64,000 nt of DNA from Pseudoxanthomonas suwonensis (GTDB lineage: Bacteria; Pseudomonadota; Gammaproteobacteria; Xanthomonadales; Xanthomonadaceae), in contig NZ_PDWP01000016.1 in assembly GCF_010093235.1 (NCBI RefSeq), positions 1-64,000 on the forward strand, written 5' to 3'. Numbering within the stretch: the first letter of the stretch is position 1; each line of letters begins with the position of its first letter. Shown piece by piece: positions 1-64,000 of this stretch. The position numbers and the translations under genes were made by a program. Under the pieces are notes generated by a model that saw only the letters and a program-made list of their open reading frames with translations, had not been told where the DNA came from and searched no databases.

Positions 1-406
1 CGGTTCCGTCAACACCTCGTGAAGAGGGCGTTTCCCGAACCCCTCACCCGTGCGCCAATGCGTTCCAGGTGAGCGAGCCGCCCAGTATAGGCGACTTCCG
101 TAAAACCGCAAGTACTTCGTGAAGAAGTGACCCCGTTTCCGGACCCCTCAGCGACACCGTGTGTCGTTGGGAGGGCGCGCATTGTGCGCCTATCGAAAAT
201 CTTTGGGAAGAGGTTTCGCGAAATTTTTTGCGATGCAGGCACCCGTCTTCACGCGGCTGCTGCGGATGCGGTGTTCACGTCCATTTCAGCCCGTGCATTG
301 GTGCACGGTGCGTGTTCTACGTAGCGCGTCTTCACGCGCTCCACCCCGGCGCGCAATCCAGGGAGCCGACAGATCGCTACCCTGCCCCGTCGGCCATATC
401 CGGACA
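1..406. other. Non-coding stretch downstream of sdhB
   Basis: I see no convincing gene here. It holds two loosely matching segments, near 15-48 and 115-150, that share a CGTGAAGA start and a CCCCTCA end. The 12-mer CGTCTTCACGCG occurs at 244-255 and again at 328-339. A short A/T-rich patch (TTCGCGAAATTTTTTGCGA) lies near 218-236. Open frames across the region have neither a ribosome binding site nor recognisable products. Confidence 0.5.
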
Positions 407-434
407 AAGAAAAAGCCCGGTCGCTGGACCGGGC
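407..434 (-). terminator. Rho-independent terminator of the sdh operon
   Basis: An 8-bp perfect GC stem (GCCCGGTC at 415-422 and GACCGGGC at 427-434) has a 4-base loop. Read on the minus strand it is followed by TTTTTCTTT. It lies 30 bases after the sdhB stop, so the sdh transcript most likely ends here. Confidence 0.85.
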
Positions 435-463
435 CTCTTCGTCATCCCTTGCTGCGTTGCGGA

Positions 464-1249
464 TCAGGCGCGGCGCGCCATCATCAGCTTCTTGATCTCG
501 GCGATCGCCAGGGCCGGGTTCAGGCCCTTCGGGCAGGTGCGCGCGCAGTTCATGATGGTGTGGCAGCGGTACAGCTTGAACGGATCCTCGAGGTCGTCCA
601 GGCGGGCACCGGTGTCCTCGTCGCGGGAGTCGATGATCCAGCGATAGGCCTGCAGCAGGATCGCCGGGCCCAGGTAACGCTCGCCATTCCACCAGTAGCT
701 CGGGCAGCTGGTCGAGCAGCAGGCGCACAGGATGCACTCGTAAAGGCCGTCGAGCTTCTTGCGGTCTTCCGGCGACTGCAGGCGCTCGCGGTCGGGCGGC
801 GGCGGGGTCTGGGTGCGGATCCAGGGCTTGATCGAGGCGTACTGCGCGTAGAAGTGGGTCAGGTCCGGGACCAGGTCCTTGACCACGTTCATGTGCGGCA
901 GCGGGTAGATCGGCACCTCGGCCTTGTGGCAGTCCGCGATCGCGCGGGTGCACGCCAGGGTGTTGGTACCGTCGATGTTCATCGCGCACGAACCGCAGAT
1001 GCCCTCGCGGCAGGACCGCCGGAAGGTCAGGGTCGGGTCGATCTCGTTCTTGATCTTGATCAGCGCGTCCAGGACCATCGGACCGCACTTGTCGAGGTCG
1101 ATCTCGTAGGTGTCGGTGCGCGGGTTGGCGCCGTCGTCAGGGCTCCAGCGGTACACCTTGAAGGTACGCACGTTCGTCGCGCCGGCCGGCGCGGGATGGT
1201 GCTTGCCCTTGGTGATGCGGGAATTCTTCGGGAGTGCAAACTCTGCCAT
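464..1249 (-). CDS. sdhB: Succinate dehydrogenase iron-sulfur subunit SdhB
   Basis: This is the electron-transfer subunit of complex II. It passes electrons from FAD in SdhA through 2Fe-2S, 4Fe-4S and 3Fe-4S clusters to ubiquinone at the SdhC/SdhD membrane anchor. The 261 residues match the family length. Cluster ligands are visible: C80, C85, C88 and C100 in the N-terminal ferredoxin domain, then C172, C175, C178, C182 and C229, C235, C239 in the C-terminal domain. It is the last gene of sdhCDAB, 21 bases after sdhA, and is followed by a terminator. Confidence 0.97.
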
Positions 1250-1270
1250 TGGTCTTTCTCTCGCCCTGGC

Positions 1271-3064
1271 TCAGTACACGCGTGGCTTGGGCGGCACCAC
1301 ATCCACATCCTTGCTCAGGGTGTACATGTGCACCGGACGGTAGTCGAAGCTGGTCTTACCGGTCTCCGCGTCGACGGTGACCAGGGTGTGCTTCTGCCAG
1401 TTGGCGTCGTCGCGATCCGGGTAGTCCTCGTGCGCGTGGGCGCCGCGGCTTTCCTTGCGCTGCTCGGCCGAGTTGATGGTGGCGACGGCGTTGAGCAGCA
1501 GGTTGTGCAGCTCGTAGGTCTCGATCAGGTCGGAGTTCCAGACCAGCGAGCGGTCGGAGACCTTGACGTCCTGGAAGCTGTCGAAGATCTGCGCCATCTT
1601 CTCGCAGCCTTCCTGCAGGGTCTTGCTGGTGCGGAACACCGCGGCGTCGGCCTGCATGGTGCGCTGCATGCGGTCGCGGATCACCGCGGTCGGGGTGTCG
1701 CCGTTGGCGTTGCGCAGCTTGTCCAGCTGGGACAGGGCCTTGTCGCAGGCATCCGAAGCCAGCGGCTTGTGCGGCGCGCCCTTCTTGATGGTCTCGGCGC
1801 AGCGGTTGGCCACCGCGCGGCCGAACACGACCAGGTCCAGCAGCGAGTTGGAACCCAGGCGGTTGGCGCCATGCACCGACACGCAGGCGGCCTCGCCGAT
1901 CGCGTACAGGCCCGGGACGACCGCATCCGGGTCGTCGCCGACCTTGCGTACGACTTCGCCGTGGTAGTTGGTCGGAATGCCGCCCATGTTGTAGTGGACG
2001 GTCGGGATCACCGGGATCGGCTGCTTGTGCACGTCGACGCCGGCGAAGATGCGGGCGCTCTCGGCGATGCCCGGCAGCTTCTCGTCGATCACGCCCGGGC
2101 CCAGGTGGGTCAGGTCGAGCAGGATGTGGTCCTTGTGCTCGCCGACGCCGCGGCCTTCGCGGATCTCGATGGTCATCGAACGCGACACCACGTCGCGCGA
2201 GGCCAGGTCCTTGTAGTGCGGCGCGTAGCGCTCCATGAAGCGCTCGCCGTTGGCGTTGCGCAGGATGCCGCCTTCGCCGCGGACGCCCTCGGTGATCAGG
2301 CAGCCGGCGCCGTAGATGCCGGTCGGGTGGAACTGCACGAACTCCATGTCCTGCAGCGGCAGGCCGGCGCGGGCCACCAGGCCGCCGCCGTCGCCGGTGC
2401 AGGTGTGCGCGGAGGTCGCGCTGAAGTAGGCGCGACCGTAGCCGCCGGTGGCCAGCACCACGCCGTGGGCGCGGAACAGGTGCAGCGAGCCCTCGGCCAT
2501 GTCCAGCGCCAGCACGCCGCGGCACACGCCCTCCTCGTCCATGATCAGGTCGAGCGCGAAGTACTCGATCATGAAGCGGGCGTTGTGCGCCAGCGACTGC
2601 TGGTACAGGGTGTGCAGGATGGCGTGGCCGGTGCGGTCGGCAGCCGCGCAGGTGCGCTGCGCCGACGGACCCTCGCCGTAGCGGGTGGTCATGCCGCCGA
2701 ACGGACGCTGGTAGATCTTGCCGTCCTCGGTGCGGGAGAACGGCACGCCGTAGTGCTCCAGCTCGATGATGGCCGGGATGGCCTCGCGGCACATGTACTC
2801 GATGGCGTCCTGGTCGCCCAGCCAGTCCGACCCCTTGATGGTGTCGTAGAAGTGGTAGCGCCAGTCGTCCTCGCCCATGTTGCCCAGGGCGGCGGAGATG
2901 CCGCCCTGCGCGGCGACGGTATGGGAGCGCGTCGGGAAGACCTTGGTCAGGCACACCGTCTGCAGGCCCTTCTGGGCCAGGCCGAAGGTGGCGCGCAGGC
3001 CGGCGCCACCGGCGCCGACGACGACCATGTCGTACTTGTGTTCGGTGATCTTGTAGGCGGACAT
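1271..3064 (-). CDS. sdhA: Succinate dehydrogenase flavoprotein subunit SdhA
   Basis: SdhA oxidises succinate to fumarate on covalently bound FAD on the cytoplasmic face of the inner membrane, serving both the TCA cycle and respiration. The 597-residue protein opens with the FAD-binding GAGGAG motif (residues 17-22). H48 in SHTVAAQGG is the expected histidyl-FAD attachment site. The family substrate-site segments HPTGI and EGVRGEGG are present. I chose the ATG at 3064 because the protein then begins just before the Rossmann strand, as in relatives; the frame stays open upstream through sdhD but that part is not homologous. The gap to sdhD is 23 bases. Confidence 0.97.
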
Positions 3065-3087
3065 CGAGTCTTTTTTCCTTTGCGCGC

Positions 3088-3471
3088 TCAGCCGGCCAGG
3101 GCGATGCGGGCCACGGCGAAGATGCTGACGATCGCGCCAAGCACCGCGATGAACTTCACGCTGACCTGGAGTGCCAGGGCGGCCAGCGAGTTGTGGACGT
3201 AGTCCTCGAGGACCACCTGCAGGCCGAGCTGGGCATGCCAGAACGTGGCGACCAGGAAGCCGACCAGCAGCACCGCGTTCCAGGGCTTGGACACGGCCTC
3301 GGTGGCGGCCAGGTAGTCGCTGCCGACCAGGCCCACGACGAAGTACACGAACCACAGCGACAGGAACACCAGGGCGGTGGCCGTCAGTCGCTGGTGGACG
3401 AAATGCTCGGTGCCGGTCTTGGCCGCGCCAAGGCCGCGCACGTTCTTCAGGGGAGTACGGTAACGGCTCAC
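3088..3471 (-). CDS. sdhD: Succinate dehydrogenase membrane anchor subunit SdhD
   Basis: This small hydrophobic subunit of complex II forms, with SdhC, the haem b and quinone site. The product of 127 residues has three predicted membrane helices, beginning around [17 protein letters not shown]. The start is a GTG whose last two bases form the stop codon of sdhC (GTGA overlap at 3468-3471), which argues for translational coupling. No in-frame ATG lies near the true N-terminus. Confidence 0.92.
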
Positions 3472-3860
3472 GCGGCACCTCCGTTCAGCGCAAGGGCCCA
3501 CACGATCGCGGTGATCACCAGGCTGCCGACGATGGACAGCCAGCTGTTGCGGACGAAAACCGGGATGCTGTAGCCGTGGGCGAAGTCCTGCACGATGTGG
3601 CGGATGCCGTTGCACAGGTGGTAGGCGAAGGCCCAGGTCCAGCCGAACAGGAACAGCTTGCCGTACCAGGCGCCGGCGTGGCCGGTGAAGCATTCCCAGC
3701 TGGCCGGGCCAAGCATCAGTGCCAGCAGGCCGCCGGCGAGGACCAGGGCACCGCCGGCGAGCACGATGCCCGTTGCGCGGTGCAGGATCGAGGTCACCAT
3801 CTGGACCTGCCAGCGGTACACCTGCAGGTGGGGTGACAAGGGGCGTTCGCGGCTGCTCAT
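3468..3860 (-). CDS. sdhC: Succinate dehydrogenase cytochrome b556 subunit SdhC
   Basis: SdhC is the first membrane anchor subunit, contributing haem and quinone ligands. The protein of 130 residues starts [17 protein letters not shown] and contains the family segment [13 protein letters not shown] and three membrane helices. A histidine-rich stretch ([13 protein letters not shown]) carries the expected haem-ligand region. I chose the ATG at 3860 rather than the in-frame TTG 11 codons upstream, because relatives begin at [14 protein letters not shown]. The stop overlaps the sdhD GTG. Confidence 0.95.
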
Positions 3861-3923
3861 TCGCTGGCTCTTAGTCTCGGCTGTGCGGGCCAACCGCCCG
3901 CGTGGCTCGGGCGTTACGATCGA

Positions 3924-4094
3924 TCAGAAATCGATGCAGCGCCCGTTCTTTTCCCAATCCCCGTAGCGGGTCGGCTCCGGCCCCTCGCGTCCGCCGATCT
4001 CGCGCGGCGGCTCCTTGCCGGCGTCGTTGCCCAGCGGCGGCGCGGCATCCGGCGCGTCTTCATCCTCTGGAACCACGGGGCTTTGACCTATCAT
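3924..4094 (-). CDS. DUF1674 protein, SDHAF4-type succinate dehydrogenase assembly factor
   Basis: This 56-residue protein has an acidic, proline-rich first half. Its C-terminus (EIGGREGPEPTRYGDWEKNG, then RCIDF) is the hallmark of DUF1674, the bacterial relatives of mitochondrial Sdh8/SDHAF4. In eukaryotes that factor binds flavinylated SdhA before it joins SdhB. It lies 63 bases upstream of sdhC on the same strand, so it is probably the first gene of the sdh operon. The ATG at 4094 is preceded by AAGGA at 8-base spacing. The role is inferred from the motif and the location. Confidence 0.85.
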   Translation of the reverse strand: MIGQSPVVPEDEDAPDAAPPLGNDAGKEPPREIGGREGPEPTRYGDWEKNGRCIDF

Positions 4095-4136
4095 GGATAG
4101 TCCTTGCAACACACAAAATCTTAAGCCGGGGGTAAC

Positions 4137-5009
4137 GTGCCTGACAACCAGCCTGTTCCAAGCCCCTTGAATCATGGGGACTTTTTCACGCTGGACGGGT
4201 GGTCCGTGCTCGCGCTCGACGGCCCGGACGCGGTGGCCTTCGCCCACGCCCAGTTCGCCAGCGACGTGCAGAAGCTGGACGTCGGCACCTGGCACTGGAG
4301 CACATGGCTCAACCCGAAGGGGCGCGTGATCGCCCTCTTCGCCCTGTTGCGCACCAGCGCCGAGAGCTTGCGTCTGGTCCTGCCCGATGCCAATGCGACG
4401 TTGGTCGGCGATGCACTGCGCCGGTTCGTGTTCCGGCGCAAGGTAACGCTCACACCCCGGGCCGAGTTGCACGTGGCGGGGGCCTTCTACATCCCGCGGC
4501 TGCCTCGCGGCGCCCTGGAGGGAGCGGAAGACGCGGCCGACGGGCTGCGCCTGGCCATCGATGCCGGCCGCACCGTAAGGATTGGAAGCGCCCCTGCCCC
4601 GCACTCCGCCCAGGCCCTGGACGCCTGGAACGTGGCCGACCTGCGCGCCGGGATCCCGCGCCTGCCCGCACCGCAGGCCGAACAATGGACGCCGCAGCAG
4701 CTGGGCCTGGAGCGCCTGGATGCCTACAGCGTCAGCAAGGGCTGCTATCCGGGCCAGGAGATCGTGGCCCGCACCCACTTCCTGGGGAAGGCCAAGCGCC
4801 AGCTGGTGCTGCTACGGGTCGCCGACGGGGTCGGCGCCGGCGCCGACGTGGTGCAGGACGGCCGCGCGATCGGCAGCGTGGTGGCGGCGGCTGGCACGGC
4901 CCCGCGCCTGGCGCTGGCGGTGCTGCCACTGGAACTGGCGGAGTCCCCCCTGGCCGCCGGCGACGAACCGGCCTTGCCGGAGCCGCTCCAGGAAACGACC
5001 CCGCCCTGA
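4137..5009 (+). CDS. ygfZ: Folate-binding iron-sulfur cluster protein YgfZ (GcvT-like)
   Basis: YgfZ is a tetrahydrofolate-dependent protein that supports assembly or repair of certain Fe-S enzymes; it is structurally related to the T protein of glycine cleavage. The product of 290 residues contains the family signature KGCYPGQEIVARTHFLGK near residues 201-218, including the conserved cysteine. The start is GTG with a GGGGG Shine-Dalgarno-like run just upstream. It is divergent from the SDHAF4/sdh operon, a fitting neighbour since SdhB is an Fe-S protein. It converges on the ATPase gene with only 13 bases between stops. Confidence 0.92.
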   Translation: MPDNQPVPSPLNHGDFFTLDGWSVLALDGPDAVAFAHAQFASDVQKLDVGTWHWSTWLNPKGRVIALFALLRTSAESLRLVLPDANATLVGDALRRFVFRRKVTLTPRAELHVAGAFYIPRLPRGALEGAEDAADGLRLAIDAGRTVRIGSAPAPHSAQALDAWNVADLRAGIPRLPAPQAEQWTPQQLGLERLDAYSVSKGCYPGQEIVARTHFLGKAKRQLVLLRVADGVGAGADVVQDGRAIGSVVAAAGTAPRLALAVLPLELAESPLAAGDEPALPEPLQETTPP

Positions 5010-5022
5010 CCTGTCCCGCGGG

Positions 5023-6108
<1,086 letters not shown>

Positions 6109-6287
6109 CTCCGCATACGTATTCACCCCGCGGCCGGCACGGCGATCGTCGATGCCGCCAACGCGGGCACCGATGATGTCACGACTCGCGGTGCACGCGT
6201 CGTGGCGCGGTGCGTGGCCCGGCCCAGCCCCTGCACACGCCCCCCTGCGCACCGTCCCTGCCGCGAACATACGCCACAGCATGTCCC

Positions 6288-6300
6288 GGGAACGTTTCCG
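6288..6300. promoter_or_regulatory. Operator-like near-palindrome in the ATPase/zwf divergent region
   Basis: The 324-base gap between the ATPase gene and zwf contains no gene. At 6288-6300 it carries GGGAACGTTTCCG, whose arms (GGAA and TTCC) are nearly symmetric around CG, a shape common for LacI-family operators. A further CCGTTCC half-site lies about 7 bases downstream. A LacI-family gene is present at 23.6-24.6 kb. The assignment is tentative and rests only on symmetry and context. Confidence 0.3.
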
Positions 6301-6432
6301 TGGACACCGTTCCGCCCACTGGACAACCCGCATGGTGGCGGCCATATTTCGGCAGTTTGACGCATCACCTCGCGGTAATCCGTCCACTTCCACCCGCCCC
6401 GCGGGTGCGATCAGAGAAAAGCCACCGAACCG

Positions 6433-7905
<1,473 letters not shown>

Positions 7906-7906
7906 C

Positions 7907-8899
7907 ATGGCCGATCCGTTCCTGATCGCCGACATCGGCGGCACCAATGCCCGATTCGCGCTGGCCGATCCCAGCGCGTCCACGCCGCTGGTCGAGGACA
8001 GCGTGCGCGAGTTCGCGGTCGCCGAGTTCCCGTCGCTGGCCGAGGCTGCGCGCCACTACCTCGAGCAGGCCCAGGCCAGCGCCCGTCGTGGCGTGTTCGC
8101 CGTGGCCGGCCGCGTCGACGGCGACGAGGCGCGCATCACCAACCACCCGTGGGTGATCTCGCGTCCGCGCACCCGCGAGATGCTTGGCTTCGACCAGGTC
8201 CACCTGATCAACGATTTCGCCGCCCAGGCCATGGCCATCAGCCTGTATCGCGCCGAGGACGTGGTGCCGATCGGTGGCGTGTCCTGGACCCCGGCCCCGC
8301 CCAGCGAGCCTCGCACCTATGCCGTGCTCGGCCCGGGCACCGGCCTGGGCGTGGGCGGCCTGGTGGTACGTGACGGCCGCTGCTATCCGCTGGAGACCGA
8401 AGGCGGCCACGTCAGCTTCCCGCCGGGCACGCCGGAGGAGATCCGCATCCTGGAGATCCTGTCGGCGCAATTCGGCCGCGTCTCCAACGAGCGCCTGATC
8501 TGTGGCCCGGGCCTGGTCAACATCCACCGCGCCCTGTGCGAGATCGCCGGCCACGACCCGGGCCTGCTCGAGCCCAAGGACGTCACCGCCCGCGCCGCCG
8601 CCGGCGATCCGCTGTGCATGCGCGCGGTCGACGTGTTCTGCGCGGTGTTCGGCGCCATTTCCGGCGACCTGGTGCTGACCATCGGCGCCTGGGACGGGGT
8701 GTTCCTCACCGGTGGCCTGGTGCCGAAGATGCTGGACTCGCTGCGCCATTCCGGCTTCCGCCAGCGCTTCGAATACAAGGGCCGGTTCTCGCCGACCATG
8801 GCCCGCGTGCCCTCGCTAGCCGTGCTGCATCCGCATTCCGGCCTGCTCGGCGCGGCCGCCTACGCGGTGGACCTGGTCCGCCGGGAGGCCGCGGCATGA
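7907..8899 (+). CDS. glk: Glucokinase
   Basis: Glucokinase phosphorylates cytoplasmic glucose with ATP, feeding Zwf. The 330-residue protein starts with the ATP-binding segment ADIGGTNARFAL (residues 8-19) and contains the second phosphate motif LGPGTGLGVGG and the sugar-site EGGH, as in the bacterial Glk family. One base separates it from the zwf stop, and its own stop overlaps the pgl start (ATGA), so the three genes are translated as a block. Confidence 0.94.
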   Translation: MADPFLIADIGGTNARFALADPSASTPLVEDSVREFAVAEFPSLAEAARHYLEQAQASARRGVFAVAGRVDGDEARITNHPWVISRPRTREMLGFDQVHLINDFAAQAMAISLYRAEDVVPIGGVSWTPAPPSEPRTYAVLGPGTGLGVGGLVVRDGRCYPLETEGGHVSFPPGTPEEIRILEILSAQFGRVSNERLICGPGLVNIHRALCEIAGHDPGLLEPKDVTARAAAGDPLCMRAVDVFCAVFGAISGDLVLTIGAWDGVFLTGGLVPKMLDSLRHSGFRQRFEYKGRFSPTMARVPSLAVLHPHSGLLGAAAYAVDLVRREAAA

Positions 8900-9609
8900 A
8901 GGCCGATCCGCGCATCGAATGGATCGAGCACGCGGGCGTCGAGGCCTGGGGCGAGGCCATCGCGGCCGACATCCAGGCGGCGATCGCCGCCGACCTGTCC
9001 GCCAGCGGCCGTGCCCGTGCCCTGCTCTCCGGCGGCACCACCCCGGCGCCGGCCTACAGCCGGCTGGCGCAGGCGCCGCTGGACTGGTCGAAGGTGAGCG
9101 TCGGCCTGGTCGACGACCGCTTCGTGCCGGCCGACCATCCGGCCAGCAATACGAAACTGATCCGCGAGAGCCTGCTGGAACGTGCGCCCGGCCTGCATTT
9201 CGAGCCGCTGGTGCGTGAAGGCCTGTCGGCCGCCGCCTGCGTCGAGGCCGCCAACCGCGATTCGGCCGGTGCGCAGGATCCCTGCGTGGCGGTGCTCGGC
9301 ATGGGCAACGACGGCCACACCGCCTCGCTGTTCCCCGGCTCGGTCGACCTCGACGCCGCGCTGGCCTCGCAGGACGACTACGCCGTGCTCGACGCCACCG
9401 GCTGCCCGGTCGCCGCCGAATGGACCACGCGCATCACCCTCACCCGCGCCGGCCTGGCCCGCTGCCGCCAGCACCTGTTGCTGCTGCGTGGCGAGGCCAA
9501 GCGCGAGGTACTGGAGCGCGCCCTGGCCGGCGACGACGTGCGTCAAATGCCGATCCGCGCGGTGCTGGGCCTGACCGCCAGCCCACTGCGCGTCCATTGG
9601 TGCGCTTGA
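8896..9609 (+). CDS. pgl: 6-phosphogluconolactonase
   Basis: Pgl hydrolyses 6-phosphogluconolactone from Zwf to 6-phosphogluconate. The 237 residues show the NagB/Pgl fold motifs LLSGGTTPAPAY, DDRFVP and LGMGNDGHTASLFPG. The start codon ATG overlaps the glk stop. The 120 bases to edd contain a 7-bp hairpin (CGGGGCG/CGCCCCG at 9643-9659) without a T-run, which may be an mRNA processing or pausing element. Confidence 0.94.
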   Translation: MKADPRIEWIEHAGVEAWGEAIAADIQAAIAADLSASGRARALLSGGTTPAPAYSRLAQAPLDWSKVSVGLVDDRFVPADHPASNTKLIRESLLERAPGLHFEPLVREGLSAAACVEAANRDSAGAQDPCVAVLGMGNDGHTASLFPGSVDLDAALASQDDYAVLDATGCPVAAEWTTRITLTRAGLARCRQHLLLLRGEAKREVLERALAGDDVRQMPIRAVLGLTASPLRVHWCA

Positions 9610-9729
9610 TGCGCGGCCCTCCGCCCGCACCTGTCTGATAGTCGGGGCGGTACGCCCCGCTTCGCCGTCCTGCCTTCGCAGCCCGCCCGCGCCCTTCCGC
9701 GGCGCCAGCTCCGCCTCCCCTGGAACGCC

Positions 9730-11643
9730 ATGAGCCTGCATCCCAAGATCGAAGCCGTTACCGAGCGCATCCGCCAGCGCAGTGCACCGTCGCGCGCCGC
9801 CTACCTGGCCGGCATCGACGAGGCGGTCCGCAACGGTCCCAACCGCACTCCGCTCAGCTGCGCCAACCTGGCGCACGTGTTCGCCGCCTGCGGCGAACAC
9901 GACAAGGCCCGCCTGCGCGGCGGCGCCACGCCGAACCTGGGCATCATCACCGCCTACAATGACATGCTCTCGGCGCACCAGCCGTACGAGCACTATCCGG
10001 AGCGGATCCGCAGCCTGGCCCGCGAGCTGGGCGCCACCGCGCAGGTCGCCGGCGGCGTGCCGGCGATGTGCGACGGCGTCACCCAGGGCCGCGGCGGCAT
10101 GGAGCTGTCGCTGTTCTCGCGCGACGTGATCGCCCAGGCCACCGCCATCGGCCTGAGCCACGACGCCTTCGACGCGGCCCTGTACCTGGGCATCTGCGAC
10201 AAGATCGTGCCGGGCCTGCTGATCGGCGCGCTGGCCTTCGGCCACCTGCCGGCGCTGTTCGTGCCGGCCGGCCCGATGCCGCCGGGCATTCCCAACAAGA
10301 AGAAGGCCGAGGTGCGCGAGCGTTACGCCGCCGGCGAGGCCACCCGCGAGGAGCTGCTGGAAGTCGAGGCGCAGTCCTACCACTCGGCCGGCACCTGCAC
10401 CTTCTACGGCACCGCCAATTCCAACCAGGTCCTGCTGGAAGCGATGGGCGTGCAGCTGCCGGGCAGCTCGTTCATCAACCCGAGCACGCCGCTGCGCAAG
10501 GCGCTGGACGAGGAGGCCGTGCGCCGCGTCCTGCAGATGACCGCGCTGGGCGACGACTACCGTCCGCTGGGCCGCCTGATCGACGAGCGCGCCATCGTCA
10601 ATGCGATCGTCGCGCTGATGGCCACCGGCGGCTCGACCAACCACACCATCCACTGGATCGCCGTGGCCCGCGCCGCCGGCATCGTCCTGACCTGGGACGA
10701 CATGGACCAGATCTCGCAGGTGGTACCGCTGCTGGCGCGCGTGTATCCGAACGGCGAGGCCGACGTGAACCGCTTCCAGGCCGCCGGCGGCGTGCCGTTC
10801 GTGTTCCGCGAGCTGCTCGACGCGGGCCTGATGCACGACCTCACCACCGTGGTGCCGGAAGGCATGCGCGCCTACACCCGCGAACCGCGGCTGGAGGACG
10901 GCAGGCTGTCCTCCGCGCCCTCGGCGACGGTGTCGGCCGACGAGACCGTGGTGCGTACCGTCGCCGCGCCGTTCGAAGCCCAGGGCGGCCTGCGCCTGCT
11001 CCGCGGCAACATCGGCCGCGGCCTGATCAAGCTGTCGGCGGTCAAGCCGGAGCACCGCTGTGTCGAGGCCCAGGCGGTGGTGGTCGATGCGCCGCAGAAG
11101 CTCAACAAGCTGCATGCCGCCGGCGTGCTGCCGCGCGACTTCGTCGCGGTGGTCACCTACCAGGGCCCGCGCGCCAACGGCATGCCCGAGCTGCACTCTC
11201 TGGCGCCGCTGCTGGGCATGCTGCAGAACCAGGGCCGCAAGGTGGCGCTGGTCACCGACGGCCGCCTGTCAGGCGCCTCCGGCAAGATCCCCGCGGCGAT
11301 CCATGTCACCCCGGAAGCCGCGCGCGGCGGTCCGATCGGCAAGATCCGCGACGGCGACATCGTCCGCCTGGACAGCGAGGCCGGCGTGCTGGAAGTGCTG
11401 GTCGACGCGGCCGAGTGGAACGCGCGCGAAGTCGCGCCCAACACCAGCCGCCCGGCGCACGACCTGGGCCGCAACCTGTTCGCCTACAACCGCGCCAACG
11501 TCGGCCCGGCCGACCAGGGCGCGACGTCGATCTCCTGCGGCCCGCCGGCGCACGACGGCACCGCCTGGGACTACGACGCCGAGTACGAGCTTGGCGGCCG
11601 GGCCGAGGCGGCCCTGGCGCCGCACGCCGAGAAGGACAACTGA
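9730..11643 (+). CDS. edd: Phosphogluconate dehydratase
   Basis: Edd dehydrates 6-phosphogluconate to 2-keto-3-deoxy-6-phosphogluconate, the first committed step of the Entner-Doudoroff pathway. The 637 residues match the IlvD/Edd family, whose members carry a 4Fe-4S cluster. Conserved stretches include [29 protein letters not shown] and [17 protein letters not shown]. The ATG is preceded by a GGA element. It lies between pgl and eda in the same direction. Confidence 0.97.
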
Positions 11644-11733
11644 GCCCGCGGCCGCCCCGCTCCCGGCGCGGCGGCCGTTCCTCATCGCAAGCGCGGCCGC
11701 CGGCCGCGATCCACGCACGGAGCCATACGATCC

Positions 11734-12393
11734 ATGAGCATCGCCCAGACCCAGGCCAAGGCCGAACAGCTGCTGCGCCAGGCCGGCATCCTGCCGGTGG
11801 TCACCGCCGACAGCGTCGACGAGGCGCGCAAGCTCTCCGCCGCGCTGCTCAAGGGCGGCCTGACCGCGATCGAGCTGACCCTGCGCACGCCTTGCGCGCT
11901 GGATGCGCTGGTCGCGCTGAAGAAAGAACTGCCGGGCATCGCAGTGGGCATGGGCACGGTGCTGACCATCGAGCAGATGGAGAAGTGCATCGAGCTGGGC
12001 GCCGATTTCCTGGTCACCCCGGGTACGCCGCCGGAGCTGGCCGATGCGCTGGCGAAGGCGCCGATCCCGTCCGTGCCCGGTGGCGCCACCCCGACCGAGT
12101 TCCTGTCGCTGATGGCGCGCGGCTTCCGCGTGTGCAAGCTGTTCCCGGCCAATGCGGTCGGCGGCCTGGCCATGCTCAAGGGCCTGGCCGGCCCGATGGG
12201 CGAGCTGAAGATCTGCCCCACCGGCGGCATCACCGAGGACACCGCGGCCGAATACCTGGCCCAGCCGAACGTGGTCTGCGTCGGTGGCTCCTGGATGGTG
12301 CCGAAGACCTGGCTCAAGGCCGGCGAGTGGGACAAGGTCGAGGCCAGCGCAGCCAAGGCCGCGGGAATCGTGGCGGCTGCACGCGCGGGCTGA
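11734..12393 (+). CDS. eda: KDPG aldolase (2-keto-3-deoxy-6-phosphogluconate aldolase)
   Basis: Eda cleaves KDPG to pyruvate and glyceraldehyde 3-phosphate, completing the Entner-Doudoroff pathway. The protein of 219 residues has the catalytic acid/base E48 (IELTLRTP) and the Schiff-base lysine K135 (CKLFPAN), equivalent to E45 and K133 of the Escherichia coli enzyme. It is the last gene of the operon, followed within 20 bases by a strong terminator. Confidence 0.96.
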   Translation: MSIAQTQAKAEQLLRQAGILPVVTADSVDEARKLSAALLKGGLTAIELTLRTPCALDALVALKKELPGIAVGMGTVLTIEQMEKCIELGADFLVTPGTPPELADALAKAPIPSVPGGATPTEFLSLMARGFRVCKLFPANAVGGLAMLKGLAGPMGELKICPTGGITEDTAAEYLAQPNVVCVGGSWMVPKTWLKAGEWDKVEASAAKAAGIVAAARAG

Positions 12394-12412
12394 TGCACGC
12401 ATCCGTGCAAGG

Positions 12413-12446
12413 AAAAAGCCGGGCAATGCCCGGCTTTCTTGTTGTT
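12413..12446 (+). terminator. Rho-independent terminator after eda
   Basis: A perfect stem GCCGGGC/GCCCGGC (12418-12424 and 12428-12434) with loop AAT is preceded by AAAAA and followed by TTTCTTGTTGTTG. It ends the zwf-eda operon. Confidence 0.9.
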
Positions 12447-12528
12447 GTAGCCCGGATAAGGCCGTAGGCCGCATCCGGGATCCGTTCCCGTACATCCGAC
12501 CCGGATGCGCTTCGCTTATCCGGGCTAC
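12447..12528. repeat. Inverted pair of GTAG-type REP palindromes
   Basis: Two copies face each other. The first starts GTAGCCCGGATAAG and folds through CCCGGAT/ATCCGGG. The second, at about 12500-12528, is CCCGGATGCGCTTCGCTTAT followed by CCGGGCTAC. A single copy identical to the second is present at 63431-63459. The GTAG foot and imperfect palindrome are typical of REP sequences of Stenotrophomonas and relatives, which are thought to be mobilised by RAYT transposases. No RAYT gene is in the window. Confidence 0.85.
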
Positions 12529-12597
12529 GATGCGGCGCTTCGCCTCGTGCTGAAGGTTGGAGTGAAGGTCGGCGCCCAAGTGATGTTCCCCGCCCCA

Positions 12598-12620
12598 CCC
12601 CTCTCCCGGAAGGAGAGGGG
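12598..12620. other. Nine-bp hairpin between eda/REP and the glycosidase gene
   Basis: CCCCTCTCC (12598-12606) pairs with GGAGAGGGG (12612-12620) around CGGAA. It lies just downstream of the glycosidase stop read on the minus strand, so it could help end that transcript, but there is no T-run. Similar C/T-rich arms recur at 32.3-32.4 kb, suggesting an intergenic repeat family. Confidence 0.45.
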
Positions 12621-12637
12621 AGAAGAGCGCCACCACG

Positions 12638-15600
12638 TTACGGGTTGCGAACCGCGACCCGCACCTTCACGCCTGGCCGGCTGATTCGCAGCTCGCCGTT
12701 CGACCACTTCGCCGGCCGGCCATCGACCGTCGTGGCACCCGGCTCGCCCGGATACGGCCACCGCAGCACCAGCCCGCCCGGCGGCAGCCCTGCATCTCCG
12801 GCCACGTCCAGCTGCAGCTGCCCGTCGCGTCGACGCAGCGCGTAACCAAGCCGGCCATGGGCGGTATGCAGGCCGCGCACGCGGATGCCCTCGCCTTCCA
12901 GCCAGTCCAGCGGAACGCCGGCCGCCAGCACCAGGCTGTCGTCGCGCTCGCGGCGGTAGGCGAACATGTCCAGCGCCGAGCGCACGAAGTCCGAGGCCAC
13001 CCAGGCGTGCGGCAGGTCGCCGACGAAAAATGGTTTGCGCGGCGTGGACGAGACCACCTCGGCCCACTGGTTCCAGGGCTGCGGCGCGCGATCGGCGAAG
13101 AAATATTCCGTCGCCTGCCAGGCGCGGTCGCGCCAACCCAGGCGCACGAAGGCGGCCACGTTGCGCCACTCGTACGGCGTATAGTCCTTCCACTCGCGAC
13201 GGCCGTCGCGGCGCTCGACGAAGTGCTGCCAGTAGCGCTCGAAGGTGTTCTCCAGCAGGTCGCGCGGCAACCAGTCCTGCTCCCCACCCGGAGCCAGGGC
13301 GATGGTGGTCGAAGTCGGATCGAAATCGCCCAGCTCGGCGGCGCCCGGCAGGTAGTCGATGCGGTGGCGGGCCGTTGCCGCACGCAGGGAGGCGGCGAGG
13401 TCGGCGCGGAACTGGTCGCGCGCGGCGGCCATGCGCCGCGCCTCGTCGCGCAGGCCCAGCGCCTGGGCCACTTCCACCGCGTCCTTGTAGCCGCGCAGCG
13501 CCCAGAAGTTGTCCCAGTACGAATGCATCGGCTTGGCCGAATAGCCCTCGTGGCTGATCGACACCGGCATCATCCCGTAGAAGGCCGGGTCGCGCCGGCG
13601 GTTCTCCTCGGTGCGCTCGCTGGCCCGCAGCCGCTCCATGTAGTCGAACGCGCCGCGCACGTGCGGCCACATGCGCTGCAGGAACTCGCGGTCGCCGGTG
13701 AAGCGCCAGTACTCGGCGATGTTGAATATGAGCTCGCCGTGGCTGTCGTTCTCCGGGACCGGATCGCTGCCGCGGGCGTCCACGCAGCACGGCACCTTGC
13801 CGTTCTCGAACTGGTAGGGCGCGTACCACTCCAGGTACTGGCGCACGACTTCCGGCCGTCCCAGGCGCAGCAGGCCTTCGGAGATCATCGCCCCGTCGCG
13901 GATCCAGCTGCGCGAGTAGGAACGCGTGCCCGGCTGCAGGCGCGGACCGACGCGCGAGATCAGCATGTGCGCCAGCGCGGTACGCACGGTGGCGGCGAAG
14001 TCGCGCCCTTGCGCCGGCAGCCGCAGTTCCACCTGGCCCAGCAGCGCCTGCCAGCGTGCCGCCGTCTCTTCGGCGGCACGGGCGGCGTCGAAGCCGGGTC
14101 CAGGCGCGACCTCGCCATCCAGCGGCGCGACCAGCGCCACCTCGCGTTCCTCGCCTGGTGCCAGCCGCCAGCGGTACAGGAGCATGCCCGAAGCCAGACC
14201 GGTCGGATCGACGACCGAAGTTTCCCTCGGGATATCGCCGGCAGCCAGGCGTTGCACGTCCAGGCCGGCATCGAAAGGCGTAGCGAATGCCTGGTCCGGC
14301 GACTGCGTCGCGAAGATCCGGGGCTTGCCGTCCACCGTGACCGTGCCGCCATCGATCGCCAGCGAGCGGATCGGGCTGACGCCGCCAATGGTGTTGAGGA
14401 ACTGTGCCGGCGGATTGACCTGCAGCGGCCGCACCGCAAGCGCCAGCACGTACTCGCGCGGCTGCGGATGCCGGTTGCGCAGGCGGTAGCGCGCCACCAC
14501 CCGCGAATCGCCGGCCTGGCCATGGGCGAAGGCGGAAACCTGCAGCGCGGGCGCATCCCCACCCTCGGCCGGGGTCCACTCCACCTCCGGCATCGGCAGG
14601 CCTTCGCCCGGCAGGCGCTGCACCGGCTTCACGTCGGCCCAGCTGAGCAGCCGCCCGCCGTCGAGCACGAACGGCTCGATGCTGAAGTCGCCACGGGCCA
14701 GTTCGACCGCGCCATCCTCGCCGACCAGGCCCTGCTCGTTGCCGCCATCGGCCCCGATGATGGTCCAGTACGGCTGCTCGCCGCTGAAGCCCCGCGGCAA
14801 CCAGCCACGTGGCAGTTCCCGCGCCAGCGCCTTGATGAAGTCGTTGGGATGCGTGGAGAAATCGAGCGGCTGTACCTGGGCTTCGGCCAATGCGTAGCGG
14901 CCACCCTCCAGCCGCAGCGCGATGCGCCTTGCCTCCGACTCCGGCAAGGCGAGCCAGTCCCTGTCGCCGCGTCCCTGTTCGACCGTGCGCACGGGGCGCC
15001 ACTGGCCATCGCCCCCTTCCAGCTCGACCACATAGCGCTGCGGGCGCTGGCGGGCATCTGCCCAGCGCAGGACCAGGCCACCGAACTCGCGCTCCTGGCC
15101 CAGGTCCAGTACCACCCGCTGCCGTCCGCCGGCCTTCCATGCCGTGGCAGGGTCGCCATCGATGATGCGCGCAGCGTTCCCGGCCGAAGCACTCGCCTCC
15201 ACCGCGACGGCGGTCGGCGGCGTCTCCGGCTCCGGCGGCAGCGGCTCCAGCGCCAGCTCGTCGAAGCACACGCTGCCGCGCCCGCCGGCGTTGTTGTAGA
15301 TGGTGAACTCGATCTTCCCGCTGCGGCGGAGCATGCGGTCGGGATCCGGCCCCCAGGCCTTGTCGATATGCCGGGTGCGGTAGCGCACCTCGGTCCATTG
15401 GCCCGGGAAGTCGTAGCGCGGGCGGTTGACCCACCACACGTTGTCGCCACTGGCGTCAACCAGCTTGAACTGCAGGTCGTTGGCCGGCGAGTCGCCGCGC
15501 AGGCGGAAGGAGAAGCGGTAGTTCTCCGGGTATTCCAGCGGCAGGTCGCGCTGGATGCCTGCGTAGCCGGACACACCGTTGAAATCGTAGTCCAGGCACA

Positions 15601-15784
15601 GCGCCCCGCCCCGGACGCCTTCGACGCGGCGGATCGCACCGCTGACCTGGTCGGACGCGACCACCCTCCACGGCGCCGGATCCTCGAACCCGTCCAGCAC
15701 CCGCGCCTGCGCGCCGGCGACGACGGGATGCAGCGCCAGTGCGCCCGACAGCAGGATGGCTCCATGCATCGCCACAGGCACCAT
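12638..15784 (-). CDS. Exported discoidin-domain, six-hairpin-type glycosidase
   Basis: This 1048-residue protein has a signal peptide (MVPVAMHGAILLSGALAL, cut near AGAQA). An N-terminal carbohydrate-binding-like region follows, then an F5/8 type C (discoidin)-like stretch around residues 195-290. The C-terminal half, about 620-960, looks like an (alpha/alpha)6 barrel glycosidase, with segments such as SWIRDGAMISEGL, ENDSHGELIFNIAEYWR and SYWDNFWALRGYKDA. AGGAGG lies 7 bases before the ATG. As last gene of the locus it probably trims oligosaccharides in the periplasm. The exact family and substrate cannot be assigned. Confidence 0.75.
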   Translation of the reverse strand: MVPVAMHGAILLSGALALHPVVAGAQARVLDGFEDPAPWRVVASDQVSGAIRRVEGVRGGALCLDYDFNGVSGYAGIQRDLPLEYPENYRFSFRLRGDSPANDLQFKLVDASGDNVWWVNRPRYDFPGQWTEVRYRTRHIDKAWGPDPDRMLRRSGKIEFTIYNNAGGRGSVCFDELALEPLPPEPETPPTAVAVEASASAGNAARIIDGDPATAWKAGGRQRVVLDLGQEREFGGLVLRWADARQRPQRYVVELEGGDGQWRPVRTVEQGRGDRDWLALPESEARRIALRLEGGRYALAEAQVQPLDFSTHPNDFIKALARELPRGWLPRGFSGEQPYWTIIGADGGNEQGLVGEDGAVELARGDFSIEPFVLDGGRLLSWADVKPVQRLPGEGLPMPEVEWTPAEGGDAPALQVSAFAHGQAGDSRVVARYRLRNRHPQPREYVLALAVRPLQVNPPAQFLNTIGGVSPIRSLAIDGGTVTVDGKPRIFATQSPDQAFATPFDAGLDVQRLAAGDIPRETSVVDPTGLASGMLLYRWRLAPGEEREVALVAPLDGEVAPGPGFDAARAAEETAARWQALLGQVELRLPAQGRDFAATVRTALAHMLISRVGPRLQPGTRSYSRSWIRDGAMISEGLLRLGRPEVVRQYLEWYAPYQFENGKVPCCVDARGSDPVPENDSHGELIFNIAEYWRFTGDREFLQRMWPHVRGAFDYMERLRASERTEENRRRDPAFYGMMPVSISHEGYSAKPMHSYWDNFWALRGYKDAVEVAQALGLRDEARRMAAARDQFRADLAASLRAATARHRIDYLPGAAELGDFDPTSTTIALAPGGEQDWLPRDLLENTFERYWQHFVERRDGRREWKDYTPYEWRNVAAFVRLGWRDRAWQATEYFFADRAPQPWNQWAEVVSSTPRKPFFVGDLPHAWVASDFVRSALDMFAYRRERDDSLVLAAGVPLDWLEGEGIRVRGLHTAHGRLGYALRRRDGQLQLDVAGDAGLPPGGLVLRWPYPGEPGATTVDGRPAKWSNGELRISRPGVKVRVAVRNP

Positions 15785-15795
15785 CTACGAACCTC

Positions 15796-16650
15796 CTATC
15801 CCTTGACGCTGCCCAGCAGCAGGCCCTGGATGTAGTAGCGCTGCAGCAGCAGGAACAGCAGCAGCACCGGAACCACCGTCACCACCGCGCCGGCCATCAT
15901 CATCTCCACGTCCATGATGTGCTCGCGCGAAAGCGTGGCCAGGGCCACCGGCAGGGTGTAGTGCTCCTGGTCGGTGAGCACGATCAGCGGCCACATGAAG
16001 TCGTTCCAGGCGGCCATGAAGGAGAAGATCGCCAGCGTCACCAGTACCGGCTTGAGCATGGGCAGGACGATGGAGAAGAAGATCCGCCACTCCCCCGCCC
16101 CGTCGATGCGGGCCGCCTCCAGCAGCTCGTCCGGGATCGAGCGCGCGTACTGGCGCACCAGGAAGATGCCGAACACGCTGGCCAGCGCCGGGATCACCAC
16201 GCCGCCATAGGTGTTGACCAGGTGCAGCTGCTTCATCAGCAGGAACAGCGGCAGCATCGCCACCTGGGCCGGCACCACCAGGGCCGCCAGCAGCAGCTGG
16301 AACACCCGCTCGCGGCCGCGGAAGCGCAGCTTGGCGAAGGCGTAGCCGGCCAGGGTGTTGACCAGCAGCGAGCCAAGCGTGATCGCGCCGGCCACCAGCA
16401 GGCTGTTGAGGAAGTTGCGGCCCATGCCGGTGCGCGCGAAGAGCGCGTGGTAGTTCTCTCCCGTGACCGCCGAGGGCAGCAACGGCGGCGGGAAGCGGGC
16501 GGCCTCGCCGGTAGGCATGAACGAAACCGACACCATCCACAGCAGCGGCGCCAGGCTCGCCAGCGCCAGCAGCAGCAGCGCGCCATTGACCAGCAGCGCA
16601 TGCAGGCGCGACTGCCCGACCTCGCGGCCGGTGGACTGCCCGGCACTCAT
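15796..16650 (-). CDS. Carbohydrate ABC transporter permease (MalG-type)
   Basis: This 284-residue inner-membrane protein has about six membrane helices and the coupling motif EAARIDGAGEWRIFFSIVLP (EAA loop) that contacts the ATPase. It resembles MalG/UgpE-type permeases of the CUT1 family. Its ATG overlaps the stop of the partner permease (ATGA), and the glycosidase gene follows after 11 bases. No ATPase gene is present in this operon. Confidence 0.93.
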   Translation of the reverse strand: MSAGQSTGREVGQSRLHALLVNGALLLLALASLAPLLWMVSVSFMPTGEAARFPPPLLPSAVTGENYHALFARTGMGRNFLNSLLVAGAITLGSLLVNTLAGYAFAKLRFRGRERVFQLLLAALVVPAQVAMLPLFLLMKQLHLVNTYGGVVIPALASVFGIFLVRQYARSIPDELLEAARIDGAGEWRIFFSIVLPMLKPVLVTLAIFSFMAAWNDFMWPLIVLTDQEHYTLPVALATLSREHIMDVEMMMAGAVVTVVPVLLLFLLLQRYYIQGLLLGSVKG

Positions 16651-17525
16651 ACCACCCCCCTGCGGCGTCCCAGCCGCAGCATCAACGTGGTCACCGCCAG
16701 GATGACCACGAACAGCAGGAAGGCCACGGCCGAGGCACGACCGAGGTTCCACCACTTGAAGCCTTCCTCGAACATGAAATACAGCACGCTGACCGTGCTC
16801 TGCAGCGGATCGCCGCGGGTCATCACGTAGGGCTCGGCGAACAGCTGGAAGTAGCCGGAGACGGTGATCACGCCGACCACCAGCAGCACCGGGCCCAGCT
16901 GCGGCAGGGTGATGTGCAGGAACTGCTGCCAGCGCGAGGCCCCGTCGATGCGCGCAGCCTCGTACAGGTCGCGCGGGATGGCCTGCAGGCCGGCGAGGAA
17001 GATCACCATGTTGTAGCCGAAGTTCTTCCACACCGCGAACAGGATGATGGTCGGCATCGCCCAGCGCGGATCGCCCAGCCAGTCGACCGGGCTGATGCCC
17101 ACCTGGCCGAGCGCCCAGTTCACCAGGCCGTAGCTGGTGTGGAACAGGTAGCGCCAGATCACCGCCACCGCGACCAGGGTGGTGACCACGGGTGCGAACA
17201 GCGCGGTGCGGAACAGCGCCCGGAACCGTGCCGCCGGCGCGTTGAGCAGCAGCGCCGCGCCCAGCGACACCGCCACCGACAGCGGCACGCCCACCACCAC
17301 GAAGTAGGTGGTGTTCCACAGCGCCTTCCAGAACATCGGCGTCTGCAGGAGCTCCAGGTAGTTCCGCAACCCCACGAAGCGCAGGTTGGCCGGATCGGCC
17401 AGCGCGTAGAGGTCGAAGTCGGTCAGGCTCAGCGCCAGCGCCGACAGCACCGGCAGGGCGAAGAACACGCCCAGCACGATCAGCGCCGGCAAGGCGAAGA
17501 TCCATCCGGCCAGGCGCGCCTTCAT
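16647..17525 (-). CDS. Carbohydrate ABC transporter permease (MalF/UgpA-type)
   Basis: The 292-residue membrane protein has about six helices and the EAA motif YEAARIDGASRWQQFLHITL. It is the partner of the MalG-type permease. The start overlaps the stop of the binding-protein gene (ATGA) and its stop overlaps the next permease start, so binding protein, permease 1 and permease 2 are translationally coupled. Confidence 0.93.
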   Translation of the reverse strand: MKARLAGWIFALPALIVLGVFFALPVLSALALSLTDFDLYALADPANLRFVGLRNYLELLQTPMFWKALWNTTYFVVVGVPLSVAVSLGAALLLNAPAARFRALFRTALFAPVVTTLVAVAVIWRYLFHTSYGLVNWALGQVGISPVDWLGDPRWAMPTIILFAVWKNFGYNMVIFLAGLQAIPRDLYEAARIDGASRWQQFLHITLPQLGPVLLVVGVITVSGYFQLFAEPYVMTRGDPLQSTVSVLYFMFEEGFKWWNLGRASAVAFLLFVVILAVTTLMLRLGRRRGVV

Positions 17526-18814
17526 CGGGCCGCCCCCTGCGCCTCGGCGGCGCGCTCGTGCATCCAGCGGCGCTTGGCCAGGATCGCGTCGACCTTGCGG
17601 TCGAGTTCGCGCGCCGCGGCGTGCTGGGCCAGGCCGCCGCGCACTACCCGCTCGGTCACGAGGCGCATCTCCTGCACGATCCGCTCCCATTCCAGCACCT
17701 TGGGCGCCGGCTCGACCCGCTCCAGCTGGTCGCGGAACGCGGCGGCCAGTGGATCACCGGCCAGCTGCGGGTGCTCCCAGGCACTGCGGCGCGGCGGCAG
17801 GTCGCCGATCATGGCGTGGAAGCGCTGCTGGATGTCCGGGCGCGAGAGGAACTCCACCAGTTTCCAGGCCTGGTCCGAACGCGGCGAACCGCGGAACAGG
17901 ACCAGGCTGGTGCCACCGGCGATGCCCGCGCCCGGGCCGTCGGGGCCGGGAAGCGGCATCGTGCCCCACTGCCCTTCCAGCTGCGGCGGCTGGCGGCGGC
18001 GGAACTCGCGGATGTTCCAGGGCCCGGACAGGTAGAAGACGTAGGAGCCGCGGAAGAACTCGTCCCAGACATTCGAGATCTGGGTCTCGGAGACCTTCGG
18101 CGCCCAGCCCCGCTCGAACATGCCGGCGTAGAACGCCAGCGCGCGGCGGAAGCCGGGGCTTTCGAAATTGCCGCGGGTGTCGTGGTCGCGCAACAGCGGG
18201 TCGCCCTGCTGCAGGGCGAAGGACAGCTGTTGCTCGAACTCGTTGAGCGGCATCAGGATCGCGTGCCGGCCCGGCACGCCCTGGGCCATGATCGCCGCCA
18301 TCGCCTGCTCCCACTCCGCCCACGTGCGTGGTACCTGCGCCACGCCGGCCTCGCGCAGCAGGTCCTTGCGGTAGTACAGCAGGCGCGTGTCCACGTACCA
18401 GGGCACGCCGACCAGCTCGCCGTCGACCACTGCGGTGTCCCAGATCCCCGGGAAGTAATCGGCCTGGTCCACGGTCGCCGAGGCGTCCACCCGCGCCTGC
18501 AGCGGCTGCAGCGCGCCCAGCTGGGCGAATTCGGGGATCCAGGTATTGCCCAGCTGGCATACGTCCGGCAGGGCGTCGGCGGCGAAAGCGGTCAGCAGCT
18601 TCTCGTGCGCGGCGGTCCAGGGAATCTGCTGGATCTCCACCTCGATCCCGGTATCGCGCTCGAACTTGTCGACCAGTTCGGCCACCACCTCGGCCTCGCG
18701 CCCCATGGCCCAGAAACGCACCGGCTGCTGCGCCGGGTCCCTGCCACACGCGGCAAGCCACCCGGCCAGCAAAGGCAGCAGCAGGCAGGTGCGCAGCAGC
18801 CGCATGGCACGCAT
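17522..18814 (-). CDS. Sugar-binding lipoprotein of an ABC importer
   Basis: This is a family 1 extracellular solute-binding protein of 430 residues. The N-terminus MRAMRLLRTCLLLPLLAGWL runs into the lipobox LAAC, so it should be lipid-anchored to a membrane. Typical motifs are DVCQLGNTWIPEF, VPWYVDTRLLYYRKDLL and a C-terminal segment with IQQRFH and GDLPPR. The ATG shares its A with the stop of the upstream GH144 gene (TGATG at 18812-18816), which fixes this start although the frame is open further upstream. The ligand is probably a gluco-oligosaccharide, from context only. Confidence 0.9.
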   Translation of the reverse strand: MRAMRLLRTCLLLPLLAGWLAACGRDPAQQPVRFWAMGREAEVVAELVDKFERDTGIEVEIQQIPWTAAHEKLLTAFAADALPDVCQLGNTWIPEFAQLGALQPLQARVDASATVDQADYFPGIWDTAVVDGELVGVPWYVDTRLLYYRKDLLREAGVAQVPRTWAEWEQAMAAIMAQGVPGRHAILMPLNEFEQQLSFALQQGDPLLRDHDTRGNFESPGFRRALAFYAGMFERGWAPKVSETQISNVWDEFFRGSYVFYLSGPWNIREFRRRQPPQLEGQWGTMPLPGPDGPGAGIAGGTSLVLFRGSPRSDQAWKLVEFLSRPDIQQRFHAMIGDLPPRRSAWEHPQLAGDPLAAAFRDQLERVEPAPKVLEWERIVQEMRLVTERVVRGGLAQHAAARELDRKVDAILAKRRWMHERAAEAQGAAR

Positions 18815-20468
18815 CACTGCTCCGGCGGTTGCGAACGATTGGCCGCGGACGCCTCTTCCCTGCGCTGCTGCGCCTTGCGCTGCGCCTCGGCGGCGGCGGC
18901 CGCGATTCGGCCATGCCCAGTGCGCGGGCGGCGGCGGCGCGGGCGTCGACCTGCATGCCTTCCTCCTCCTCGTCGTCGGGCGCAAGCCAGCCCCCGCGGA
19001 AGCCGGCCCGTTCCAGGCCGGTGCGGATGTACGGGCTCTTCTTCATCACCGACCAAACGAACTCGTTCCGGTAGTTGGCGATCATGGCCAGGATCGGCCC
19101 CTGGTCGATGCCGATGTAGTCGCTGGCCACCCAGCCCTTGCCGGGGACGATGCGCCCGGTCTTGAGCGGGATGTCGTAGTTGAAGCTGGGATTGAACGAG
19201 TCCAGGAAGCCGTAGCTGGAGTACAGGTAGTCGCCGTAGCGGCGGTGCATCTCCTCGGTGGCCGGGATCACCACCTCCGGCGCGAACACGATCGAGGCGA
19301 TCGCCGCGGTCGGGACGATGGTGCCGTCGTCGAAGTTCTCGCGCAGGCCGGCACCGCGCGAGGAGTAGTGGCGGAACTCGCGCTCCTCGCCGCGGTAGAT
19401 CTGGCGGGTGTTCTGCGGGCCGTCGCCGGCGGTCAGGCCCCAGACGTTCTCGCCGTAGTCCTTCCACTTCATCGGGTTGGCGATGGCGTACTCGCGCTGG
19501 GCCAGCGCGGCGCGGCGGCTGTTGAGGAAGTAGTCGATCCCGCGCTCGCGCATGTACTGGTCCTGGATGTCGCGGAAGTCGATCCAGACGTGGCTGTACT
19601 GGTGGCCGAACAGCGGGCCGAAGCTCAGGTACTCCTGTCCGTAGTACACGCCCCAGTCGTTGTTGTAGGTGCGGGTCCACACCGTCCAGGCCTCCGGCTC
19701 GACCGCGTGGGTCGGCGAGCCCAGGGCCAGGATGTACAGCAGCATGGCCTCGTTGTAGCCCATCCAGTCGTGCTGGATGAATCCGCTCTCCGGGAACCAG
19801 CCCATCGAAACCAGCGGTGGCCGCACCTGCAGCCACTTCCAGTCCACCCGGCGGTAGAGCTGGTCGGCCAGGCGGCGGATCTCCACCTCGCGCGGGTCAT
19901 CGCCGTCGTAATAGGCCTGGGCGAACAGCACGCCCATCATCAGCAGCGCCGTGTCCACGCTGGACAGCTCCACCCAGCTGTCGTAGCGGTGGCCGTTCTG
20001 CATGTCCAGGAAGTGGTAGAAGAAGCCCTTGTACGCGCCCCTGCCGGTGGCCTGCGGCCCCTGCGGGATGTCGCGCAGGAAGCGCAGCGTGGTCAGGGTC
20101 CGGTCCACCGCCTGGGTGCGGCTGACCCAGCCGTTCTCGATGCCGATCGGATAGGCCGTCAGCGCATAGCCGATCGAGGCGACGCTGGCGAACGGCCGCG
20201 AGGGATAGCGGTCCGGGGTCAGGCCGTTCTGCTCGTTGGTGGTGTCCCAGAAGAACTGGAAGGTGCGGCGCTCGATGTCGCGGAACAGCGGCGGCAGCTC
20301 CGGGCGTGGCGGACGTTCCGGCAGCACGGGTTCGATCAGGATCACGTCGGGCTTGGGCGGCGGCGGAAGCGCCGCGTCGGGAGCCGGGATCTCCTGCCGG
20401 CAGCCTGCCAGCAGGAACAATGCGCCCGCCAGGGCGACGATGCAGCGATGCCAGTACCACCGTTTCAA
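18814..20468 (-). CDS. GH144-type (glucoamylase-domain) lipoprotein, frameshifted near its 3' end
   Basis: The gene starts TTG with AGGGAG upstream. It encodes a lipoprotein signal (lipobox LLAGC), a proline-rich linker and a domain of roughly 430 residues with segments RTFQFFWDTTNEQNGLTPDR, HDWMGYNEAMLLYILALG and KGWVASDYIGIDQGPILAMI. These are characteristic of the family containing bacterial endo-beta-1,2-glucanases (GH144). Near 18885-18905, in a GCC/CCG run, the frame breaks. One added base would continue into EAQRKAQQRREEA and stop at 18814 in a TGATG overlap with the next gene. As written, the frame instead runs antiframe through the binding-protein gene. Corrected length is about 551 residues. 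Confidence 0.82.
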
Positions 20469-20571
20469 GCCTGTCTCCCTCGTTGCCGCCGGCGGCGGGG
20501 CCGGATCCGCGCGCCCGGCGCCGTGCCGCCGGCCGGATCCGCGAACGGCTCCGGCGGCGGCACGGAAGTCC

Positions 20572-23538
20572 TCACCAGTCGACCCCGAACGTCAGCTTGA
20601 ACGTACGCGTCGGCATGGCGATCGACAACGGCGTGCCCCAGGCCGGATTCTGCGCCTCGCCCGGACCGCCGCGCCAGTCCTCGTAGCCATCGTAGTTGGA
20701 CCAGTTGAACACGTTGAGGACGTCGCCGCGAACGCGGAAGCTGATCCCGCCGCCGGTATCCCAGACTTTTTCCATCGCCAGGTCGAGCTGGCGGAAGTCC
20801 TCGTCGGGGGTGTAGCTCTCGTAGTGGCAGTAGGCCGAGATCGAGACGTTGCAGTTCTGGTAGTAGCGCGGCGTGGCGTCCGCCCAGGTGCCCTTGCCGG
20901 AGAAGGTCGTGCCCCAGGGACCGTCCCAGATGCCGGTCAGCACCACCCGGTTCTCCGGCACCTTGCCCGGGAACCAGCCATAGTCCTCGATGCGCTCGGC
21001 GTTGAACGCGCCCGGCCAGCCGTCGTGCGGGTTGTTCTGCTCCGAGTCGGTCCAGGTATAGGCCAGGGTCACGCCCCAGGGCGATGCGCCGGTGTACGGC
21101 TTCTCGACCTTCAGGAACACCGAGCGGGTGCGGGTCTCCAGCGCGTTCTGGGCCAGGATCAGGTTGGAGAACGGGGCGAAACCGATGCCCCACGGCGGCG
21201 GATCGGTCGCGTCCGGCGGATCGGCCGGGAAGAAGCGGCCATCGTCGCGACGGTTGCCCAGCAGGAAGGCGATGCCGTCATGGCTGCGGACGTAGGAGAA
21301 CGCCAGCTCGGTGTTCCAGTCGTGCCCGCCCAGCTCCCACAGGTTGCGGATGCCGAGGCTAAACTGGTCCGAATACGGCACTTCCAGGTCGTTGTTGTTG
21401 AGGAACACTTCCCGCGCCCCGGCCATCGACGAGGCGCGCAGGAACTCCGGATCCAGGTAACGCGGATCCCAGGCACGGCAGGTGGCGTCGGCGGCGACGT
21501 CGCAGGGATGGGCCGGGGTATCGAAGTCGTAGACGTACTGCCCCCAGCTGGCCTTGGCCACCTCGTTCTGCAGGTAGTCGAACAGGTTGCGGTCGTAGGA
21601 GCGCCCGGCGCCGCCGAACAGCACGTGGCGCTGGTCGCCGAAGAAGTCGTAGGAGAAGCCCAGGCGCGGCGCCCAGTTGTCCTTGTCCGCGCTGCGGTTG
21701 CGGCCCGTGCTGATGTAGTCCTCGACGTCCACGCTCGAACCCGGCAGCGCGGCATTGGAGGCGCGCAGCGCGTCCACCACCTCCTGCGGGGTGACGTAGT
21801 CCTCGTAGCCGGGCGTCTCCTCGTAGTCCCAGCGCACGCCCAGGTTCAGGGTCAGGTGCTCGTTGACCTCCCAGTCGTCCTGGATGTAGATGCCGAACTG
21901 CTTGTTGCGCGAGGAGGCCGTGCCGTTGCCGAACCCGGCCACCGGCGCGCCGAACTCCGCGTGCACCGGCACCTCGAGGCTCTCGCGGATGTCGTAGTAG
22001 AAGACCGGGTTGTACTTGTTCTGCTCCAGCGTCTCCAGGTCGACCCTCTTGAACTTGATGCCCATCTTCAGGGTGTGGCCGTCCCAGCCGCTGAAGGTCA
22101 GGTCGTTCTGGAACGACCAGCCCTTCTGCCCCTTGTCCTGGTAGTTCTCGCTGCCGCCGCTGCGGACGATGGTGTCGGTCCAGTTGCCGTCGCTGAGGTA
22201 GTAGCCGGGCACGAAGTTGGCCGGCACCGGGCTCCAGTACGCGTCCTCGTAGGTGAGGTGGGCGTCGTTGAGCCAGTCGCCCGCGGTCAGCTGGTAGCGC
22301 AGGTCGACGCGGGTCTCCTCGTTGGTGTTGAGCGTGGCCGCCGGCGGCAGGCGCTGGTCCTGCACCTGGATGGTCTCGCTCTCGTCGCGGTACTTGGCGG
22401 TCAGCTCGAAGTAGTGGTTCTCGCCGAACAGCCAGTCGACCTTGCCGAAGTACAGGTCCTCCTTGAACGGCGAGGTATAGGTGCCGCTGCCGTACAGGGC
22501 GCGCAGGTCGGCCGGCAGCTGGTCGGGCGTGTAGCCGCGGCCGAGCAGGAAGTTGCGCGGGGTGGAGTACTCCTTGGCCTCGTAGGCGAGGAAGAAGTGC
22601 GCGACGTCGCGGATGATCGGCCCGCCGAAGCTGATGCCGTACTGCTCCTGCTTGCTCTCGGCCTTGGTCGCGCCCTCGCGCTCCTCGAAGCGGCTGCGCG
22701 AGCGCCAGTCGGTGCTGGTGCGGTCCCAGAAGAAGCTGCCCTCGAACTCGTTGGTGCCCGAGCGGGTGGCCGCGACGATCGCGGCGCTGCTGAGCTGGTC
22801 GAACTCGGCCTTGTAGTTCTGGGTGATGACCTTGTATTCGCCGATCGCCGACTGCGGGAACGGATTGCCGCGGCTGGTGTCCTGGCCGCTGATGCCGCCG
22901 GTGGTGACGTAGTTCTTCTGCCCCACGCCGTCGATGAAGACGTTGACCGCGTTGGCGCTCTGCGCACCGGAGCGGATCCGGGTGTTGCCGCTGGCGTCGG
23001 TGATGAACTGCACGCCCGGCGCGGTGTCGGCGAAGGCGAGGAAGTTGCGGGTGTTCTGCGGCAGCGCCTGGATCTGCTTCTGGGTGACGTAGCTGGCCAC
23101 CTCCGACGTGCGGGTTTCCACCGCCGCCTGGGCGGTGACCTGCACCGTCTCCATGGTGGTGGCCTCGCCTGCCGGACCGGCCTCGGGCAGCCCGCCGACG
23201 CCGAGGTCGACGGTCGCGGTCTGGCCCACCTGCACCGTCAGTTCGCGCGAGGCACCCTGGCCGTTGGCCTGTACCTCGACCCGGTAGGTTCCCGGCGGCA
23301 GGCCGGCCAGGGTGTAGCGCCCTTCCCCGGACGCCTGCACCGTCCGGCGCAGGCCCGTGGCGGTGTTCACCGCGGTGACGGTGGCGCCGGCGGCGGGCGC
23401 CGAGTCGGCATGCACCTGGCCGCGGATGGTCGCTCCAGTGCTCTGCGCCAGCGCGGCGCCTGCCCCCAGTGCCAGGCAGCCTGCCAGCGCGGCACTGAGC
23501 AGGGTGCGCGCATGGCGCTTGGTTCCAAGGCGTTTCAT
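20572..23538 (-). CDS. TonB-dependent receptor with carboxypeptidase-like regulatory domain
   Basis: This outer-membrane receptor of 988 residues is predicted to import a polysaccharide fragment using TonB energy. It has a signal peptide (cut near ALAQ), a CarboxypepD_reg-like beta-sandwich (about 33-115), a TonB-box-like METVQVTAQ near 130, a plug domain and a long beta-barrel ending in the C-terminal aromatic TFGVDW. The ATG at 23538 is preceded by GAGGGA. It follows the LacI gene after 37 bases and precedes the GH144 gene, suggesting a carbohydrate utilisation locus. Confidence 0.93.
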   Translation of the reverse strand: MKRLGTKRHARTLLSAALAGCLALGAGAALAQSTGATIRGQVHADSAPAAGATVTAVNTATGLRRTVQASGEGRYTLAGLPPGTYRVEVQANGQGASRELTVQVGQTATVDLGVGGLPEAGPAGEATTMETVQVTAQAAVETRTSEVASYVTQKQIQALPQNTRNFLAFADTAPGVQFITDASGNTRIRSGAQSANAVNVFIDGVGQKNYVTTGGISGQDTSRGNPFPQSAIGEYKVITQNYKAEFDQLSSAAIVAATRSGTNEFEGSFFWDRTSTDWRSRSRFEEREGATKAESKQEQYGISFGGPIIRDVAHFFLAYEAKEYSTPRNFLLGRGYTPDQLPADLRALYGSGTYTSPFKEDLYFGKVDWLFGENHYFELTAKYRDESETIQVQDQRLPPAATLNTNEETRVDLRYQLTAGDWLNDAHLTYEDAYWSPVPANFVPGYYLSDGNWTDTIVRSGGSENYQDKGQKGWSFQNDLTFSGWDGHTLKMGIKFKRVDLETLEQNKYNPVFYYDIRESLEVPVHAEFGAPVAGFGNGTASSRNKQFGIYIQDDWEVNEHLTLNLGVRWDYEETPGYEDYVTPQEVVDALRASNAALPGSSVDVEDYISTGRNRSADKDNWAPRLGFSYDFFGDQRHVLFGGAGRSYDRNLFDYLQNEVAKASWGQYVYDFDTPAHPCDVAADATCRAWDPRYLDPEFLRASSMAGAREVFLNNNDLEVPYSDQFSLGIRNLWELGGHDWNTELAFSYVRSHDGIAFLLGNRRDDGRFFPADPPDATDPPPWGIGFAPFSNLILAQNALETRTRSVFLKVEKPYTGASPWGVTLAYTWTDSEQNNPHDGWPGAFNAERIEDYGWFPGKVPENRVVLTGIWDGPWGTTFSGKGTWADATPRYYQNCNVSISAYCHYESYTPDEDFRQLDLAMEKVWDTGGGISFRVRGDVLNVFNWSNYDGYEDWRGGPGEAQNPAWGTPLSIAMPTRTFKLTFGVDW

Positions 23539-23575
23539 CACGGTTCCCTCCCAGGACTGACGTGCCCGATTGCGG

Positions 23576-24649
23576 TCAGGCTTGCGTGTTCTCCCTCGGA
23601 ACGGACGCGGATGCGTCATCGCCATGCCCGCCGCACGAAGCGCGGACCACCAGTTCGGGCGCCAATACCTGCCGGTCGGCTTCGATCTCCGCGTCCGCCT
23701 GCGTTGCACTGTCCGGACCCGTTTCGATCTGGTCGAGCAGGCGCTCCAGTGCGCGTCCTCCGAGTTGCGCGATACTCACTCGCATCGTGGTCAAGGACGG
23801 GTGAACGAAACGCGCCAGCGGGATGTCGTCGAAGCCCGCGAGCGCGATGTCCTGCGGCACGCGTACGCCCGCCTGCGCGAACGCGTACAGGCAACCGAGC
23901 GCCATCATGTCGTTGGCCGCGAACACTGCCTGCGGGCGCTCGCCCGCGGCGAGGATCGCCTGTCCGGCGCGATGGCCGGAGGCCTCGTCGAAGTCGCCCG
24001 GATACTCGCGCCCTTCCGCGCCCGGATGCGCGGCGATCGCCTCGCGGAAGCCACGCAGCCGCTCCCGTGCGTCGTAGTTGTGTTCCGGCCCGGCGATGAG
24101 GGCGATGTTGCGGTGGCCCAGCCCCAGCAGGTGCTCGACCATCGACACCGCGCCGGCGTGGTTGTCGATCTCGAAGGCCGGCCAGGCCGGCTCGGCCTGG
24201 TGCGTGTTGACCAGCACCGTCGGCAACGGCGGCAGGTTCTCCTCGAGGAAGCCGGGCTGGTCGGCGAACGGCGACATCACCAGCAGCCCGTCCACCCGCC
24301 CGCGCATCGCGCGCAGCGCCGCCGCCTGCTGCTCGCGGTCGCCGTGGTAGCTGGACAGCAGCATGTGCCGCCGCCGTGCGCGCGCCACCGCGCCGATGCC
24401 GCGGATCAGCTCCGAGAAGAATTCTCCATGCAGGTCGGGCAGGACCACGCCGATGGTCTGGGTACTGCGGCTGCTGAGGCTGCGCGCGGCGCCGTGCGGG
24501 CTGTAGCGCAGGCGCTGCGCGACCTCCTGGACATGCCTGCGCACACCCTCGGCCACGTTCGCGTGGCCATTGAGGGCGCGCGACACCGTCGCCACCGAGA
24601 CCCCGGCTTCGCGGGCGACATCGCGGATCGTGACCGGCTGGCGGTCCAT
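23576..24649 (-). CDS. LacI-family transcriptional regulator
   Basis: This repressor has 357 residues. The N-terminal helix-turn-helix is VTIRDVAREAGVSVATVSRA (residues 6-25) with the hinge helix near SPHGAARSLSSRSTQTIGVV; a periplasmic-binding-protein-like effector domain follows. GGAG lies 8 bases before the ATG at 24649. Being first in the minus-strand locus and only 37 bases from the TonB receptor gene, it probably represses this locus and itself in response to a sugar. The effector is unknown. Confidence 0.93.
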   Translation of the reverse strand: MDRQPVTIRDVAREAGVSVATVSRALNGHANVAEGVRRHVQEVAQRLRYSPHGAARSLSSRSTQTIGVVLPDLHGEFFSELIRGIGAVARARRRHMLLSSYHGDREQQAAALRAMRGRVDGLLVMSPFADQPGFLEENLPPLPTVLVNTHQAEPAWPAFEIDNHAGAVSMVEHLLGLGHRNIALIAGPEHNYDARERLRGFREAIAAHPGAEGREYPGDFDEASGHRAGQAILAAGERPQAVFAANDMMALGCLYAFAQAGVRVPQDIALAGFDDIPLARFVHPSLTTMRVSIAQLGGRALERLLDQIETGPDSATQADAEIEADRQVLAPELVVRASCGGHGDDASASVPRENTQA

Positions 24650-24738
24650 GCTCACGTCTCCTGGCCCATGCCGGGCCGCAAGGAATGCAACTTTTCCACC
24701 GTGGAGGCCCGGGTCACGCGGAGTTTCCCGGCCGGGGG

Positions 24739-25038
24739 TCAGGGCAGTACCGGCAGGAACGGCCTGACGTCGGTGCGGGAGTAGACGCCTGCCGCCACGT
24801 AGGGGTCGGCATCGGCCCACGCCCGCGCCTCGCCCAGCGAGCCGAACCGCGCGATCACCACGCTGCCGCTGAAGCCCGCCGGGCCCGGATCCTCCGCATC
24901 GACCGCCGGGCAGGGCCCCGCCACCAGCAGCCGCCCCGCGTCGCGCAGGGCCTGCAGGCGCGCCAGATGGGCCGGCCGCGCCTCGCGCCGGCGCGACAGC
25001 GCGCCTTCGGCATCATGTCCTTCGATCACGTACCACAT
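24739..25038 (-). CDS. YciI-family protein
   Basis: A small cytoplasmic protein of about 99 residues with a dimeric alpha/beta-barrel fold. It starts [14 protein letters not shown] and carries the family pattern [19 protein letters not shown] and [16 protein letters not shown]. The biochemical function of most YciI proteins is unknown. I prefer the ATG at 25038, where relatives begin, with GGGA 8-11 bases upstream; an ATG three codons earlier is possible. Confidence 0.85.
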
Positions 25039-25065
25039 GCCTGGCATCCCAAGTGCGGGGATCCG

Positions 25066-25071
25066 ATTGTA
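25066..25071 (-). promoter_or_regulatory. Candidate -10 box for the YciI gene
   Basis: TACAAT on the minus strand lies 27 bases before the start codon, so a transcript would begin near 25059. No good -35 is visible at 17 bases. A short CCTGT/ACAGG hairpin overlaps the upstream sequence. Confidence 0.35.
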
Positions 25072-25447
25072 GCTGCCACCTGTCGGGGCCTACAGGACAA
25101 AGCTGGACACGCCGCCGGCCAGCGCTTACCCTTGGCACCATATGCGGCCGTGAAGCGACGGCCCGTCGGCTCCGAACTGCAAGGCCTGACCGGCCCACAG
25201 GGGAATCCGGGCGCGGTATCCCCGCCCCATACCCGGCCGCCCGACGACCGATCCGCTGACCGCGAACCGCCACGCAGACGACCTCCCCGGCACCGGCCGC
25301 CGCCTGGCGCGACCTGGGCCTGTATTGATGTGCTTATGAGGCGCCCGTCCCGCAGCCGCGCGACGTCCGCCATCGCAGGTGGCACCACGATCCCGGCCGT
25401 TCCGGGGCGTTGCGTGCGCCCCTACCCGGGCATGGTTTTCCGAGCAG
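25072..25447. other. Non-coding stretch between the YciI gene and scpA
   Basis: No gene is supported. Open frames here lack ribosome binding sites and recognisable products. A less GC-rich segment TGTATTGATGTGCTTATGAG near 25319-25338 could contain the scpA promoter, but no clean consensus can be assigned. Confidence 0.4.
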
Positions 25448-26362
25448 ATGAGTTCCGAACCCGCGCAAGACGCGACCCTGCAAACACCGCCGCCGTCGCC
25501 CCCGCAGCAGCAGGAAATGCCGCTGGCGGTGGTCCACGGGCAGCCGTTGCTGCAGATCCCGCAGGACCTCTACATCCCGCCGGATGCGCTGGAAGTCATC
25601 CTCGACGCCTTCGAGGGCCCGCTTGACCTGCTGCTGTACCTGATCCGCCGCCAGAACCTGGACATCCTGGACATCCCCGTCGCCGAGATCACCCGGCAGT
25701 ACGTGGACTACATCAACGTCATGCAGGACCTGCGGTTCGAGCTGGCCGCCGAGTACCTGGTGATGGCCGCGATCCTGGCCGAGGTGAAGTCGCGGATGCT
25801 GCTGCCGCGGCCGGCGACCGAGGAAGGCGAGGAAGCCGACCCGCGCGCCGAGCTGGTACGGCGCCTGCAGGAGTACGAACGCTTCAAGCAGGCCGCCGAG
25901 GACATCGACGCCCTGCCGCGCATGGAGCGCGACACCCTGCCGGTGCAGGCCCACGTGCCCGACCGCCAGGCCGTGCGCCTGCCGCCGCCGGTGGACCTGC
26001 GCGAGATGCTGCTGGCCCTCAACGACGTGCTGCGCCGGGCCGAGCTGTTCAGCGGCCATGCCATCCGCCGCGAGGCGCTGAGCGTCCGCCAGCGCATGGG
26101 CGAAGTGCTGCAGCGGCTGGACGACGGCCGCTTCCACCGCTTCGAGTCGCTGTTCACCCCGGAGGAAGGCCGCCTTGGCGTGCTGGTGACCTTCCTGTCG
26201 CTGCTGGAACTGGCCAAGGAGCAGCTGCTGGACATCGTCCAGGACGCTCCGCTGGCGCCGATCTACGTCAAGTCGCTGGCGGTCGGCAACACCAACGCCC
26301 CGCTGGAATTCCATAGCGAATTCGACGAGAGCGACGACGCTCCCGCCCCGGCGGAAGAGTAA
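25448..26362 (+). CDS. scpA: Segregation and condensation protein A (kleisin)
   Basis: ScpA is the kleisin that bridges SMC heads and binds an ScpB dimer in chromosome condensation. The 304-residue product has a Pro/Gln-rich N-terminal extension of about 55 residues before the conserved start of the domain (FEGPLDLLLYLIRRQNLDIL). The C-terminal winged helix region ends FLSLLELAKEQLLDIVQD. I chose ATG 25448 because the frame further upstream has no similarity to the family. scpB follows after 35 bases. Confidence 0.93.
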   Translation: MSSEPAQDATLQTPPPSPPQQQEMPLAVVHGQPLLQIPQDLYIPPDALEVILDAFEGPLDLLLYLIRRQNLDILDIPVAEITRQYVDYINVMQDLRFELAAEYLVMAAILAEVKSRMLLPRPATEEGEEADPRAELVRRLQEYERFKQAAEDIDALPRMERDTLPVQAHVPDRQAVRLPPPVDLREMLLALNDVLRRAELFSGHAIRREALSVRQRMGEVLQRLDDGRFHRFESLFTPEEGRLGVLVTFLSLLELAKEQLLDIVQDAPLAPIYVKSLAVGNTNAPLEFHSEFDESDDAPAPAEE

Positions 26363-26397
26363 TCCCGCCCCACCCTTCAACCGACCCTGCGAGATTC

Positions 26398-27216
26398 ATG
26401 GACCAGGCGCTGATCAACCGCATCGTCGAGGCTGCCCTGCTGGCGGCCAACCAGCCGCTGCCGCTGGCGCAGCTGCGCGGGCTGTTCCAGGAGGACGAGC
26501 CGGTCCCGCCGGGCGCCGTGGAAACGGCCCTGGAGCAGCTGCGCGAGGCCTGCGTCGACCGCGGCGTGGAGCTGGTCGAGGTCGCCTCCGGCTTCCGCTT
26601 CCAGGTCAAGGCCGAGGTCCACCCGTGGGTGGCGCGCCTGTGGACCGAACGCAAGACCCGCTACACCCGCGCCACCCTCGAGACCCTGGCCCTGATCGCC
26701 TACCGCCAGCCGATCACCCGCGGCGAGATCGAGCAGGTCCGCGGCGTGGCGGTCAGCAGCAACATCATCCAGGCGCTGGAAGAACGCGAGTGGATCCGCG
26801 TGGTCGGCCACCGCGACGTGCCGGGCCGCCCGGCCCTGTACGGCACCACCAAGCAGTTCCTGGACTACTTCGGGCTCAAGCGCCTGGACGAACTGCCGCC
26901 CCTGTCCGAACTGAAGGACATCGGCGAGCTGGAGCCGGAACTGCCGCTGGATCCGGACGCGGCCCCGGCCGCTGCCGGTCTCGCCGCCAACGAGCCCGGC
27001 GAGTCGCAGCCGCAGGACGACGCGGGTGCCGACGACGACGGCGACGCCGCGCCCGACGGTTCCGGCAGCGACGCGGATGGGCCCGCCCCGGCCGATATGG
27101 CCGCCGGCGAGTCCGCCGACGAAGACACCTCCCACTCCCCCGAAGCCGCCCCGGCCGAGGGTCCCGTAACCCAGGCCCCGGACGATACCGATGGCCGGAG
27201 CAATACCCATGACTGA
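26398..27216 (+). CDS. scpB: Segregation and condensation protein B with acidic tail
   Basis: ScpB forms the winged-helix dimer that binds ScpA. The conserved part, residues 1 to about 165, includes LAALLA-type N-terminal helices and ETLALIAYRQPITRGEIEQV plus GTTKQFLDYFGL. The remaining hundred or so residues are a low-complexity Asp/Glu/Ala/Pro tail, longer than in standard ScpB. The last codons overlap the rluB start, linking chromosome condensation genes to an rRNA modification gene. Confidence 0.93.
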   Translation: MDQALINRIVEAALLAANQPLPLAQLRGLFQEDEPVPPGAVETALEQLREACVDRGVELVEVASGFRFQVKAEVHPWVARLWTERKTRYTRATLETLALIAYRQPITRGEIEQVRGVAVSSNIIQALEEREWIRVVGHRDVPGRPALYGTTKQFLDYFGLKRLDELPPLSELKDIGELEPELPLDPDAAPAAAGLAANEPGESQPQDDAGADDDGDAAPDGSGSDADGPAPADMAAGESADEDTSHSPEAAPAEGPVTQAPDDTDGRSNTHD

Positions 27217-28726
27217 TTCAACCCCACGCAAGACCCTCGGCAAGCTCTCCCTCAAGCGCAGCGAGGACGCCGCACCGGCCGCGAAGATCGAGGAGCGCCT
27301 GCACAAGGTGCTCGCCCAGGCCGGACTCGGCTCCCGCCGTGCGCTGGAACAGCGCATCGCCGACGGCCTGGTCAAGGTCAACGGCGAGGTCGCGCAGGTC
27401 GGCCAGAGCATCCGCAGCGGCGACCGCGTGGAACTGGACGGCAAGGCCTTCGTCGCCTCCGCCCTGACCGAGCCGGCCCGCGTGCTCATCTACAACAAGC
27501 CCGAGGGCGAGGTCACCACCCGTGAGGATCCCGAAGGCCGCCCGACCGTGTTCGAGTCGCTGCCGCGCCTGAAGGGTGCGCGCTGGATCGCCATCGGCCG
27601 GCTGGACATCAACACCACCGGCCTGCTGCTGCTGACCACCGACGGCGAGATCGCCAACGCGATGATGCATCCGTCGTACGAGGTCGAGCGCGAGTACGTG
27701 GTGCGCGTGCGCGCCCCGGAAGGCCAGGAAAGCGTGCCGGACAGCGTCGTCGACCGCCTCGCCCGCGGCGTGGCGCTCGAGGACGGCCCGGCGAAGTTCG
27801 ACCAGATCGAGCGCATCGGCGGCACCGACTCCCATGACTGGTTCAAGGTCGTGGTCAAGGAAGGCCGCAACCGCGAAGTGCGCCGCCTGTGGGAATCGCA
27901 GGGCTGCCAGGTCAGCCGCCTCAAGCGCGTGCGCTACGGCAAGGTCAGCCTGCCGCGTGAACTGCTCCGCGGCCAGTCGCAGGAGCTGCCGCAGGAGCAG
28001 GTCGAGGCGCTGCGCAAGGAGCTCAAGCTCGATGACACCGCCCCTTCCACCCTGCCCCTGCAGCCGGTGATCGGCCAGCGTCGCGCGGCCAAGACCGCGG
28101 TGCGCGTCGGCCAGGGTGGCCAGGCCTACGTCAACGGCCACAACACCGCCGACGAGGGCCGCGAACTGCGCCGTTTTGACCATGTCCGCGAGGACCGTCG
28201 CGGCGGCCGCGGCGGCAAGAAGCCACACGGTGGCCTGACCGTCAGCGGCGAGATGGCGGCCAAGCAGTCGCAGAAGCCGGTCAAGCAGCGCAAGCAGAAG
28301 GGCGCGCTGAAGCCGCTGCCGGATGGCCATCCGGCCGCGTTCCGCACCTGGTACGTGCCGGAAGGCGTCAGCACCGGCCCCAGCGGCCATCGCAACGCCG
28401 GTCCCGGCGGCAAGCCGCGTCCGGGCGGCAAGCCCGGCGGCGGCCGTCCTGGTGCCGGCCGCCCCGGTGGCGCCGGTGCAGGCGCCGGCCAGGGTGCGCC
28501 CAAGGCCGCGCGTCCCTACGGCCATCCGGGCAACGCGGTGCACTTCCCGTCCGACCACGCCACGCCGGGCCAGGATCGCGGCCCGCGCGGCAACGCCGGC
28601 AACCGCCCGTCCGGCAACCGTGCTGGCGGGCGGCCCGGCGGCGGTGGTCGCCCCGGTGGCGGCGGCCGTCCGGGCGGTGGTGGCCGTCCCGGTGGCGGCG
28701 GCTCGCGCGGCCCGCGCCAGGGCTGA
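27209..28726 (+). CDS. rluB: 23S rRNA pseudouridine synthase B with long Gly/Arg/Pro tail
   Basis: RluB isomerises a uridine in 23S rRNA (position 2605 in E. coli). The 505-residue product has an S4 RNA-binding domain (about 27-75) and the RsuA/RluB catalytic domain with D133 in GRLDINTTGLLLLTTDGE. From about residue 345 to the end the protein is a basic, glycine-rich tail ending in repeated GRPGGG units, far beyond the E. coli length (291). I chose ATG 27209 because GGAG lies 9 bases upstream; it overlaps the scpB 3' end by 8 bases. Confidence 0.93.
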   Translation: MTDSTPRKTLGKLSLKRSEDAAPAAKIEERLHKVLAQAGLGSRRALEQRIADGLVKVNGEVAQVGQSIRSGDRVELDGKAFVASALTEPARVLIYNKPEGEVTTREDPEGRPTVFESLPRLKGARWIAIGRLDINTTGLLLLTTDGEIANAMMHPSYEVEREYVVRVRAPEGQESVPDSVVDRLARGVALEDGPAKFDQIERIGGTDSHDWFKVVVKEGRNREVRRLWESQGCQVSRLKRVRYGKVSLPRELLRGQSQELPQEQVEALRKELKLDDTAPSTLPLQPVIGQRRAAKTAVRVGQGGQAYVNGHNTADEGRELRRFDHVREDRRGGRGGKKPHGGLTVSGEMAAKQSQKPVKQRKQKGALKPLPDGHPAAFRTWYVPEGVSTGPSGHRNAGPGGKPRPGGKPGGGRPGAGRPGGAGAGAGQGAPKAARPYGHPGNAVHFPSDHATPGQDRGPRGNAGNRPSGNRAGGRPGGGGRPGGGGRPGGGGRPGGGGSRGPRQG

Positions 28727-28763
28727 GCCCCGCTGAAGTACCCGCGGCTCCCCGGAGCCGCCC

Positions 28764-28796
28764 AACCTGCCCGCCATGCGCGGGCAGGTTCGTTTC
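28764..28796 (+). terminator. Rho-independent terminator after rluB
   Basis: An 11-bp perfect stem AACCTGCCCGC/GCGGGCAGGTT (28764-28774 and 28780-28790) with a 5-base loop is followed by CGTTT. It ends the scpA-scpB-rluB transcript. The 240 bases beyond it, up to the opposite terminator, show no gene. Confidence 0.8.
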
Positions 28797-29035
28797 CGGA
28801 GCCTGGAAAGGCCGCTGATGCGCGACTCGCGTGCGCTTGTCCGCCAGGGCCCGTGCACGCGCAGGCATCGCGTCACCAGGGGGCAGCGCATCCCTCCCAC
28901 GTCGTCCCGGCGCATTTCCAGCAGACGAATACCTGCCCGCGGGGCCCAGCGCTCCTACGCGTCAGTGCGTGGAGCGGACCGACCGCACGTCGAAGCGCCT
29001 CGCCAGAGGCCAGACATGGCCTTTATCAGGCTCGC

Positions 29036-29074
29036 CCAAAACAAAGGGCTGGTGCCCAGACAGGCAACCAGCCC
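29036..29074 (-). terminator. Rho-independent terminator of the exported-protein gene
   Basis: GGGCTGGT (29046-29053) pairs with ACCAGCCC (29067-29074). On the minus strand the stem is followed by TTTGTTTTG. It lies about 65 bases after the stop of the 29139-29588 gene. Confidence 0.75.
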
Positions 29075-29098
29075 CTCGCCGGATCCGGATCCCGATTT

Positions 29099-29148
29099 AC
29101 CAGTCACGAATCACGAATCACCAATCACCAGCCGACAATCACTCGATC
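29099..29148. repeat. Degenerate heptanucleotide repeat array (AATCACS)
   Basis: A run of 7-base units, CACGAAT / CACGAAT / CACCAAT / CACCAG and so on, fills the sequence downstream of the exported-protein gene and reaches into its stop codon. The same heptad in either orientation recurs at 30487-30511 and 30556-30588. Confidence 0.75.
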
Positions 29149-29588
29149 ACGAATTTCCCGAAGGCCACGCCCAGGTCCCAGCCCTTGCCCGTGCCCGCCA
29201 GGGCCAGCGAAACCTCGCCCTTGGTCATGACCTGGGCCTTGCTGGACTTGGCCGCGCCGGCATGGACCTCGGCCGTGGCATAGGTGCCGAGGGTGTCGGC
29301 GATGCTGTTGACGCCGGAGAACTCGCCCACGCCATTCTCGATCTTCGACTTGCCGAAGGTCAGGCCGCCGCCCTTGGCGGTGATCTTCACCGCACGGCTG
29401 GCGCCGTTGTCGCAGGTGATCGTGCCCGTGCCGGTGGCGGTCTTGTAGAACACCGACCAGCCTTCCAGGTTGAAGCGCAGCTTGCAGTCCACCTCGCCTG
29501 CCTGCGCCTGGGGCAGCGCCAGTACGCCCAGGCCGAGGACCAGGGCCACGGACAGGACACGGGAAGCGGAACGCGTACGTCGGATCAT
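29139..29588 (-). CDS. Exported protein of unknown function
   Basis: This 149-residue protein has a clear signal peptide (MIRRTRSASRVLSVALVLGL, cleavage near AQAGE). The mature part is glycine/threonine-rich, with two cysteines (VDCKLRF and ITCDNG) that could form a disulfide, and alternating beta-like strands. I do not recognise a named family with confidence. GGAGG lies 6 bases before the ATG. It is probably a separate unit, since it has its own terminator; the neighbouring omega-amidase gene ends 88 bases upstream. Confidence 0.75.
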   Translation of the reverse strand: MIRRTRSASRVLSVALVLGLGVLALPQAQAGEVDCKLRFNLEGWSVFYKTATGTGTITCDNGASRAVKITAKGGGLTFGKSKIENGVGEFSGVNSIADTLGTYATAEVHAGAAKSSKAQVMTKGEVSLALAGTGKGWDLGVAFGKFVIE

Positions 29589-29676
29589 GGGAGCCTCCGG
29601 AAGGATCGTGCGGCGAGCATATAGCAGGCCCCCGTGCCGCCGCCGTGCACCGGGGCAACCGTTCGTCGGCAACGGT

Positions 29677-30486
29677 TCAGCGAGCAGGATCGCGCAGCTC
29701 GAACGGATCGGCGTCCAGCATCGCCGGGAAGTGCTCGCGGTGCGCAGCCAGGGCCGGGGCCGACAGCGTGGTGGTCAGCACCTGCTCGCTGCCATGGGCT
29801 TCGACCTGGGCATGGCCGAGGAAATCGACCACCGCGCTGTCGCCGTCGTAGGCCAGGCCGTTGCCGTCGCGGCCAACGCGGTTGACCGCCGCCACGTAGC
29901 ACAGGTTCTCGATCGCCCGCGCCCGCGCCAGGGTCTTCCAGGCATGCGCGCGCGGTGCCGGCCAGTTGGCCACGAACACCTGCAGGTCGAAATCCAGTCC
30001 ATCGGGCCGCTCCACGCCGTAGCGGTTGCGGCAGAACACCGGGAAACGCAGGTCGTAGCAGACCTGCGGATTGATCCGCCAGCCCTTCCATTCCACGGTC
30101 AGGCGCTCGCGGCCCGGCGCATAGCGCTTGTGCTCGCCGGCGTAGCGGAACAGGTGGCGCTTGTCGTAATGCGCCAGCGCGCCATCGGGCGTGGCCCACA
30201 ACAGGCGGTTGAACACGCCCTGCTCCGTGCGCAGCTGCACGCTGCCGGTCACCGCCGCGTCCAGCGCGCGCGCCTGCTCGCGGATCCAGGCCACGGTCGG
30301 ACCGTCCATGCCCTCGGCACGGTCGATCGCCTCGTTGGAGAAGCCGCTGGTGAAGGTCTCCGGCAGCACCACCAGGTCGGTGGCACCGGCCAGCGGCGCG
30401 ATCAGCGCGCCGTAGTACTCGCGGTTGGCCTCCGGGTCGTGCCAGCGGGTGTCGCCCTGGACGAGGGAGATGCGCAGGTCGTTCAT
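29677..30486 (-). CDS. Omega-amidase of the nitrilase superfamily (YafV/MtnU type)
   Basis: The 269-residue enzyme carries the nitrilase triad E43 (LPETFTSG), K109 (YDKRHLFR) and C143 (NPQVCYDLRFP). Known YafV-type omega-amidases hydrolyse 2-oxoglutaramate to 2-oxoglutarate and ammonia, removing the product of glutamine transaminases. The neighbouring gene on the same strand is such a transaminase, so the pair probably works in methionine salvage or 2-oxoacid repair. The ATG at 30486 is directly preceded by heptad repeats rather than a Shine-Dalgarno sequence. Confidence 0.87.
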   Translation of the reverse strand: MNDLRISLVQGDTRWHDPEANREYYGALIAPLAGATDLVVLPETFTSGFSNEAIDRAEGMDGPTVAWIREQARALDAAVTGSVQLRTEQGVFNRLLWATPDGALAHYDKRHLFRYAGEHKRYAPGRERLTVEWKGWRINPQVCYDLRFPVFCRNRYGVERPDGLDFDLQVFVANWPAPRAHAWKTLARARAIENLCYVAAVNRVGRDGNGLAYDGDSAVVDFLGHAQVEAHGSEQVLTTTLSAPALAAHREHFPAMLDADPFELRDPAR

Positions 30487-30511
30487 GGTGATTGGTGATT
30501 GGTGATTGGGA
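30487..30511. repeat. Tandem GATTGGT heptads at the omega-amidase start
   Basis: GGTGATTGGTGATTGGTGAT and the following TGGG make three to four GATTGGT units in tandem. On the minus strand they abut the ATG, occupying the place of the ribosome binding site. Confidence 0.8.
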
Positions 30512-30555
30512 AGAGTGGTGCTTTGTGTCTGCGGCACGGACGGCGATCATGCTTC

Positions 30556-30588
30556 TTCGAATCACGAATTACGAATGACCAATCACAG
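30556..30588. repeat. Heptad repeats at the 3' end of the transaminase gene
   Basis: TTCGAATCACGAATTACGAA and the following TGACCAATCACAG are four variants of CGAATCA. The transaminase stop codon (30583-30585) lies inside the array. Confidence 0.7.
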
Positions 30589-31740
30589 TGCTTTGAGGCG
30601 CTCGATTGCCGCATCCAGCGTCGCCTCGTTCTTGGCAAAGCACAGGCGGGCGAGGCGCTGGCCGGAGGGCGGGGTCTCGTAGAACGGGGACAGCGGGATC
30701 GCGGCCACGCCCTTCTCGATGGTCAGCCACTTCACGAACTCGTGGTCCGGCAGGTCGCTGACCTCCGAATAGTCCACCAGCTGGAAGTAGCCGCCCGGCA
30801 CCGGCAGCGGCTTCAGCCGGGTGCCCAGCAGCTGCTCGCGGAAGCGGTCGCGCTTGGCCTGGTAGAAGGCGCCCAGCTGCTCGTCGTGCTCCGGTTCGTC
30901 GCGGATCATCGCCGCGAAGGCGTGCTGGGCCGGGGCGAAGGTGCAGAACACGTTGTACTGGTGAACCTTGCGGAACTCGGCGCTCAGCGCCGGAGGGGCG
31001 ATGGCATAGCCCACCTTCCAGCCGGTGCAGTGGTAGGTCTTGCCGAAACTGGACACCACGAAGGCGCGCTCGCGCAGCTGCGGCCAGCGCAGCACCGACT
31101 CGTGCCGGCGGCCGTCGAACACGATGTGTTCGTACACCTCGTCGGACACCAGCAGGATGCCGGTGCCGTCCAGCAGCGCGGCCAGCTCGCGCATGTCGTC
31201 GGCGCTGAACATCGCGCCGGACGGGTTGTGCGGGCTGTTGATCATCAGCAGGCGCGTGCGCGGAGTGACCGCGGCGCGCACCTGGTCCCAGTCCACGGCA
31301 AAGGTGGCCGGATCCAGCGGCACGTGCACCGCGCGGGCACCGGCCAGTTCGATCGCCGGCTCATAGCAGTCGTAGGCCGGGTCGAGCACGATCACTTCCT
31401 CGCCCGGGCGCACCACTGCGTGGATGGCGTTGAAGATCGCCTCGGTGGCGCCGCTGGTGACGGTGATCTCGCTGTCCGGATCGACCGTGGCGCCGTAGCA
31501 GCGCAGCGCCTTCGAAGCGATGGCCTGGCGCAGCACCGGCGCACCGGTCATGGGCGCGTACTGGTTGTGGCCCTCGCGCATGGCCCGGTCGAGTTCGTCC
31601 ACCAGCCGCTGCGGCACAGGGAAATCGGGGAAGCCCTGGCCCAGGTTGACCGCACCGTGCTCGGCCGCCATCTGCGACATCACGGTGAAGATGGTGGTGC
31701 CCACCCGGGGCAGCTTGGTCGGCGGGATCTGCAGCGGCAT
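30583..31740 (-). CDS. PLP-dependent methionine/glutamine transaminase (YbdL/MtnE type)
   Basis: This class I aminotransferase has 385 residues. The PLP lysine is K234 in SSFGKTYHCTGWKVGY; NSPHNPSG and SDEVYEH are the usual cofactor-binding motifs. Family members transaminate 4-methylthio-2-oxobutyrate and aromatic 2-oxoacids, often using glutamine. Pairing with an omega-amidase 96 bases downstream supports a glutamine transaminase/omega-amidase route. It is divergent from the DUF3293 gene with a 67-base spacer. Confidence 0.88.
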   Translation of the reverse strand: MPLQIPPTKLPRVGTTIFTVMSQMAAEHGAVNLGQGFPDFPVPQRLVDELDRAMREGHNQYAPMTGAPVLRQAIASKALRCYGATVDPDSEITVTSGATEAIFNAIHAVVRPGEEVIVLDPAYDCYEPAIELAGARAVHVPLDPATFAVDWDQVRAAVTPRTRLLMINSPHNPSGAMFSADDMRELAALLDGTGILLVSDEVYEHIVFDGRRHESVLRWPQLRERAFVVSSFGKTYHCTGWKVGYAIAPPALSAEFRKVHQYNVFCTFAPAQHAFAAMIRDEPEHDEQLGAFYQAKRDRFREQLLGTRLKPLPVPGGYFQLVDYSEVSDLPDHEFVKWLTIEKGVAAIPLSPFYETPPSGQRLARLCFAKNEATLDAAIERLKAL

Positions 31741-31807
31741 CGTGGTTCGTCGCGGGGGTCTCGGGAGGGGCGAGTGTACGAAAAGGCGACCCGGGGGATG
31801 ATGGGCC

Positions 31808-32311
31808 ATGGCGCATAAGCACATTCCCGCAATGCAGCCGGCCACCCGCGGACTGCTGGGGGCCTATCTGGAAGCACGCTACGAAGTCCATGGTCCGGGC
31901 GGCATCCTGCTGCTCCGGCCGGGCCAGCCGGCGCCGCAGGGGCTCGACGCCGTCCTCCCCGCAGCGCGCTGGACTTTGATCACCGCCTCCAACCCCGGCT
32001 CGCAGCCGCGCTCCGGCGCCGACAACCACCGTGCAGATGCCATCCTGCAGGCCGGACTGGACGCCCTCGGCCTGCGGCGCCTGCCGACCCTCGCCAGCGA
32101 CCCCCAGGGCAACTGGCCGGAACCGGGCTGGCTGGTCGCCGACCTGTCCACCGCCGACACCGATGCCCTCGCCCGACGCTTCGGCCAGGCGGGCGTGCTG
32201 CACTGGCGGACTGGCGAGGCGGTAAGGCAGCGGATCTACCTCGCGCCGCCGGCGGATGGACTGGAGGGCATCGACACGACCTGCGTGGAGTGGGTCGTCC
32301 CGCCCCCGTAG
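31808..32311 (+). CDS. DUF3293 domain protein
   Basis: A 167-residue cytoplasmic protein with the DUF3293 pattern: WTLITASNPGSQPRSGADNH, then NWPEPGWLVADLSTADTDAL and RFGQAGVLHWRTGEAV. No function is known. The ATG follows a G-rich stretch (GGGGGATGATGGGCC). It stands alone, divergent from the transaminase gene. Confidence 0.82.
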   Translation: MAHKHIPAMQPATRGLLGAYLEARYEVHGPGGILLLRPGQPAPQGLDAVLPAARWTLITASNPGSQPRSGADNHRADAILQAGLDALGLRRLPTLASDPQGNWPEPGWLVADLSTADTDALARRFGQAGVLHWRTGEAVRQRIYLAPPADGLEGIDTTCVEWVVPPP

Positions 32312-32315
32312 GCGT

Positions 32316-32336
32316 CCCCCTCCCACTACGAGGGGG
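32316..32336. other. Intergenic hairpin after the DUF3293 gene
   Basis: CCCCCTC/GAGGGGG (32316-32322 and 32330-32336) encloses CCACTAC. The 200 bases to ccmA also contain CCCCTCTCCC and GGGTAGAGGG arms near 32404-32430. There is no T-run, so this is more likely an intergenic repeat than a strong terminator. Confidence 0.45.
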
Positions 32337-32500
32337 ATCAGAGGAGAGGGCCGGTCCCCGGCGCAGCCCACACCCGGGCACCCAGGCATCCCGACCCTCA
32401 CCCCTGCCCCTCTCCCGTGGGTAGAGGGCGGGCGGCTCGCTACCGGACGCGCCATCTCCACGCAATGCGTGCGGGCAAGTGCCACGCCAGCGCCCACGGC

Positions 32501-32506
32501 TACAAT
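32501..32506 (+). promoter_or_regulatory. Candidate -10 box for a leaderless ccm transcript
   Basis: TACAAT lies only 8 bases before the ccmA ATG, so transcription would start at or beside the initiation codon. There is no Shine-Dalgarno sequence between. No clear -35 is visible. Confidence 0.4.
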
Positions 32507-32514
32507 GCGCGGCG

Positions 32515-33153
32515 ATGACCGACACTGCCCACGCCCCGCTGCTGGCCGCCCACGGCCTGGCGTTCGCCCGCAACGAGGAGCCGGTGTTCGGCCCGCTGGA
32601 TTTCGCCGTGGACGCCGGCGAGGCGCTGCTGGTCCAGGGCAGCAATGGCAGCGGCAAGACCACCCTGTTGCGGGTGCTGGCCGGGCTGCTGCGCGCCGAC
32701 TCCGGCCAGGTGCTGATCCAGGGCAAGCCCGCCGCCCCCGACCTGCGCGCCCGCGCCGTGGCCTACCTGGGCCACCTGCCGGCGCTCAAGGGCGAGCTGA
32801 CGGTGCTGGAGAACCTCGACTTCCTGTGCGGCCTGCACGGCCGCCGCGAGGGCCAGCGGATCGAGGCCGCGCTGGAGATCACCGGCATGGCCGGCTACGA
32901 GGACGCCCCCGCCCGGCAGCTGTCGGCCGGGCAGAAGAAGCGCGTGACCCTGGCCCGCATGTGGCTGTCGCCGGCGCCGCTGTGGCTGCTGGACGAGCCG
33001 TACGCCAACCTCGACCTGGAAGGCATCAACCTGGTCAACCGCATGGTCTCGGCGCACCTGCGGGACGGCGGCGCCACCCTGCTCACCACCCACGGCGCGT
33101 ACGCCGCGCCGCCGGTGCGCACGCGCATGCTGATGCTGGGAGGCCAGGCATGA
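32515..33153 (+). CDS. ccmA: Haem exporter ATP-binding protein CcmA
   Basis: CcmA is the ATPase of the CcmABCD complex, which releases haem-loaded CcmE for cytochrome c maturation. The 212 residues contain Walker [10 protein letters not shown] (42-50), the signature LSAGQKKR and Walker [13 protein letters not shown]. It is the first gene of the ccm cluster and its stop overlaps the ccmB start (ATGA). Confidence 0.95.
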
Positions 33154-33839
33154 GCGCCGCGCCCGGCCTGCGCCAGTCCGCCCGCGCCCTGCTGCTGCGC
33201 GACCTGCGCCTGGTCTGGCGCCGCCGCGGCGACGCCCTGCAGCCGGCCCTGTTCGCCCTGCTGGTGGTGGTGATGTTCGCCCTGGCCATGGGCGGCGGGC
33301 GCGAGGTCCTGCGCGACCACGTCGCCCCCTACGCGATCTGGGTGGCGGTGCTGCTGGCCGGCCTGCTGTCGCTGGACAGCCTGTTCCGCGGCGACGCCGA
33401 GGACGGCTCGCTGGAACAGTGGCTGCTGGCGCCGGTGCCGCTGCCCTGGCTGGTGGCGGTGCGCACCTTCGGCCACTGGCTGACCACCACCGTGCCACTG
33501 CTGCTGGTGGTGCCGGTGCTGGGCGAGTTCCTGTACCTGCCGCGCGCGCAGCTGCCGATCCTGATGCTGACCCTGCTGCTCGGCACCCCGATCCTGAGCC
33601 TGCTGGGCGGGGTGGTCGCGGCCCTGACCGTGGGCCTGAAGCGCTCAGGCATCCTCGTGGCCCTGGTGGCCCTGCCCCTTTACGTGCCGGTGCTGGTGTT
33701 CGGCGCCGGCAGCGTGGCCGCCGCCGCGCAGGGCCTGGACCCCACCGGCGCCCTGCTGCTGATGGGCGCCGGCCTGGTCGCCAGCACGGTGCTGGCGCCG
33801 CTGGCCGCGGCCGCGGCGATCCGCATCGCCCAGGGCTGA
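33150..33839 (+). CDS. ccmB: Haem exporter membrane protein CcmB
   Basis: CcmB is the membrane partner of CcmA. The 229-residue protein has six predicted membrane helices and the family segments [21 protein letters not shown]-like [15 protein letters not shown] and [13 protein letters not shown]. The ATG overlaps the ccmA stop. Confidence 0.93.
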
Positions 33840-33908
33840 ACCGGCGCATTGCGCCTGATCAAGGCAGAATGTCGCCACGGACCGCAGCATGGTCCGCGTG
33901 CCGAACCG

Positions 33909-33951
33909 CCCCGCAGCGCCTGATGCGCTGTCGGGGTGGACATTTTGTCCA
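33909..33951. other. Hairpin cluster in the ccmB-ccmC gap
   Basis: The 219-base gap carries a long stem (CCCCG-CAGCGC with GCGCTG-T-CGGGG, 33909-33936, loop CTGAT). It is followed at once by TGGACA-TTT-TGTCCA (33937-33951), a perfect 6-bp hairpin. There is no T-run after the first stem. It may be an mRNA processing, pausing or regulatory site that separates ccmAB from ccmC-I. Confidence 0.4.
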
Positions 33952-34058
33952 TGCGTCCGGCTTGGCCCATGGGGGCCAGTCTGGAAAAATGCCCTGAACG
34001 AGCCCGTCCGGCAGGCTTCCACCCGCCGGCGCCAACCGCGAGCGACGTGACCCTTTCC

Positions 34059-34808
34059 ATGAAACCGGTGATCCGCTGGTTCCACCTCCTCGGCTCACCG
34101 CCGTACTTCGACCGCTTCGCGGCGCGCTGGGCGCCGTGGTTCTGGGCCGCGGCGCTGCTGACCCTGGGCGTCGGCGCGTGGCTGGCCCTGTTCCACGTGC
34201 CGGCCGACTACCAGCAGGGCGACAGCGCCCGGATCCTCTACATCCACGTGCCCTCGGCCTGGATGAGCATGTTCGTGTTCGCGCTGATGGCACTGTACGC
34301 GGCCATCGCCCTGGTCTGGCGGATCAAGCTGTGCGAGATCCTGGCCATGGCCTGCGCGCCGATCGGCGCCGGCTTCACCGTCATCACCCTCGCCACCGGC
34401 TCCATCTGGGGCAAGCCGATGTGGGGCACCTGGTGGGACTGGGACCCGCGCCTGACCACCGAGCTGATCCTGCTGTTCCTGTACCTGGGCGTGATCGGCC
34501 TTTACCACGCCGGCGACGACCGCCGCGCCTCGGCCCGCGCCGCCGGCCTGCTGGCCATCGTCGGCGTCGCCCTGCTGCCGGTGATCCGCTACTCGGTCGA
34601 GTGGTGGGATTCCCTGCACCAGGGCCAGACCATCCGCGTGTTCGGCCAGTCCAGCATGGACGCCAGCATGATGGCGCCGCTGTGGTGGATGGTGATCGGC
34701 ACCAAGTTCTGGTTCGCCGGCTCGCTGCTGGCGCGTGCCCGCGCCGACAACCTGCGCCGCGAGGCCGGCAAGGACTGGGTGCGCAAGCTGGCCGGAGGCG
34801 ACGCATGA
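34059..34808 (+). CDS. ccmC: Haem handling protein CcmC
   Basis: CcmC carries the periplasmic WWD motif that loads haem onto CcmE. The 249 residues have six membrane helices and the motif [12 protein letters not shown]. Conserved histidines flank it (YIHVPSAW and the later DSLHQG). I chose ATG 34059; a GTG four codons earlier and another near 33936 are in frame but lie outside family similarity. The stop overlaps the ccmD start. Confidence 0.94.
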
Positions 34809-34981
34809 GCTACCTGCCCTACGTGATCGGCGCGTACGCCGTGTTCGCCGCCGTGTTCCTGTGGGATTTCCTCGCGCCGCGGCTGCAGGTCCGGCGCCAG
34901 CTGCGCGCCGCCCGCCTGCGCGCGCGCCGCGACCGCAAACCGTCCGGGCGCTCCGCCGCGGACGTGGAGTTGACCCGATGA
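34805..34981 (+). CDS. ccmD: Haem exporter protein CcmD
   Basis: CcmD is a small single-span protein that holds CcmC and CcmE with CcmAB. The 58 residues start [20 protein letters not shown] and end in a basic cytoplasmic tail, the usual form. Its ATG overlaps the ccmC stop and its stop overlaps the ccmE ATG. Confidence 0.9.
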
Positions 34982-35445
34982 ATCCGCAACGCCGCCGCCG
35001 GCTGCTGCTGGTGCTGGTCCTGGTACTGGCTTCCGGCCTGGCCACCGCCCTGGTCGCCATGGCCCTGCAGCGCAATGTCGCCTACCTCTATACCCCGGCC
35101 GAAGTGCTGCGCGGGGAGGCCGGCGAACGCGCCCGCTTCCGCCTCGGCGGCATGGTCGAGAAAGGCTCGTTCGAGCGCCCCGCCGGCTCGATGGAGGCCA
35201 GTTTCCGCGTGACCGATGGCGACGCGCAGCTGCCAGTGCGCTACACCGGCATCCTCCCCGACCTGTTCCGCGAGGGCCAGGCGGTGGTCGCCACCGGGCG
35301 CATGGAAGGCGGCGTGTTCGTGGCCGAGAACGTGCTGGCCAAGCACGACGAGACCTACATGCCCAAGGAAGTGGCCGACAAGATGGGCGTGGCGCACCAG
35401 AAGCACGAGGTGCAGGTGCCGGCGCCCGGGACCGAACAGCAGTGA
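34978..35445 (+). CDS. ccmE: Cytochrome c-type biogenesis haem chaperone CcmE
   Basis: CcmE binds haem covalently through a histidine in the periplasm and passes it to the CcmFH lyase. The 155-residue protein has one N-terminal membrane anchor and the motif [11 protein letters not shown], containing the haem-binding histidine. The start overlaps the ccmD stop. Confidence 0.94.
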
Positions 35446-35514
35446 TGGTCCTGGCCCGCGCCAGGTCGTCCATCCGGGGGACGCATGCTTCCTGTCATGC
35501 CGCAGGAGGCAACC

Positions 35515-37437
35515 ATGCTGCCTGAACTGGGCCAGGTGCTGATGGCCCTGGCGTTGCTGGTCTCCGCCGTGCAGGCGCTGTTGCCGCTGGCCGGGGCCCA
35601 CCGCAACGATCCGCGGCTGATGGCCTTGGCCCGCCCGGCCAGCTACGCGATGCTGGCGCTGGTCGGCGGCGCCTTCGCCCTGCTGACCTGGGCCTTCGTG
35701 TCGCAGGACTTCTCGGTCCGCTACGTCGCCACCAACTCCAACTCGCTGCTGCCGATGGTCTACCGCTACACCGCGGTATGGGGCTCGCACGAGGGCTCGC
35801 TGCTGCTGTGGGTGCTGGTGCTGTGCGTGTGGAACGCGCTGGTGGCCGCCCTCTCGGGCAACCTGCCGCAGGCGGTGGTGGCGCGGGTGCTGGGCGTGCT
35901 GGGCATCGTCGGCTGCGGCTTCCTCGCCTTCCTGATCTTCACCTCCAACCCGTTCGAGCGCCTGTTGCCGGCGGCGATGGAAGGGCGCGACCTCAATCCG
36001 CTGCTGCAGGACCCGGGGATGATCATCCACCCGCCGATGCAGTACGTCGGCTGGGCGGGGTTCTCGGTGCCGTTCGCCTTCGCCATCGCCGCGCTGCTGG
36101 ACGGCCACATCGATGCGCGCTGGCTGCGCTGGGTGCGGCCGTGGACCAACGTGGCCTGGGCCTTCCTGACCGTGGGCATCGCCCTGGGCAGCTGGTGGGC
36201 CTACTACGAACTGGGCTGGGGCGGCTGGTGGTTCTGGGATCCGGTGGAGAACGCGGCATTCATGCCATGGCTCGTGGGCGCAGCCCTGATCCACTCCCAG
36301 GCCGTGACCGAGAAGCGCGGCAGCTTCCCCGGCTGGACCCTGCTGCTGGCCATCGCCGCGTTCTCGCTGTCGCTGATGGGAACCTTCCTGGTGCGCTCGG
36401 GCGTGCTGACCAGCGTGCACGCCTTCGCCGCCGATCCGTCGCGCGGCCTGTTCATCCTGGTATTCCTGGGCCTGGTGATCGGCGGCTCGCTGCTGCTGTA
36501 CGCGCTGCGCGCCGGGCGCCTGGACCCGGGCGCCGGCTTCCAGCCGGTCTCGCGCGAGACCCTGCTGCTGCTCAACAACCTGCTGCTGGCCAGCGCCTGC
36601 GCGATGATCCTGCTGGGCACGCTTTACCCGCTGCTGGCCGATGCCCTGGACCTGGGCAAGATCTCGGTCGGCCCGCCCTACTTCAGCCTGCTGTTCTTCG
36701 TGCTGATGGCGCCGCTGCTGGCGCTGGTGCCGCTGGGCCCGCTGGCGCGCTGGCAGCGCGAGCAGCCGTCGAAGCTGGCCGCCGCGCTGCTGCCGTGGCT
36801 GGGCGTGGCCCTGGGCGCCGGGGTGGCCGCCTACTTCACCGCGCCGCAGGGCGCGTGGAAGACCGCGCTCGGCGTCGCCGGCGCGGCCTGGGTCGGGCTG
36901 GGCACGCTGCGCTTCGTGTGGGCGCGGCTGCGCAACAGCGGCCGCCTGACCGCAGAGATGTGGGGCATGGTCCTGGCCCACCTGGGCTTGGCCGTGTTCG
37001 TGGTCGGCGCCCTGCTGGTGGAGGCGCAGAACGTGCAGCGCGAAGTGGCACTCAAGCCGGGCCAGACCCTGGAGGTCGGCCGTCATGCCTTCCTGTTCCA
37101 GGGCGTGGACCAGCTGCAGGGCCCGAACTACCTGGCCGACCGCGGACACGTGCAGGTCCTGCGCGACGGCCGTGCGCTGGCCCTGCTGCATCCGGAGAAA
37201 CGCGCCTACGCCAGCGGCGGCCAGGTGATGACCGAAGCTGGCATCCGTCCCGGCGTGACCGCCGACGTCTACGTCGCCCTGGGCGAGTCGCTGGGCGATG
37301 GTGCCTGGGCGGTGCGCGTGCACATCAAGCCATTCGTCCGCTGGATCTGGGGCGGTGCGGCGCTGATGGCGCTGGGCGGCCTGGTGGCCGCCGGCGACCG
37401 CCGCTTCCGCCGCGTGAGCAAGGAGAAGACCGCATGA
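35515..37437 (+). CDS. ccmF: Cytochrome c haem lyase subunit CcmF
   Basis: CcmF is the membrane core of the haem ligation complex. The 640-residue protein has many membrane helices and the WWD motif GGWWFWDPVENAAFMPW. Other family segments are WGSHEGSLLLWVL and HPPMQYVGW. AGGAGG lies 6 bases before ATG 35515, which I prefer to the in-frame ATG 30 bases earlier. The stop overlaps the ccmG start. Confidence 0.95.
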   Translation: MLPELGQVLMALALLVSAVQALLPLAGAHRNDPRLMALARPASYAMLALVGGAFALLTWAFVSQDFSVRYVATNSNSLLPMVYRYTAVWGSHEGSLLLWVLVLCVWNALVAALSGNLPQAVVARVLGVLGIVGCGFLAFLIFTSNPFERLLPAAMEGRDLNPLLQDPGMIIHPPMQYVGWAGFSVPFAFAIAALLDGHIDARWLRWVRPWTNVAWAFLTVGIALGSWWAYYELGWGGWWFWDPVENAAFMPWLVGAALIHSQAVTEKRGSFPGWTLLLAIAAFSLSLMGTFLVRSGVLTSVHAFAADPSRGLFILVFLGLVIGGSLLLYALRAGRLDPGAGFQPVSRETLLLLNNLLLASACAMILLGTLYPLLADALDLGKISVGPPYFSLLFFVLMAPLLALVPLGPLARWQREQPSKLAAALLPWLGVALGAGVAAYFTAPQGAWKTALGVAGAAWVGLGTLRFVWARLRNSGRLTAEMWGMVLAHLGLAVFVVGALLVEAQNVQREVALKPGQTLEVGRHAFLFQGVDQLQGPNYLADRGHVQVLRDGRALALLHPEKRAYASGGQVMTEAGIRPGVTADVYVALGESLGDGAWAVRVHIKPFVRWIWGGAALMALGGLVAAGDRRFRRVSKEKTA

Positions 37438-38009
37438 ACACTCCGCAGAAACCGCAGGGCCTGCCGGTGGTCGCCGTGGTGATCGGCGCCCTGTTCTTCG
37501 TCGGCCTGCTGGGCCTGATGCTGCACGGGGTGATGCGTTCCGGCGATGCCGACCGCGACGTGCTGCCCTCGGCCCTGATCGGCAAGCCCGCGCCGGAATT
37601 CGTGCTGCCGATGCTGCACGACCCGTCGGGGCGGATCGGTTCGGCCGAGCTGCGCGGCGCGCCCTACGTGCTGAACGTCTGGGGCAGCTGGTGCGCGGCC
37701 TGCCGCGAGGAGCACCCGGTGCTGACCCGGTTCGCCGAGACCCGCCGCGTGCGCGTGGTCGGCTACAACTGGAAGGACGAGCCGGACGACGCGCTGCGCT
37801 GGCTGGAACAGTTCGGCAACCCGTTCTTCGTGGTCCTGGCCGACTACGAGGGCCGCTACGCGCTGGACTGGGGCGTGGCCGGCGCACCGGAGACCTTCCT
37901 GGTCGACGGCGCCGGCGTGGTGCGCTGGAAGCACACCGGCCCGCTGACCGAGGAGGTCGTGGCCGAGCGCCTGCTGCCGGCGCTGGAACAGGTGGAGCGG
38001 ACGAAATGA
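37434..38009 (+). CDS. ccmG: Periplasmic thiol:disulfide oxidoreductase CcmG/DsbE
   Basis: CcmG keeps apocytochrome CXXCH cysteines reduced for haem attachment. The 191 residues contain an N-terminal anchor helix, the thioredoxin-type active site WGSWCAACREEHP and the conserved GVAGAPETF loop with cis-proline. It overlaps ccmF at its start and ccmH at its stop (ATGA in both cases). Confidence 0.95.
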   Translation: MNTPQKPQGLPVVAVVIGALFFVGLLGLMLHGVMRSGDADRDVLPSALIGKPAPEFVLPMLHDPSGRIGSAELRGAPYVLNVWGSWCAACREEHPVLTRFAETRRVRVVGYNWKDEPDDALRWLEQFGNPFFVVLADYEGRYALDWGVAGAPETFLVDGAGVVRWKHTGPLTEEVVAERLLPALEQVERTK

Positions 38010-38475
38010 GCACCACCGTGCGCGCCCGCGCCTGGCGCCTGCTGCTGGCCGCCCTGCTGGCCGCGGCGCATGCGCCGCTGGCGCTGGCCCAGGTGGCCGG
38101 CGATCCGGCCCCGCTGGCCTTCAGCGACGCCGCCGAGGAGGCGCGCTTCCGCGCCCTCACCGCCGAACTGCGCTGCGTGATGTGCCAGAACCAGTCGCTG
38201 GCCGATTCCAACGCACAGATCGCCCATGACATGCGCCGCGAGGTGCTGGCGCTGATGCGCCAGGGCCGCAGCGACGCGCAGATCCGCCAGCACCTGGTCG
38301 AGCGCTACGGCGAGTTCGTGCTGTACCGGCCGCCGTGGACCGCCACACCTGGCTGCTGTGGTTCGGTCCGGGCCTGGTCCTGCTGGGCGGCGCGGCGGTG
38401 GTGTGGACCATCGTGCGCCGCCGTGCACAGGTCGCCCCGGAGCGCGACGACGACACCTCGGAGCAGGAATGGTGA
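38006..38475 (+). CDS. ccmH: Cytochrome c maturation protein CcmH, interrupted by a one-base frameshift
   Basis: The N-terminal part is normal CcmH: a signal sequence, then LRCVMCQNQSLADSNAQIA with the redox LRCxxCQ motif, and VERYGEFVLYRPP. At about 38332-38337 (CCGCCGTGGAC) the frame changes. Adding one G would give PPVDRHTWLLWFGPGLVLLG, the expected C-terminal membrane helix, ending at the TGA at 38473-38475, which lies inside the ccmI start region. As written, the frame continues uninterrupted past ccmI. This is either a sequencing indel or a real mutation; a lost anchor would impair CcmH. Confidence 0.88.
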
Positions 38476-39491
38476 GCACCCCTGTCCTGCTGTTCGGCCT
38501 GCTGGCCCTATGCGTGGTGCTGGCGGTCTCGACCTGGGTCCTGCTGCCGCTGGCCCGCCGCGGCGCGATCGTCGCCGGCGTGGCGGCCCTGTGCGCCGGC
38601 CCCTTCGCCCTTTACCTGATGGTCGGTACGCCCGAGGCGCTGCGCGATCCGAGCGCGAACATCGCCGAGCCGGCAAGCCTGGAAGAGGCCGTGGCCCAGC
38701 TGGCCGCCGAGCTGGAACGCAATCCCGACCAGCCCGAAGGCTGGGCGCTGCTGGCCCGTTCCTATTCCACCCTCGGCAACCACGACGGCGCCCGCGACGC
38801 CTACGCGCGCGCGCTGCAGCTGGCGCCGGACGAGCCCGACCTGCTGGTCGACGCCGCCGAGGCCCGCGCCCTTGCGCATCCGCAGCGCCTGCTCGACGAA
38901 CAGTCCATGGCCTGGCTGCAGCGCGCACGCCAGCTCCGCCCCGACCATGCCCGCGCCGGCTGGTTCATCGGCGTCGCCCAGCGCCAGGCCGGCCAGGCCG
39001 CCGAGGCCGCGCGCACCTGGGAATCGCTGCTGTCCGGGGTCGACGAGGCCACCGCGCGCAGCCTGCGGGTACAGATCGACGCCGCCCGTGCCGATGCCGG
39101 CCTGCCGCCGCTGGACGCGCCGGCCGCGGTGGCGCCCGGCCAGGGCCTGAAGGTGAGGGTCGCGCTGGATCCCGCCTTCGCCGAACGCGCACGCCTGGAC
39201 GGCGAGGCCGCGGTGTTCGTGCTGGCGCGCGTGCCCGACGGCCCGCCGATGCCGGTGGCGGTCGAACGCCACCGCGTGCGCGACCTGCCGCTGGAAGTGG
39301 TGCTGGACGACCGCGACAGCCCGATGCCGACCCAGAAGCTGTCGACGATGGACGAGGTCGAAGTGCTGGCGCGGATCTCCGCCGCCGGCAGCGCCAACCG
39401 CGGCGAAGGCGACGTGGAATCGGCCCCGGTGCGCGTGCGCCTGCCGGCCGAAGGCACGGTGGAGCTGACCCTGGGCGCGCCCGCGCCCTGA
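38469..39491 (+). CDS. ccmI: Cytochrome c biogenesis protein CcmI (CycH-like, TPR)
   Basis: CcmI chaperones apocytochrome c to the lyase. The 340-residue product has two N-terminal membrane helices with a short loop, then TPR-like helices (ALLARSYSTLGNHDGARDAY and neighbours), and a C-terminal beta-rich periplasmic domain. It starts at ATG 38469, overlapping the corrected ccmH stop by 7 bases; a GTG one codon later is possible. It is the last ccm gene. Confidence 0.9.
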   Translation: MVSTPVLLFGLLALCVVLAVSTWVLLPLARRGAIVAGVAALCAGPFALYLMVGTPEALRDPSANIAEPASLEEAVAQLAAELERNPDQPEGWALLARSYSTLGNHDGARDAYARALQLAPDEPDLLVDAAEARALAHPQRLLDEQSMAWLQRARQLRPDHARAGWFIGVAQRQAGQAAEAARTWESLLSGVDEATARSLRVQIDAARADAGLPPLDAPAAVAPGQGLKVRVALDPAFAERARLDGEAAVFVLARVPDGPPMPVAVERHRVRDLPLEVVLDDRDSPMPTQKLSTMDEVEVLARISAAGSANRGEGDVESAPVRVRLPAEGTVELTLGAPAP

Positions 39492-39589
39492 GCTTGCGCA
39501 ATGGATGGGCCGGCCTTGCGCCGGCCCGCCGGTGCGGCAGTGGATCGTTTCAGCCGTCACCGGCGACACCCGCGCCGGGACGATGCCGT

Positions 39590-39595
39590 TACACT
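39590..39595 (+). promoter_or_regulatory. Candidate -10 box for a leaderless metX transcript
   Basis: TACACT lies 9 bases before the ATG and no ribosome binding site is present. A GGGCCGGC/GCCGGCCC hairpin without T-run lies upstream at 39507-39527 and may separate metX from the ccm operon. Confidence 0.4.
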
Positions 39596-39604
39596 GCGCC
39601 GCCT

Positions 39605-40747
39605 ATGCCGGCATCCGATTACGAGTTCATCCCCCCCGGCAGCCGCTTCCATGCGCTGCCCTCGCCGTTCCCCATGAAGCGTGGCGGCGCGCTGCACGGC
39701 GCGCGCGTGGCCTATGAGACCTGGGGCACGCTGGCGCCCGACGCCGGCAACGCGGTGCTGGTCCTCACCGGCCTGTCACCCGACGCGCATGCCGCCTCCG
39801 GCCCGCACCACCCGGAACCGGGCTGGTGGGAATCGATGCTCGGCCCCGGCAAGCCGATCGACACCAACCGCTGGTTCGTGGTCTGCGTCAACGCGCTGGG
39901 CAGCTGCAAGGGTTCGACCGGCCCGGCCTCGCTGGATCCGGCCACCGGCCAGCTGTACCGCCTGGCCTTCCCCGAACTGTCGATCGAGGACGTGGCCGAT
40001 GCCGCCGCCTCGGTGGTGCGCGGGCTGGGCATCGAACAGCTGGCCTGCGTGATCGGCAACTCGATGGGCGGCATGACCGCGCTGGGCCTGCTGCTGCGGC
40101 ATCCGGGCATCGCCCGCAGCCACATCAACATCTCCGGCAGCGCGCGCGCCCTGCCGTTCTCCATTGCCGTGCGCTCGCTGCAACGCGAGGCCATCCGCCT
40201 GGATCCGAACTGGAACGGCGGAAATTACGACCACGACACCTGGCCCGAGTCGGGCATGCGCATCGCCCGCAAGCTGGGCGTGATCACCTACCGCTCTGCG
40301 CTGGAATGGGACGGCCGCTTCGGGCGCGTGCGCCTGGACCAGAGTTCGCCCTTCGCCAACGGCAATGGCGAGGAGGATCCGTTCGGGCTGGAATTCCAGG
40401 TCGAGAGCTACCTGGAGGGCCACGCGCGCCGCTTCGTGCGCCGCTACGACCCCAACTGCTACCTCTACCTGAGCCGTTCGATGGACTGGTTCGACGCGGC
40501 CGAGTACGGCGACGGCGACGTGCTTGCCGGGCTGGCCACGATCCGCATCGAGCGCACCCTGGCGATCGGCGCCAACACCGACATCCTGTTCCCGGTGCAG
40601 CAGCAGCAGGAAGTGGCCGAGGGCCTGGCCCGCGGCGGCGCCGATGCCGAGTTCCTCGGCATGGACTCGCCCCAGGGCCACGACGCCTTCCTGGTGGACT
40701 TCGCCCGTTTCGGTCCGGCGGTCCAGGGCTTCCTGGATCGGCTATGA
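39605..40747 (+). CDS. MetX-family acyltransferase, probably serine O-succinyltransferase
   Basis: This alpha/beta-hydrolase-fold acyltransferase has 380 residues. The nucleophile elbow is GNSMGGM (S153), and the family histidine lies in QGHDAFL near the C-terminus. MetX enzymes acylate homoserine. A xanthomonad subgroup instead succinylates serine for cysteine synthesis, and the local sequence PHHPEPGWWESMLG and VNALGSCKGSTGPAS resembles that subgroup as I recall it. The serine assignment is therefore likely but not proven. A cysteine-degrading enzyme gene follows. The same frame is artificially continuous with frameshifted ccmH. Confidence 0.85.
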   Translation: MPASDYEFIPPGSRFHALPSPFPMKRGGALHGARVAYETWGTLAPDAGNAVLVLTGLSPDAHAASGPHHPEPGWWESMLGPGKPIDTNRWFVVCVNALGSCKGSTGPASLDPATGQLYRLAFPELSIEDVADAAASVVRGLGIEQLACVIGNSMGGMTALGLLLRHPGIARSHINISGSARALPFSIAVRSLQREAIRLDPNWNGGNYDHDTWPESGMRIARKLGVITYRSALEWDGRFGRVRLDQSSPFANGNGEEDPFGLEFQVESYLEGHARRFVRRYDPNCYLYLSRSMDWFDAAEYGDGDVLAGLATIRIERTLAIGANTDILFPVQQQQEVAEGLARGGADAEFLGMDSPQGHDAFLVDFARFGPAVQGFLDRL

Positions 40748-40822
40748 TCGTTTCCCGCGAAACATTCTTCTAACGTCCGCGCCGCTACCCTGCCGCCGCG
40801 ACGTACGGCACAGGCAACTGGT

Positions 40823-41407
40823 GTGGATTTCCCGGGCAAGCACAAGATGGTGGCCGCGCTGGACGCGGCCGTGGCGCTCGGCGACGGGCATGCGGTCACG
40901 GCCGCCCTGCGCGGCGCCCTGGTCTCGCTGTTCGCCGACCGCGAGGTCGGCCTGCCGCCACAGATCCTGCAGCCGATCGCCGACCACTACGCCCGCCGCG
41001 AGCTCTACACCAGCCCGGACCTGGGCTACAGCGTGGTGGCGATGACCTGGGGACCCGGCCAGGGCACCCATATCCACGACCACGACGGCGCCTGGTGCGT
41101 GGAAGGCGTGTGGCACGGGCGCCTGGCCATCACCCGCTACGAGCCGCTGGCCCGCGAGGGCGAGCGCTGGCGCTTCGAGGCGGTGGACGACATCGAGGCT
41201 GCGCCGGGATCGGCCGGCAGCCTGATCCCGCCGCACGAGTACCACGCCATCCGCAATCCGCAGGACGAGGCCGTCGCCGTTTCGCTGCACGTCTACCAGC
41301 ACCCGCTGCTGCGCTGCCATGTCTTCGTCCCGGAGCAGGAGGACACCGGCGCCGCAGGCTGGACCCGGCGCGAGGAACGCCAGCTCTGCACGGATCCGGG
41401 CGCCTAG
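40823..41407 (+). CDS. Cysteine dioxygenase-type cupin
   Basis: This cupin iron enzyme of 194 residues is predicted to oxidise cysteine to cysteine sulfinate (or a related thiol such as 3-mercaptopropionate). The metal motif is THIHDHDGAWC: H85 and H87 align with iron ligands of cysteine dioxygenase, and C92 matches the crosslinking cysteine. A third histidine is in PPHEYHAIRN. The GTG start at 40823 has a weak ribosome binding site; ATG 40847 is an alternative. It follows the MetX-family gene by 75 bases. Confidence 0.85.
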   Translation: MDFPGKHKMVAALDAAVALGDGHAVTAALRGALVSLFADREVGLPPQILQPIADHYARRELYTSPDLGYSVVAMTWGPGQGTHIHDHDGAWCVEGVWHGRLAITRYEPLAREGERWRFEAVDDIEAAPGSAGSLIPPHEYHAIRNPQDEAVAVSLHVYQHPLLRCHVFVPEQEDTGAAGWTRREERQLCTDPGA

Positions 41408-41421
41408 CGGCCCGCGTCCGC

Positions 41422-41427
41422 TATACT
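41422..41427 (+). promoter_or_regulatory. Candidate -10 box of the tRNA-Leu gene
   Basis: TATACT ends 10 bases before the mature tRNA 5' end, the right distance for transcription to start just ahead of it. No strong -35 is seen at 17 bases. Confidence 0.5.
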
Positions 41428-41437
41428 GCGCCCCCGC

Positions 41438-41523
41438 GCCGAAGTGGCGGAATGGTAGACGCAGCGGACTCAAAATCCGCCGCCCTTAAAAGCGTGTGGG
41501 TTCGAGTCCCACCTTCGGCACCA
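41438..41523 (+). tRNA. tRNA-Leu (anticodon CAA)
   Basis: An 86-base cloverleaf: acceptor stem GCCGAAG/CTTCGGC, anticodon stem GCGGA/TCCGC around loop CTCAAAA (anticodon CAA, decoding UUG), a long variable arm typical of leucine tRNA, T loop GTTCGAGTC and an encoded 3' CCA. A terminator follows 9 bases later. Confidence 0.97.
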
Positions 41524-41531
41524 GTTGCAGG

Positions 41532-41565
41532 AAACGCCCCGGCCACGCACCGGGGCGTTTTCGTT
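41532..41565 (+). terminator. Rho-independent terminator after tRNA-Leu
   Basis: AAACGCCCCGG (41532-41542) pairs with CCGGGGCGTTT (41550-41560), followed by TCGTTT. Confidence 0.9.
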
Positions 41566-41727
41566 TGTGCGATCCAGCGCCCGCGGCAGCGCGGCTGAAT
41601 CAGGCGCAACCTGTAATTCTCCGGAAAGGTACAGACCGGCGGCGGCATGGGAGATTCCAGCCGTTCTTCCCCACCACGCGCCTGCGCCGGCGGCCACGCC
41701 CGCGGGCGCAGTAGCCGCGGAGCCTCC

Positions 41728-42258
41728 ATGTACCTGACCTGCGCACGCATCCTCGCCGCCTTCCTCCTGTCGTTCCTTGCCGTGGCCGATGCGGCGCAGG
41801 CCGCGCGTCCACGCGAAGGCGGCGAGGAGGTCGTCGAGACCTTCGAGGTTCCCGGCACGCCGCGCGACCGCATCTACGCCGCGGCCAAGCTGTGGGCGCT
41901 GGGCAAGCTCAATTCCTCGCGCGGCGCGATCGACTTCGAGAGCCCGGAGGAAGGCATCCTGATCGGCAACGGCGTGATCGGCTACCCGTGCTACAGCCTG
42001 TTCGCGTGCATGGGCAAGACCGAATGGAAGGCGCGTTTCACCCTGCGCATCGACGTCAAGGACGGCCGTTACCGGATGACCTTCTCCAACCTCAACGTGA
42101 TGTGGCCGGCATCATTCGAGGATGGCCGCGGCGAACCGGCCTACGACGGGCCGATCAGCCGTTCGCGCGACCGCGCCAACCTGGAGCGGGCGTTCCACGA
42201 CCTGGGCATCGAACTGCGCGAGGCCATCCTGCGCGCGCCGCGCGACGCGGACTGGTAG
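41728..42258 (+). CDS. Exported DUF4468 (TBP-like fold) protein
   Basis: A 176-residue protein with a signal peptide (MYLTCARILAAFLLSFLAVA, cut near AQAA). The mature part matches the DUF4468 pattern: ETFEVPGTPRDRIYAAAKLW, an acidic linker, then RFTLRIDVKDGRYRMTFSNL. No function is known for the family. I chose ATG 41728 because the signal peptide starts there; a short GAG element precedes it. Confidence 0.8.
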   Translation: MYLTCARILAAFLLSFLAVADAAQAARPREGGEEVVETFEVPGTPRDRIYAAAKLWALGKLNSSRGAIDFESPEEGILIGNGVIGYPCYSLFACMGKTEWKARFTLRIDVKDGRYRMTFSNLNVMWPASFEDGRGEPAYDGPISRSRDRANLERAFHDLGIELREAILRAPRDADW

Positions 42259-42285
42259 GAACGGAAGTTCCAGCCCGGAATGCAC

Positions 42286-42316
42286 GAAGGCCCGCTTGCG
42301 CGGGCCTTCTTCGTTT
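42286..42316 (+). terminator. Rho-independent terminator after the DUF4468 gene
   Basis: A 10-bp perfect stem GAAGGCCCGC/GCGGGCCTTC (42286-42295 and 42300-42309) with loop TTGC is followed by TTCGTTT. Confidence 0.9.
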
Positions 42317-42384
42317 CGTGACAGTGGGCATCCCCGCTGCCCCTGGGGCCGGCGGCCTCCGCGGGCGGCCGGCCCCCTGGGAGG

Positions 42385-42621
42385 TCAGGCCGCGTTAACG
42401 GCCGCCTCGTAATGGCGCCCGGCGAGCTTGGCCACCAGTTCCTCGCACAGGGATTCCAGCGCCATGATGCGCACCGTACCGAAGTGGGCCAGGCGCACCA
42501 GCCGCTCGACATAGATCTCGCGTCCGTATTCGACGGTTTCCAGCATGGACTTGGTGAAGCCGTTCGGCATGAAGCCGCGGGTCCCGTCCTTGCTGCCGCC
42601 AACGTAAAGCACGATCGACAT
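42385..42621 (-). CDS. Small conserved-looking protein of unknown function
   Basis: A 78-residue cytoplasmic protein, MSIVLYVGGSKDGTRGFMPN onward, predicted alpha/beta with no membrane segment. GAGGA lies about 9 bases before the ATG and codon use is normal for the window. I do not recognise the family. It stands alone between a terminator and the minus-strand PHA-side cluster. Confidence 0.65.
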   Translation of the reverse strand: MSIVLYVGGSKDGTRGFMPNGFTKSMLETVEYGREIYVERLVRLAHFGTVRIMALESLCEELVAKLAGRHYEAAVNAA

Positions 42622-42766
42622 GGCCGTTGTCCTCTTCTTGTTCTTGTCTGACCAGGCGGCGGGATTCTGCGCAACCCGGCGTTAGGAACTCGTGCAACCA
42701 ATGTGCGCATACCGTGTTTCCACTGCGCGACAAGGACATTTCGTGGAGGCGACAGTCAGCCTGCGT

Positions 42767-43210
42767 TTAGCGCCACGGCCACCAGCCATGGCCGTGCAGT
42801 GCGTAATGGTCGGCGGCGCGCTCGAGCGGATTGCGCACGGAGATGCCGCCGCAGAGGAAGTAGACCGGCACGAACAGCGGCCCCAGCAGCATGTACTGGT
42901 AGACGTGGGCGCGCTCGTGGTCGCCGAGGCGCACCTGCGGGTGCAGGCAGCGCCCGGCGCGATGCTCGTAGGTGCTGCAGCGCACGTCGAGGCCGGGACC
43001 GGTGGCCAGGACCACGTTGCCCAGGGTCATCGCCCCGCCCGGCCCCCAGGGCCAGCGGACGAAGACGATGGCCAGGTCGCGTCGATCCAGCCGGATGCGT
43101 GCGCCCCATGGCAGGCCGGCGATGCCCGCCAGCAGGCCGGCCGCGGTCCACGGCGAGGCCCAGGCGAAGCCGAGCAGCAGCGCCAGCCCGCGCACGAGGC
43201 GGGCCGGCAT
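42767..43210 (-). CDS. Small membrane protein with HERAH motif
   Basis: A 147-residue protein with an N-terminal hydrophobic region (about residues 8-35) and a second hydrophobic stretch (YMLLGPLFVPVYFLCGG). The segment GDHERAHVYQY contains an HExxH pattern, the zinc site of many metallopeptidases, but no third ligand is obvious. I do not recognise a named family. It starts 2 bases after the pspC-like gene, so it is cotranscribed with phaE-phaC-DUF5329-pspC. Confidence 0.65.
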   Translation of the reverse strand: MPARLVRGLALLLGFAWASPWTAAGLLAGIAGLPWGARIRLDRRDLAIVFVRWPWGPGGAMTLGNVVLATGPGLDVRCSTYEHRAGRCLHPQVRLGDHERAHVYQYMLLGPLFVPVYFLCGGISVRNPLERAADHYALHGHGWWPWR

Positions 43211-43212
43211 GC

Positions 43213-43422
43213 TCAGTCGGATTCGTTCGGGATCAGCAGCCACAGGATCAGGTAGACCAGCACGCCCGGGAAGGCGGCCGAGATGATCGAACCGACCACG
43301 TACGCGATCCGCAGCCAGGTCGAACTCCAGCCGTAGCGCCGGGCGATGCCGCCCATGACCCCGGCGATCATGCGGTCGTTCAGCGAGCGGGTGAGGCCGC
43401 CGCCGGTGGAGGTTGCGCTCAT
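43213..43422 (-). CDS. PspC-domain small membrane protein
   Basis: A 69-residue protein carrying the PspC domain: LTRSLNDRMIAGVMGGIARR, then YGWSSTWLRIAYVVG and a second helix FPGVLVYLILWLLIP. Such proteins sense or buffer envelope stress with the Psp system. GGAG lies 6-7 bases before the ATG. Full PspC proteins are longer; this is the short stand-alone form. Confidence 0.85.
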   Translation of the reverse strand: MSATSTGGGLTRSLNDRMIAGVMGGIARRYGWSSTWLRIAYVVGSIISAAFPGVLVYLILWLLIPNESD

Positions 43423-43451
43423 GTCCGTCTCCGATGTGACCTGGCCGCAGT

Positions 43452-43862
43452 CTAGCGCTGGCCGGCGCCGCCACGAAGTCGCGCCAGCCGTTCGCGCAGC
43501 CACTCCCCGGCCGGGCGCTCGGGCTGGCCCGGGCAGGCCACCTTGTACGGGCGCCCGGTGATGCTGCTGCGGCTGCCGGCGCGCTCGATGAAATCCTCGG
43601 CGGTGCCGTCGAGTCCACGCCGGCGGGCATGGTCGTACTTGCGCTGCAGGTGGTCGCGCGCGGCGCCGGCGTCGTGCCAGCGGCCGTTGCGCTGGAAGCG
43701 GCAGCCCGATTCGCCCAGGGCGGACACCAGGGCGCGGATCTCGCTGTCGGCCTGGCCGTCGCGATCCGGATCCCGGGCGGCGACGGAAGGCGCGGCACCG
43801 GCCGCGAGCCACAGCGCCGCGACCACGCCCGCCAGCCGGTGGGCGCGCCGCGCGGCCATCAT
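43452..43862 (-). CDS. Exported DUF5329 protein
   Basis: A 136-residue protein with a signal peptide (cut near SVAAR) and the DUF5329 pattern: SGCRFQRNGRWHDAGAARDH, then KYDHARRRGLDGTAEDFIER and SSITGRPYKVAC. Function unknown. Its ATG overlaps the phaC stop (ATGA), so it is translationally coupled to the PHA synthase. Confidence 0.8.
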   Translation of the reverse strand: MMAARRAHRLAGVVAALWLAAGAAPSVAARDPDRDGQADSEIRALVSALGESGCRFQRNGRWHDAGAARDHLQRKYDHARRRGLDGTAEDFIERAGSRSSITGRPYKVACPGQPERPAGEWLRERLARLRGGAGQR

Positions 43863-44929
43863 TGCCGCTGCGCCAGCCAGCGCTGGATCGCCGCCGGCAC
43901 CTCGCGCTGGGCGCGGCTGGACACGTACAGGCCGATATGGCCGCCACGGAAACCCAGCTCGGTGTAGTCGTCGGTACCCACCAGGCCAGCCAGCGCGCGC
44001 GACGCGGACGGCGGCACCAGGTGGTCCTGTTCGGCGTAGATGTTCAGCACCGGCATGTCGACGAAGCCCAGGTCCACCGGCTGGTCGCCGATGCGAGCGG
44101 TGCCGTTGACGAAGGCATTGCCCTGGTAGAACTGCTTGATGAACTCGCGGAAGGCTTCACCGGCCTGGTCGGGCGAATCGAAGATCCACTTCTCCATGCG
44201 CAGGAAATCCTCGACCGCCTTCGGATCCTCCAGCGCGTCCACCAGGCCGACGTACTTCTGCAGGTTCAGGCGGAACGGCTTGAGCATGAGGTAGCTGGCA
44301 TTCATCAGGTCGGCCGGGATGTTGCCCAGCGCGTCCACGAACAGGTCCACGTCCAGGCCACGCACCCAGCCGGACAGCATGTTGTCCGGGGTCTGGAAAT
44401 CCACCGGCGTGACCATGGTGACCAGGTTGCGCACCTTCTCCGGGTGCAGCGCCGAATAGCACAGCGAGAACGCACCGCCCTGGCACACGCCCAGCAGGTT
44501 CACCGGGCCGCCGGTGGCGTCGGCCAGATGGTCCACCGCGCCGTCGATGAAGCGGTTGATGTAGTCGTCGAGCGTGAGGTAGCGGTCGGACCGGTCCGGG
44601 TAGCCCCAGTCGATCACGTACACGTCCAGGCCCAGCGCCAGCAGCCCGCGCACCAGCGAACGGTCGGCCTGCAGGTCGACCATGTACGGACGGTTGACCA
44701 GCGCGTAGACGATCAGCAGCGCCGGCCCGGTCGGCTCACGCTCGCCGACGAAGCGGTAAAGCACGGTCTTGCCGTCGCGCCAGACCTCCTGCCGTTCGGT
44801 GGCGCCGTAGTCGACCTCGCCCACCTGGCCCAGGACGCGCAGCCCCTGGGTCAGGCGGCGGTGGAACTGCATCGCCTCCTGTGCCAGCGCCAGCGGATCG
44901 AACTGCAGCGGACCGCCCTGCCCGCTCAT
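43859..44929 (-). CDS. phaC: Class III poly(3-hydroxyalkanoate) synthase catalytic subunit PhaC
   Basis: PhaC polymerises (R)-3-hydroxyacyl-CoA into PHA granules. The 356-residue protein is the short class III form that needs PhaE. The triad is complete: C149 in the lipase-like box GVCQGG, D302 in YAEQDH and H331 in GGHIG, the same numbers as in the Allochromatium vinosum enzyme. The start overlaps the phaE stop (ATGA). A 3-hydroxybutyrate dehydrogenase gene 2.3 kb away supports PHB as the polymer. Confidence 0.95.
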   Translation of the reverse strand: MSGQGGPLQFDPLALAQEAMQFHRRLTQGLRVLGQVGEVDYGATERQEVWRDGKTVLYRFVGEREPTGPALLIVYALVNRPYMVDLQADRSLVRGLLALGLDVYVIDWGYPDRSDRYLTLDDYINRFIDGAVDHLADATGGPVNLLGVCQGGAFSLCYSALHPEKVRNLVTMVTPVDFQTPDNMLSGWVRGLDVDLFVDALGNIPADLMNASYLMLKPFRLNLQKYVGLVDALEDPKAVEDFLRMEKWIFDSPDQAGEAFREFIKQFYQGNAFVNGTARIGDQPVDLGFVDMPVLNIYAEQDHLVPPSASRALAGLVGTDDYTELGFRGGHIGLYVSSRAQREVPAAIQRWLAQRQ

Positions 44930-46422
44930 CGGCCCCGGCCTCCGCGTCCGCCGTCAGGCTTGGCAGCGGCCAGGTTGCGGCTCACCCAGTCCTTGATCGA
45001 GACCACCCGGGCGCCGGCCTGCGCCGGGGCCGCCGGCTGCGCCTTGCGCGGACGCGGGACGCCGGCGGCTGCCGCCTTCGCCGGGCGCGTGGCGGGCGCC
45101 TTCGCGGGCGCGGACGCCGCGCCAGCGGCCTTGCGTGCGGCGGGCTTCTTCGCGGCCACGGACTGCCCCGCCGCGGCGGCAGCCTTCGCGCCGCCGCGCT
45201 TCGCCGCGGGCCGGGCGCCAGCGGCAGCCCGCTTCGGGCTGGCCACGGCGTTGGTCGCGGCCGCCTTCGCCGGCTTGCCCGCGACGGGCCTGGCGACGGA
45301 TGCGGCGGCCTTCGGCATGGCGGCAGCTTTTGCCGCCTGCGCCTTGCCCCCGGCCCTGGTCCCGGCCTTGCCGGCCACCTTCTTCGGCGCGGATACCTTG
45401 GCCGCCCCGGTACGAGTGGCAGGCCTGGCTTCCGCGGAGGATGCCGGCTTGCGGGTGGCCGGCTTGCGCGCGGCTGGCGCCGCGGCCTTCCTCGTCCCGG
45501 TGTCGGCCGACGCACCGGCCACCGCGGCCTTGCGCGGACGCGCAGCCGGTGCGCCGGCGGACGCCGCCCTGCCCTGCGCCAGGCCAGCGGCGCGGCGCAG
45601 CTCGCGCACGGTGCGCTCCAGCTCGGCGACCTTGCGGTGCACCGAGTCGACCTCGGTGCGCCCGGGCAACCCGAGCAGCTCGCCGAGGCGCTCGACCTCG
45701 TGCTGCAGGCCCCTGCGCACGCGCATCAGCGCATTGGTCAGGGCGGCATAGTTTTCCTGGTATTCCTCGGACAGCGCGGCCTCGGACCACGCCTCCTCGG
45801 CGGCTTCGACCCACAGGTCGAACAGCGCCCGCGCCGTGGCCAGCCGCTGCTCCGGGCTTTCCTGCTGTTCCAGCAGGCGTTCGAAGCGGGCGAAGGCGTC
45901 CTGGCTGATGCGCGACAGCAGCGCGGTGAACGCCTCGTTGCGCTCCTCCCACTCCTGCCACGCCGCCGCCAGCGCCTGCAGGCGCTGCTGGTGCTCGCGT
46001 CCCGGGCCCAGCCCGGGGCGCCCGAACCATTCGGAAGCCTGCTGCCGCAGCGGCCGCAGCAGGGCCTCGACGATCGGGCGCACCTGGTCCGGCCAGCCGG
46101 CCGCGGCTGCGCCAAGCCCGCCGGGCAGGCCGTGGAGCACGCCGGCGAAGGGATTGCCCGCCTGTCCGCCGAGCATCTGCCGCCAGGCGCCGGCGACGTC
46201 GGCGGCGCTGCCGCCACCCTCGGCGAACTGCGCGGCCACCTGCTGCATCCGCGCATACCAGTCGAAGGCGGCCGGGGCTGGCCCCTCGCCGGGCGTCGCA
46301 CCTCCGAAGCCGAACGCGTCCGATGTCGCGGTGGACGGCCCCACGCCGAGCAGCCCGCCCCAGGTGTCCCAGTACTGGCGCGCCAGCGAGTCGAGGTCGC
46401 CGGGCGAAGATGCGTTGGCCAT
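44926..46422 (-). CDS. phaE: PHA synthase subunit PhaE with histone-like Ala/Lys/Pro tail
   Basis: Residues 1-280 match class III PhaE: an N-terminal FDWYARMQQVAAQF region and a long helical part with a predicted coiled coil (VHRKVAELERTVRELRRAAG). From about 285 to 470 the protein is a basic low-complexity tail of AAKP/KPA-type repeats like histone H1 and the C-terminus of the phasin PhaF, then a short end SIKDWVSRNLAAAKP. The 498 residues greatly exceed usual PhaE (about 350). The tail could bind DNA and tie granules to the nucleoid; this is inference. Confidence 0.9.
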   Translation of the reverse strand: MANASSPGDLDSLARQYWDTWGGLLGVGPSTATSDAFGFGGATPGEGPAPAAFDWYARMQQVAAQFAEGGGSAADVAGAWRQMLGGQAGNPFAGVLHGLPGGLGAAAAGWPDQVRPIVEALLRPLRQQASEWFGRPGLGPGREHQQRLQALAAAWQEWEERNEAFTALLSRISQDAFARFERLLEQQESPEQRLATARALFDLWVEAAEEAWSEAALSEEYQENYAALTNALMRVRRGLQHEVERLGELLGLPGRTEVDSVHRKVAELERTVRELRRAAGLAQGRAASAGAPAARPRKAAVAGASADTGTRKAAAPAARKPATRKPASSAEARPATRTGAAKVSAPKKVAGKAGTRAGGKAQAAKAAAMPKAAASVARPVAGKPAKAAATNAVASPKRAAAGARPAAKRGGAKAAAAAGQSVAAKKPAARKAAGAASAPAKAPATRPAKAAAAGVPRPRKAQPAAPAQAGARVVSIKDWVSRNLAAAKPDGGRGGRGR

Positions 46423-46472
46423 GAGCCCTCCGGTGTCGCCGCCGATTCTAGCAGCGGCTTCGGCGGCGCCTC

Positions 46473-47087
46473 CTACGGCTTGGGAATATGGATGGTCTTG
46501 CTGATCATAAGCGAGCCGGACAGGGCGAACAGCAGCACCAGCGGGTGCAGCTGCCATGGCCCCAGCTGCCACTGGCCCCACCACAGCCCGGCGCCGATAT
46601 GGCCCTGCCAGGCGGCCACCGCCAGCACCACCCCCAGGACCAGGCTGGTCGGGATCGGCGTGCCTTCGAAGTACTTCACCTTGCCCTCGTCGCCAGCCAG
46701 CTGCTCGGCGGTGACGTTGTAGCGGGCCAGGCGGCTGACGCCGCAGCCGACGAAGTACGACAGCACCAGCCAGTCCCAGCCGCCCTGCATGCCGCAGGCA
46801 TAGGCCAGCGCCGCCGGGGCCACGCCGAAGGAGATGACGTCGGCCAGCGAGTCCAGCTCCCGGCCCAGGGTCGAGGACGACTTGCGCCAGCGCGCCACGC
46901 GGCCGTCCAGCGCATCGAAGATGAAGGCCAGCGGGATCAGGGCCATGCCGGCCAGCAGGTCCGCCACCCGGCCGTCCTGCAGGAAGCGCATCGACGCGAA
47001 CACCGCGCCGGTGCCGCAGAAGGCATTGGCGAGGGTGAACCAGTCGGCGAGCTGGAAGTCGCGCAGCATCGAGAAGTGGCGGGACAT
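46473..47087 (-). CDS. pssA: CDP-alcohol phosphatidyltransferase, phosphatidylserine synthase type
   Basis: This membrane enzyme, with 204 residues, joins CDP-diacylglycerol to serine in phosphatidylethanolamine synthesis. The catalytic motif D-G-x2-A-R-x8-G-x3-D-x3-D is seen as DALDGRVARWRKSSSTLGRE followed by LDSLAD. I chose ATG 47087 (MSRHFSMLRDF); an in-frame start nine codons earlier is less likely. It ends 50 bases before phaE on the same strand. Confidence 0.87.
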   Translation of the reverse strand: MSRHFSMLRDFQLADWFTLANAFCGTGAVFASMRFLQDGRVADLLAGMALIPLAFIFDALDGRVARWRKSSSTLGRELDSLADVISFGVAPAALAYACGMQGGWDWLVLSYFVGCGVSRLARYNVTAEQLAGDEGKVKYFEGTPIPTSLVLGVVLAVAAWQGHIGAGLWWGQWQLGPWQLHPLVLLFALSGSLMISKTIHIPKP

Positions 47088-47213
47088 GCGGGGGACCTGG
47101 GTGGAATCGCGCACAGGATACGCCCACGCGGGTCACGGCCGCCGACACGCCCGCCCTTCCGTCGCGCCGGCCGCTTGCTAAAGTCGCAACGAGCCACCGG
47201 AGAAGGATCCCCA

Positions 47214-47972
47214 ATGCGCAACATCCTCATCACCGGCGCGGCCAGCGGCATCGGCGCCGGCATCGCCCGCGAGCTGGCGGCCGCCGGCCACCACCTGGTC
47301 GTCAGCGACCTGTCGGCCGAGGGTGCCGCGGCGGTCGCCGCGGAGATCCGGGCCGCGGGCGGCTCGGCCGAGTCCGTGGTGCTGGACGTGACCTCCGATG
47401 CCAGCATCGCCCATGCGCTGACCACGATCTCCTGCCCGGTGGACGTGCTGGTCAACAATGCCGGCCTGCAGCATGTCTCGCCGCTGGAAGAGTTCCCGAT
47501 CGACAAGTGGGATTTCCTGGTCCAGGTCATGCTGGTCGGCGTGGCCCGCCTGACCCGGGCGGTGCTGCCGGGCATGCGCGAGCGCGGCTACGGCCGCATC
47601 GTCAACATCGGCAGCATCCACGCCCTGGTCGCCAGCCCCTACAAGAGCGCGTACGTGGCGGCCAAGCACGGCCTGGTCGGCTTCTCCAAGGTGATCGCGC
47701 TGGAGACGGCGGACACCGACATCACCATCAACACCATCTGCCCCAGTTACGTGAAGACCCCGCTGGTGGACAGCCAGATCGCGGCGCAGGCGCGCACGCG
47801 CGGCATCTCCGAGGACGAGGTGGTGTCGCAGGTGATGCTCAAGCCCATGCCCAAGGGCGTGTTCATCGGCATGGACGAACTGGCCGGCACCACCGCCTTC
47901 CTGGTCTCGCCGGCCGCGCGCAACCTCACCGGCCAGTGCCTGGTGCTGGATGGCGGCTGGACCGCGCAATAA
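47214..47972 (+). CDS. bdhA: 3-hydroxybutyrate dehydrogenase
   Basis: This short-chain dehydrogenase interconverts 3-hydroxybutyrate and acetoacetate with NAD+, the step after PHB depolymerisation. The 252 residues show TGAASGIG (7-14), NNAG (81-84), catalytic S134, Y147 and K151, and the C-terminal DGGWTAQ common in bacterial BdhA. GGAGAAGGA lies before the ATG. It is divergent from pssA. Confidence 0.9.
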   Translation: MRNILITGAASGIGAGIARELAAAGHHLVVSDLSAEGAAAVAAEIRAAGGSAESVVLDVTSDASIAHALTTISCPVDVLVNNAGLQHVSPLEEFPIDKWDFLVQVMLVGVARLTRAVLPGMRERGYGRIVNIGSIHALVASPYKSAYVAAKHGLVGFSKVIALETADTDITINTICPSYVKTPLVDSQIAAQARTRGISEDEVVSQVMLKPMPKGVFIGMDELAGTTAFLVSPAARNLTGQCLVLDGGWTAQ

Positions 47973-48145
47973 CGGATGCGGGCGCGATGCGCCGTAAACA
48001 TCCGCGGCCCCGCCCGCGTTTACGGCTCGCGGCCCATGCCGGCCCGCCAGGCCACGATTGATCCATGGCGTGAATCGCGGGATCTGCGACCGCCGCGTGG
48101 AACATCGGCGGGCTGCCGGGACCGACGCGAAGGCCTGGTGAATTT

Positions 48146-48364
48146 TTCGCCACCCATCTTGACGAGTCCGTCACGCAAGGCGTCGCGGCGGTTATCCACA
48201 CACTTGTCCGCGAACCATCCACAGGCGGTGTGGAAAACCTCGAGCCTGCGCCCGCAAGGGGTGGCGAAAACTTCGCCACCCATCTTGACACGCTAGCGCC
48301 GCAAGCGCGCGCGACGCTTATCCACATGCTTTTCCCGACGCTTTCCACACCCGGTGTGGAAAAC
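48146..48364. repeat. 126-bp-period direct repeat with DnaA-box matches
   Basis: Two units begin at 48146 and 48272 with an identical 18-mer (TTCGCCACCCATCTTGAC). At the same offset (+46) each has TTATCCACA, the consensus DnaA box (48192-48200 and 48318-48326). At +81 each has GGTGTGGAAAAC, whose reverse complement TTTTCCACA also fits TTWTNCACA. A near-box (CATCCACA or TTTCCACA) lies between. The second unit opens inside a perfect hairpin GGTGGCGAA-AAC-TTCGCCACC. The gap of 415 bases contains no gene. Confidence 0.8.
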
Positions 48365-48387
48365 GCGGAGGCGCGTGGAACATCGGC

Positions 48388-48876
48388 TCAGACGCGCGAC
48401 CAGTTCCAGGACTGCATGCGCCCGTCGCGGTACGGCATCACCCCATGGAAGGGACGCGGGTCGGCGTCGAACACCAGCGGCAGGAAGTTGCGGTCGCCCT
48501 CCCACATCGGCAGCTCGCCAAGGCGCGCGACCTCCACCCACTCCAGGGTGCCCTCGGGATTGGACTGCAGCGGCGTGCCGGTCCAGCCGTCGATCACGAA
48601 CACGAAGCCCAGCCAGTCCTCGCCGTGCTTGCCGAAGCCCGGCCAGCTGATGGTCCCGCGCAGCTGCATCGAGGTGCACTCGATGCCGGCTTCCTCGCGG
48701 ATCTCGCGGCGCATGCCGGCGACCACGTCCTCGTCGCGCTCGATCTTGCCGCCGAGGCCGTTGTACTTGCCCAGCTGGTGGTCGTCCGGGCGCGCGTTGC
48801 GGTAGATCATCAGGACCTTCGAGCGGTCCGGCGAAAGCACGTAGCCGAGCGTGGCCACGATGGGGGTATAGGGCAT
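48388..48876 (-). CDS. Nudix hydrolase (MutT/NUDT1-like)
   Basis: The 162-residue protein has a complete Nudix box, GGKIERDEDVVAGMRREIRE followed by EAGI (Gx5Ex7REUxEExGU). It probably hydrolyses an oxidised or other nucleoside triphosphate; the sequence outside the box (NARPDDHQLGKYNGLGG) resembles 8-oxo-dGTP/NTP hydrolases of the MTH1 type. The 3' end lies close to the DnaA-box repeat. It stands alone on the minus strand. Confidence 0.88.
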   Translation of the reverse strand: MPYTPIVATLGYVLSPDRSKVLMIYRNARPDDHQLGKYNGLGGKIERDEDVVAGMRREIREEAGIECTSMQLRGTISWPGFGKHGEDWLGFVFVIDGWTGTPLQSNPEGTLEWVEVARLGELPMWEGDRNFLPLVFDADPRPFHGVMPYRDGRMQSWNWSRV

Positions 48877-48948
48877 CGGGATGGAGCCTTGGCGGAAAGC
48901 GGCATTCTAGCCAGTGGCCCGGGCCGGCCCCGGGCCGCCAGCGGAGGA

Positions 48949-50238
48949 TCAGCGCAGCAGCTGGTCGCGCAGGGCCTCGTACTCCGGCGGGACCGGGTCG
49001 GCATGGGCCGGCCGCGCCAGCAGTTCGGCCAGGGCTGGCGGCACCTCCACCGGATGCCCGACCAGCGGTTCGACCACCGACTCGAACTTGGCCGGATGCG
49101 CGGTGGCCGCCACGGCCCAGTCGCCGTCGGTGCCATCGGAACGCAGTTCCTGCAGCACGTGCACCGCGGTGGCGGTATGCGGGCAGAACACTTCGCCATG
49201 CAGCTGGCTGCGGGTGCGGATGGTGGTGCGGATCAGGTCGTCGCCCACGGCGATGGCGGTGAAGCCCTCGCGCAGCGCGGCCTCGTCGCCGCCGTACAGC
49301 CACAGCAGGCGCTCGAAGTTGCTCGGCGCGCCGACGTCCATGGCGTTGGCGATGGTGGCCACGCTGGGCCGGGGGCTGTAGGCGTCGCCGGCGAAGAACT
49401 CGGGCAGCACGCGGTTGGCATTGGTCGCCAGTACGATCCGCCCCAGCGGCGCGCCCAGTGCGCGCGCCAGGATCCCGGCCAGGGCGTTGCCGAGGTTGCC
49501 GGTGGGCACCACGAAGTTGAGCTCGCGCCCGGTCGCCGCGTGGTGGGTCAACGAGGCGTGCGCGTAGTAGCTCATCTGCGGCAGCAGCCGGCCCAGGCTG
49601 ATGCTGTTGGCCGAGCTCAGCGGCACCTGCGCCTGCAGCTCCGCGTCGTTGAGCGCGCGCTTGACCAGGGCCTGGCAGTCGTCGAACGAGCCGGCCACCC
49701 GCAGCGCCGAGACGTTGTCGCCGAAGCAGCCCAGCTGGTGCGCCTGGCGCGGCGAGACCCGCCCGTCCGGATACAGCACGACCACGCGCAGGCCCGGCTG
49801 GCCATGGAACGCGGCGGCCACTGCGGCGCCGGTATCGCCGGAAGTCGCCACCAGGATGGTCAGCGGCCGCTCCGCGCCGCGGCGGATGCGCGCCAGGCAG
49901 GCGGCCAGGAAGCGTGCGCCGCCGTCCTTGAACGCGGCAGTGGGGCCATGGAACAGCTCCAGGACGTGGTCGCCCGGGGTCGCCAGCGGCACCAGAGGCA
50001 CCGGGAAATCGAGCGCCTCGGCGCAGATCGCCGGCAGCTCCGCTTCCAGCGCATCGCCGGCGAAGAACGGCGCCAGCAGCCCGGCGGTGGTCTCGGCCAG
50101 GCTGGCGCCGGCGTGCAGCTGGCGCGGTGCCGGCAGCGCCTGCGGCACATACAGGCCGCCATCGGGCGCCAGGCCGGCAGCGATGGCCTGGCTGAGGTTC
50201 ACGGCGGGCGCGGCATTGCGGGTGGAAATGAAGTTCAT
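48949..50238 (-). CDS. thrC: Threonine synthase
   Basis: ThrC converts O-phosphohomoserine to threonine with PLP. The 429 residues start MNFISTRNAAPAVNLSQAIA; the PLP lysine is in HGPTAAFKDGGARF, and the GNLGNALAG phosphate-binding loop is present. It is the last gene of thrABC, 93 bases after thrB. GGA lies a few bases before the ATG. Confidence 0.95.
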   Translation of the reverse strand: MNFISTRNAAPAVNLSQAIAAGLAPDGGLYVPQALPAPRQLHAGASLAETTAGLLAPFFAGDALEAELPAICAEALDFPVPLVPLATPGDHVLELFHGPTAAFKDGGARFLAACLARIRRGAERPLTILVATSGDTGAAVAAAFHGQPGLRVVVLYPDGRVSPRQAHQLGCFGDNVSALRVAGSFDDCQALVKRALNDAELQAQVPLSSANSISLGRLLPQMSYYAHASLTHHAATGRELNFVVPTGNLGNALAGILARALGAPLGRIVLATNANRVLPEFFAGDAYSPRPSVATIANAMDVGAPSNFERLLWLYGGDEAALREGFTAIAVGDDLIRTTIRTRSQLHGEVFCPHTATAVHVLQELRSDGTDGDWAVAATAHPAKFESVVEPLVGHPVEVPPALAELLARPAHADPVPPEYEALRDQLLR

Positions 50239-50331
50239 CGTGGATCCGTCGGGCCTTGGGGCGACCGCTTCGCGGCCGGCGGTGGAACGGGACGCAGGGA
50301 CGCAGGCATCGCCCACGCCGCTGCGCGACGG

Positions 50332-51267
50332 TTACAGCAGGCTGGCGCCGGGGCTGTCCAGTGGCGCGACCCAGGCCTGGCTCTCCAGGCCGGCGGTGGC
50401 GAACGCGGCCTGCACCGCCGGCGCGGCGGCCTCGGCGCTGGCGCGGTTCTCGAACCAGCCGAACACGCTGGGGCCGGCGCCGGAGATGCTCGCGCCCATC
50501 GCCCCGCCATCCAGCATCGCCGCCTTGGCCGCAGCGAAGCCGGGGATCAGCGCGGCGCGGCGCGGTTCGACCAGCACGTCGCGCAGGCCCGCGCGCACCA
50601 GCGTGGCATCGCCGGCATGGCAGCCGGCCAGCACCAGGGCCAGGTTGGCGCTCTGGGCCACGAACCCGGACAGCTCGTAGCTTCCGGCCAGCGCCTCGCG
50701 CGCCCTGCGTGTTTCCAGCACGGCTTCCGGATGCACCAGCAGGCTGTGCCATTCCTCCGGCACCGGGATCCGCACCAGGCGGTCGGCCGTGGCCAGCACC
50801 AGGCCACCCAGCAGCATCGGGCCGATGTTGTCGCCATGGCGACCACCGCTGGCCACCGCCTCGCCTTCCAGTGCGAACGGATACAGCGCGTGGCGGGGCA
50901 GCGGCCGATCCAGCAGCGCGTTGGCCGCCACCAGTGCGCCCACGCAGGACGCGGCCGAGCCGCCCATGCCCGAGCCCAGGGCGATGCCCTTGTCGATCTC
51001 GACCTCGAAGCCCAACGGCAGCTGCAGGGCGCGGCGCATCGCCTCCAGGGCCACGCCGGCGGTATTGCGCGGGGCTTCCAGCGGCAGCGGATGGGGGGCG
51101 CCGCGGATCTCGCGGATCCGCACTTCCGGCTCGGCGATGCGGCGCACCGTGACCGTGTCGCCGGCGCCGGCCAGCGCAAAGCCGAGGATGTCGAAGCCCA
51201 CCGCGGCATTGCCGGCCGAAGCGGGCGCGAAGGCCGTGGCCTGGCGCGGCATCGGATCGGCCGTCAC
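50332..51267 (-). CDS. thrB: Homoserine kinase
   Basis: ThrB phosphorylates homoserine, preparing the ThrC substrate. This GHMP kinase of 311 residues has the ATP loop [20 protein letters not shown] and a C-terminal [14 protein letters not shown] chose the GTG at 51267 because it overlaps the thrA stop as GTGA; an ATG at 51252 is in frame, five codons later. Confidence 0.93.
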
Positions 51268-53786
51268 AGGCGCGCTCCGCGGCCGGCGGCCACCCGCAGC
51301 AGGTCGGCGAACACGCCGGCGGCGGTCACCTCGGGACCGGCGCCCGGCCCCTGCACCACCAGCGGATTCTGGCAGTAGCGGCGGGTGGTGAACTGGACGA
51401 TGTTGTCGGTCAGGCGCAGGTTGGCGAAGGCGTGGTCGCGCGGCACCTCGACCAGGCCGACCGAGGCCTTGCCCTGGGCATCCAGGCGCGCGACGTAGCG
51501 CAGCACGCTGTTGTTGGCCTGCGCCTGGGCCAGGCGCGCGGCGAAGCCGGCGTCGACCTCGTGCAGGCGCGCCATGAAGTCGTCGACGCTGGACTCGCGC
51601 AGCGAGGCCGGGACCAGGCTCTCGACCTGCACGTCCTCGATGCCCAGCTCGCATCCGGCCTCGCGCGCCAGGATCACCAGCTTGCGGCCGACGTCGGTGC
51701 CGGAAAGGTCGTCGCGCGGATCCGGCTCGGTGTAACCCAGCGAACGCGCCTCGGCCACCAGCTTGGAGAACGGCACGCTGCCGTCGAAGCGGTTGAACAG
51801 CCAGGCCAGGGTGCCGGAGAAGATGCCCTCGATCGAGATGACCTTGTCGCCGGTGTCCAGCAGGTCGCGCAGGGTCGAGATCACCGGCAGGCCGGCGCCC
51901 ACCGTGGCCTCGTAGCGGAAGCGGGCGCCGCTGCCCTGGGCCGCGGCGCGGATCTCGCGCCAGCGCTGCAGCGGACCGGAGCCGGCCTGTTTGTTCGGGG
52001 TGACCACGTGGATGCCGGCGGCCAGCCACTGCGCGTAACGGTCGGCCACCTGCGGGCTGCCGCTGCAGTCGACGATCACCATGTGCGGCAGGTGCGAATC
52101 CAGCAGGTGCGCGGTGAAGCGGTCCAGGTCCAGCGGCTCGCGCGCGGCGGCGTAGGCCTCGCGCCAGGCGCCCTCGATCCCGCGCGGATCCAGCAGCTGG
52201 CGGCTGCGCGAGGCAATCGCGCGCAGGCGCAGGTCCAGTCGCGCGCGCTCAAGCAGCTTGCCGCGCGCGGCCATCAGCTGGTCCAGCAGCGCGCCGCCGA
52301 CGTTGCCCGGTCCGATCACGCCGACGGCGAAGGTCTGCGGCGACAGCCAGAAGCCGGCATGCGCCGCGCGCAGGGCACGGGTGGCCTGCTCGCTGTCGAT
52401 CGCCACCGAGATGTTGCGCTCGGACGAGCCCTGGGCGATGGCGCGGATGTTGACCTGGGCGCGCCCCAGCGCCCCGAACAGGCGCGCAGCGATGCCCGGC
52501 TGCCCGGCCATGCCGTCGCCGACCGCGGCCAGCACGCTGATGCCCGGCACGTGCTGCACGCGCTGCACCTGGCCGATCGCCAGTTCGTGGGCGAAGGCGT
52601 TGAGCAGCGCCGCCTGGGCCCGCTCGGCGTCGTCCTGGCGGACTACGCAGCAGATCGAGTGCTCGGACGAGCCCTGCGAGATCATCACCACCGAGACCCG
52701 CGCGTTGCGCAGCGCGGCGAACACGCGCTCGGCCGTGCCGGGCACGCCGATCAGGCCGGTGCCCTCGAGGTTCACCAGGGCCAGGTTCGGGCTCAGGGTC
52801 AGGCCCTTCACCGGACGGCTCGGATCGCGCCCGGCGCTGATGCGGGTGCCCGGGTGCTCGGGCTGGAAGGTGTTGCGGATGACGATCGGCAGGCCGCGCT
52901 CGATCGCCGGATACATGGTCTGCGGGTGCACGACCTTGGCGCCGAAGTAGGCCAGCTCGCAGGCCTCGTCGTAGCTCAGCGACTCCAGCTGCACCGCCTC
53001 GGGCACCACCCGCGGGTCGGCCGACAGCACGCCGTCCACGTCGGTCCAGATGTGCAGTTCGTCCGCCTCGAACAGCGCGGCGAAGATGGCGCCGGAGAAA
53101 TCGCTGCCATTGCGGCCGAGCGTGGTGATGCGCCCCTGCGTATCGCGCGCCACGAAGCCGGTGGCGACCACGCGCCGCTGCGGGTTCGCCTTGCGCCACT
53201 GCGCCAGCTTCTCCGCGCTGCGCGCCCAGTCCACGTCCACGCCCAGCTCGCCGTGGCTGACCACCAGCACGTCGCGTGCGTCCAGCACCGCGCAGTCCTC
53301 GCCCAGCGCGCGCAGGTGCAGGCCCAGGAGCTGCGCCGAGTACACCTCGCCCAGGCCCTGCACCCGCTGCAGCACTTCCTCGGGCAGGCTGCCGAGCACA
53401 TGCACCGCTTCGAGCACGCGCGCCAGCTCGTCGAAGCGCTGGTCGATCCATTCCACCGCCTCGCCCGCACGCTCGGCCAGCAACGCCACCGCCGCGCTGC
53501 GATGCCGTGCGCGCAGGTCGTGCCAGGCCTCCTCCCAGTCCGGCGCGCCCTCGCATTCGGCGACGGCCGCCGCCTGGGCCAGGCCGATCAGGGCGTCGGT
53601 GACGCCCTTCATCGCCGAGACCACGGTGACCTGGACCTCCTCGTCCCGGGCCAGCAGCAGGCCGGCGACGTGGCGGTAGCGCTCGGCGTCGGCCACGGAG
53701 GTGCCACCGAACTTGTGCACCACGGTGCGGACGGCGGCGGACGGTTTGCTCGATTCGGACGGACTAGCGACAGCGGCAGACGACAT
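51264..53786 (-). CDS. thrA: Bifunctional aspartate kinase / homoserine dehydrogenase I
   Basis: ThrA catalyses the first and third steps of the aspartate-to-threonine pathway. The 840-residue protein has the kinase motif KFGGTS (25-30), ACT regulatory domains in the middle, and the dehydrogenase half beginning [17 protein letters not shown]. The length is close to E. coli ThrA (820). GAGG lies 6 bases before ATG 53786. The leader region upstream encodes a Thr/Ile-rich peptide, so attenuation is expected. The intermediate enzyme Asd is encoded at the right edge of the window. Confidence 0.96.
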
Positions 53787-53832
53787 CGGAGACCTCGGTT
53801 GTGAGGCCCAGCGCGCGTATCGGTGCGGGTCG

Positions 53833-53857
53833 CCCCGCGCCTGATCCAGGTGCGGGG
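53833..53857 (-). promoter_or_regulatory. Hairpin in the thr leader, candidate attenuator stem
   Basis: CCCCGCGCCTG (53833-53843) pairs with CAGGTGCGGGG (53847-53857) with one mismatch and loop ATC. It lies 16 bases after the leader peptide stop and 47 bases before thrA. There is no T-run, so termination would be atypical or Rho-assisted. Confidence 0.5.
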
Positions 53858-53872
53858 CCGTGGGTTTCGCAG

Positions 53873-53986
53873 TTACACGAACACGACGGGCCGCACCGGG
53901 CGGGTAATACCGGTGGCGGTGGTAATCGCGGTAATGCCGGCGGCCGAAGCGCACGCATGCGTCCGCCGCGGAGGCGGAAGGAACAT
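53873..53986 (-). CDS. thrL: thr operon leader peptide
   Basis: A short frame of 37 codons ends MFLPPPRR... GITAITTATGITRPVRPVVF V-stop. The run GITAITTATGIT has five threonine and three isoleucine codons in twelve, as expected for a peptide that senses Thr-tRNA and Ile-tRNA (compare E. coli ThrL). It sits 86 bases upstream of thrA. The start is uncertain: ATG 53986 or ATG 54013, neither with a clear ribosome binding site. Confidence 0.72.
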   Translation of the reverse strand: MFLPPPRRTHACASAAGITAITTATGITRPVRPVVFV

Positions 53987-54023
53987 CGCAGTGGTGGCGT
54001 TGGGCTTCGACATGGGCGTCAAG

Positions 54024-54052
54024 AGGACACGATGGCGAGGGCCCGTGTCAAG
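54024..54052 (-). promoter_or_regulatory. Candidate thr operon promoter
   Basis: On the minus strand a perfect -35 TTGACA (54052-54047) is followed after 17 bases by TGTCCT (54029-54024), a weak -10. Transcription would start near 54017, just upstream of the leader peptide. The surrounding sequence is less GC-rich than the window average. Confidence 0.4.
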
Positions 54053-54270
54053 TGTTGCAACGCCACATCGATCGAAAATTTCCGTTGCGAAAGAAACAGT
54101 TAGCAGCGGACCGCGCCGCGCGCCCAGGCCCGGCATGCGGAAATCGCGTGTCCCGGTGCGTCGCCTCGCGTGGCCACCGCTCGCGTGGCACGCGACCGGT
54201 GGATGCCGGCCACGTGGTTTCCGGTCGGCGCCGCCACAGGTGCGGCAGCTGCTCCGCGGGCTGTGGGCTG

Positions 54271-54633
54271 CTACGGCCGCGTCTCGGTGACTTCCTCCAG
54301 CACGCCCCAGCGCCCACCGCACTGGCCCACCAGCAGCGAAAGGGACTGGAGTAGCGCTTGAGCTCCGAATAGCGCGTGGCGCTGATGCGCACGTTCGCGC
54401 CCTCCCGCGCGCGTATGTGATCCGCGAGTAGGTGCGCGCCGGTTCCCGTCCGGATAGATCCGCGTGCTGCGGACGACCGCCGAATCGCAATACAGGTCCG
54501 CCAGGCCCGTATCGAACGCGTTCCCGCGCTTCTGGTATTCGGCAAACAGCGCCTGCGCTGCGGCCCTGGCATCCTGCGCGGCAGCGACCGGACACAGCGC
54601 GATCAGCAGGAAAAACGCGGCAACGCGGCTCAT
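54271..54633 (-). pseudogene. Decayed gene for a small exported protein
   Basis: The 5' part encodes a signal peptide (MSRVAAFFLLIALCPVAAAQ) and FAEYQKRGNAFDTGLADLYC plus RIYPDG. Later sense-like stretches lie in different frames: TYSRITYAR in the third frame, EGANVRISATRYSELKRYSS in the second, and LSLLVGQ...RWGVLEEVTETRP back in the first, ending at 54271. Three frame changes and an apparent shortening between RIYPDG and YSRITY indicate a degenerated reading frame. The product family is unknown. The start overlaps the stop of the small membrane-protein gene (ATGA). Confidence 0.65.
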
Positions 54634-54812
54634 GCGCCCACCCGCCCTGCTGGCGGAAGCACCACGATCAGCAGCGTCGCCAACGGGCCGACAAGGATCG
54701 AGCCCAGCCACCAGCCCAGTCCACTGCGGCCCTTGGACTGTGCCAAGCCCGCATTGATCAACGATAGCGTGCCCCAACCCACGAAGAATCCCGAGTCCGC
54801 CTGCATCCTCAT
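54630..54812 (-). CDS. Small membrane protein
   Basis: A 60-residue protein with two hydrophobic segments, FFVGWGTLSLINAGLA and GWWLGSILVGPLATLLIVVL, joined by a short basic loop (QSKGRSGLG). An AGGA element lies about 12 bases before the ATG. It is coupled to the decayed exported-protein gene. Function unknown; a role near the peptide exporter (for example immunity) is possible but unsupported. Confidence 0.6.
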   Translation of the reverse strand: MRMQADSGFFVGWGTLSLINAGLAQSKGRSGLGWWLGSILVGPLATLLIVVLPPAGRVGA

Positions 54813-55257
54813 TTCCCGAGCTGGTCCTTGTCCACGGAATATCGCTGATAAAGGCATCCGCAGCCAACAGCCGGATGCCGACCGCAGGGACCGGAGGACG
54901 CCACTTCAGTGGCCGTAACGCCCTTCGAACGAGATGGAGACGGCCAAGTCAGGGGCTTCCCGTGCCCCGCCCTTACGGGGCGGCGAATAACCGACGCGTT
55001 CTGCGACATACGGGGTCCGCCACGGAAGCACCAACACCAGATGGGTCTGCCCGCAGGCCGGACTCCCGCCGCGGCCGGGCATAGCGGTGGCAACAGCCTC
55101 AGGTCGCCGCGAAACGCTCGCACGGCTCGGGCGTGGGACCTGCCGCGGCCAGCAGTCCAGCCAGGCCCCGGTGGCTTCGTCGCGCACCAGCGGCCTGGAG
55201 CCGGACGTCACTCCAACCAGTCCGCCAACCACATGGCGGAGTTCTTCGTGGCCCGTG
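54813..55257. other. Non-coding stretch downstream of the peptide exporter
   Basis: No gene is supported. The open frames lack ribosome binding sites and family features. A hairpin GCCCCGCC...GGGGCGG lies near 54964-54985, downstream of the exporter read on the minus strand, but without a T-run. Confidence 0.4.
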
Positions 55258-57372
55258 TCAGCCCGGCACGGGCACCAGCCCCCTGTCCTCGACCTCGTTC
55301 CGCAACTGTTGCACGATCCGCCCCTGGTCCATGACCAGGACGCGGTCGGCGCTGGCGATGGTTTCCGGGCGATGGGCCACGATCACCTTGGTGAGCAGCA
55401 GACCCTTGACCGCCTCGTTGACCAGGCGCTCGTTGGCCACGTCCAGGTGGCTGGTGGCCTCGTCCAGGAACAGCAGCTTCGGCTGCCGGTAGAGCGCGCG
55501 CGCCAGGATGATGCGCTGCTTTTGTCCGCCGGATAGTGAGCTGCCCATGTCGCCAATCAGGCCGTGGTAACCCATGGGCATGGCCACGATGTCGTCGTGG
55601 ATCGCGGCGAGCCGCGCGGCCTGCTCGAGCCGCTCCTGGTCGGCCTGCGGATCGAAGAAGCTGATGTTGTCGGCGATACTGCCCGCGAACAGCTGGTCGT
55701 CCTGCATGACGGCTCCAACGACGACGCGCAGGTTGCGCGGCCCGACCTTCTGCAGGTCGTAACCACCGATGCAGATGCGCCCCTCGCTGGGGCGCAGCAA
55801 GCCAAGCATCAGCTTGAGCAATGTTGTCTTGCCCCCGCCCGAGGCGCCCACGATCGCCACGGATTCGCCGGGCTCGATGGTGAAGCTGCAGTCCCTGAGG
55901 ACCCACGGCTCCCCTTCCCCGTAGCGGAACGACACCCCTTCCACCTCGATGCGCATATCCGGCGGCGTTGGCAGTTCGGGCAACGCCTCGTCCTCCTCCG
56001 GCTCCTGCAGCACGATGTCGGCCAGCCGCTCGCCATGCAGCCGCAGCATGCGGAACTCCACCCATCTGTCGACCAGCGCCGCCATCCGTCCGGCGAACTG
56101 GTCCTTGTATGCGAGATAGGCGATCAGCATGCCCACAGAGAAAACGTTCTGAAGTGCCAGCGCGGCGCCGATCCAGATCACCGCGATGCGTTCGACGCCG
56201 AAGACCAGCTGGCTTGCGCCACTGAAACCCAACCCCATGCGCGCCAGGCGGACCTCGTGGTTGACCGTCTCGACGAGCAGGTTCTCGTAGGCGGCGCGCC
56301 GACCGGGCTCGCCGCCGGCAACCTTGAGGCTCTGCATGCCCCGCAGGGATTCGAGCAGGTGGCTTTGCTGCTTCGCCGCGGCGACCAGCTGCCGCTCCGT
56401 GCCCTCCCGCACCGGCCTGTAGGCCAGTGCGCGGATTCCGATATACACGCCCACCGCGGCAAGCGTGACCAGTGCGAGCTTCCAGCTGTACAGAAGCATC
56501 AGTGCCAGGGTGGCCACGGCCATCAGCCCATCGATGATCGCTTCCACGAAGCTTGTGGTGAGCGTCTTCTGGATCGCCTGCACCGACGACATCCTCGAGG
56601 TGATGTCACCAAGGTGCCGCTTCTCGAAGAAGTCCAGGGGCAGCCGCAGCAGATGGGCGAACACGTTTCCGGCCCATTGCATCCCCAGGCGGCTGGACAG
56701 GTAGACGACGGACCAGCCCCGCAGCACGCCGATACCGACCTGCAGCAGGAGCGCAAGGCCGAAACCCAGGCCAAGCACTGTCAGCAGTTCCCGGTCCGCC
56801 GATACCAGTACCTGGTCGACCACCCACTGCATGAAGAACGGGGCCAGGACCACGAACACCTGCAGGGCCACCGAAAGCGTGAGCAGCTGCGCGAGCGCAG
56901 CCCAGAGCCCGCGCACAGGACCGGTGAGCTGGCTTGCACGCACGCTCGGAGCACTCCTGCGCGGCTTGAATCCAGGGCTTGGCGCAAGCTCCAGGGCGAT
57001 GCCGGTGAAGTGGTTCGAGACCTCCTGCAACGACAGGCGCCGCTCGCCGATGGCCGGATCCATGATGACGGCGCCGGAGCGCCCAACCCTGGCCAGCACC
57101 ACGAAATGGTTGAAATCCCAGTGCAGGACGCAGGGCAGGCGCAGCTTCCCCAGCTCATCCAGTTCCAGGCGCAAGGGACGCGCCGCCAGGCCGAGCTGTT
57201 GCGATACCCGGATCAGCTGGTCCAGACGTGCACCTTTCAACGAAAGCGGGAACTTCCGGCGCAGTTCCGCCAGCGAAACAGACAGGCCATGCGCCGCGCA
57301 AACCATCGCCAGCGACGCCAGTCCGCATTCGGCCGCTTCCGCCTGGAGCACGGGTCGCAGCTTGCCCAGCAT
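55258..57372 (-). CDS. Peptidase C39-containing ABC exporter (PCAT, CvaB-like)
   Basis: Such transporters cleave double-glycine leader peptides and export the mature peptide. The 704-residue protein has an N-terminal C39 peptidase: Q10, C16 in AECGLASLAMV, H89 in HWDFNHFVVL and D105 in MDPAIGERRL. Six membrane helices follow (about 150-430), then an ATPase with Walker A GASGGGKTT (near 505), signature LSGGQKQR and Walker B LLFLDEATSHLD. GGGAGGA lies 7 bases before ATG 57372. It is cotranscribed with an HlyD adaptor and a small peptide gene. Confidence 0.94.
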   Translation of the reverse strand: MLGKLRPVLQAEAAECGLASLAMVCAAHGLSVSLAELRRKFPLSLKGARLDQLIRVSQQLGLAARPLRLELDELGKLRLPCVLHWDFNHFVVLARVGRSGAVIMDPAIGERRLSLQEVSNHFTGIALELAPSPGFKPRRSAPSVRASQLTGPVRGLWAALAQLLTLSVALQVFVVLAPFFMQWVVDQVLVSADRELLTVLGLGFGLALLLQVGIGVLRGWSVVYLSSRLGMQWAGNVFAHLLRLPLDFFEKRHLGDITSRMSSVQAIQKTLTTSFVEAIIDGLMAVATLALMLLYSWKLALVTLAAVGVYIGIRALAYRPVREGTERQLVAAAKQQSHLLESLRGMQSLKVAGGEPGRRAAYENLLVETVNHEVRLARMGLGFSGASQLVFGVERIAVIWIGAALALQNVFSVGMLIAYLAYKDQFAGRMAALVDRWVEFRMLRLHGERLADIVLQEPEEDEALPELPTPPDMRIEVEGVSFRYGEGEPWVLRDCSFTIEPGESVAIVGASGGGKTTLLKLMLGLLRPSEGRICIGGYDLQKVGPRNLRVVVGAVMQDDQLFAGSIADNISFFDPQADQERLEQAARLAAIHDDIVAMPMGYHGLIGDMGSSLSGGQKQRIILARALYRQPKLLFLDEATSHLDVANERLVNEAVKGLLLTKVIVAHRPETIASADRVLVMDQGRIVQQLRNEVEDRGLVPVPG

Positions 57373-57644
57373 GATGTTTCCTCCCTGCGTATCGCATTCG
57401 CGCCGTAGGCCTCGGCGCCATGCGCGCAGCCGTTGGAGCGTGGCTGTCATTCCGCAGCAGCCTTGCCGCACCAGTCTTCCGGTGACGGCCGTGCGGGTCG
57501 GCGGATCGACGTGCAGGCGCGCAGGCACTGGGCCGTGGCGGCGGATGGAAGCCACCTGCCGCCACGGATCCACGACTGCGCATCACGTCCGCGGCAACCC
57601 CGGAGTCGGCGTCCGGGGGCCGCACACGCTCCGCAGGCTGCCGC

Positions 57645-57809
57645 TCACACCGTGTCGTCACCGGGCTCCCGTTCCCGGAGGACGGCGACCAGTTTCAACC
57701 ACCTGTCATGGAGGTAGCCCAGGCCACCTCCATGCACGGGCCGGAGGGGCGTCGCTACCACGACGCCTTCCGAGATGACGGTGATATCCGGATGCTCCAG
57801 CGTTCTCAT
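57645..57809 (-). CDS. Candidate exported peptide precursor with atypical double-glycine leader
   Basis: A 54-residue frame lies between hlyD and the C39 exporter with a strong AAGGAGG at 6-base spacing. Its start MRTLEHPDITVISEG fits the double-glycine leader pattern counted from G15: L at -12, acidic D at -8, I at -7, I at -4, G at -1. The -2 residue is E instead of G/A/S. Cleavage there would release a 39-residue peptide beginning VVVATPLRPVHGGGLGYLHD. An alternative GG lies at HGGG. It has no cysteines. The substrate role is inferred from gene position and leader shape. Confidence 0.65.
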   Translation of the reverse strand: MRTLEHPDITVISEGVVVATPLRPVHGGGLGYLHDRWLKLVAVLREREPGDDTV

Positions 57810-57871
57810 ATGCGCCTCCTTGCGCGTTGCGGCACGTTCCCCGTGCCATGGGCTCCCCCGGTCCACTCCCC

Positions 57872-59134
57872 TTACCCGGCCATCCGTCCCCTTACCGTCC
57901 AAAGCGGTTCCAGGAGCCATTCGACGAGCCTGCGCTCCTCGCCGAGGATGTCCGCTTCCAGCAGCATCCCCGGCCGCAACGCCTCCGCCTTTCCATAGGC
58001 ACGGATGTCCTGCGCGGGAACGGCCACGGTCACGCGATAGAAGGGTTCGAGTGCCTGTCCGCTGCCGAGCAGCGCAACCAGCTCGTCGGGTCGCAGGGCG
58101 CTGCGGCTGATGCGGGTGACGGTACCGCGCTGGTGTCCGAACTTCTGGTACGGGAAGGCCTGGTAGCGGAGCATCACCGCATCCCCCGGGGCGATGAATC
58201 CAATCGCGCGACTTGGCACGAGCAGCTCCGCTTCCAGGCGCCCCTCGCCTGGCAGGATCGACAGCAGCGGCTGTCCTGCCTGGAGCGATTGTCCGGTCTT
58301 GGCCAGCTGGGTGGACACGATCCCGCCGACCGGCGCGCTCACGACCAGTTCGCCCCTTGCGCGCGTCTCGACCTGTTCCTGCTCCAGTGCCGCCAGGTCG
58401 CGCAGGTGCCCGGCTTCGAGGGCATCACGCTGTGCCGGGAGCTCGTCCAGCGCCTGCTGCAACTGGACAAGCAGGCGGCGCGTGGCGACCGCCTGGCGCT
58501 CGAGCGCCTGGACTTCGGCCAGCTGGGCCAGTGCAGTCGACTCCTGTTGCCTGATCTGCAGGAGACTCACGTACCGGTCGTCCTGCAACTGGCGCAGCCT
58601 ATGCAGGGTTTCCCGCGCAAGCCGTACCTGCGCCCGGCGCGTCGCGATCTCGGCCTCCACCTGCGCCAGCTCCTGGCGCGCCGCGCCCAGCTGGTTCCGC
58701 AGGCCGGCGTCCTGGGCCGAAAGCTGCGCCCTCTGCGCGACATAAGCCGCTTCCAGCCCCTCCCGCCTGCGGCGCAGGCGCTCCTCGAGCGCGGCCAGCG
58801 TATCCCCGGCCTGGCGGGTGACGCGCGGCACTGCAACGGTCGCCAGTAGCTGGCCAGCCTCCACGCGTGCGCCCTCGCGCACGTCGACCGCGACAACCAC
58901 GCCCGTGGCGGGTGCGACCACCATGGCCATGCCATCGGTCGGCACCAGTTGCCCGGATACCGTGGAGCGCCGGGTATAGGTCCCTAGCAGCAGGAACAGC
59001 AGCACCGCCGATGCCGCCAGCAGCGCGGCCGCGGTGAGCAGCCACAGTCCCAGCGGCTGCGCGAGCGAGACGGCGCCCAGCCACTGGCCCCGCCTGGCCT
59101 CCAGCGCTTCCCTGCGGAACAGCTCCAGGGTCAT
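57872..59134 (-). CDS. HlyD-family membrane fusion protein (CvaA-like)
   Basis: The periplasmic adaptor links the C39 exporter to an outer-membrane channel. The 420-residue protein has an N-terminal cytoplasmic stretch, one membrane helix (LWLLTAAALLAASAVLLFLL), a lipoyl-type segment (VAPATGVVVAVDVREGARVE), a long coiled-coil hairpin (about 110-270) and a second lipoyl half (VSAPVGGIVSTQLAKTGQSL). The ATG at 59134 overlaps the stop of a 43-codon frame. The outer-membrane partner (TolC) is not in the window. Confidence 0.92.
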   Translation of the reverse strand: MTLELFRREALEARRGQWLGAVSLAQPLGLWLLTAAALLAASAVLLFLLLGTYTRRSTVSGQLVPTDGMAMVVAPATGVVVAVDVREGARVEAGQLLATVAVPRVTRQAGDTLAALEERLRRRREGLEAAYVAQRAQLSAQDAGLRNQLGAARQELAQVEAEIATRRAQVRLARETLHRLRQLQDDRYVSLLQIRQQESTALAQLAEVQALERQAVATRRLLVQLQQALDELPAQRDALEAGHLRDLAALEQEQVETRARGELVVSAPVGGIVSTQLAKTGQSLQAGQPLLSILPGEGRLEAELLVPSRAIGFIAPGDAVMLRYQAFPYQKFGHQRGTVTRISRSALRPDELVALLGSGQALEPFYRVTVAVPAQDIRAYGKAEALRPGMLLEADILGEERRLVEWLLEPLWTVRGRMAG

Positions 59135-59262
59135 GGCCGCCGCCCCCGGGAACGCCGGAGCGCCTTGCGCGCTCCCCGACCTTGTCGGCAATACCGGACG
59201 CCGCGAGCGGTCGCGCCCGGCATGCGGACACGCGCCCACTGGTTGGCCGCATGTTTCCTCAT
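59131..59262 (-). CDS. Possible small basic peptide upstream of hlyD
   Basis: A 43-codon frame starts MRKHAANQWARVRMPG and ends RSRGRRP. It has AGGGAG at 7-8 base spacing and overlaps the hlyD start as ATGA, the layout of a coupled gene. About a third of residues are basic. Third-position GC is lower than in the neighbours, so it may be a translated leader or a chance frame rather than a functional peptide. Confidence 0.35.
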   Translation of the reverse strand: MRKHAANQWARVRMPGATARGVRYCRQGRGARKALRRSRGRRP

Positions 59263-59558
59263 CGCCCACTCCCTGGACTGCCGGCGGACGCCTCCATGCG
59301 TCCGGCCGATATCGACGACATTCCGTGTCATCGGCGATCGATACTGCCGCCGGTCCGCGGGGGCGGCAAGGCGCCGACGACGGCGTTCCTGCAACGGGCG
59401 TTTGCACTCGCGCCCCCGAGGCACTGGCACTTCTACCGGGCTGAAACCGCTGCAAGCGGAACTGGACAACCTGGCCAGGAACACTTGCCACTGCCGTTGC
59501 CCTGCGCTCGATCGTGGCGCTAGGCTTCGGCCACTGCCACGGATCGGCAGGAGGACGC

Positions 59559-59927
59559 ATGCAGCTTTCCATGAGGATAAGGATCGCGCGTCAGCGGGCG
59601 CGCCTGTCGCAGGAGGCCCTTGCCGCGCAGCTCGGCGTGACCCGGGGCGCGGTCGCCAACTGGGAATGTTCGGTGGGTGTCATGCCTGCGACCACGCGCC
59701 TGGAGCGCCTTGCCCAGGTCACCGGGGTCTGCTTCGAATGGCTGGCCACCGGCCGTGGTCCGGTTGCCTACGAGAAGGCGGCCGAGCCCACGGCGGAAGG
59801 GGAATGGGTGGCCGACCCGGCCGAGCGCCGCCTGGTCCAGGCTTACCGGGCCTCCAGCCGGCCGGTGCAACGGATGCTGGAACGCCTGGCCGAGATCCAG
59901 CTGGTCGGCGAACGCCGGCGGGCCTGA
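59559..59927 (+). CDS. XRE-family helix-turn-helix regulator
   Basis: A 122-residue protein with an N-terminal Cro/CI-type DNA-binding domain: RIARQRARLSQEALAAQLGV then TRGAVANWECS. A C-terminal helical part follows without an obvious ligand domain. AGGAGG lies 5 bases before the ATG. It is divergent from the hlyD-peptide-exporter operon across 296 bases and is the likely local regulator. Confidence 0.87.
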   Translation: MQLSMRIRIARQRARLSQEALAAQLGVTRGAVANWECSVGVMPATTRLERLAQVTGVCFEWLATGRGPVAYEKAAEPTAEGEWVADPAERRLVQAYRASSRPVQRMLERLAEIQLVGERRRA

Positions 59928-60042
59928 GGCGGGCGACCCGACTGGAGGATGCGGCCTGGCCATCCGGTCGGGTCGAGCCGGCCTGGACGTCATGCACTCC
60001 GCGAAGCCACGTGCGCGCACACGGCGCACGCGGCTGTGGATG

Positions 60043-60699
60043 TCAGTCCAGCTCGGCGCAGTCGGCGCGGCGCACCTCGGCGACGAAGCGGCGCATCTCG
60101 TCGCCGTCCTTGATGCCGGGGGAAAGCTCGATGCCGCTGGCCACGTCCACCGCCCACGGCAGGGTCGCGGCGATGGCCTCGTAGACGTTGTCGGGAGTCA
60201 GGCCGCCGGCCAGGACGAAGGGCCGGTGCAGGCCAGTAGGCAGCCGCCGCCAGTCGAAGGCATGGCCGCTGCCGCCGGCGCCGCCGGTGGCGTGGCTGTC
60301 GAACAGGAAGGCGGCGGCGTTGGGCCAGCGCTGCTGCAGGGTCTGCGCGTCCCAGGCGTTGCCCTCGCCCATGGGGACGGCCTTCATGTAGGGCACGCGA
60401 AACGAGCGGCAGAAGGCGTCGTCCTCGTTGCCATGGAACTGCAGCAGCGCCGGACGGATCTGCCGCACGACCTCGCGCACTTCCTCGGCGCTGTTGTCGC
60501 GGAACAGGGCCACCGCGCTGACCAGCGGCGCCATCGCCAGGCGCAGCTGGCGCGCCGCGACGGGGGTCACCTGGCGCGGGCTTCCTTCCGCGAAGATGAA
60601 ACCGACGGCATCCACGCCGAGCTCGCTGGCCAGGCGTACGTCGCCCGGGCGCGTCATGCCACAGAACTTGATCCTTGTCCGGTACAGCGCTCGGCTCAC
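60043..60699 (-). CDS. trpF: Phosphoribosylanthranilate isomerase
   Basis: TrpF performs the Amadori rearrangement in tryptophan synthesis. The 218-residue TIM barrel has the catalytic cysteine C13 in KFCGMTR, the aspartate in [15 protein letters not shown] and the phosphate site [10 protein letters not shown] plus VDVASGIE. The GTG start overlaps the truA stop as GTGA. This truA-trpF pairing is common in gammaproteobacteria. Confidence 0.93.
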
Positions 60700-61469
60700 A
60701 GCGTCACCTCCGACGGCAGGCCCCACTCGGCAGGGTACAGCGGACGCAGGAATACCAGGCCCTGGGGCGGCGCGGTCGGCCCGGCCAGGGCGCGATCGCG
60801 TCCCGCGAGCAGGCGGGCGATCCAGCCCTCGTCCTGGGCTCCAGCCCCCACCTCCAGCAGCGAACCGACGATGTTGCGGACCATGTGGTGCAGGAACGCG
60901 TTGGCCTGTACCTCGATGGAGACCGTTTCGCCGCTGCGGCGTACCTGGATGTCCTGCAGGTTGCGGCGCGCGTGGGGTGCCTGGCAATGCACGGTGCGGA
61001 AGGCGCTGAAGTCGTTCTCGCCCAGCAGCGCCTGGGCGGCACGGTGCATCGCGTCCGCATCCAGCGGGCGCCGTTCCCAGGCCATCGTCGTGCGGTACAG
61101 CGCGGGCCGCACCGGACGATTGACCAGGGTGTAGCGATAGCGTCGGGCGCGCGCGGAGAAGCGCGCGTGAAAAGACCCGTCCACCGGCACGCACCAGCGC
61201 ACGCACACCGTCGGCGGCAGGCGCCCGGTCACGCCCAGGGTCCAGGCCCTGGGGTCGCGTTCGGCGGTGCTGTCGAAGTGCGCCACCTGGCATTCGGCGT
61301 GGACGCCGGCGTCGGTGCGCCCGGCGCAACTGACGGTGATCTCCTGGTCGGCCCCCGAGGACAGCGCCCGCTCGAGCGTGGCCTGCACCGTCGGCGGACC
61401 GGACGGGCCCAGGCCCTGCCAGCCCTGGACCCCGCCGCCGTCGTATTCGCCGCCCAGCGCGTAGCGCAC
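60696..61469 (-). CDS. truA: tRNA pseudouridine(38-40) synthase
   Basis: TruA modifies the anticodon arm of many tRNAs. The 257 residues contain the catalytic D53 in [10 protein letters not shown], plus [17 protein letters not shown] and [15 protein letters not shown]. The start is GTG, 5 bases after the fimV stop; no better in-frame start is available. Confidence 0.93.
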
Positions 61470-61474
61470 CGCCG

Positions 61475-63283
61475 TCAGCCGATCTCGCGAAGCAGCTGCG
61501 CCGCCTCGTCGCGCGCGGCCGGATCCTGGCCGGCCAGCACCTCACGAAGCAGGGTGCGCGCGGTGTCGACGTCGCCCAGGTCCAGGTAGGCCACCGCCAG
61601 TTCCAGGCGCTCGCGGCCGGCCGGGGCCGGGTTCAAGGGGGTAAAGGCCGAGGCGTCGTCAGGCCAGGCCGGCGCCGGGGCGCGCGGGGCCGGAGCCGGC
61701 TCCACCCGCGGGGCTTCCTCCACCGGCTCGTCCTCGTGCGGCGGGAAGGCCAGTTCCTGCACCGGCCCCTCGTCGGCATACGCGTCATGCTCGACCGGAT
61801 GCGGCTCCAGTTCCGGCGCATCGACGGCGACCACCGGGTCGGCCACGACATGGTTGGACGGTGCGGCGGCAGCCAGCGAGGCGGCATCGAAACGGCCGGG
61901 GCTGCGGCTGACCGGGATCGGCAGCGGCTTGGGCTTGCGCGCGAACCACCAGGCCACGACCGCACCCGCGGCCACCACCAGCAGCACCAGCGGCCACAGG
62001 CCCAGGCCATCGCCGCCGGACGCCTTGTCCACCTGCGCCAGGCGCTGCTGCGCCGCGGCCAGCTCGCTGTCCTTCAGCTCGATCAGCTTCATCTGCTGCT
62101 GCTGCAGCTTCTCAAGTTCCTCGAGCCGGCTGCGCAGTTCCTGCACCTCCGATTCGCGGGCGGCCAGGTCTTCCTGAGCCTGGCGCAGTTGTTCGTTAGC
62201 CAGCATGTCGCCCTCGCCACCATTGCCCAGTCCGGATGTCGCCGCCTGCGTGCCCTCGGCCGCGACGGCCGGCGCGATCTCAAGCCGTGCCCCGGAGGGC
62301 GCGGCTCCGGCACCGGGCCCCGGAGCCGGAGCGGCTCCGCGTTCGATGGTGCCCTGCTGGTCCGGGGCGCCGGCCACGGCCGGTTGCGGCACCGGCTGCG
62401 AGAGCTGGCGCCACTGCGCGGTCTGCTCGCGCACCAGCGACGCGGCGGTGGTCCGGTCGGCGAAGTCCTCCTGCCCGGGCATGCGCAGCACGGCGCCCGC
62501 ACGCACCCGGTGGATGTTGCCGCCGATGAAGGCCTCGGGGTTGGCGCGCAGCAGCGCGATCATCGCCTGGTCGCGGTTGTAGCCGCGGCGGTCCATGGCG
62601 GCCACCACGTGCGAAAGCGTCTGCCCGCGCTCGACCCGGGCCAGGACCTCGCCAGGCGCGGCGCTGGCGGCGACCGGGGCAGGCGCCGGCGGCGCGCGCA
62701 CCGGGGCGGGAGCCGCCGGGGCTTCCGTGGCCGGCGCCGGCGCGGGCGCCGGGGGCGGCAGCGGCATGGCCGGTTCCGGCTCGCGCACGATCATGTCCGA
62801 CGGCAGCGCCTGCGGCGCCTCGATCACCGGCGCCTCGATCACCGGCGCATCGATCGCCACCGCGCTCTGCGGGGCGTCGACCAGCGCCGAGTACTCGCGC
62901 ACCAGCCGGCCCTGGCCCCAGTCCACTTCCAGCAGGAAGGACAGCGACGGCGTGTCGACCGGCGCGGCGCTGGTCACCCGCACCACGGCGCGACCGTTGG
63001 CGTCGGCACTGATCTCGAACTGCAGGTCGCGCACCAGGCCGCTGGGCGGCGCCAGGCCGACGCGGGCGAAGGTCTCGGCCGAAGCCAGCCGCACCCGGGC
63101 GTTCTCGAGCTCGCCGGGCTGGTTGGAGATGATCGGAATCTCGGCCAGCAGCGGTTGGCCCGGGCCGGACAGCACCCGGATCTGTCCCAGGCCCAGCGCC
63201 AGCGCGCTGCTGCTTATCAGCAGCAGGGCGGTCGCCACCAGCCATTGCAACGGGCGTCGCGCGCCCTTTCCCCTGTTTTCCAT
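61475..63283 (-). CDS. fimV: FimV/HubP-family inner-membrane protein
   Basis: FimV-type proteins bind peptidoglycan and organise type IV pili or polar structures. The 602-residue product has a signal sequence, an N-terminal FimV domain ([20 protein letters not shown]), an Ala/Pro-rich linker, a LysM-like segment ([20 protein letters not shown]), a coiled coil ([20 protein letters not shown]), one membrane helix ([19 protein letters not shown]) and a C-terminal TPR-like cytoplasmic motif. It is shorter than Pseudomonas FimV. The order fimV-truA-trpF is widespread. Confidence 0.92.
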
Positions 63284-63290
63284 GGCGCGA

Positions 63291-63296
63291 ACTATA
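63291..63296 (-). promoter_or_regulatory. Candidate -10 box for a leaderless fimV transcript
   Basis: TATAGT on the minus strand ends 7 bases before the fimV ATG with no Shine-Dalgarno sequence. Transcription would begin at or next to the start codon. A -35 is not obvious. Confidence 0.4.
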
Positions 63297-63430
63297 GCCG
63301 TTTCATGGTTATGACCGCAGCGCCGTGCCCCGCGGTATGGTCCGGGGCGTCGACCGGATATGGGCAAGGGCCGGGTCCGGGGACGCCGGGTCAAGGGGGC
63401 GGCGCCGGCAAGGGTCCGTTCCTGGCCAGT

Positions 63431-63459
63431 CCCGGATGCGCTTCGCTTATCCGGGCTAC
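63431..63459. repeat. Single GTAG-type REP element
   Basis: CCCGGATGCGCTTCGCTTAT followed by CCGGGCTAC is the same palindrome as the second unit at 12500-12528. It lies between fimV and asd, next to the asd terminator. Confidence 0.85.
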
Positions 63460-63473
63460 GGGCTACGCCGCCG

Positions 63474-63503
63474 AAAACGAAAAAGCCGGGGCTAGGCCCC
63501 GGC
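63474..63503 (-). terminator. Rho-independent terminator of asd
   Basis: GCCGGGGC (63485-63492) pairs with GCCCCGGC (63496-63503) around TAG. On the minus strand it is followed by TTTTTCGTTTT. It lies 50 bases after the asd stop. Confidence 0.9.
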
Positions 63504-63553
63504 TTCGACTGTGCCGTGGAGGGGGGGGCAACGCCCCACCCCACCCTGCCGGA

Positions 63554-64000
63554 TCAGCCGCCGGCGGCGACCAGTTCGGCCAGCTGCACCGCGTTGAGCG
63601 CGGCGCCCTTGCGGATGTTGTCCGAGACGATCCACAGGTTCAGGCCGCGCGGATGCGAGATGTCCTCGCGGATGCGGCCCACGTACACCGGGTCGGTACC
63701 CGAGGCGTGGGTGACCGGGGTCGGGTAGCCGCCGGCCTTGCGCTCGTCGACCACTTCCACGCCCGGCGAGCGCTCCAGCAGTTCGCGCGCGGCCTCGACC
63801 GTGACCTTCTTCTTCGTCTCGATGGCCACGGCCTCGGAGTGGCCGTAGAACACCGGCACGCGCACCGCGGTCGGGTTCACCTGGATGCTGTCGTCGCCGA
63901 GGATCTTGCGGGTCTCCCAGACCAGCTTCATCTCCTCCTTGGTGAAGCCGTTGTCCAGGAAGTCGTCGATGTGCGGGATCAGGTTGAACGCGATCTGCAC
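63554..64000 (-). CDS. asd: Aspartate-semialdehyde dehydrogenase, C-terminal part
   Basis: Asd reduces aspartyl phosphate to aspartate semialdehyde, the step between the two activities of ThrA. The 148 residues seen begin inside the gene (frame open to the window edge) at [20 protein letters not shown] and include [17 protein letters not shown] with a conserved histidine, and the C-terminal [20 protein letters not shown]. The N-terminal NADP domain lies beyond 64000. A terminator follows the stop. Confidence 0.93.

Follow-up and report, generated by a model that had tools for sequence, protein, structure and literature searches.

The export cassette

The window, a 64-kb stretch of Pseudoxanthomonas suwonensis DNA, contains the cassette genes and sites collected in Table 1. 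The initial annotation had described an hlyD-type adaptor, a 54-codon gene and a C39 peptidase/ABC exporter running in one direction, with an XRE regulator divergent from them, and all four genes lie where it placed them. Its view of them as a microcin-like C39 export cassette is supported by the Pfam domains of the exporter (PF03412, Peptidase_C39, 2.1e-33; PF00664, ABC_membrane, 4e-37; PF00005, ABC_tran, 2.6e-31) and by the adaptor alongside, which also matches TIGR01843 (4.5e-44, under the curated cut-off) and is 76% identical to its counterpart in the related locus L074. A TolC-type outer membrane factor is encoded on contig C11 (TIGR01844, 400 bits against a cut-off of 225). The genome has in this way the components of a class II microcin (MccV-type) cassette, namely a C39-ABC exporter with its catalytic residues, an adjoining HlyD-type fusion protein and a TolC-type factor.

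Table 1. Features of the cassette in the window, and GG precursors on other contigs (C46, C66) of the same genome
Feature	Position	Strand	Basis
C39 peptidase/ABC exporter (PCAT), 704 aa, ATG start behind GGGAGGAAACATC	55258..57372	-	Pfam
54-codon precursor-like gene, leader MRTLEHPDITVISEG (EG at -2/-1)	57648..57809	-	sequence, translation, leader scans, shuffle control
EG site, codons 14-15 (GAA GGC)	57765..57770	-	sequence
Internal HGG site, codons 27-28 (GGA GGT)	57726..57731	-	sequence, leader scoring
HlyD-type membrane fusion protein (hlyD), 420 aa	57872..59134	-	PF13437 (HlyD_3) 2e-20
XRE-type repressor-like gene, 122 aa, HTH only, divergent	59559..59927	+	PF01381 (HTH_3) 7.5e-09
Apparent remnant of GG precursor, EELRHVVGG followed by LVGVTSGSRPLVRDEATGAWLDCW...	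55049..55257	-	tblastn 1.5e-10, junction alignment, frame walk
GG precursor	C46:3662		leader-profile E 9e-4
GG precursor	C66:110135		leader-profile E 0.35
GG precursor	C66:112050		leader-profile E 0.74
Two further GG precursors	between C66:110135 and C66:112050		

An alignment of the exporter's C39 part with LahT147 and PCAT1 shows Cys, His and Asp retained in their columns, and the closest solved C39 domain was that of LahT147 (6mpz, 2.8e-22). The orthologue in the nearest relative is 84% identical, and the substitutions placed on the window branch comprise 134 synonymous and 68 non-synonymous changes. On this sequence evidence the exporter is intact and under purifying selection. Two other types of system were considered and rejected. 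Against the NHLP/proteusin models the exporter scored 519 bits (TIGR03796, cut-off 853) and the adaptor 69 bits (TIGR03794, cut-off 156); as for RRNPP-type peptide quorum sensing, the regulator has 122 residues, and the 14 Pfam families listed include no TPR model.

The 54-codon gene and its leader

The small gene ends in a stop codon at 57645-57647 and begins, as previously claimed, behind a strong ribosome binding site (AAGGAGG, five bases 5' of the ATG). The leader is of the MccV type and 15 residues long; the positions L-12, D-8, I-7, I-4 and G-1 were all confirmed, and the sole deviation is the glutamate at -2. It has the length (15-18 residues) of a class II precursor leader and the hydrophobic residues at -12, -7 and -4 in register, yet it is the lowest-scoring leader of the set and ends in EG rather than GG, GA or GS. 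A census with a leader pattern in which -2 and -1 were left free, covering 161 loci including the window, gave 91 distinct proteins, of which 74 end in GG, 12 in GA, one in GS and four in odd pairs (EG in the 54-residue protein, and SG, CG and GE). Glycine occupies -2 in 88 of the 91, glutamate in the 54-residue protein only, and a charged residue at this position is absent from all 90 other leaders. The SG, CG and GE leaders share their loci with GG or GS precursors, so tolerated variation would fit as well. Within the 64 kb the protein is the only match to the free-ended pattern. Its full leader score of 6.2 bits is under that of all 90 other leaders (minimum 9.0), while the score without the last two positions, 8.0 bits, is above 6% of them. 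The earlier description of a leader-type precursor with a non-standard -2 residue is borne out by this census.

The claim that the mature part is unlike recognised bacteriocins also agrees with our searches, in which the protein had no match in Pfam or NCBIfam. The protein is free of cysteine and its mature part is not rich in glycine. AlphaFold2, run on the 54 residues alone, predicts a helix at 29-46 with a mean pLDDT of 63.5, a model that is not used as proof, and the amphipathicity of the mature segment is unremarkable, with 619 of 1000 shuffles equalling or exceeding its hydrophobic moment. A second GG, at residues 27-28 (HGG), was overlooked in the initial annotation. Between the small gene and the exporter no ORF was recognised as a cognate immunity gene, and this interval has no match to the partner proteins of L077 and L078. 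An ORF at 54630-54857 is hydrophobic by eye and has neither a Pfam or NCBIfam match nor a homologue in 60 loci.

Related loci and precursors elsewhere in the genome

The surroundings of the cassette recur in some relatives. Of 60 other loci, 6 have truA-trpF upstream of hlyD and the exporter, and 8 have trpB downstream (marker translations of trpF and thrA overran the gene ends and were used for synteny only). Eighteen of these 60 loci contain a homologue of the XRE gene; in 14 it stands upstream of hlyD in divergent orientation, and in the six loci that share the truA-trpF and/or trpB neighbourhood its identity is 62-77%. Among 18 distant exporter loci (L181-L198) five leaders were found, in three loci.

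The slot between hlyD and the exporter is occupied in relatives by GG-type precursors. The 54-residue peptide had no homologue in 60 relatives, in a set of 395 family genomes taken from a larger group, or in a scan of genome contigs that may not include the genome of the window itself; on these comparisons the protein is an orphan. The next-best match in the family genomes (E 0.0027, 42% over 31 residues) lies inside a 594-aa open frame and was judged to be chance. Nor, at a threshold of E < 1e-3, does the DNA of the gap resemble any of the 60 other loci. The initial proposal of a system with a variant cleavage site is not supported, since two of the results named in advance as refuting it were obtained, the peptide being without a homologue beside C39 exporters in the family genomes or genome contigs and the same slot in relatives holding different, GG-type precursors; the other option offered then, that of a poorly cut substrate, is still the likelier of the two. 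When the mature part was compared with short Pro-rich precursors of the L074 type, none of 2000 self-shuffles reached its score with the ten-row profile A2, whose rows were selected visually as Pro-rich/helical in appearance, which biases the test towards the window. With five-row and eight-row profiles 11 and 12 of 1000 self-shuffles reached it, and for an unrelated precursor, L092, the five-row profile gave 24 of 1000.

Behind the exporter, L074 has five tandem GG precursors. In the window homologous DNA resumes directly past the exporter stop, inside the fifth of them, and about 1.04 kb with four whole precursors is missing at the junction; the linked GG array of the nearest relative is thus absent. 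What is left is homologous to the fifth precursor; no in-frame start codon lies between its leader and the stop upstream at 55385, and the frame shifts towards its 3' end. This second precursor is apparently a start-less remnant of a 1-kb deletion. Such a decapitated GG precursor had been overlooked before.

The GG precursors at other places in the genome were overlooked too. There are five, unlinked to the cassette, all with BLASTP E values of 1e-7 or better to precursors adjoining exporters in other loci. The exporter carries the sole C39 domain found in this draft of 66 contigs, and for that reason it probably serves the unlinked precursors. Taken together, the single C39 domain and the five GG precursors suggest that the exporter is most likely a GG machine for which the EG peptide would be one odd cargo.

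Interpretation and comparison with known systems

The cassette is probably an ordinary microcin-style peptide exporter and not a new secretion system, and the small gene beside it is probably a lineage-specific cargo gene, perhaps one that is failing. The explanation we favour, with a probability of roughly 55%, is that of a class II microcin-type T1SS acting on GG cargo encoded elsewhere, together with a lineage-specific local precursor that probably still docks but at EG is cut poorly, if at all. The cassette would be a Pseudoxanthomonas-type version of the class II microcin (MccV-like) T1SS, made up of HlyD, the C39-ABC exporter, an unlinked TolC homologue and the divergent XRE repressor-like gene, and its exporter may now work mainly on the unlinked GG cargoes. 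The local gene would be a real, lineage-specific gene of precursor type in which the docking residues L-12, I-7 and I-4 have been kept and glutamate has replaced glycine at -2, for which one transition (GGA to GAA) would suffice. Since no homologue exists, we infer the direction of this change. A glycine-to-aspartate mutant at -2 is reportedly known for colicin V; it is not used as evidence here. The C39 cleft is described as very narrow at the cleavage site (PMC6959990), and the EG peptide, even if it docks, would for this reason most likely be cut inefficiently or not at all. In microcin PDI the G17A change lowered cleavage, and G17P or a double alanine abolished it (PMC5311971); the available parts of the C39 cleavage literature contained no test of an acidic residue at -2. 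The gene could be a precursor on its way out, or its peptide might be exported only at a low level. Selection may still be keeping it, since its frame is open behind a strong ribosome binding site while the other local precursor is plainly broken.

It is also conceivable, though we consider it doubtful, that EG is a working variant cleavage site, to which the C39 domain has adapted by accepting glutamate at P2, and that a 39-residue linear peptide is released. The open frame and its ribosome binding site are in keeping with this, as is the tolerance of alanine at -2 by MccPDI (PMC5311971). In an alignment of 59 exporters, from which L101 and L117 were left out owing to stops inside the match, the window's C39 domain differs at three positions (A26C, R41K and A58S, exporter-alignment numbering) from the residue shared by 90% or more of the exporters, against a mean of 1.5 per exporter and none in the nearest relative. 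As the alignment reads, A58S falls on the helix that carries the substrate-contacting A55 and I59 in PCAT1, about one turn on. However, three deviations are unexceptional, L079 likewise having three, and the absence of charged -2 residues from other leaders, the narrow cleft (PMC6959990) and the probable service of the same exporter to GG precursors all argue against such an adaptation. Another, unlikely reading places the real cut at the internal HGG28, which would give a 28-residue leader and release the 26-residue GLGYLHDRWLKLVAVLREREPGDDTV; the EG region would then merely extend the N-terminus or be an initial leader that is skipped. This site has V-12, L-7 and V-4 as well as GG, which is the minimal motif of LahT150, an enzyme that tolerates loss of the -8 acid (PMC6363468, PMC10885120); of 258 internal G[GAS] sites in the other precursors, just 12 show the hydrophobic trio and two reach the core score of HGG28. 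There is a precedent in McpM, which is cut twice, although an internal GG of McpM (26-27) is unused (PMC5311971). Against HGG28, prolines occupy -5 and -8, where the two-turn docking helix is formed (PMC6363468), and its core score is 4.3, lower than the 6.8 of the EG site, while the lowest true leader scores 7.5. Leaders in a 72-leader set end at residue 15 in 65 cases and the longest has 19 residues, though the pattern is blind beyond about 22. HGG28 may be a hinge only, as glycine there (PGG, PSG, WTG) precedes the C-terminal segment in related peptides.

Two further readings are less probable still. That the frame is a chance ORF or a non-protein feature of the hlyD-exporter gap would agree with its orphan state, the dissimilarity of the gap DNA to other loci and the low leader score. 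Codon usage is uninformative and gives no support for coding, the frame scoring -0.01 bits per codon against 0.28-0.30 for hlyD and the exporter, with one other frame at -0.02 and one reverse frame at 0.10. Nevertheless, 20000 dinucleotide shuffles of the 499-base gap yielded no leader-like ORF of at least 30 residues, with or without a ribosome binding site, and because of these shuffles and the free-ended census we regard chance as unlikely; the leader has the length and register of the family, and relatives hold precursors in the same gap. It is similarly improbable that the EG peptide is not cargo at all and instead acts as an uncleavable or slowly cleaved ligand, a pseudo-substrate regulator that occupies the C39 docking groove and gates, orders or tunes the export of the scattered GG peptides. 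We know of no precedent for this. The retention of docking residues with loss of the cut site, and the position of the gene between adaptor and exporter with GG cargo genes elsewhere, would suit such a role. Docking and cutting are separable, since a catalytically dead C39 exporter bound leader in pull-downs (PMC6959990). The lack of conservation and the weak leader score speak against it.

If EG is cut, the GG/GA/GS rule used in mining for double-glycine peptides, which 4 of the 91 census leaders break, misses real cargo. If it is not, the window offers a natural case of a linked precursor that fails while its exporter is kept, presumably by cargo in trans. Either way the neighbours of the exporter are a poor guide to its cargo in this genome.

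At the level of index entries no paper on this cassette was recognised. We take the letters of the MccV leader to resemble those of the leaders in these loci. Microcin V (colicin V) is exported by CvaA/CvaB/TolC, a C39-ABC exporter with a fusion protein and TolC, and has a 15-residue signal peptide (PMC10231218); the window shares with it and the class IIa microcins this three-part machinery and leader length. In contrast to microcin V, the window leader ends in EG and not in GG or GA, no immunity gene was recognised nearby, the cassette is chromosomal and XRE-linked with unlinked GG cargo genes, and the protein lacks cysteine and has no Gly-rich mature part. McpM has two consecutive leaders, cut at 17-18 (GG) and 35-36 (GA) (PMC5311971), and the window's precursor likewise has two possible cut sites; the first is canonical in McpM, whereas here one glycine of the first is missing and prolines fall in the docking helix of the second. 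The C39 domain aligns throughout with LahT, PCAT1 and ComA, but their substrates are Gram-positive RiPPs or pheromones, and no modification enzyme was recognised beside the window cassette. For Xylella fastidiosa a review describes three MccV-like genes side by side, together with export machinery and signals of the double-glycine type (PMC10233263), from which the EG leader is by that description set apart. Putative class II microcins have also been described from Xanthomonas, Pantoea and Erwinia, related bacteria with related machinery; the available excerpt of that study makes no mention of Pseudoxanthomonas, and its filter, which demands a signal peptide 15-20 residues long with GG, GA or GS at the end, is one by which an EG candidate would be dropped (PMC13174018).

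The cassette, its relatives and the EG leader

The layout proposed in the initial annotation, with an hlyD gene, a 54-codon gene and a C39 peptidase/ABC exporter in one direction and an XRE gene divergent from them, was borne out, Pfam agreeing for the three large proteins, and so was the strong ribosome binding site of the small gene, where AAGGAGG precedes the ATG by five bases. Next after the hydrophobic ORF of the table (stretch 54271-54867, minus strand) comes a second ORF, which may be frame-broken and seems to encode a signal peptide; Pfam had no match for either, and no homologue of either was present in the 60 exporter loci compared below.

Coordinates of the cassette and of related precursor loci
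Feature	Position	Strand	Remark
hlyD	57872-59134	minus	Pfam match
54-codon small gene	57648-57809, stop 57645-57647	minus	no Pfam or NCBIfam match
C39 peptidase/ABC exporter, 704 aa	55258-57372	minus	Pfam match
XRE gene	59559-59927	divergent from the other three	Pfam match
Small ORF	54630-54857, within 54271-54867	minus	hydrophobic by eye
Own-genome GG precursors	L179 9136-11299 (C66 ~110.1-112.3 kb)		no C39 exporter in fetched stretch
Own-genome GG precursor	L180 3662-3850		no C39 exporter in fetched stretch
Five-precursor array of nearest relative	L074 8847-9961 (reverse complement)		behind one exporter

At E <= 1e-100 the exporter is matched in 100 of 247 family genomes, and among the best 80 of 554 exporter-scan matches the first four named loci are Pseudoxanthomonas (77-82% identical). 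One exporter, 68% identical to that of the window, comes from a record titled Bacillus subtilis, possibly through contamination. Within the 60 exporter loci fetched for comparison, hlyD is present in 54 (upstream of the exporter in 39, often with precursors between the two, and downstream in 15), an XRE homologue in 18 and truA-trpF upstream in six. Eight have trpB downstream, whereas the window has thrA there (51264-55257), a rearrangement break near the putative deletion described below. The initial annotation had looked to a conserved homologue of the peptide beside C39 exporters; none was found, 60 relatives and 395 family genomes giving only the self-match at a meaningful E-value and a scan of genome contigs giving no match.

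Leaders were surveyed with the pattern M[RKNQYTIS]x[LMIVF]xxx[EDQ][ILVMF]xx[VI]x, the next two residues free, in ORFs of 25-149 aa with a ribosome binding site, across 161 loci (the window, L074-L133 and L179-L278); since some places were present twice, distinct proteins were counted. From 2008 ORFs came 91 such proteins, whose two free residues were GG (74), GA (12), GS, EG (the window), SG, CG and GE (one each). As nearly every free pair proved to be GG or GA, the pattern selects genuine leaders and few false ones, and the census alone is insufficient to clear each odd leader. The rule-breaking leaders elsewhere read AGE (L087 4936), SCG (L092 5519, reoriented) and SSG (L082 242) at the cut site, and their loci also carry GG or GS precursors. 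When -1 was restricted to G, A or S, the small gene was the sole match in the 64-kb window, and none of 20000 dinucleotide shuffles of the hlyD-exporter gap gave a leader-like ORF; codon usage was uninformative. Without its last two residues the EG leader scores 8.0 bits, higher than 6% of 90 other leaders, and with them 6.2 bits, under all 90 (minimum 9.0). It is in register, yet the poorest member of the set, and at the level of sequence it is a real variant.

A retained exporter and a probably lost precursor array

The nearest relative, L074, has an exporter 84% identical to that of the window, with five tandem GG precursors behind it (49-54 aa, cysteine-free, mostly proline-rich, each with tryptophan); single-copy relatives occur in L077, L078 and L104, and the two precursors of this type checked had no Pfam or NCBIfam family. 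Between precursor and exporter, L077 (5450-6545) and L078 (5884-6243) encode secreted-looking, mutually related proteins, one overlapping the precursor gene, which are candidate immunity or partner proteins; the one checked had no Pfam family. In the window the exporter stop codon leads directly into the third codon of the fifth L074 precursor (L074 9803), so that ~1.04 kb and four precursors are absent. The remnant still reads EELRHVVGG; upstream of the leader, as far back as the stop at 55385, it lacks a start codon. As it is headless, we read the difference as a probable deletion in the window's line rather than an expansion in L074. The 54-aa peptide is a possible member of this group of short proline-rich precursors.

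The exporter itself has been kept. Polarised against four relatives, its branch carries 134 synonymous and 68 non-synonymous changes (27 and 33 on the L074 branch), and the catalytic columns of the C39 domain are intact. Three C39 residues deviate at positions that at least 90% of exporters keep, and L079 also has three such deviations; one of those in the window, A58S, lies on the helix bearing the substrate-contacting A55 and I59 in PCAT1, which is suggestive at most. The L089 exporter has glycine at the catalytic cysteine (C17G) in an otherwise open frame and is possibly a C39-like, non-cutting version.

PF03412 had one match in the own genome (a draft of 66 contigs), the window exporter. 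Leader-profile matches lie at C46:3662 (MRELNICEFEVVSGG; E 9e-4), C66:110135 (E 0.35) and C66:112050 (E 0.74); a fourth (C11, E 5.7) was discounted as inside a long frame. Reading the loci added MSLRTLSLQELTLVSGG and MHTLSMQDCFRVSGG between the C66 pair, the latter a by-eye find without a ribosome binding site check, the others being re-found by a later scan. All five unlinked precursors end in GG, and each matches an exporter-adjoining precursor of another locus by BLASTP (E 1e-7 or better, the shared leader contributing); two are similar to a pair that lies with an exporter in L114. Neither hlyD nor an exporter was matched in the stretches fetched from C66 and C46, and a TolC homologue is present in the genome. 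Because its C39 domain is the only one found in the draft, we infer that the window exporter serves these precursors.

Cleavage of the EG peptide

The cleft of PCAT1 at the scissile bond is reported to be very narrow, accounting for GG specificity (PMC6959990), LahT150 requires -4, -7 and -12 and accepts altered residues at -5 and -8 (PMC6363468), and cutting of microcin PDI is lowered by G17A and abolished by G17P (PMC5311971). On these grounds the EG leader should dock on the C39 domain and then be poorly cut. With poor or no cutting placed first, EG as a working cut site would come second. The real cut might instead fall at the internal HGG28, which has the hydrophobic trio (-4, -7, -12) found at only 12 of 258 internal sites; however, prolines at -5 and -8 fall within the docking helix, and its core score of 4.3 is lower than that of any of the 90 true leaders or of EG itself (6.8), so we rank it third. 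A decoy, or chance, would be the least likely account.

The L074-type short proline-rich array, in which no immunity gene was evident by eye, may be a more interesting lead than the window peptide; the cassette as a system is of an already-known kind.
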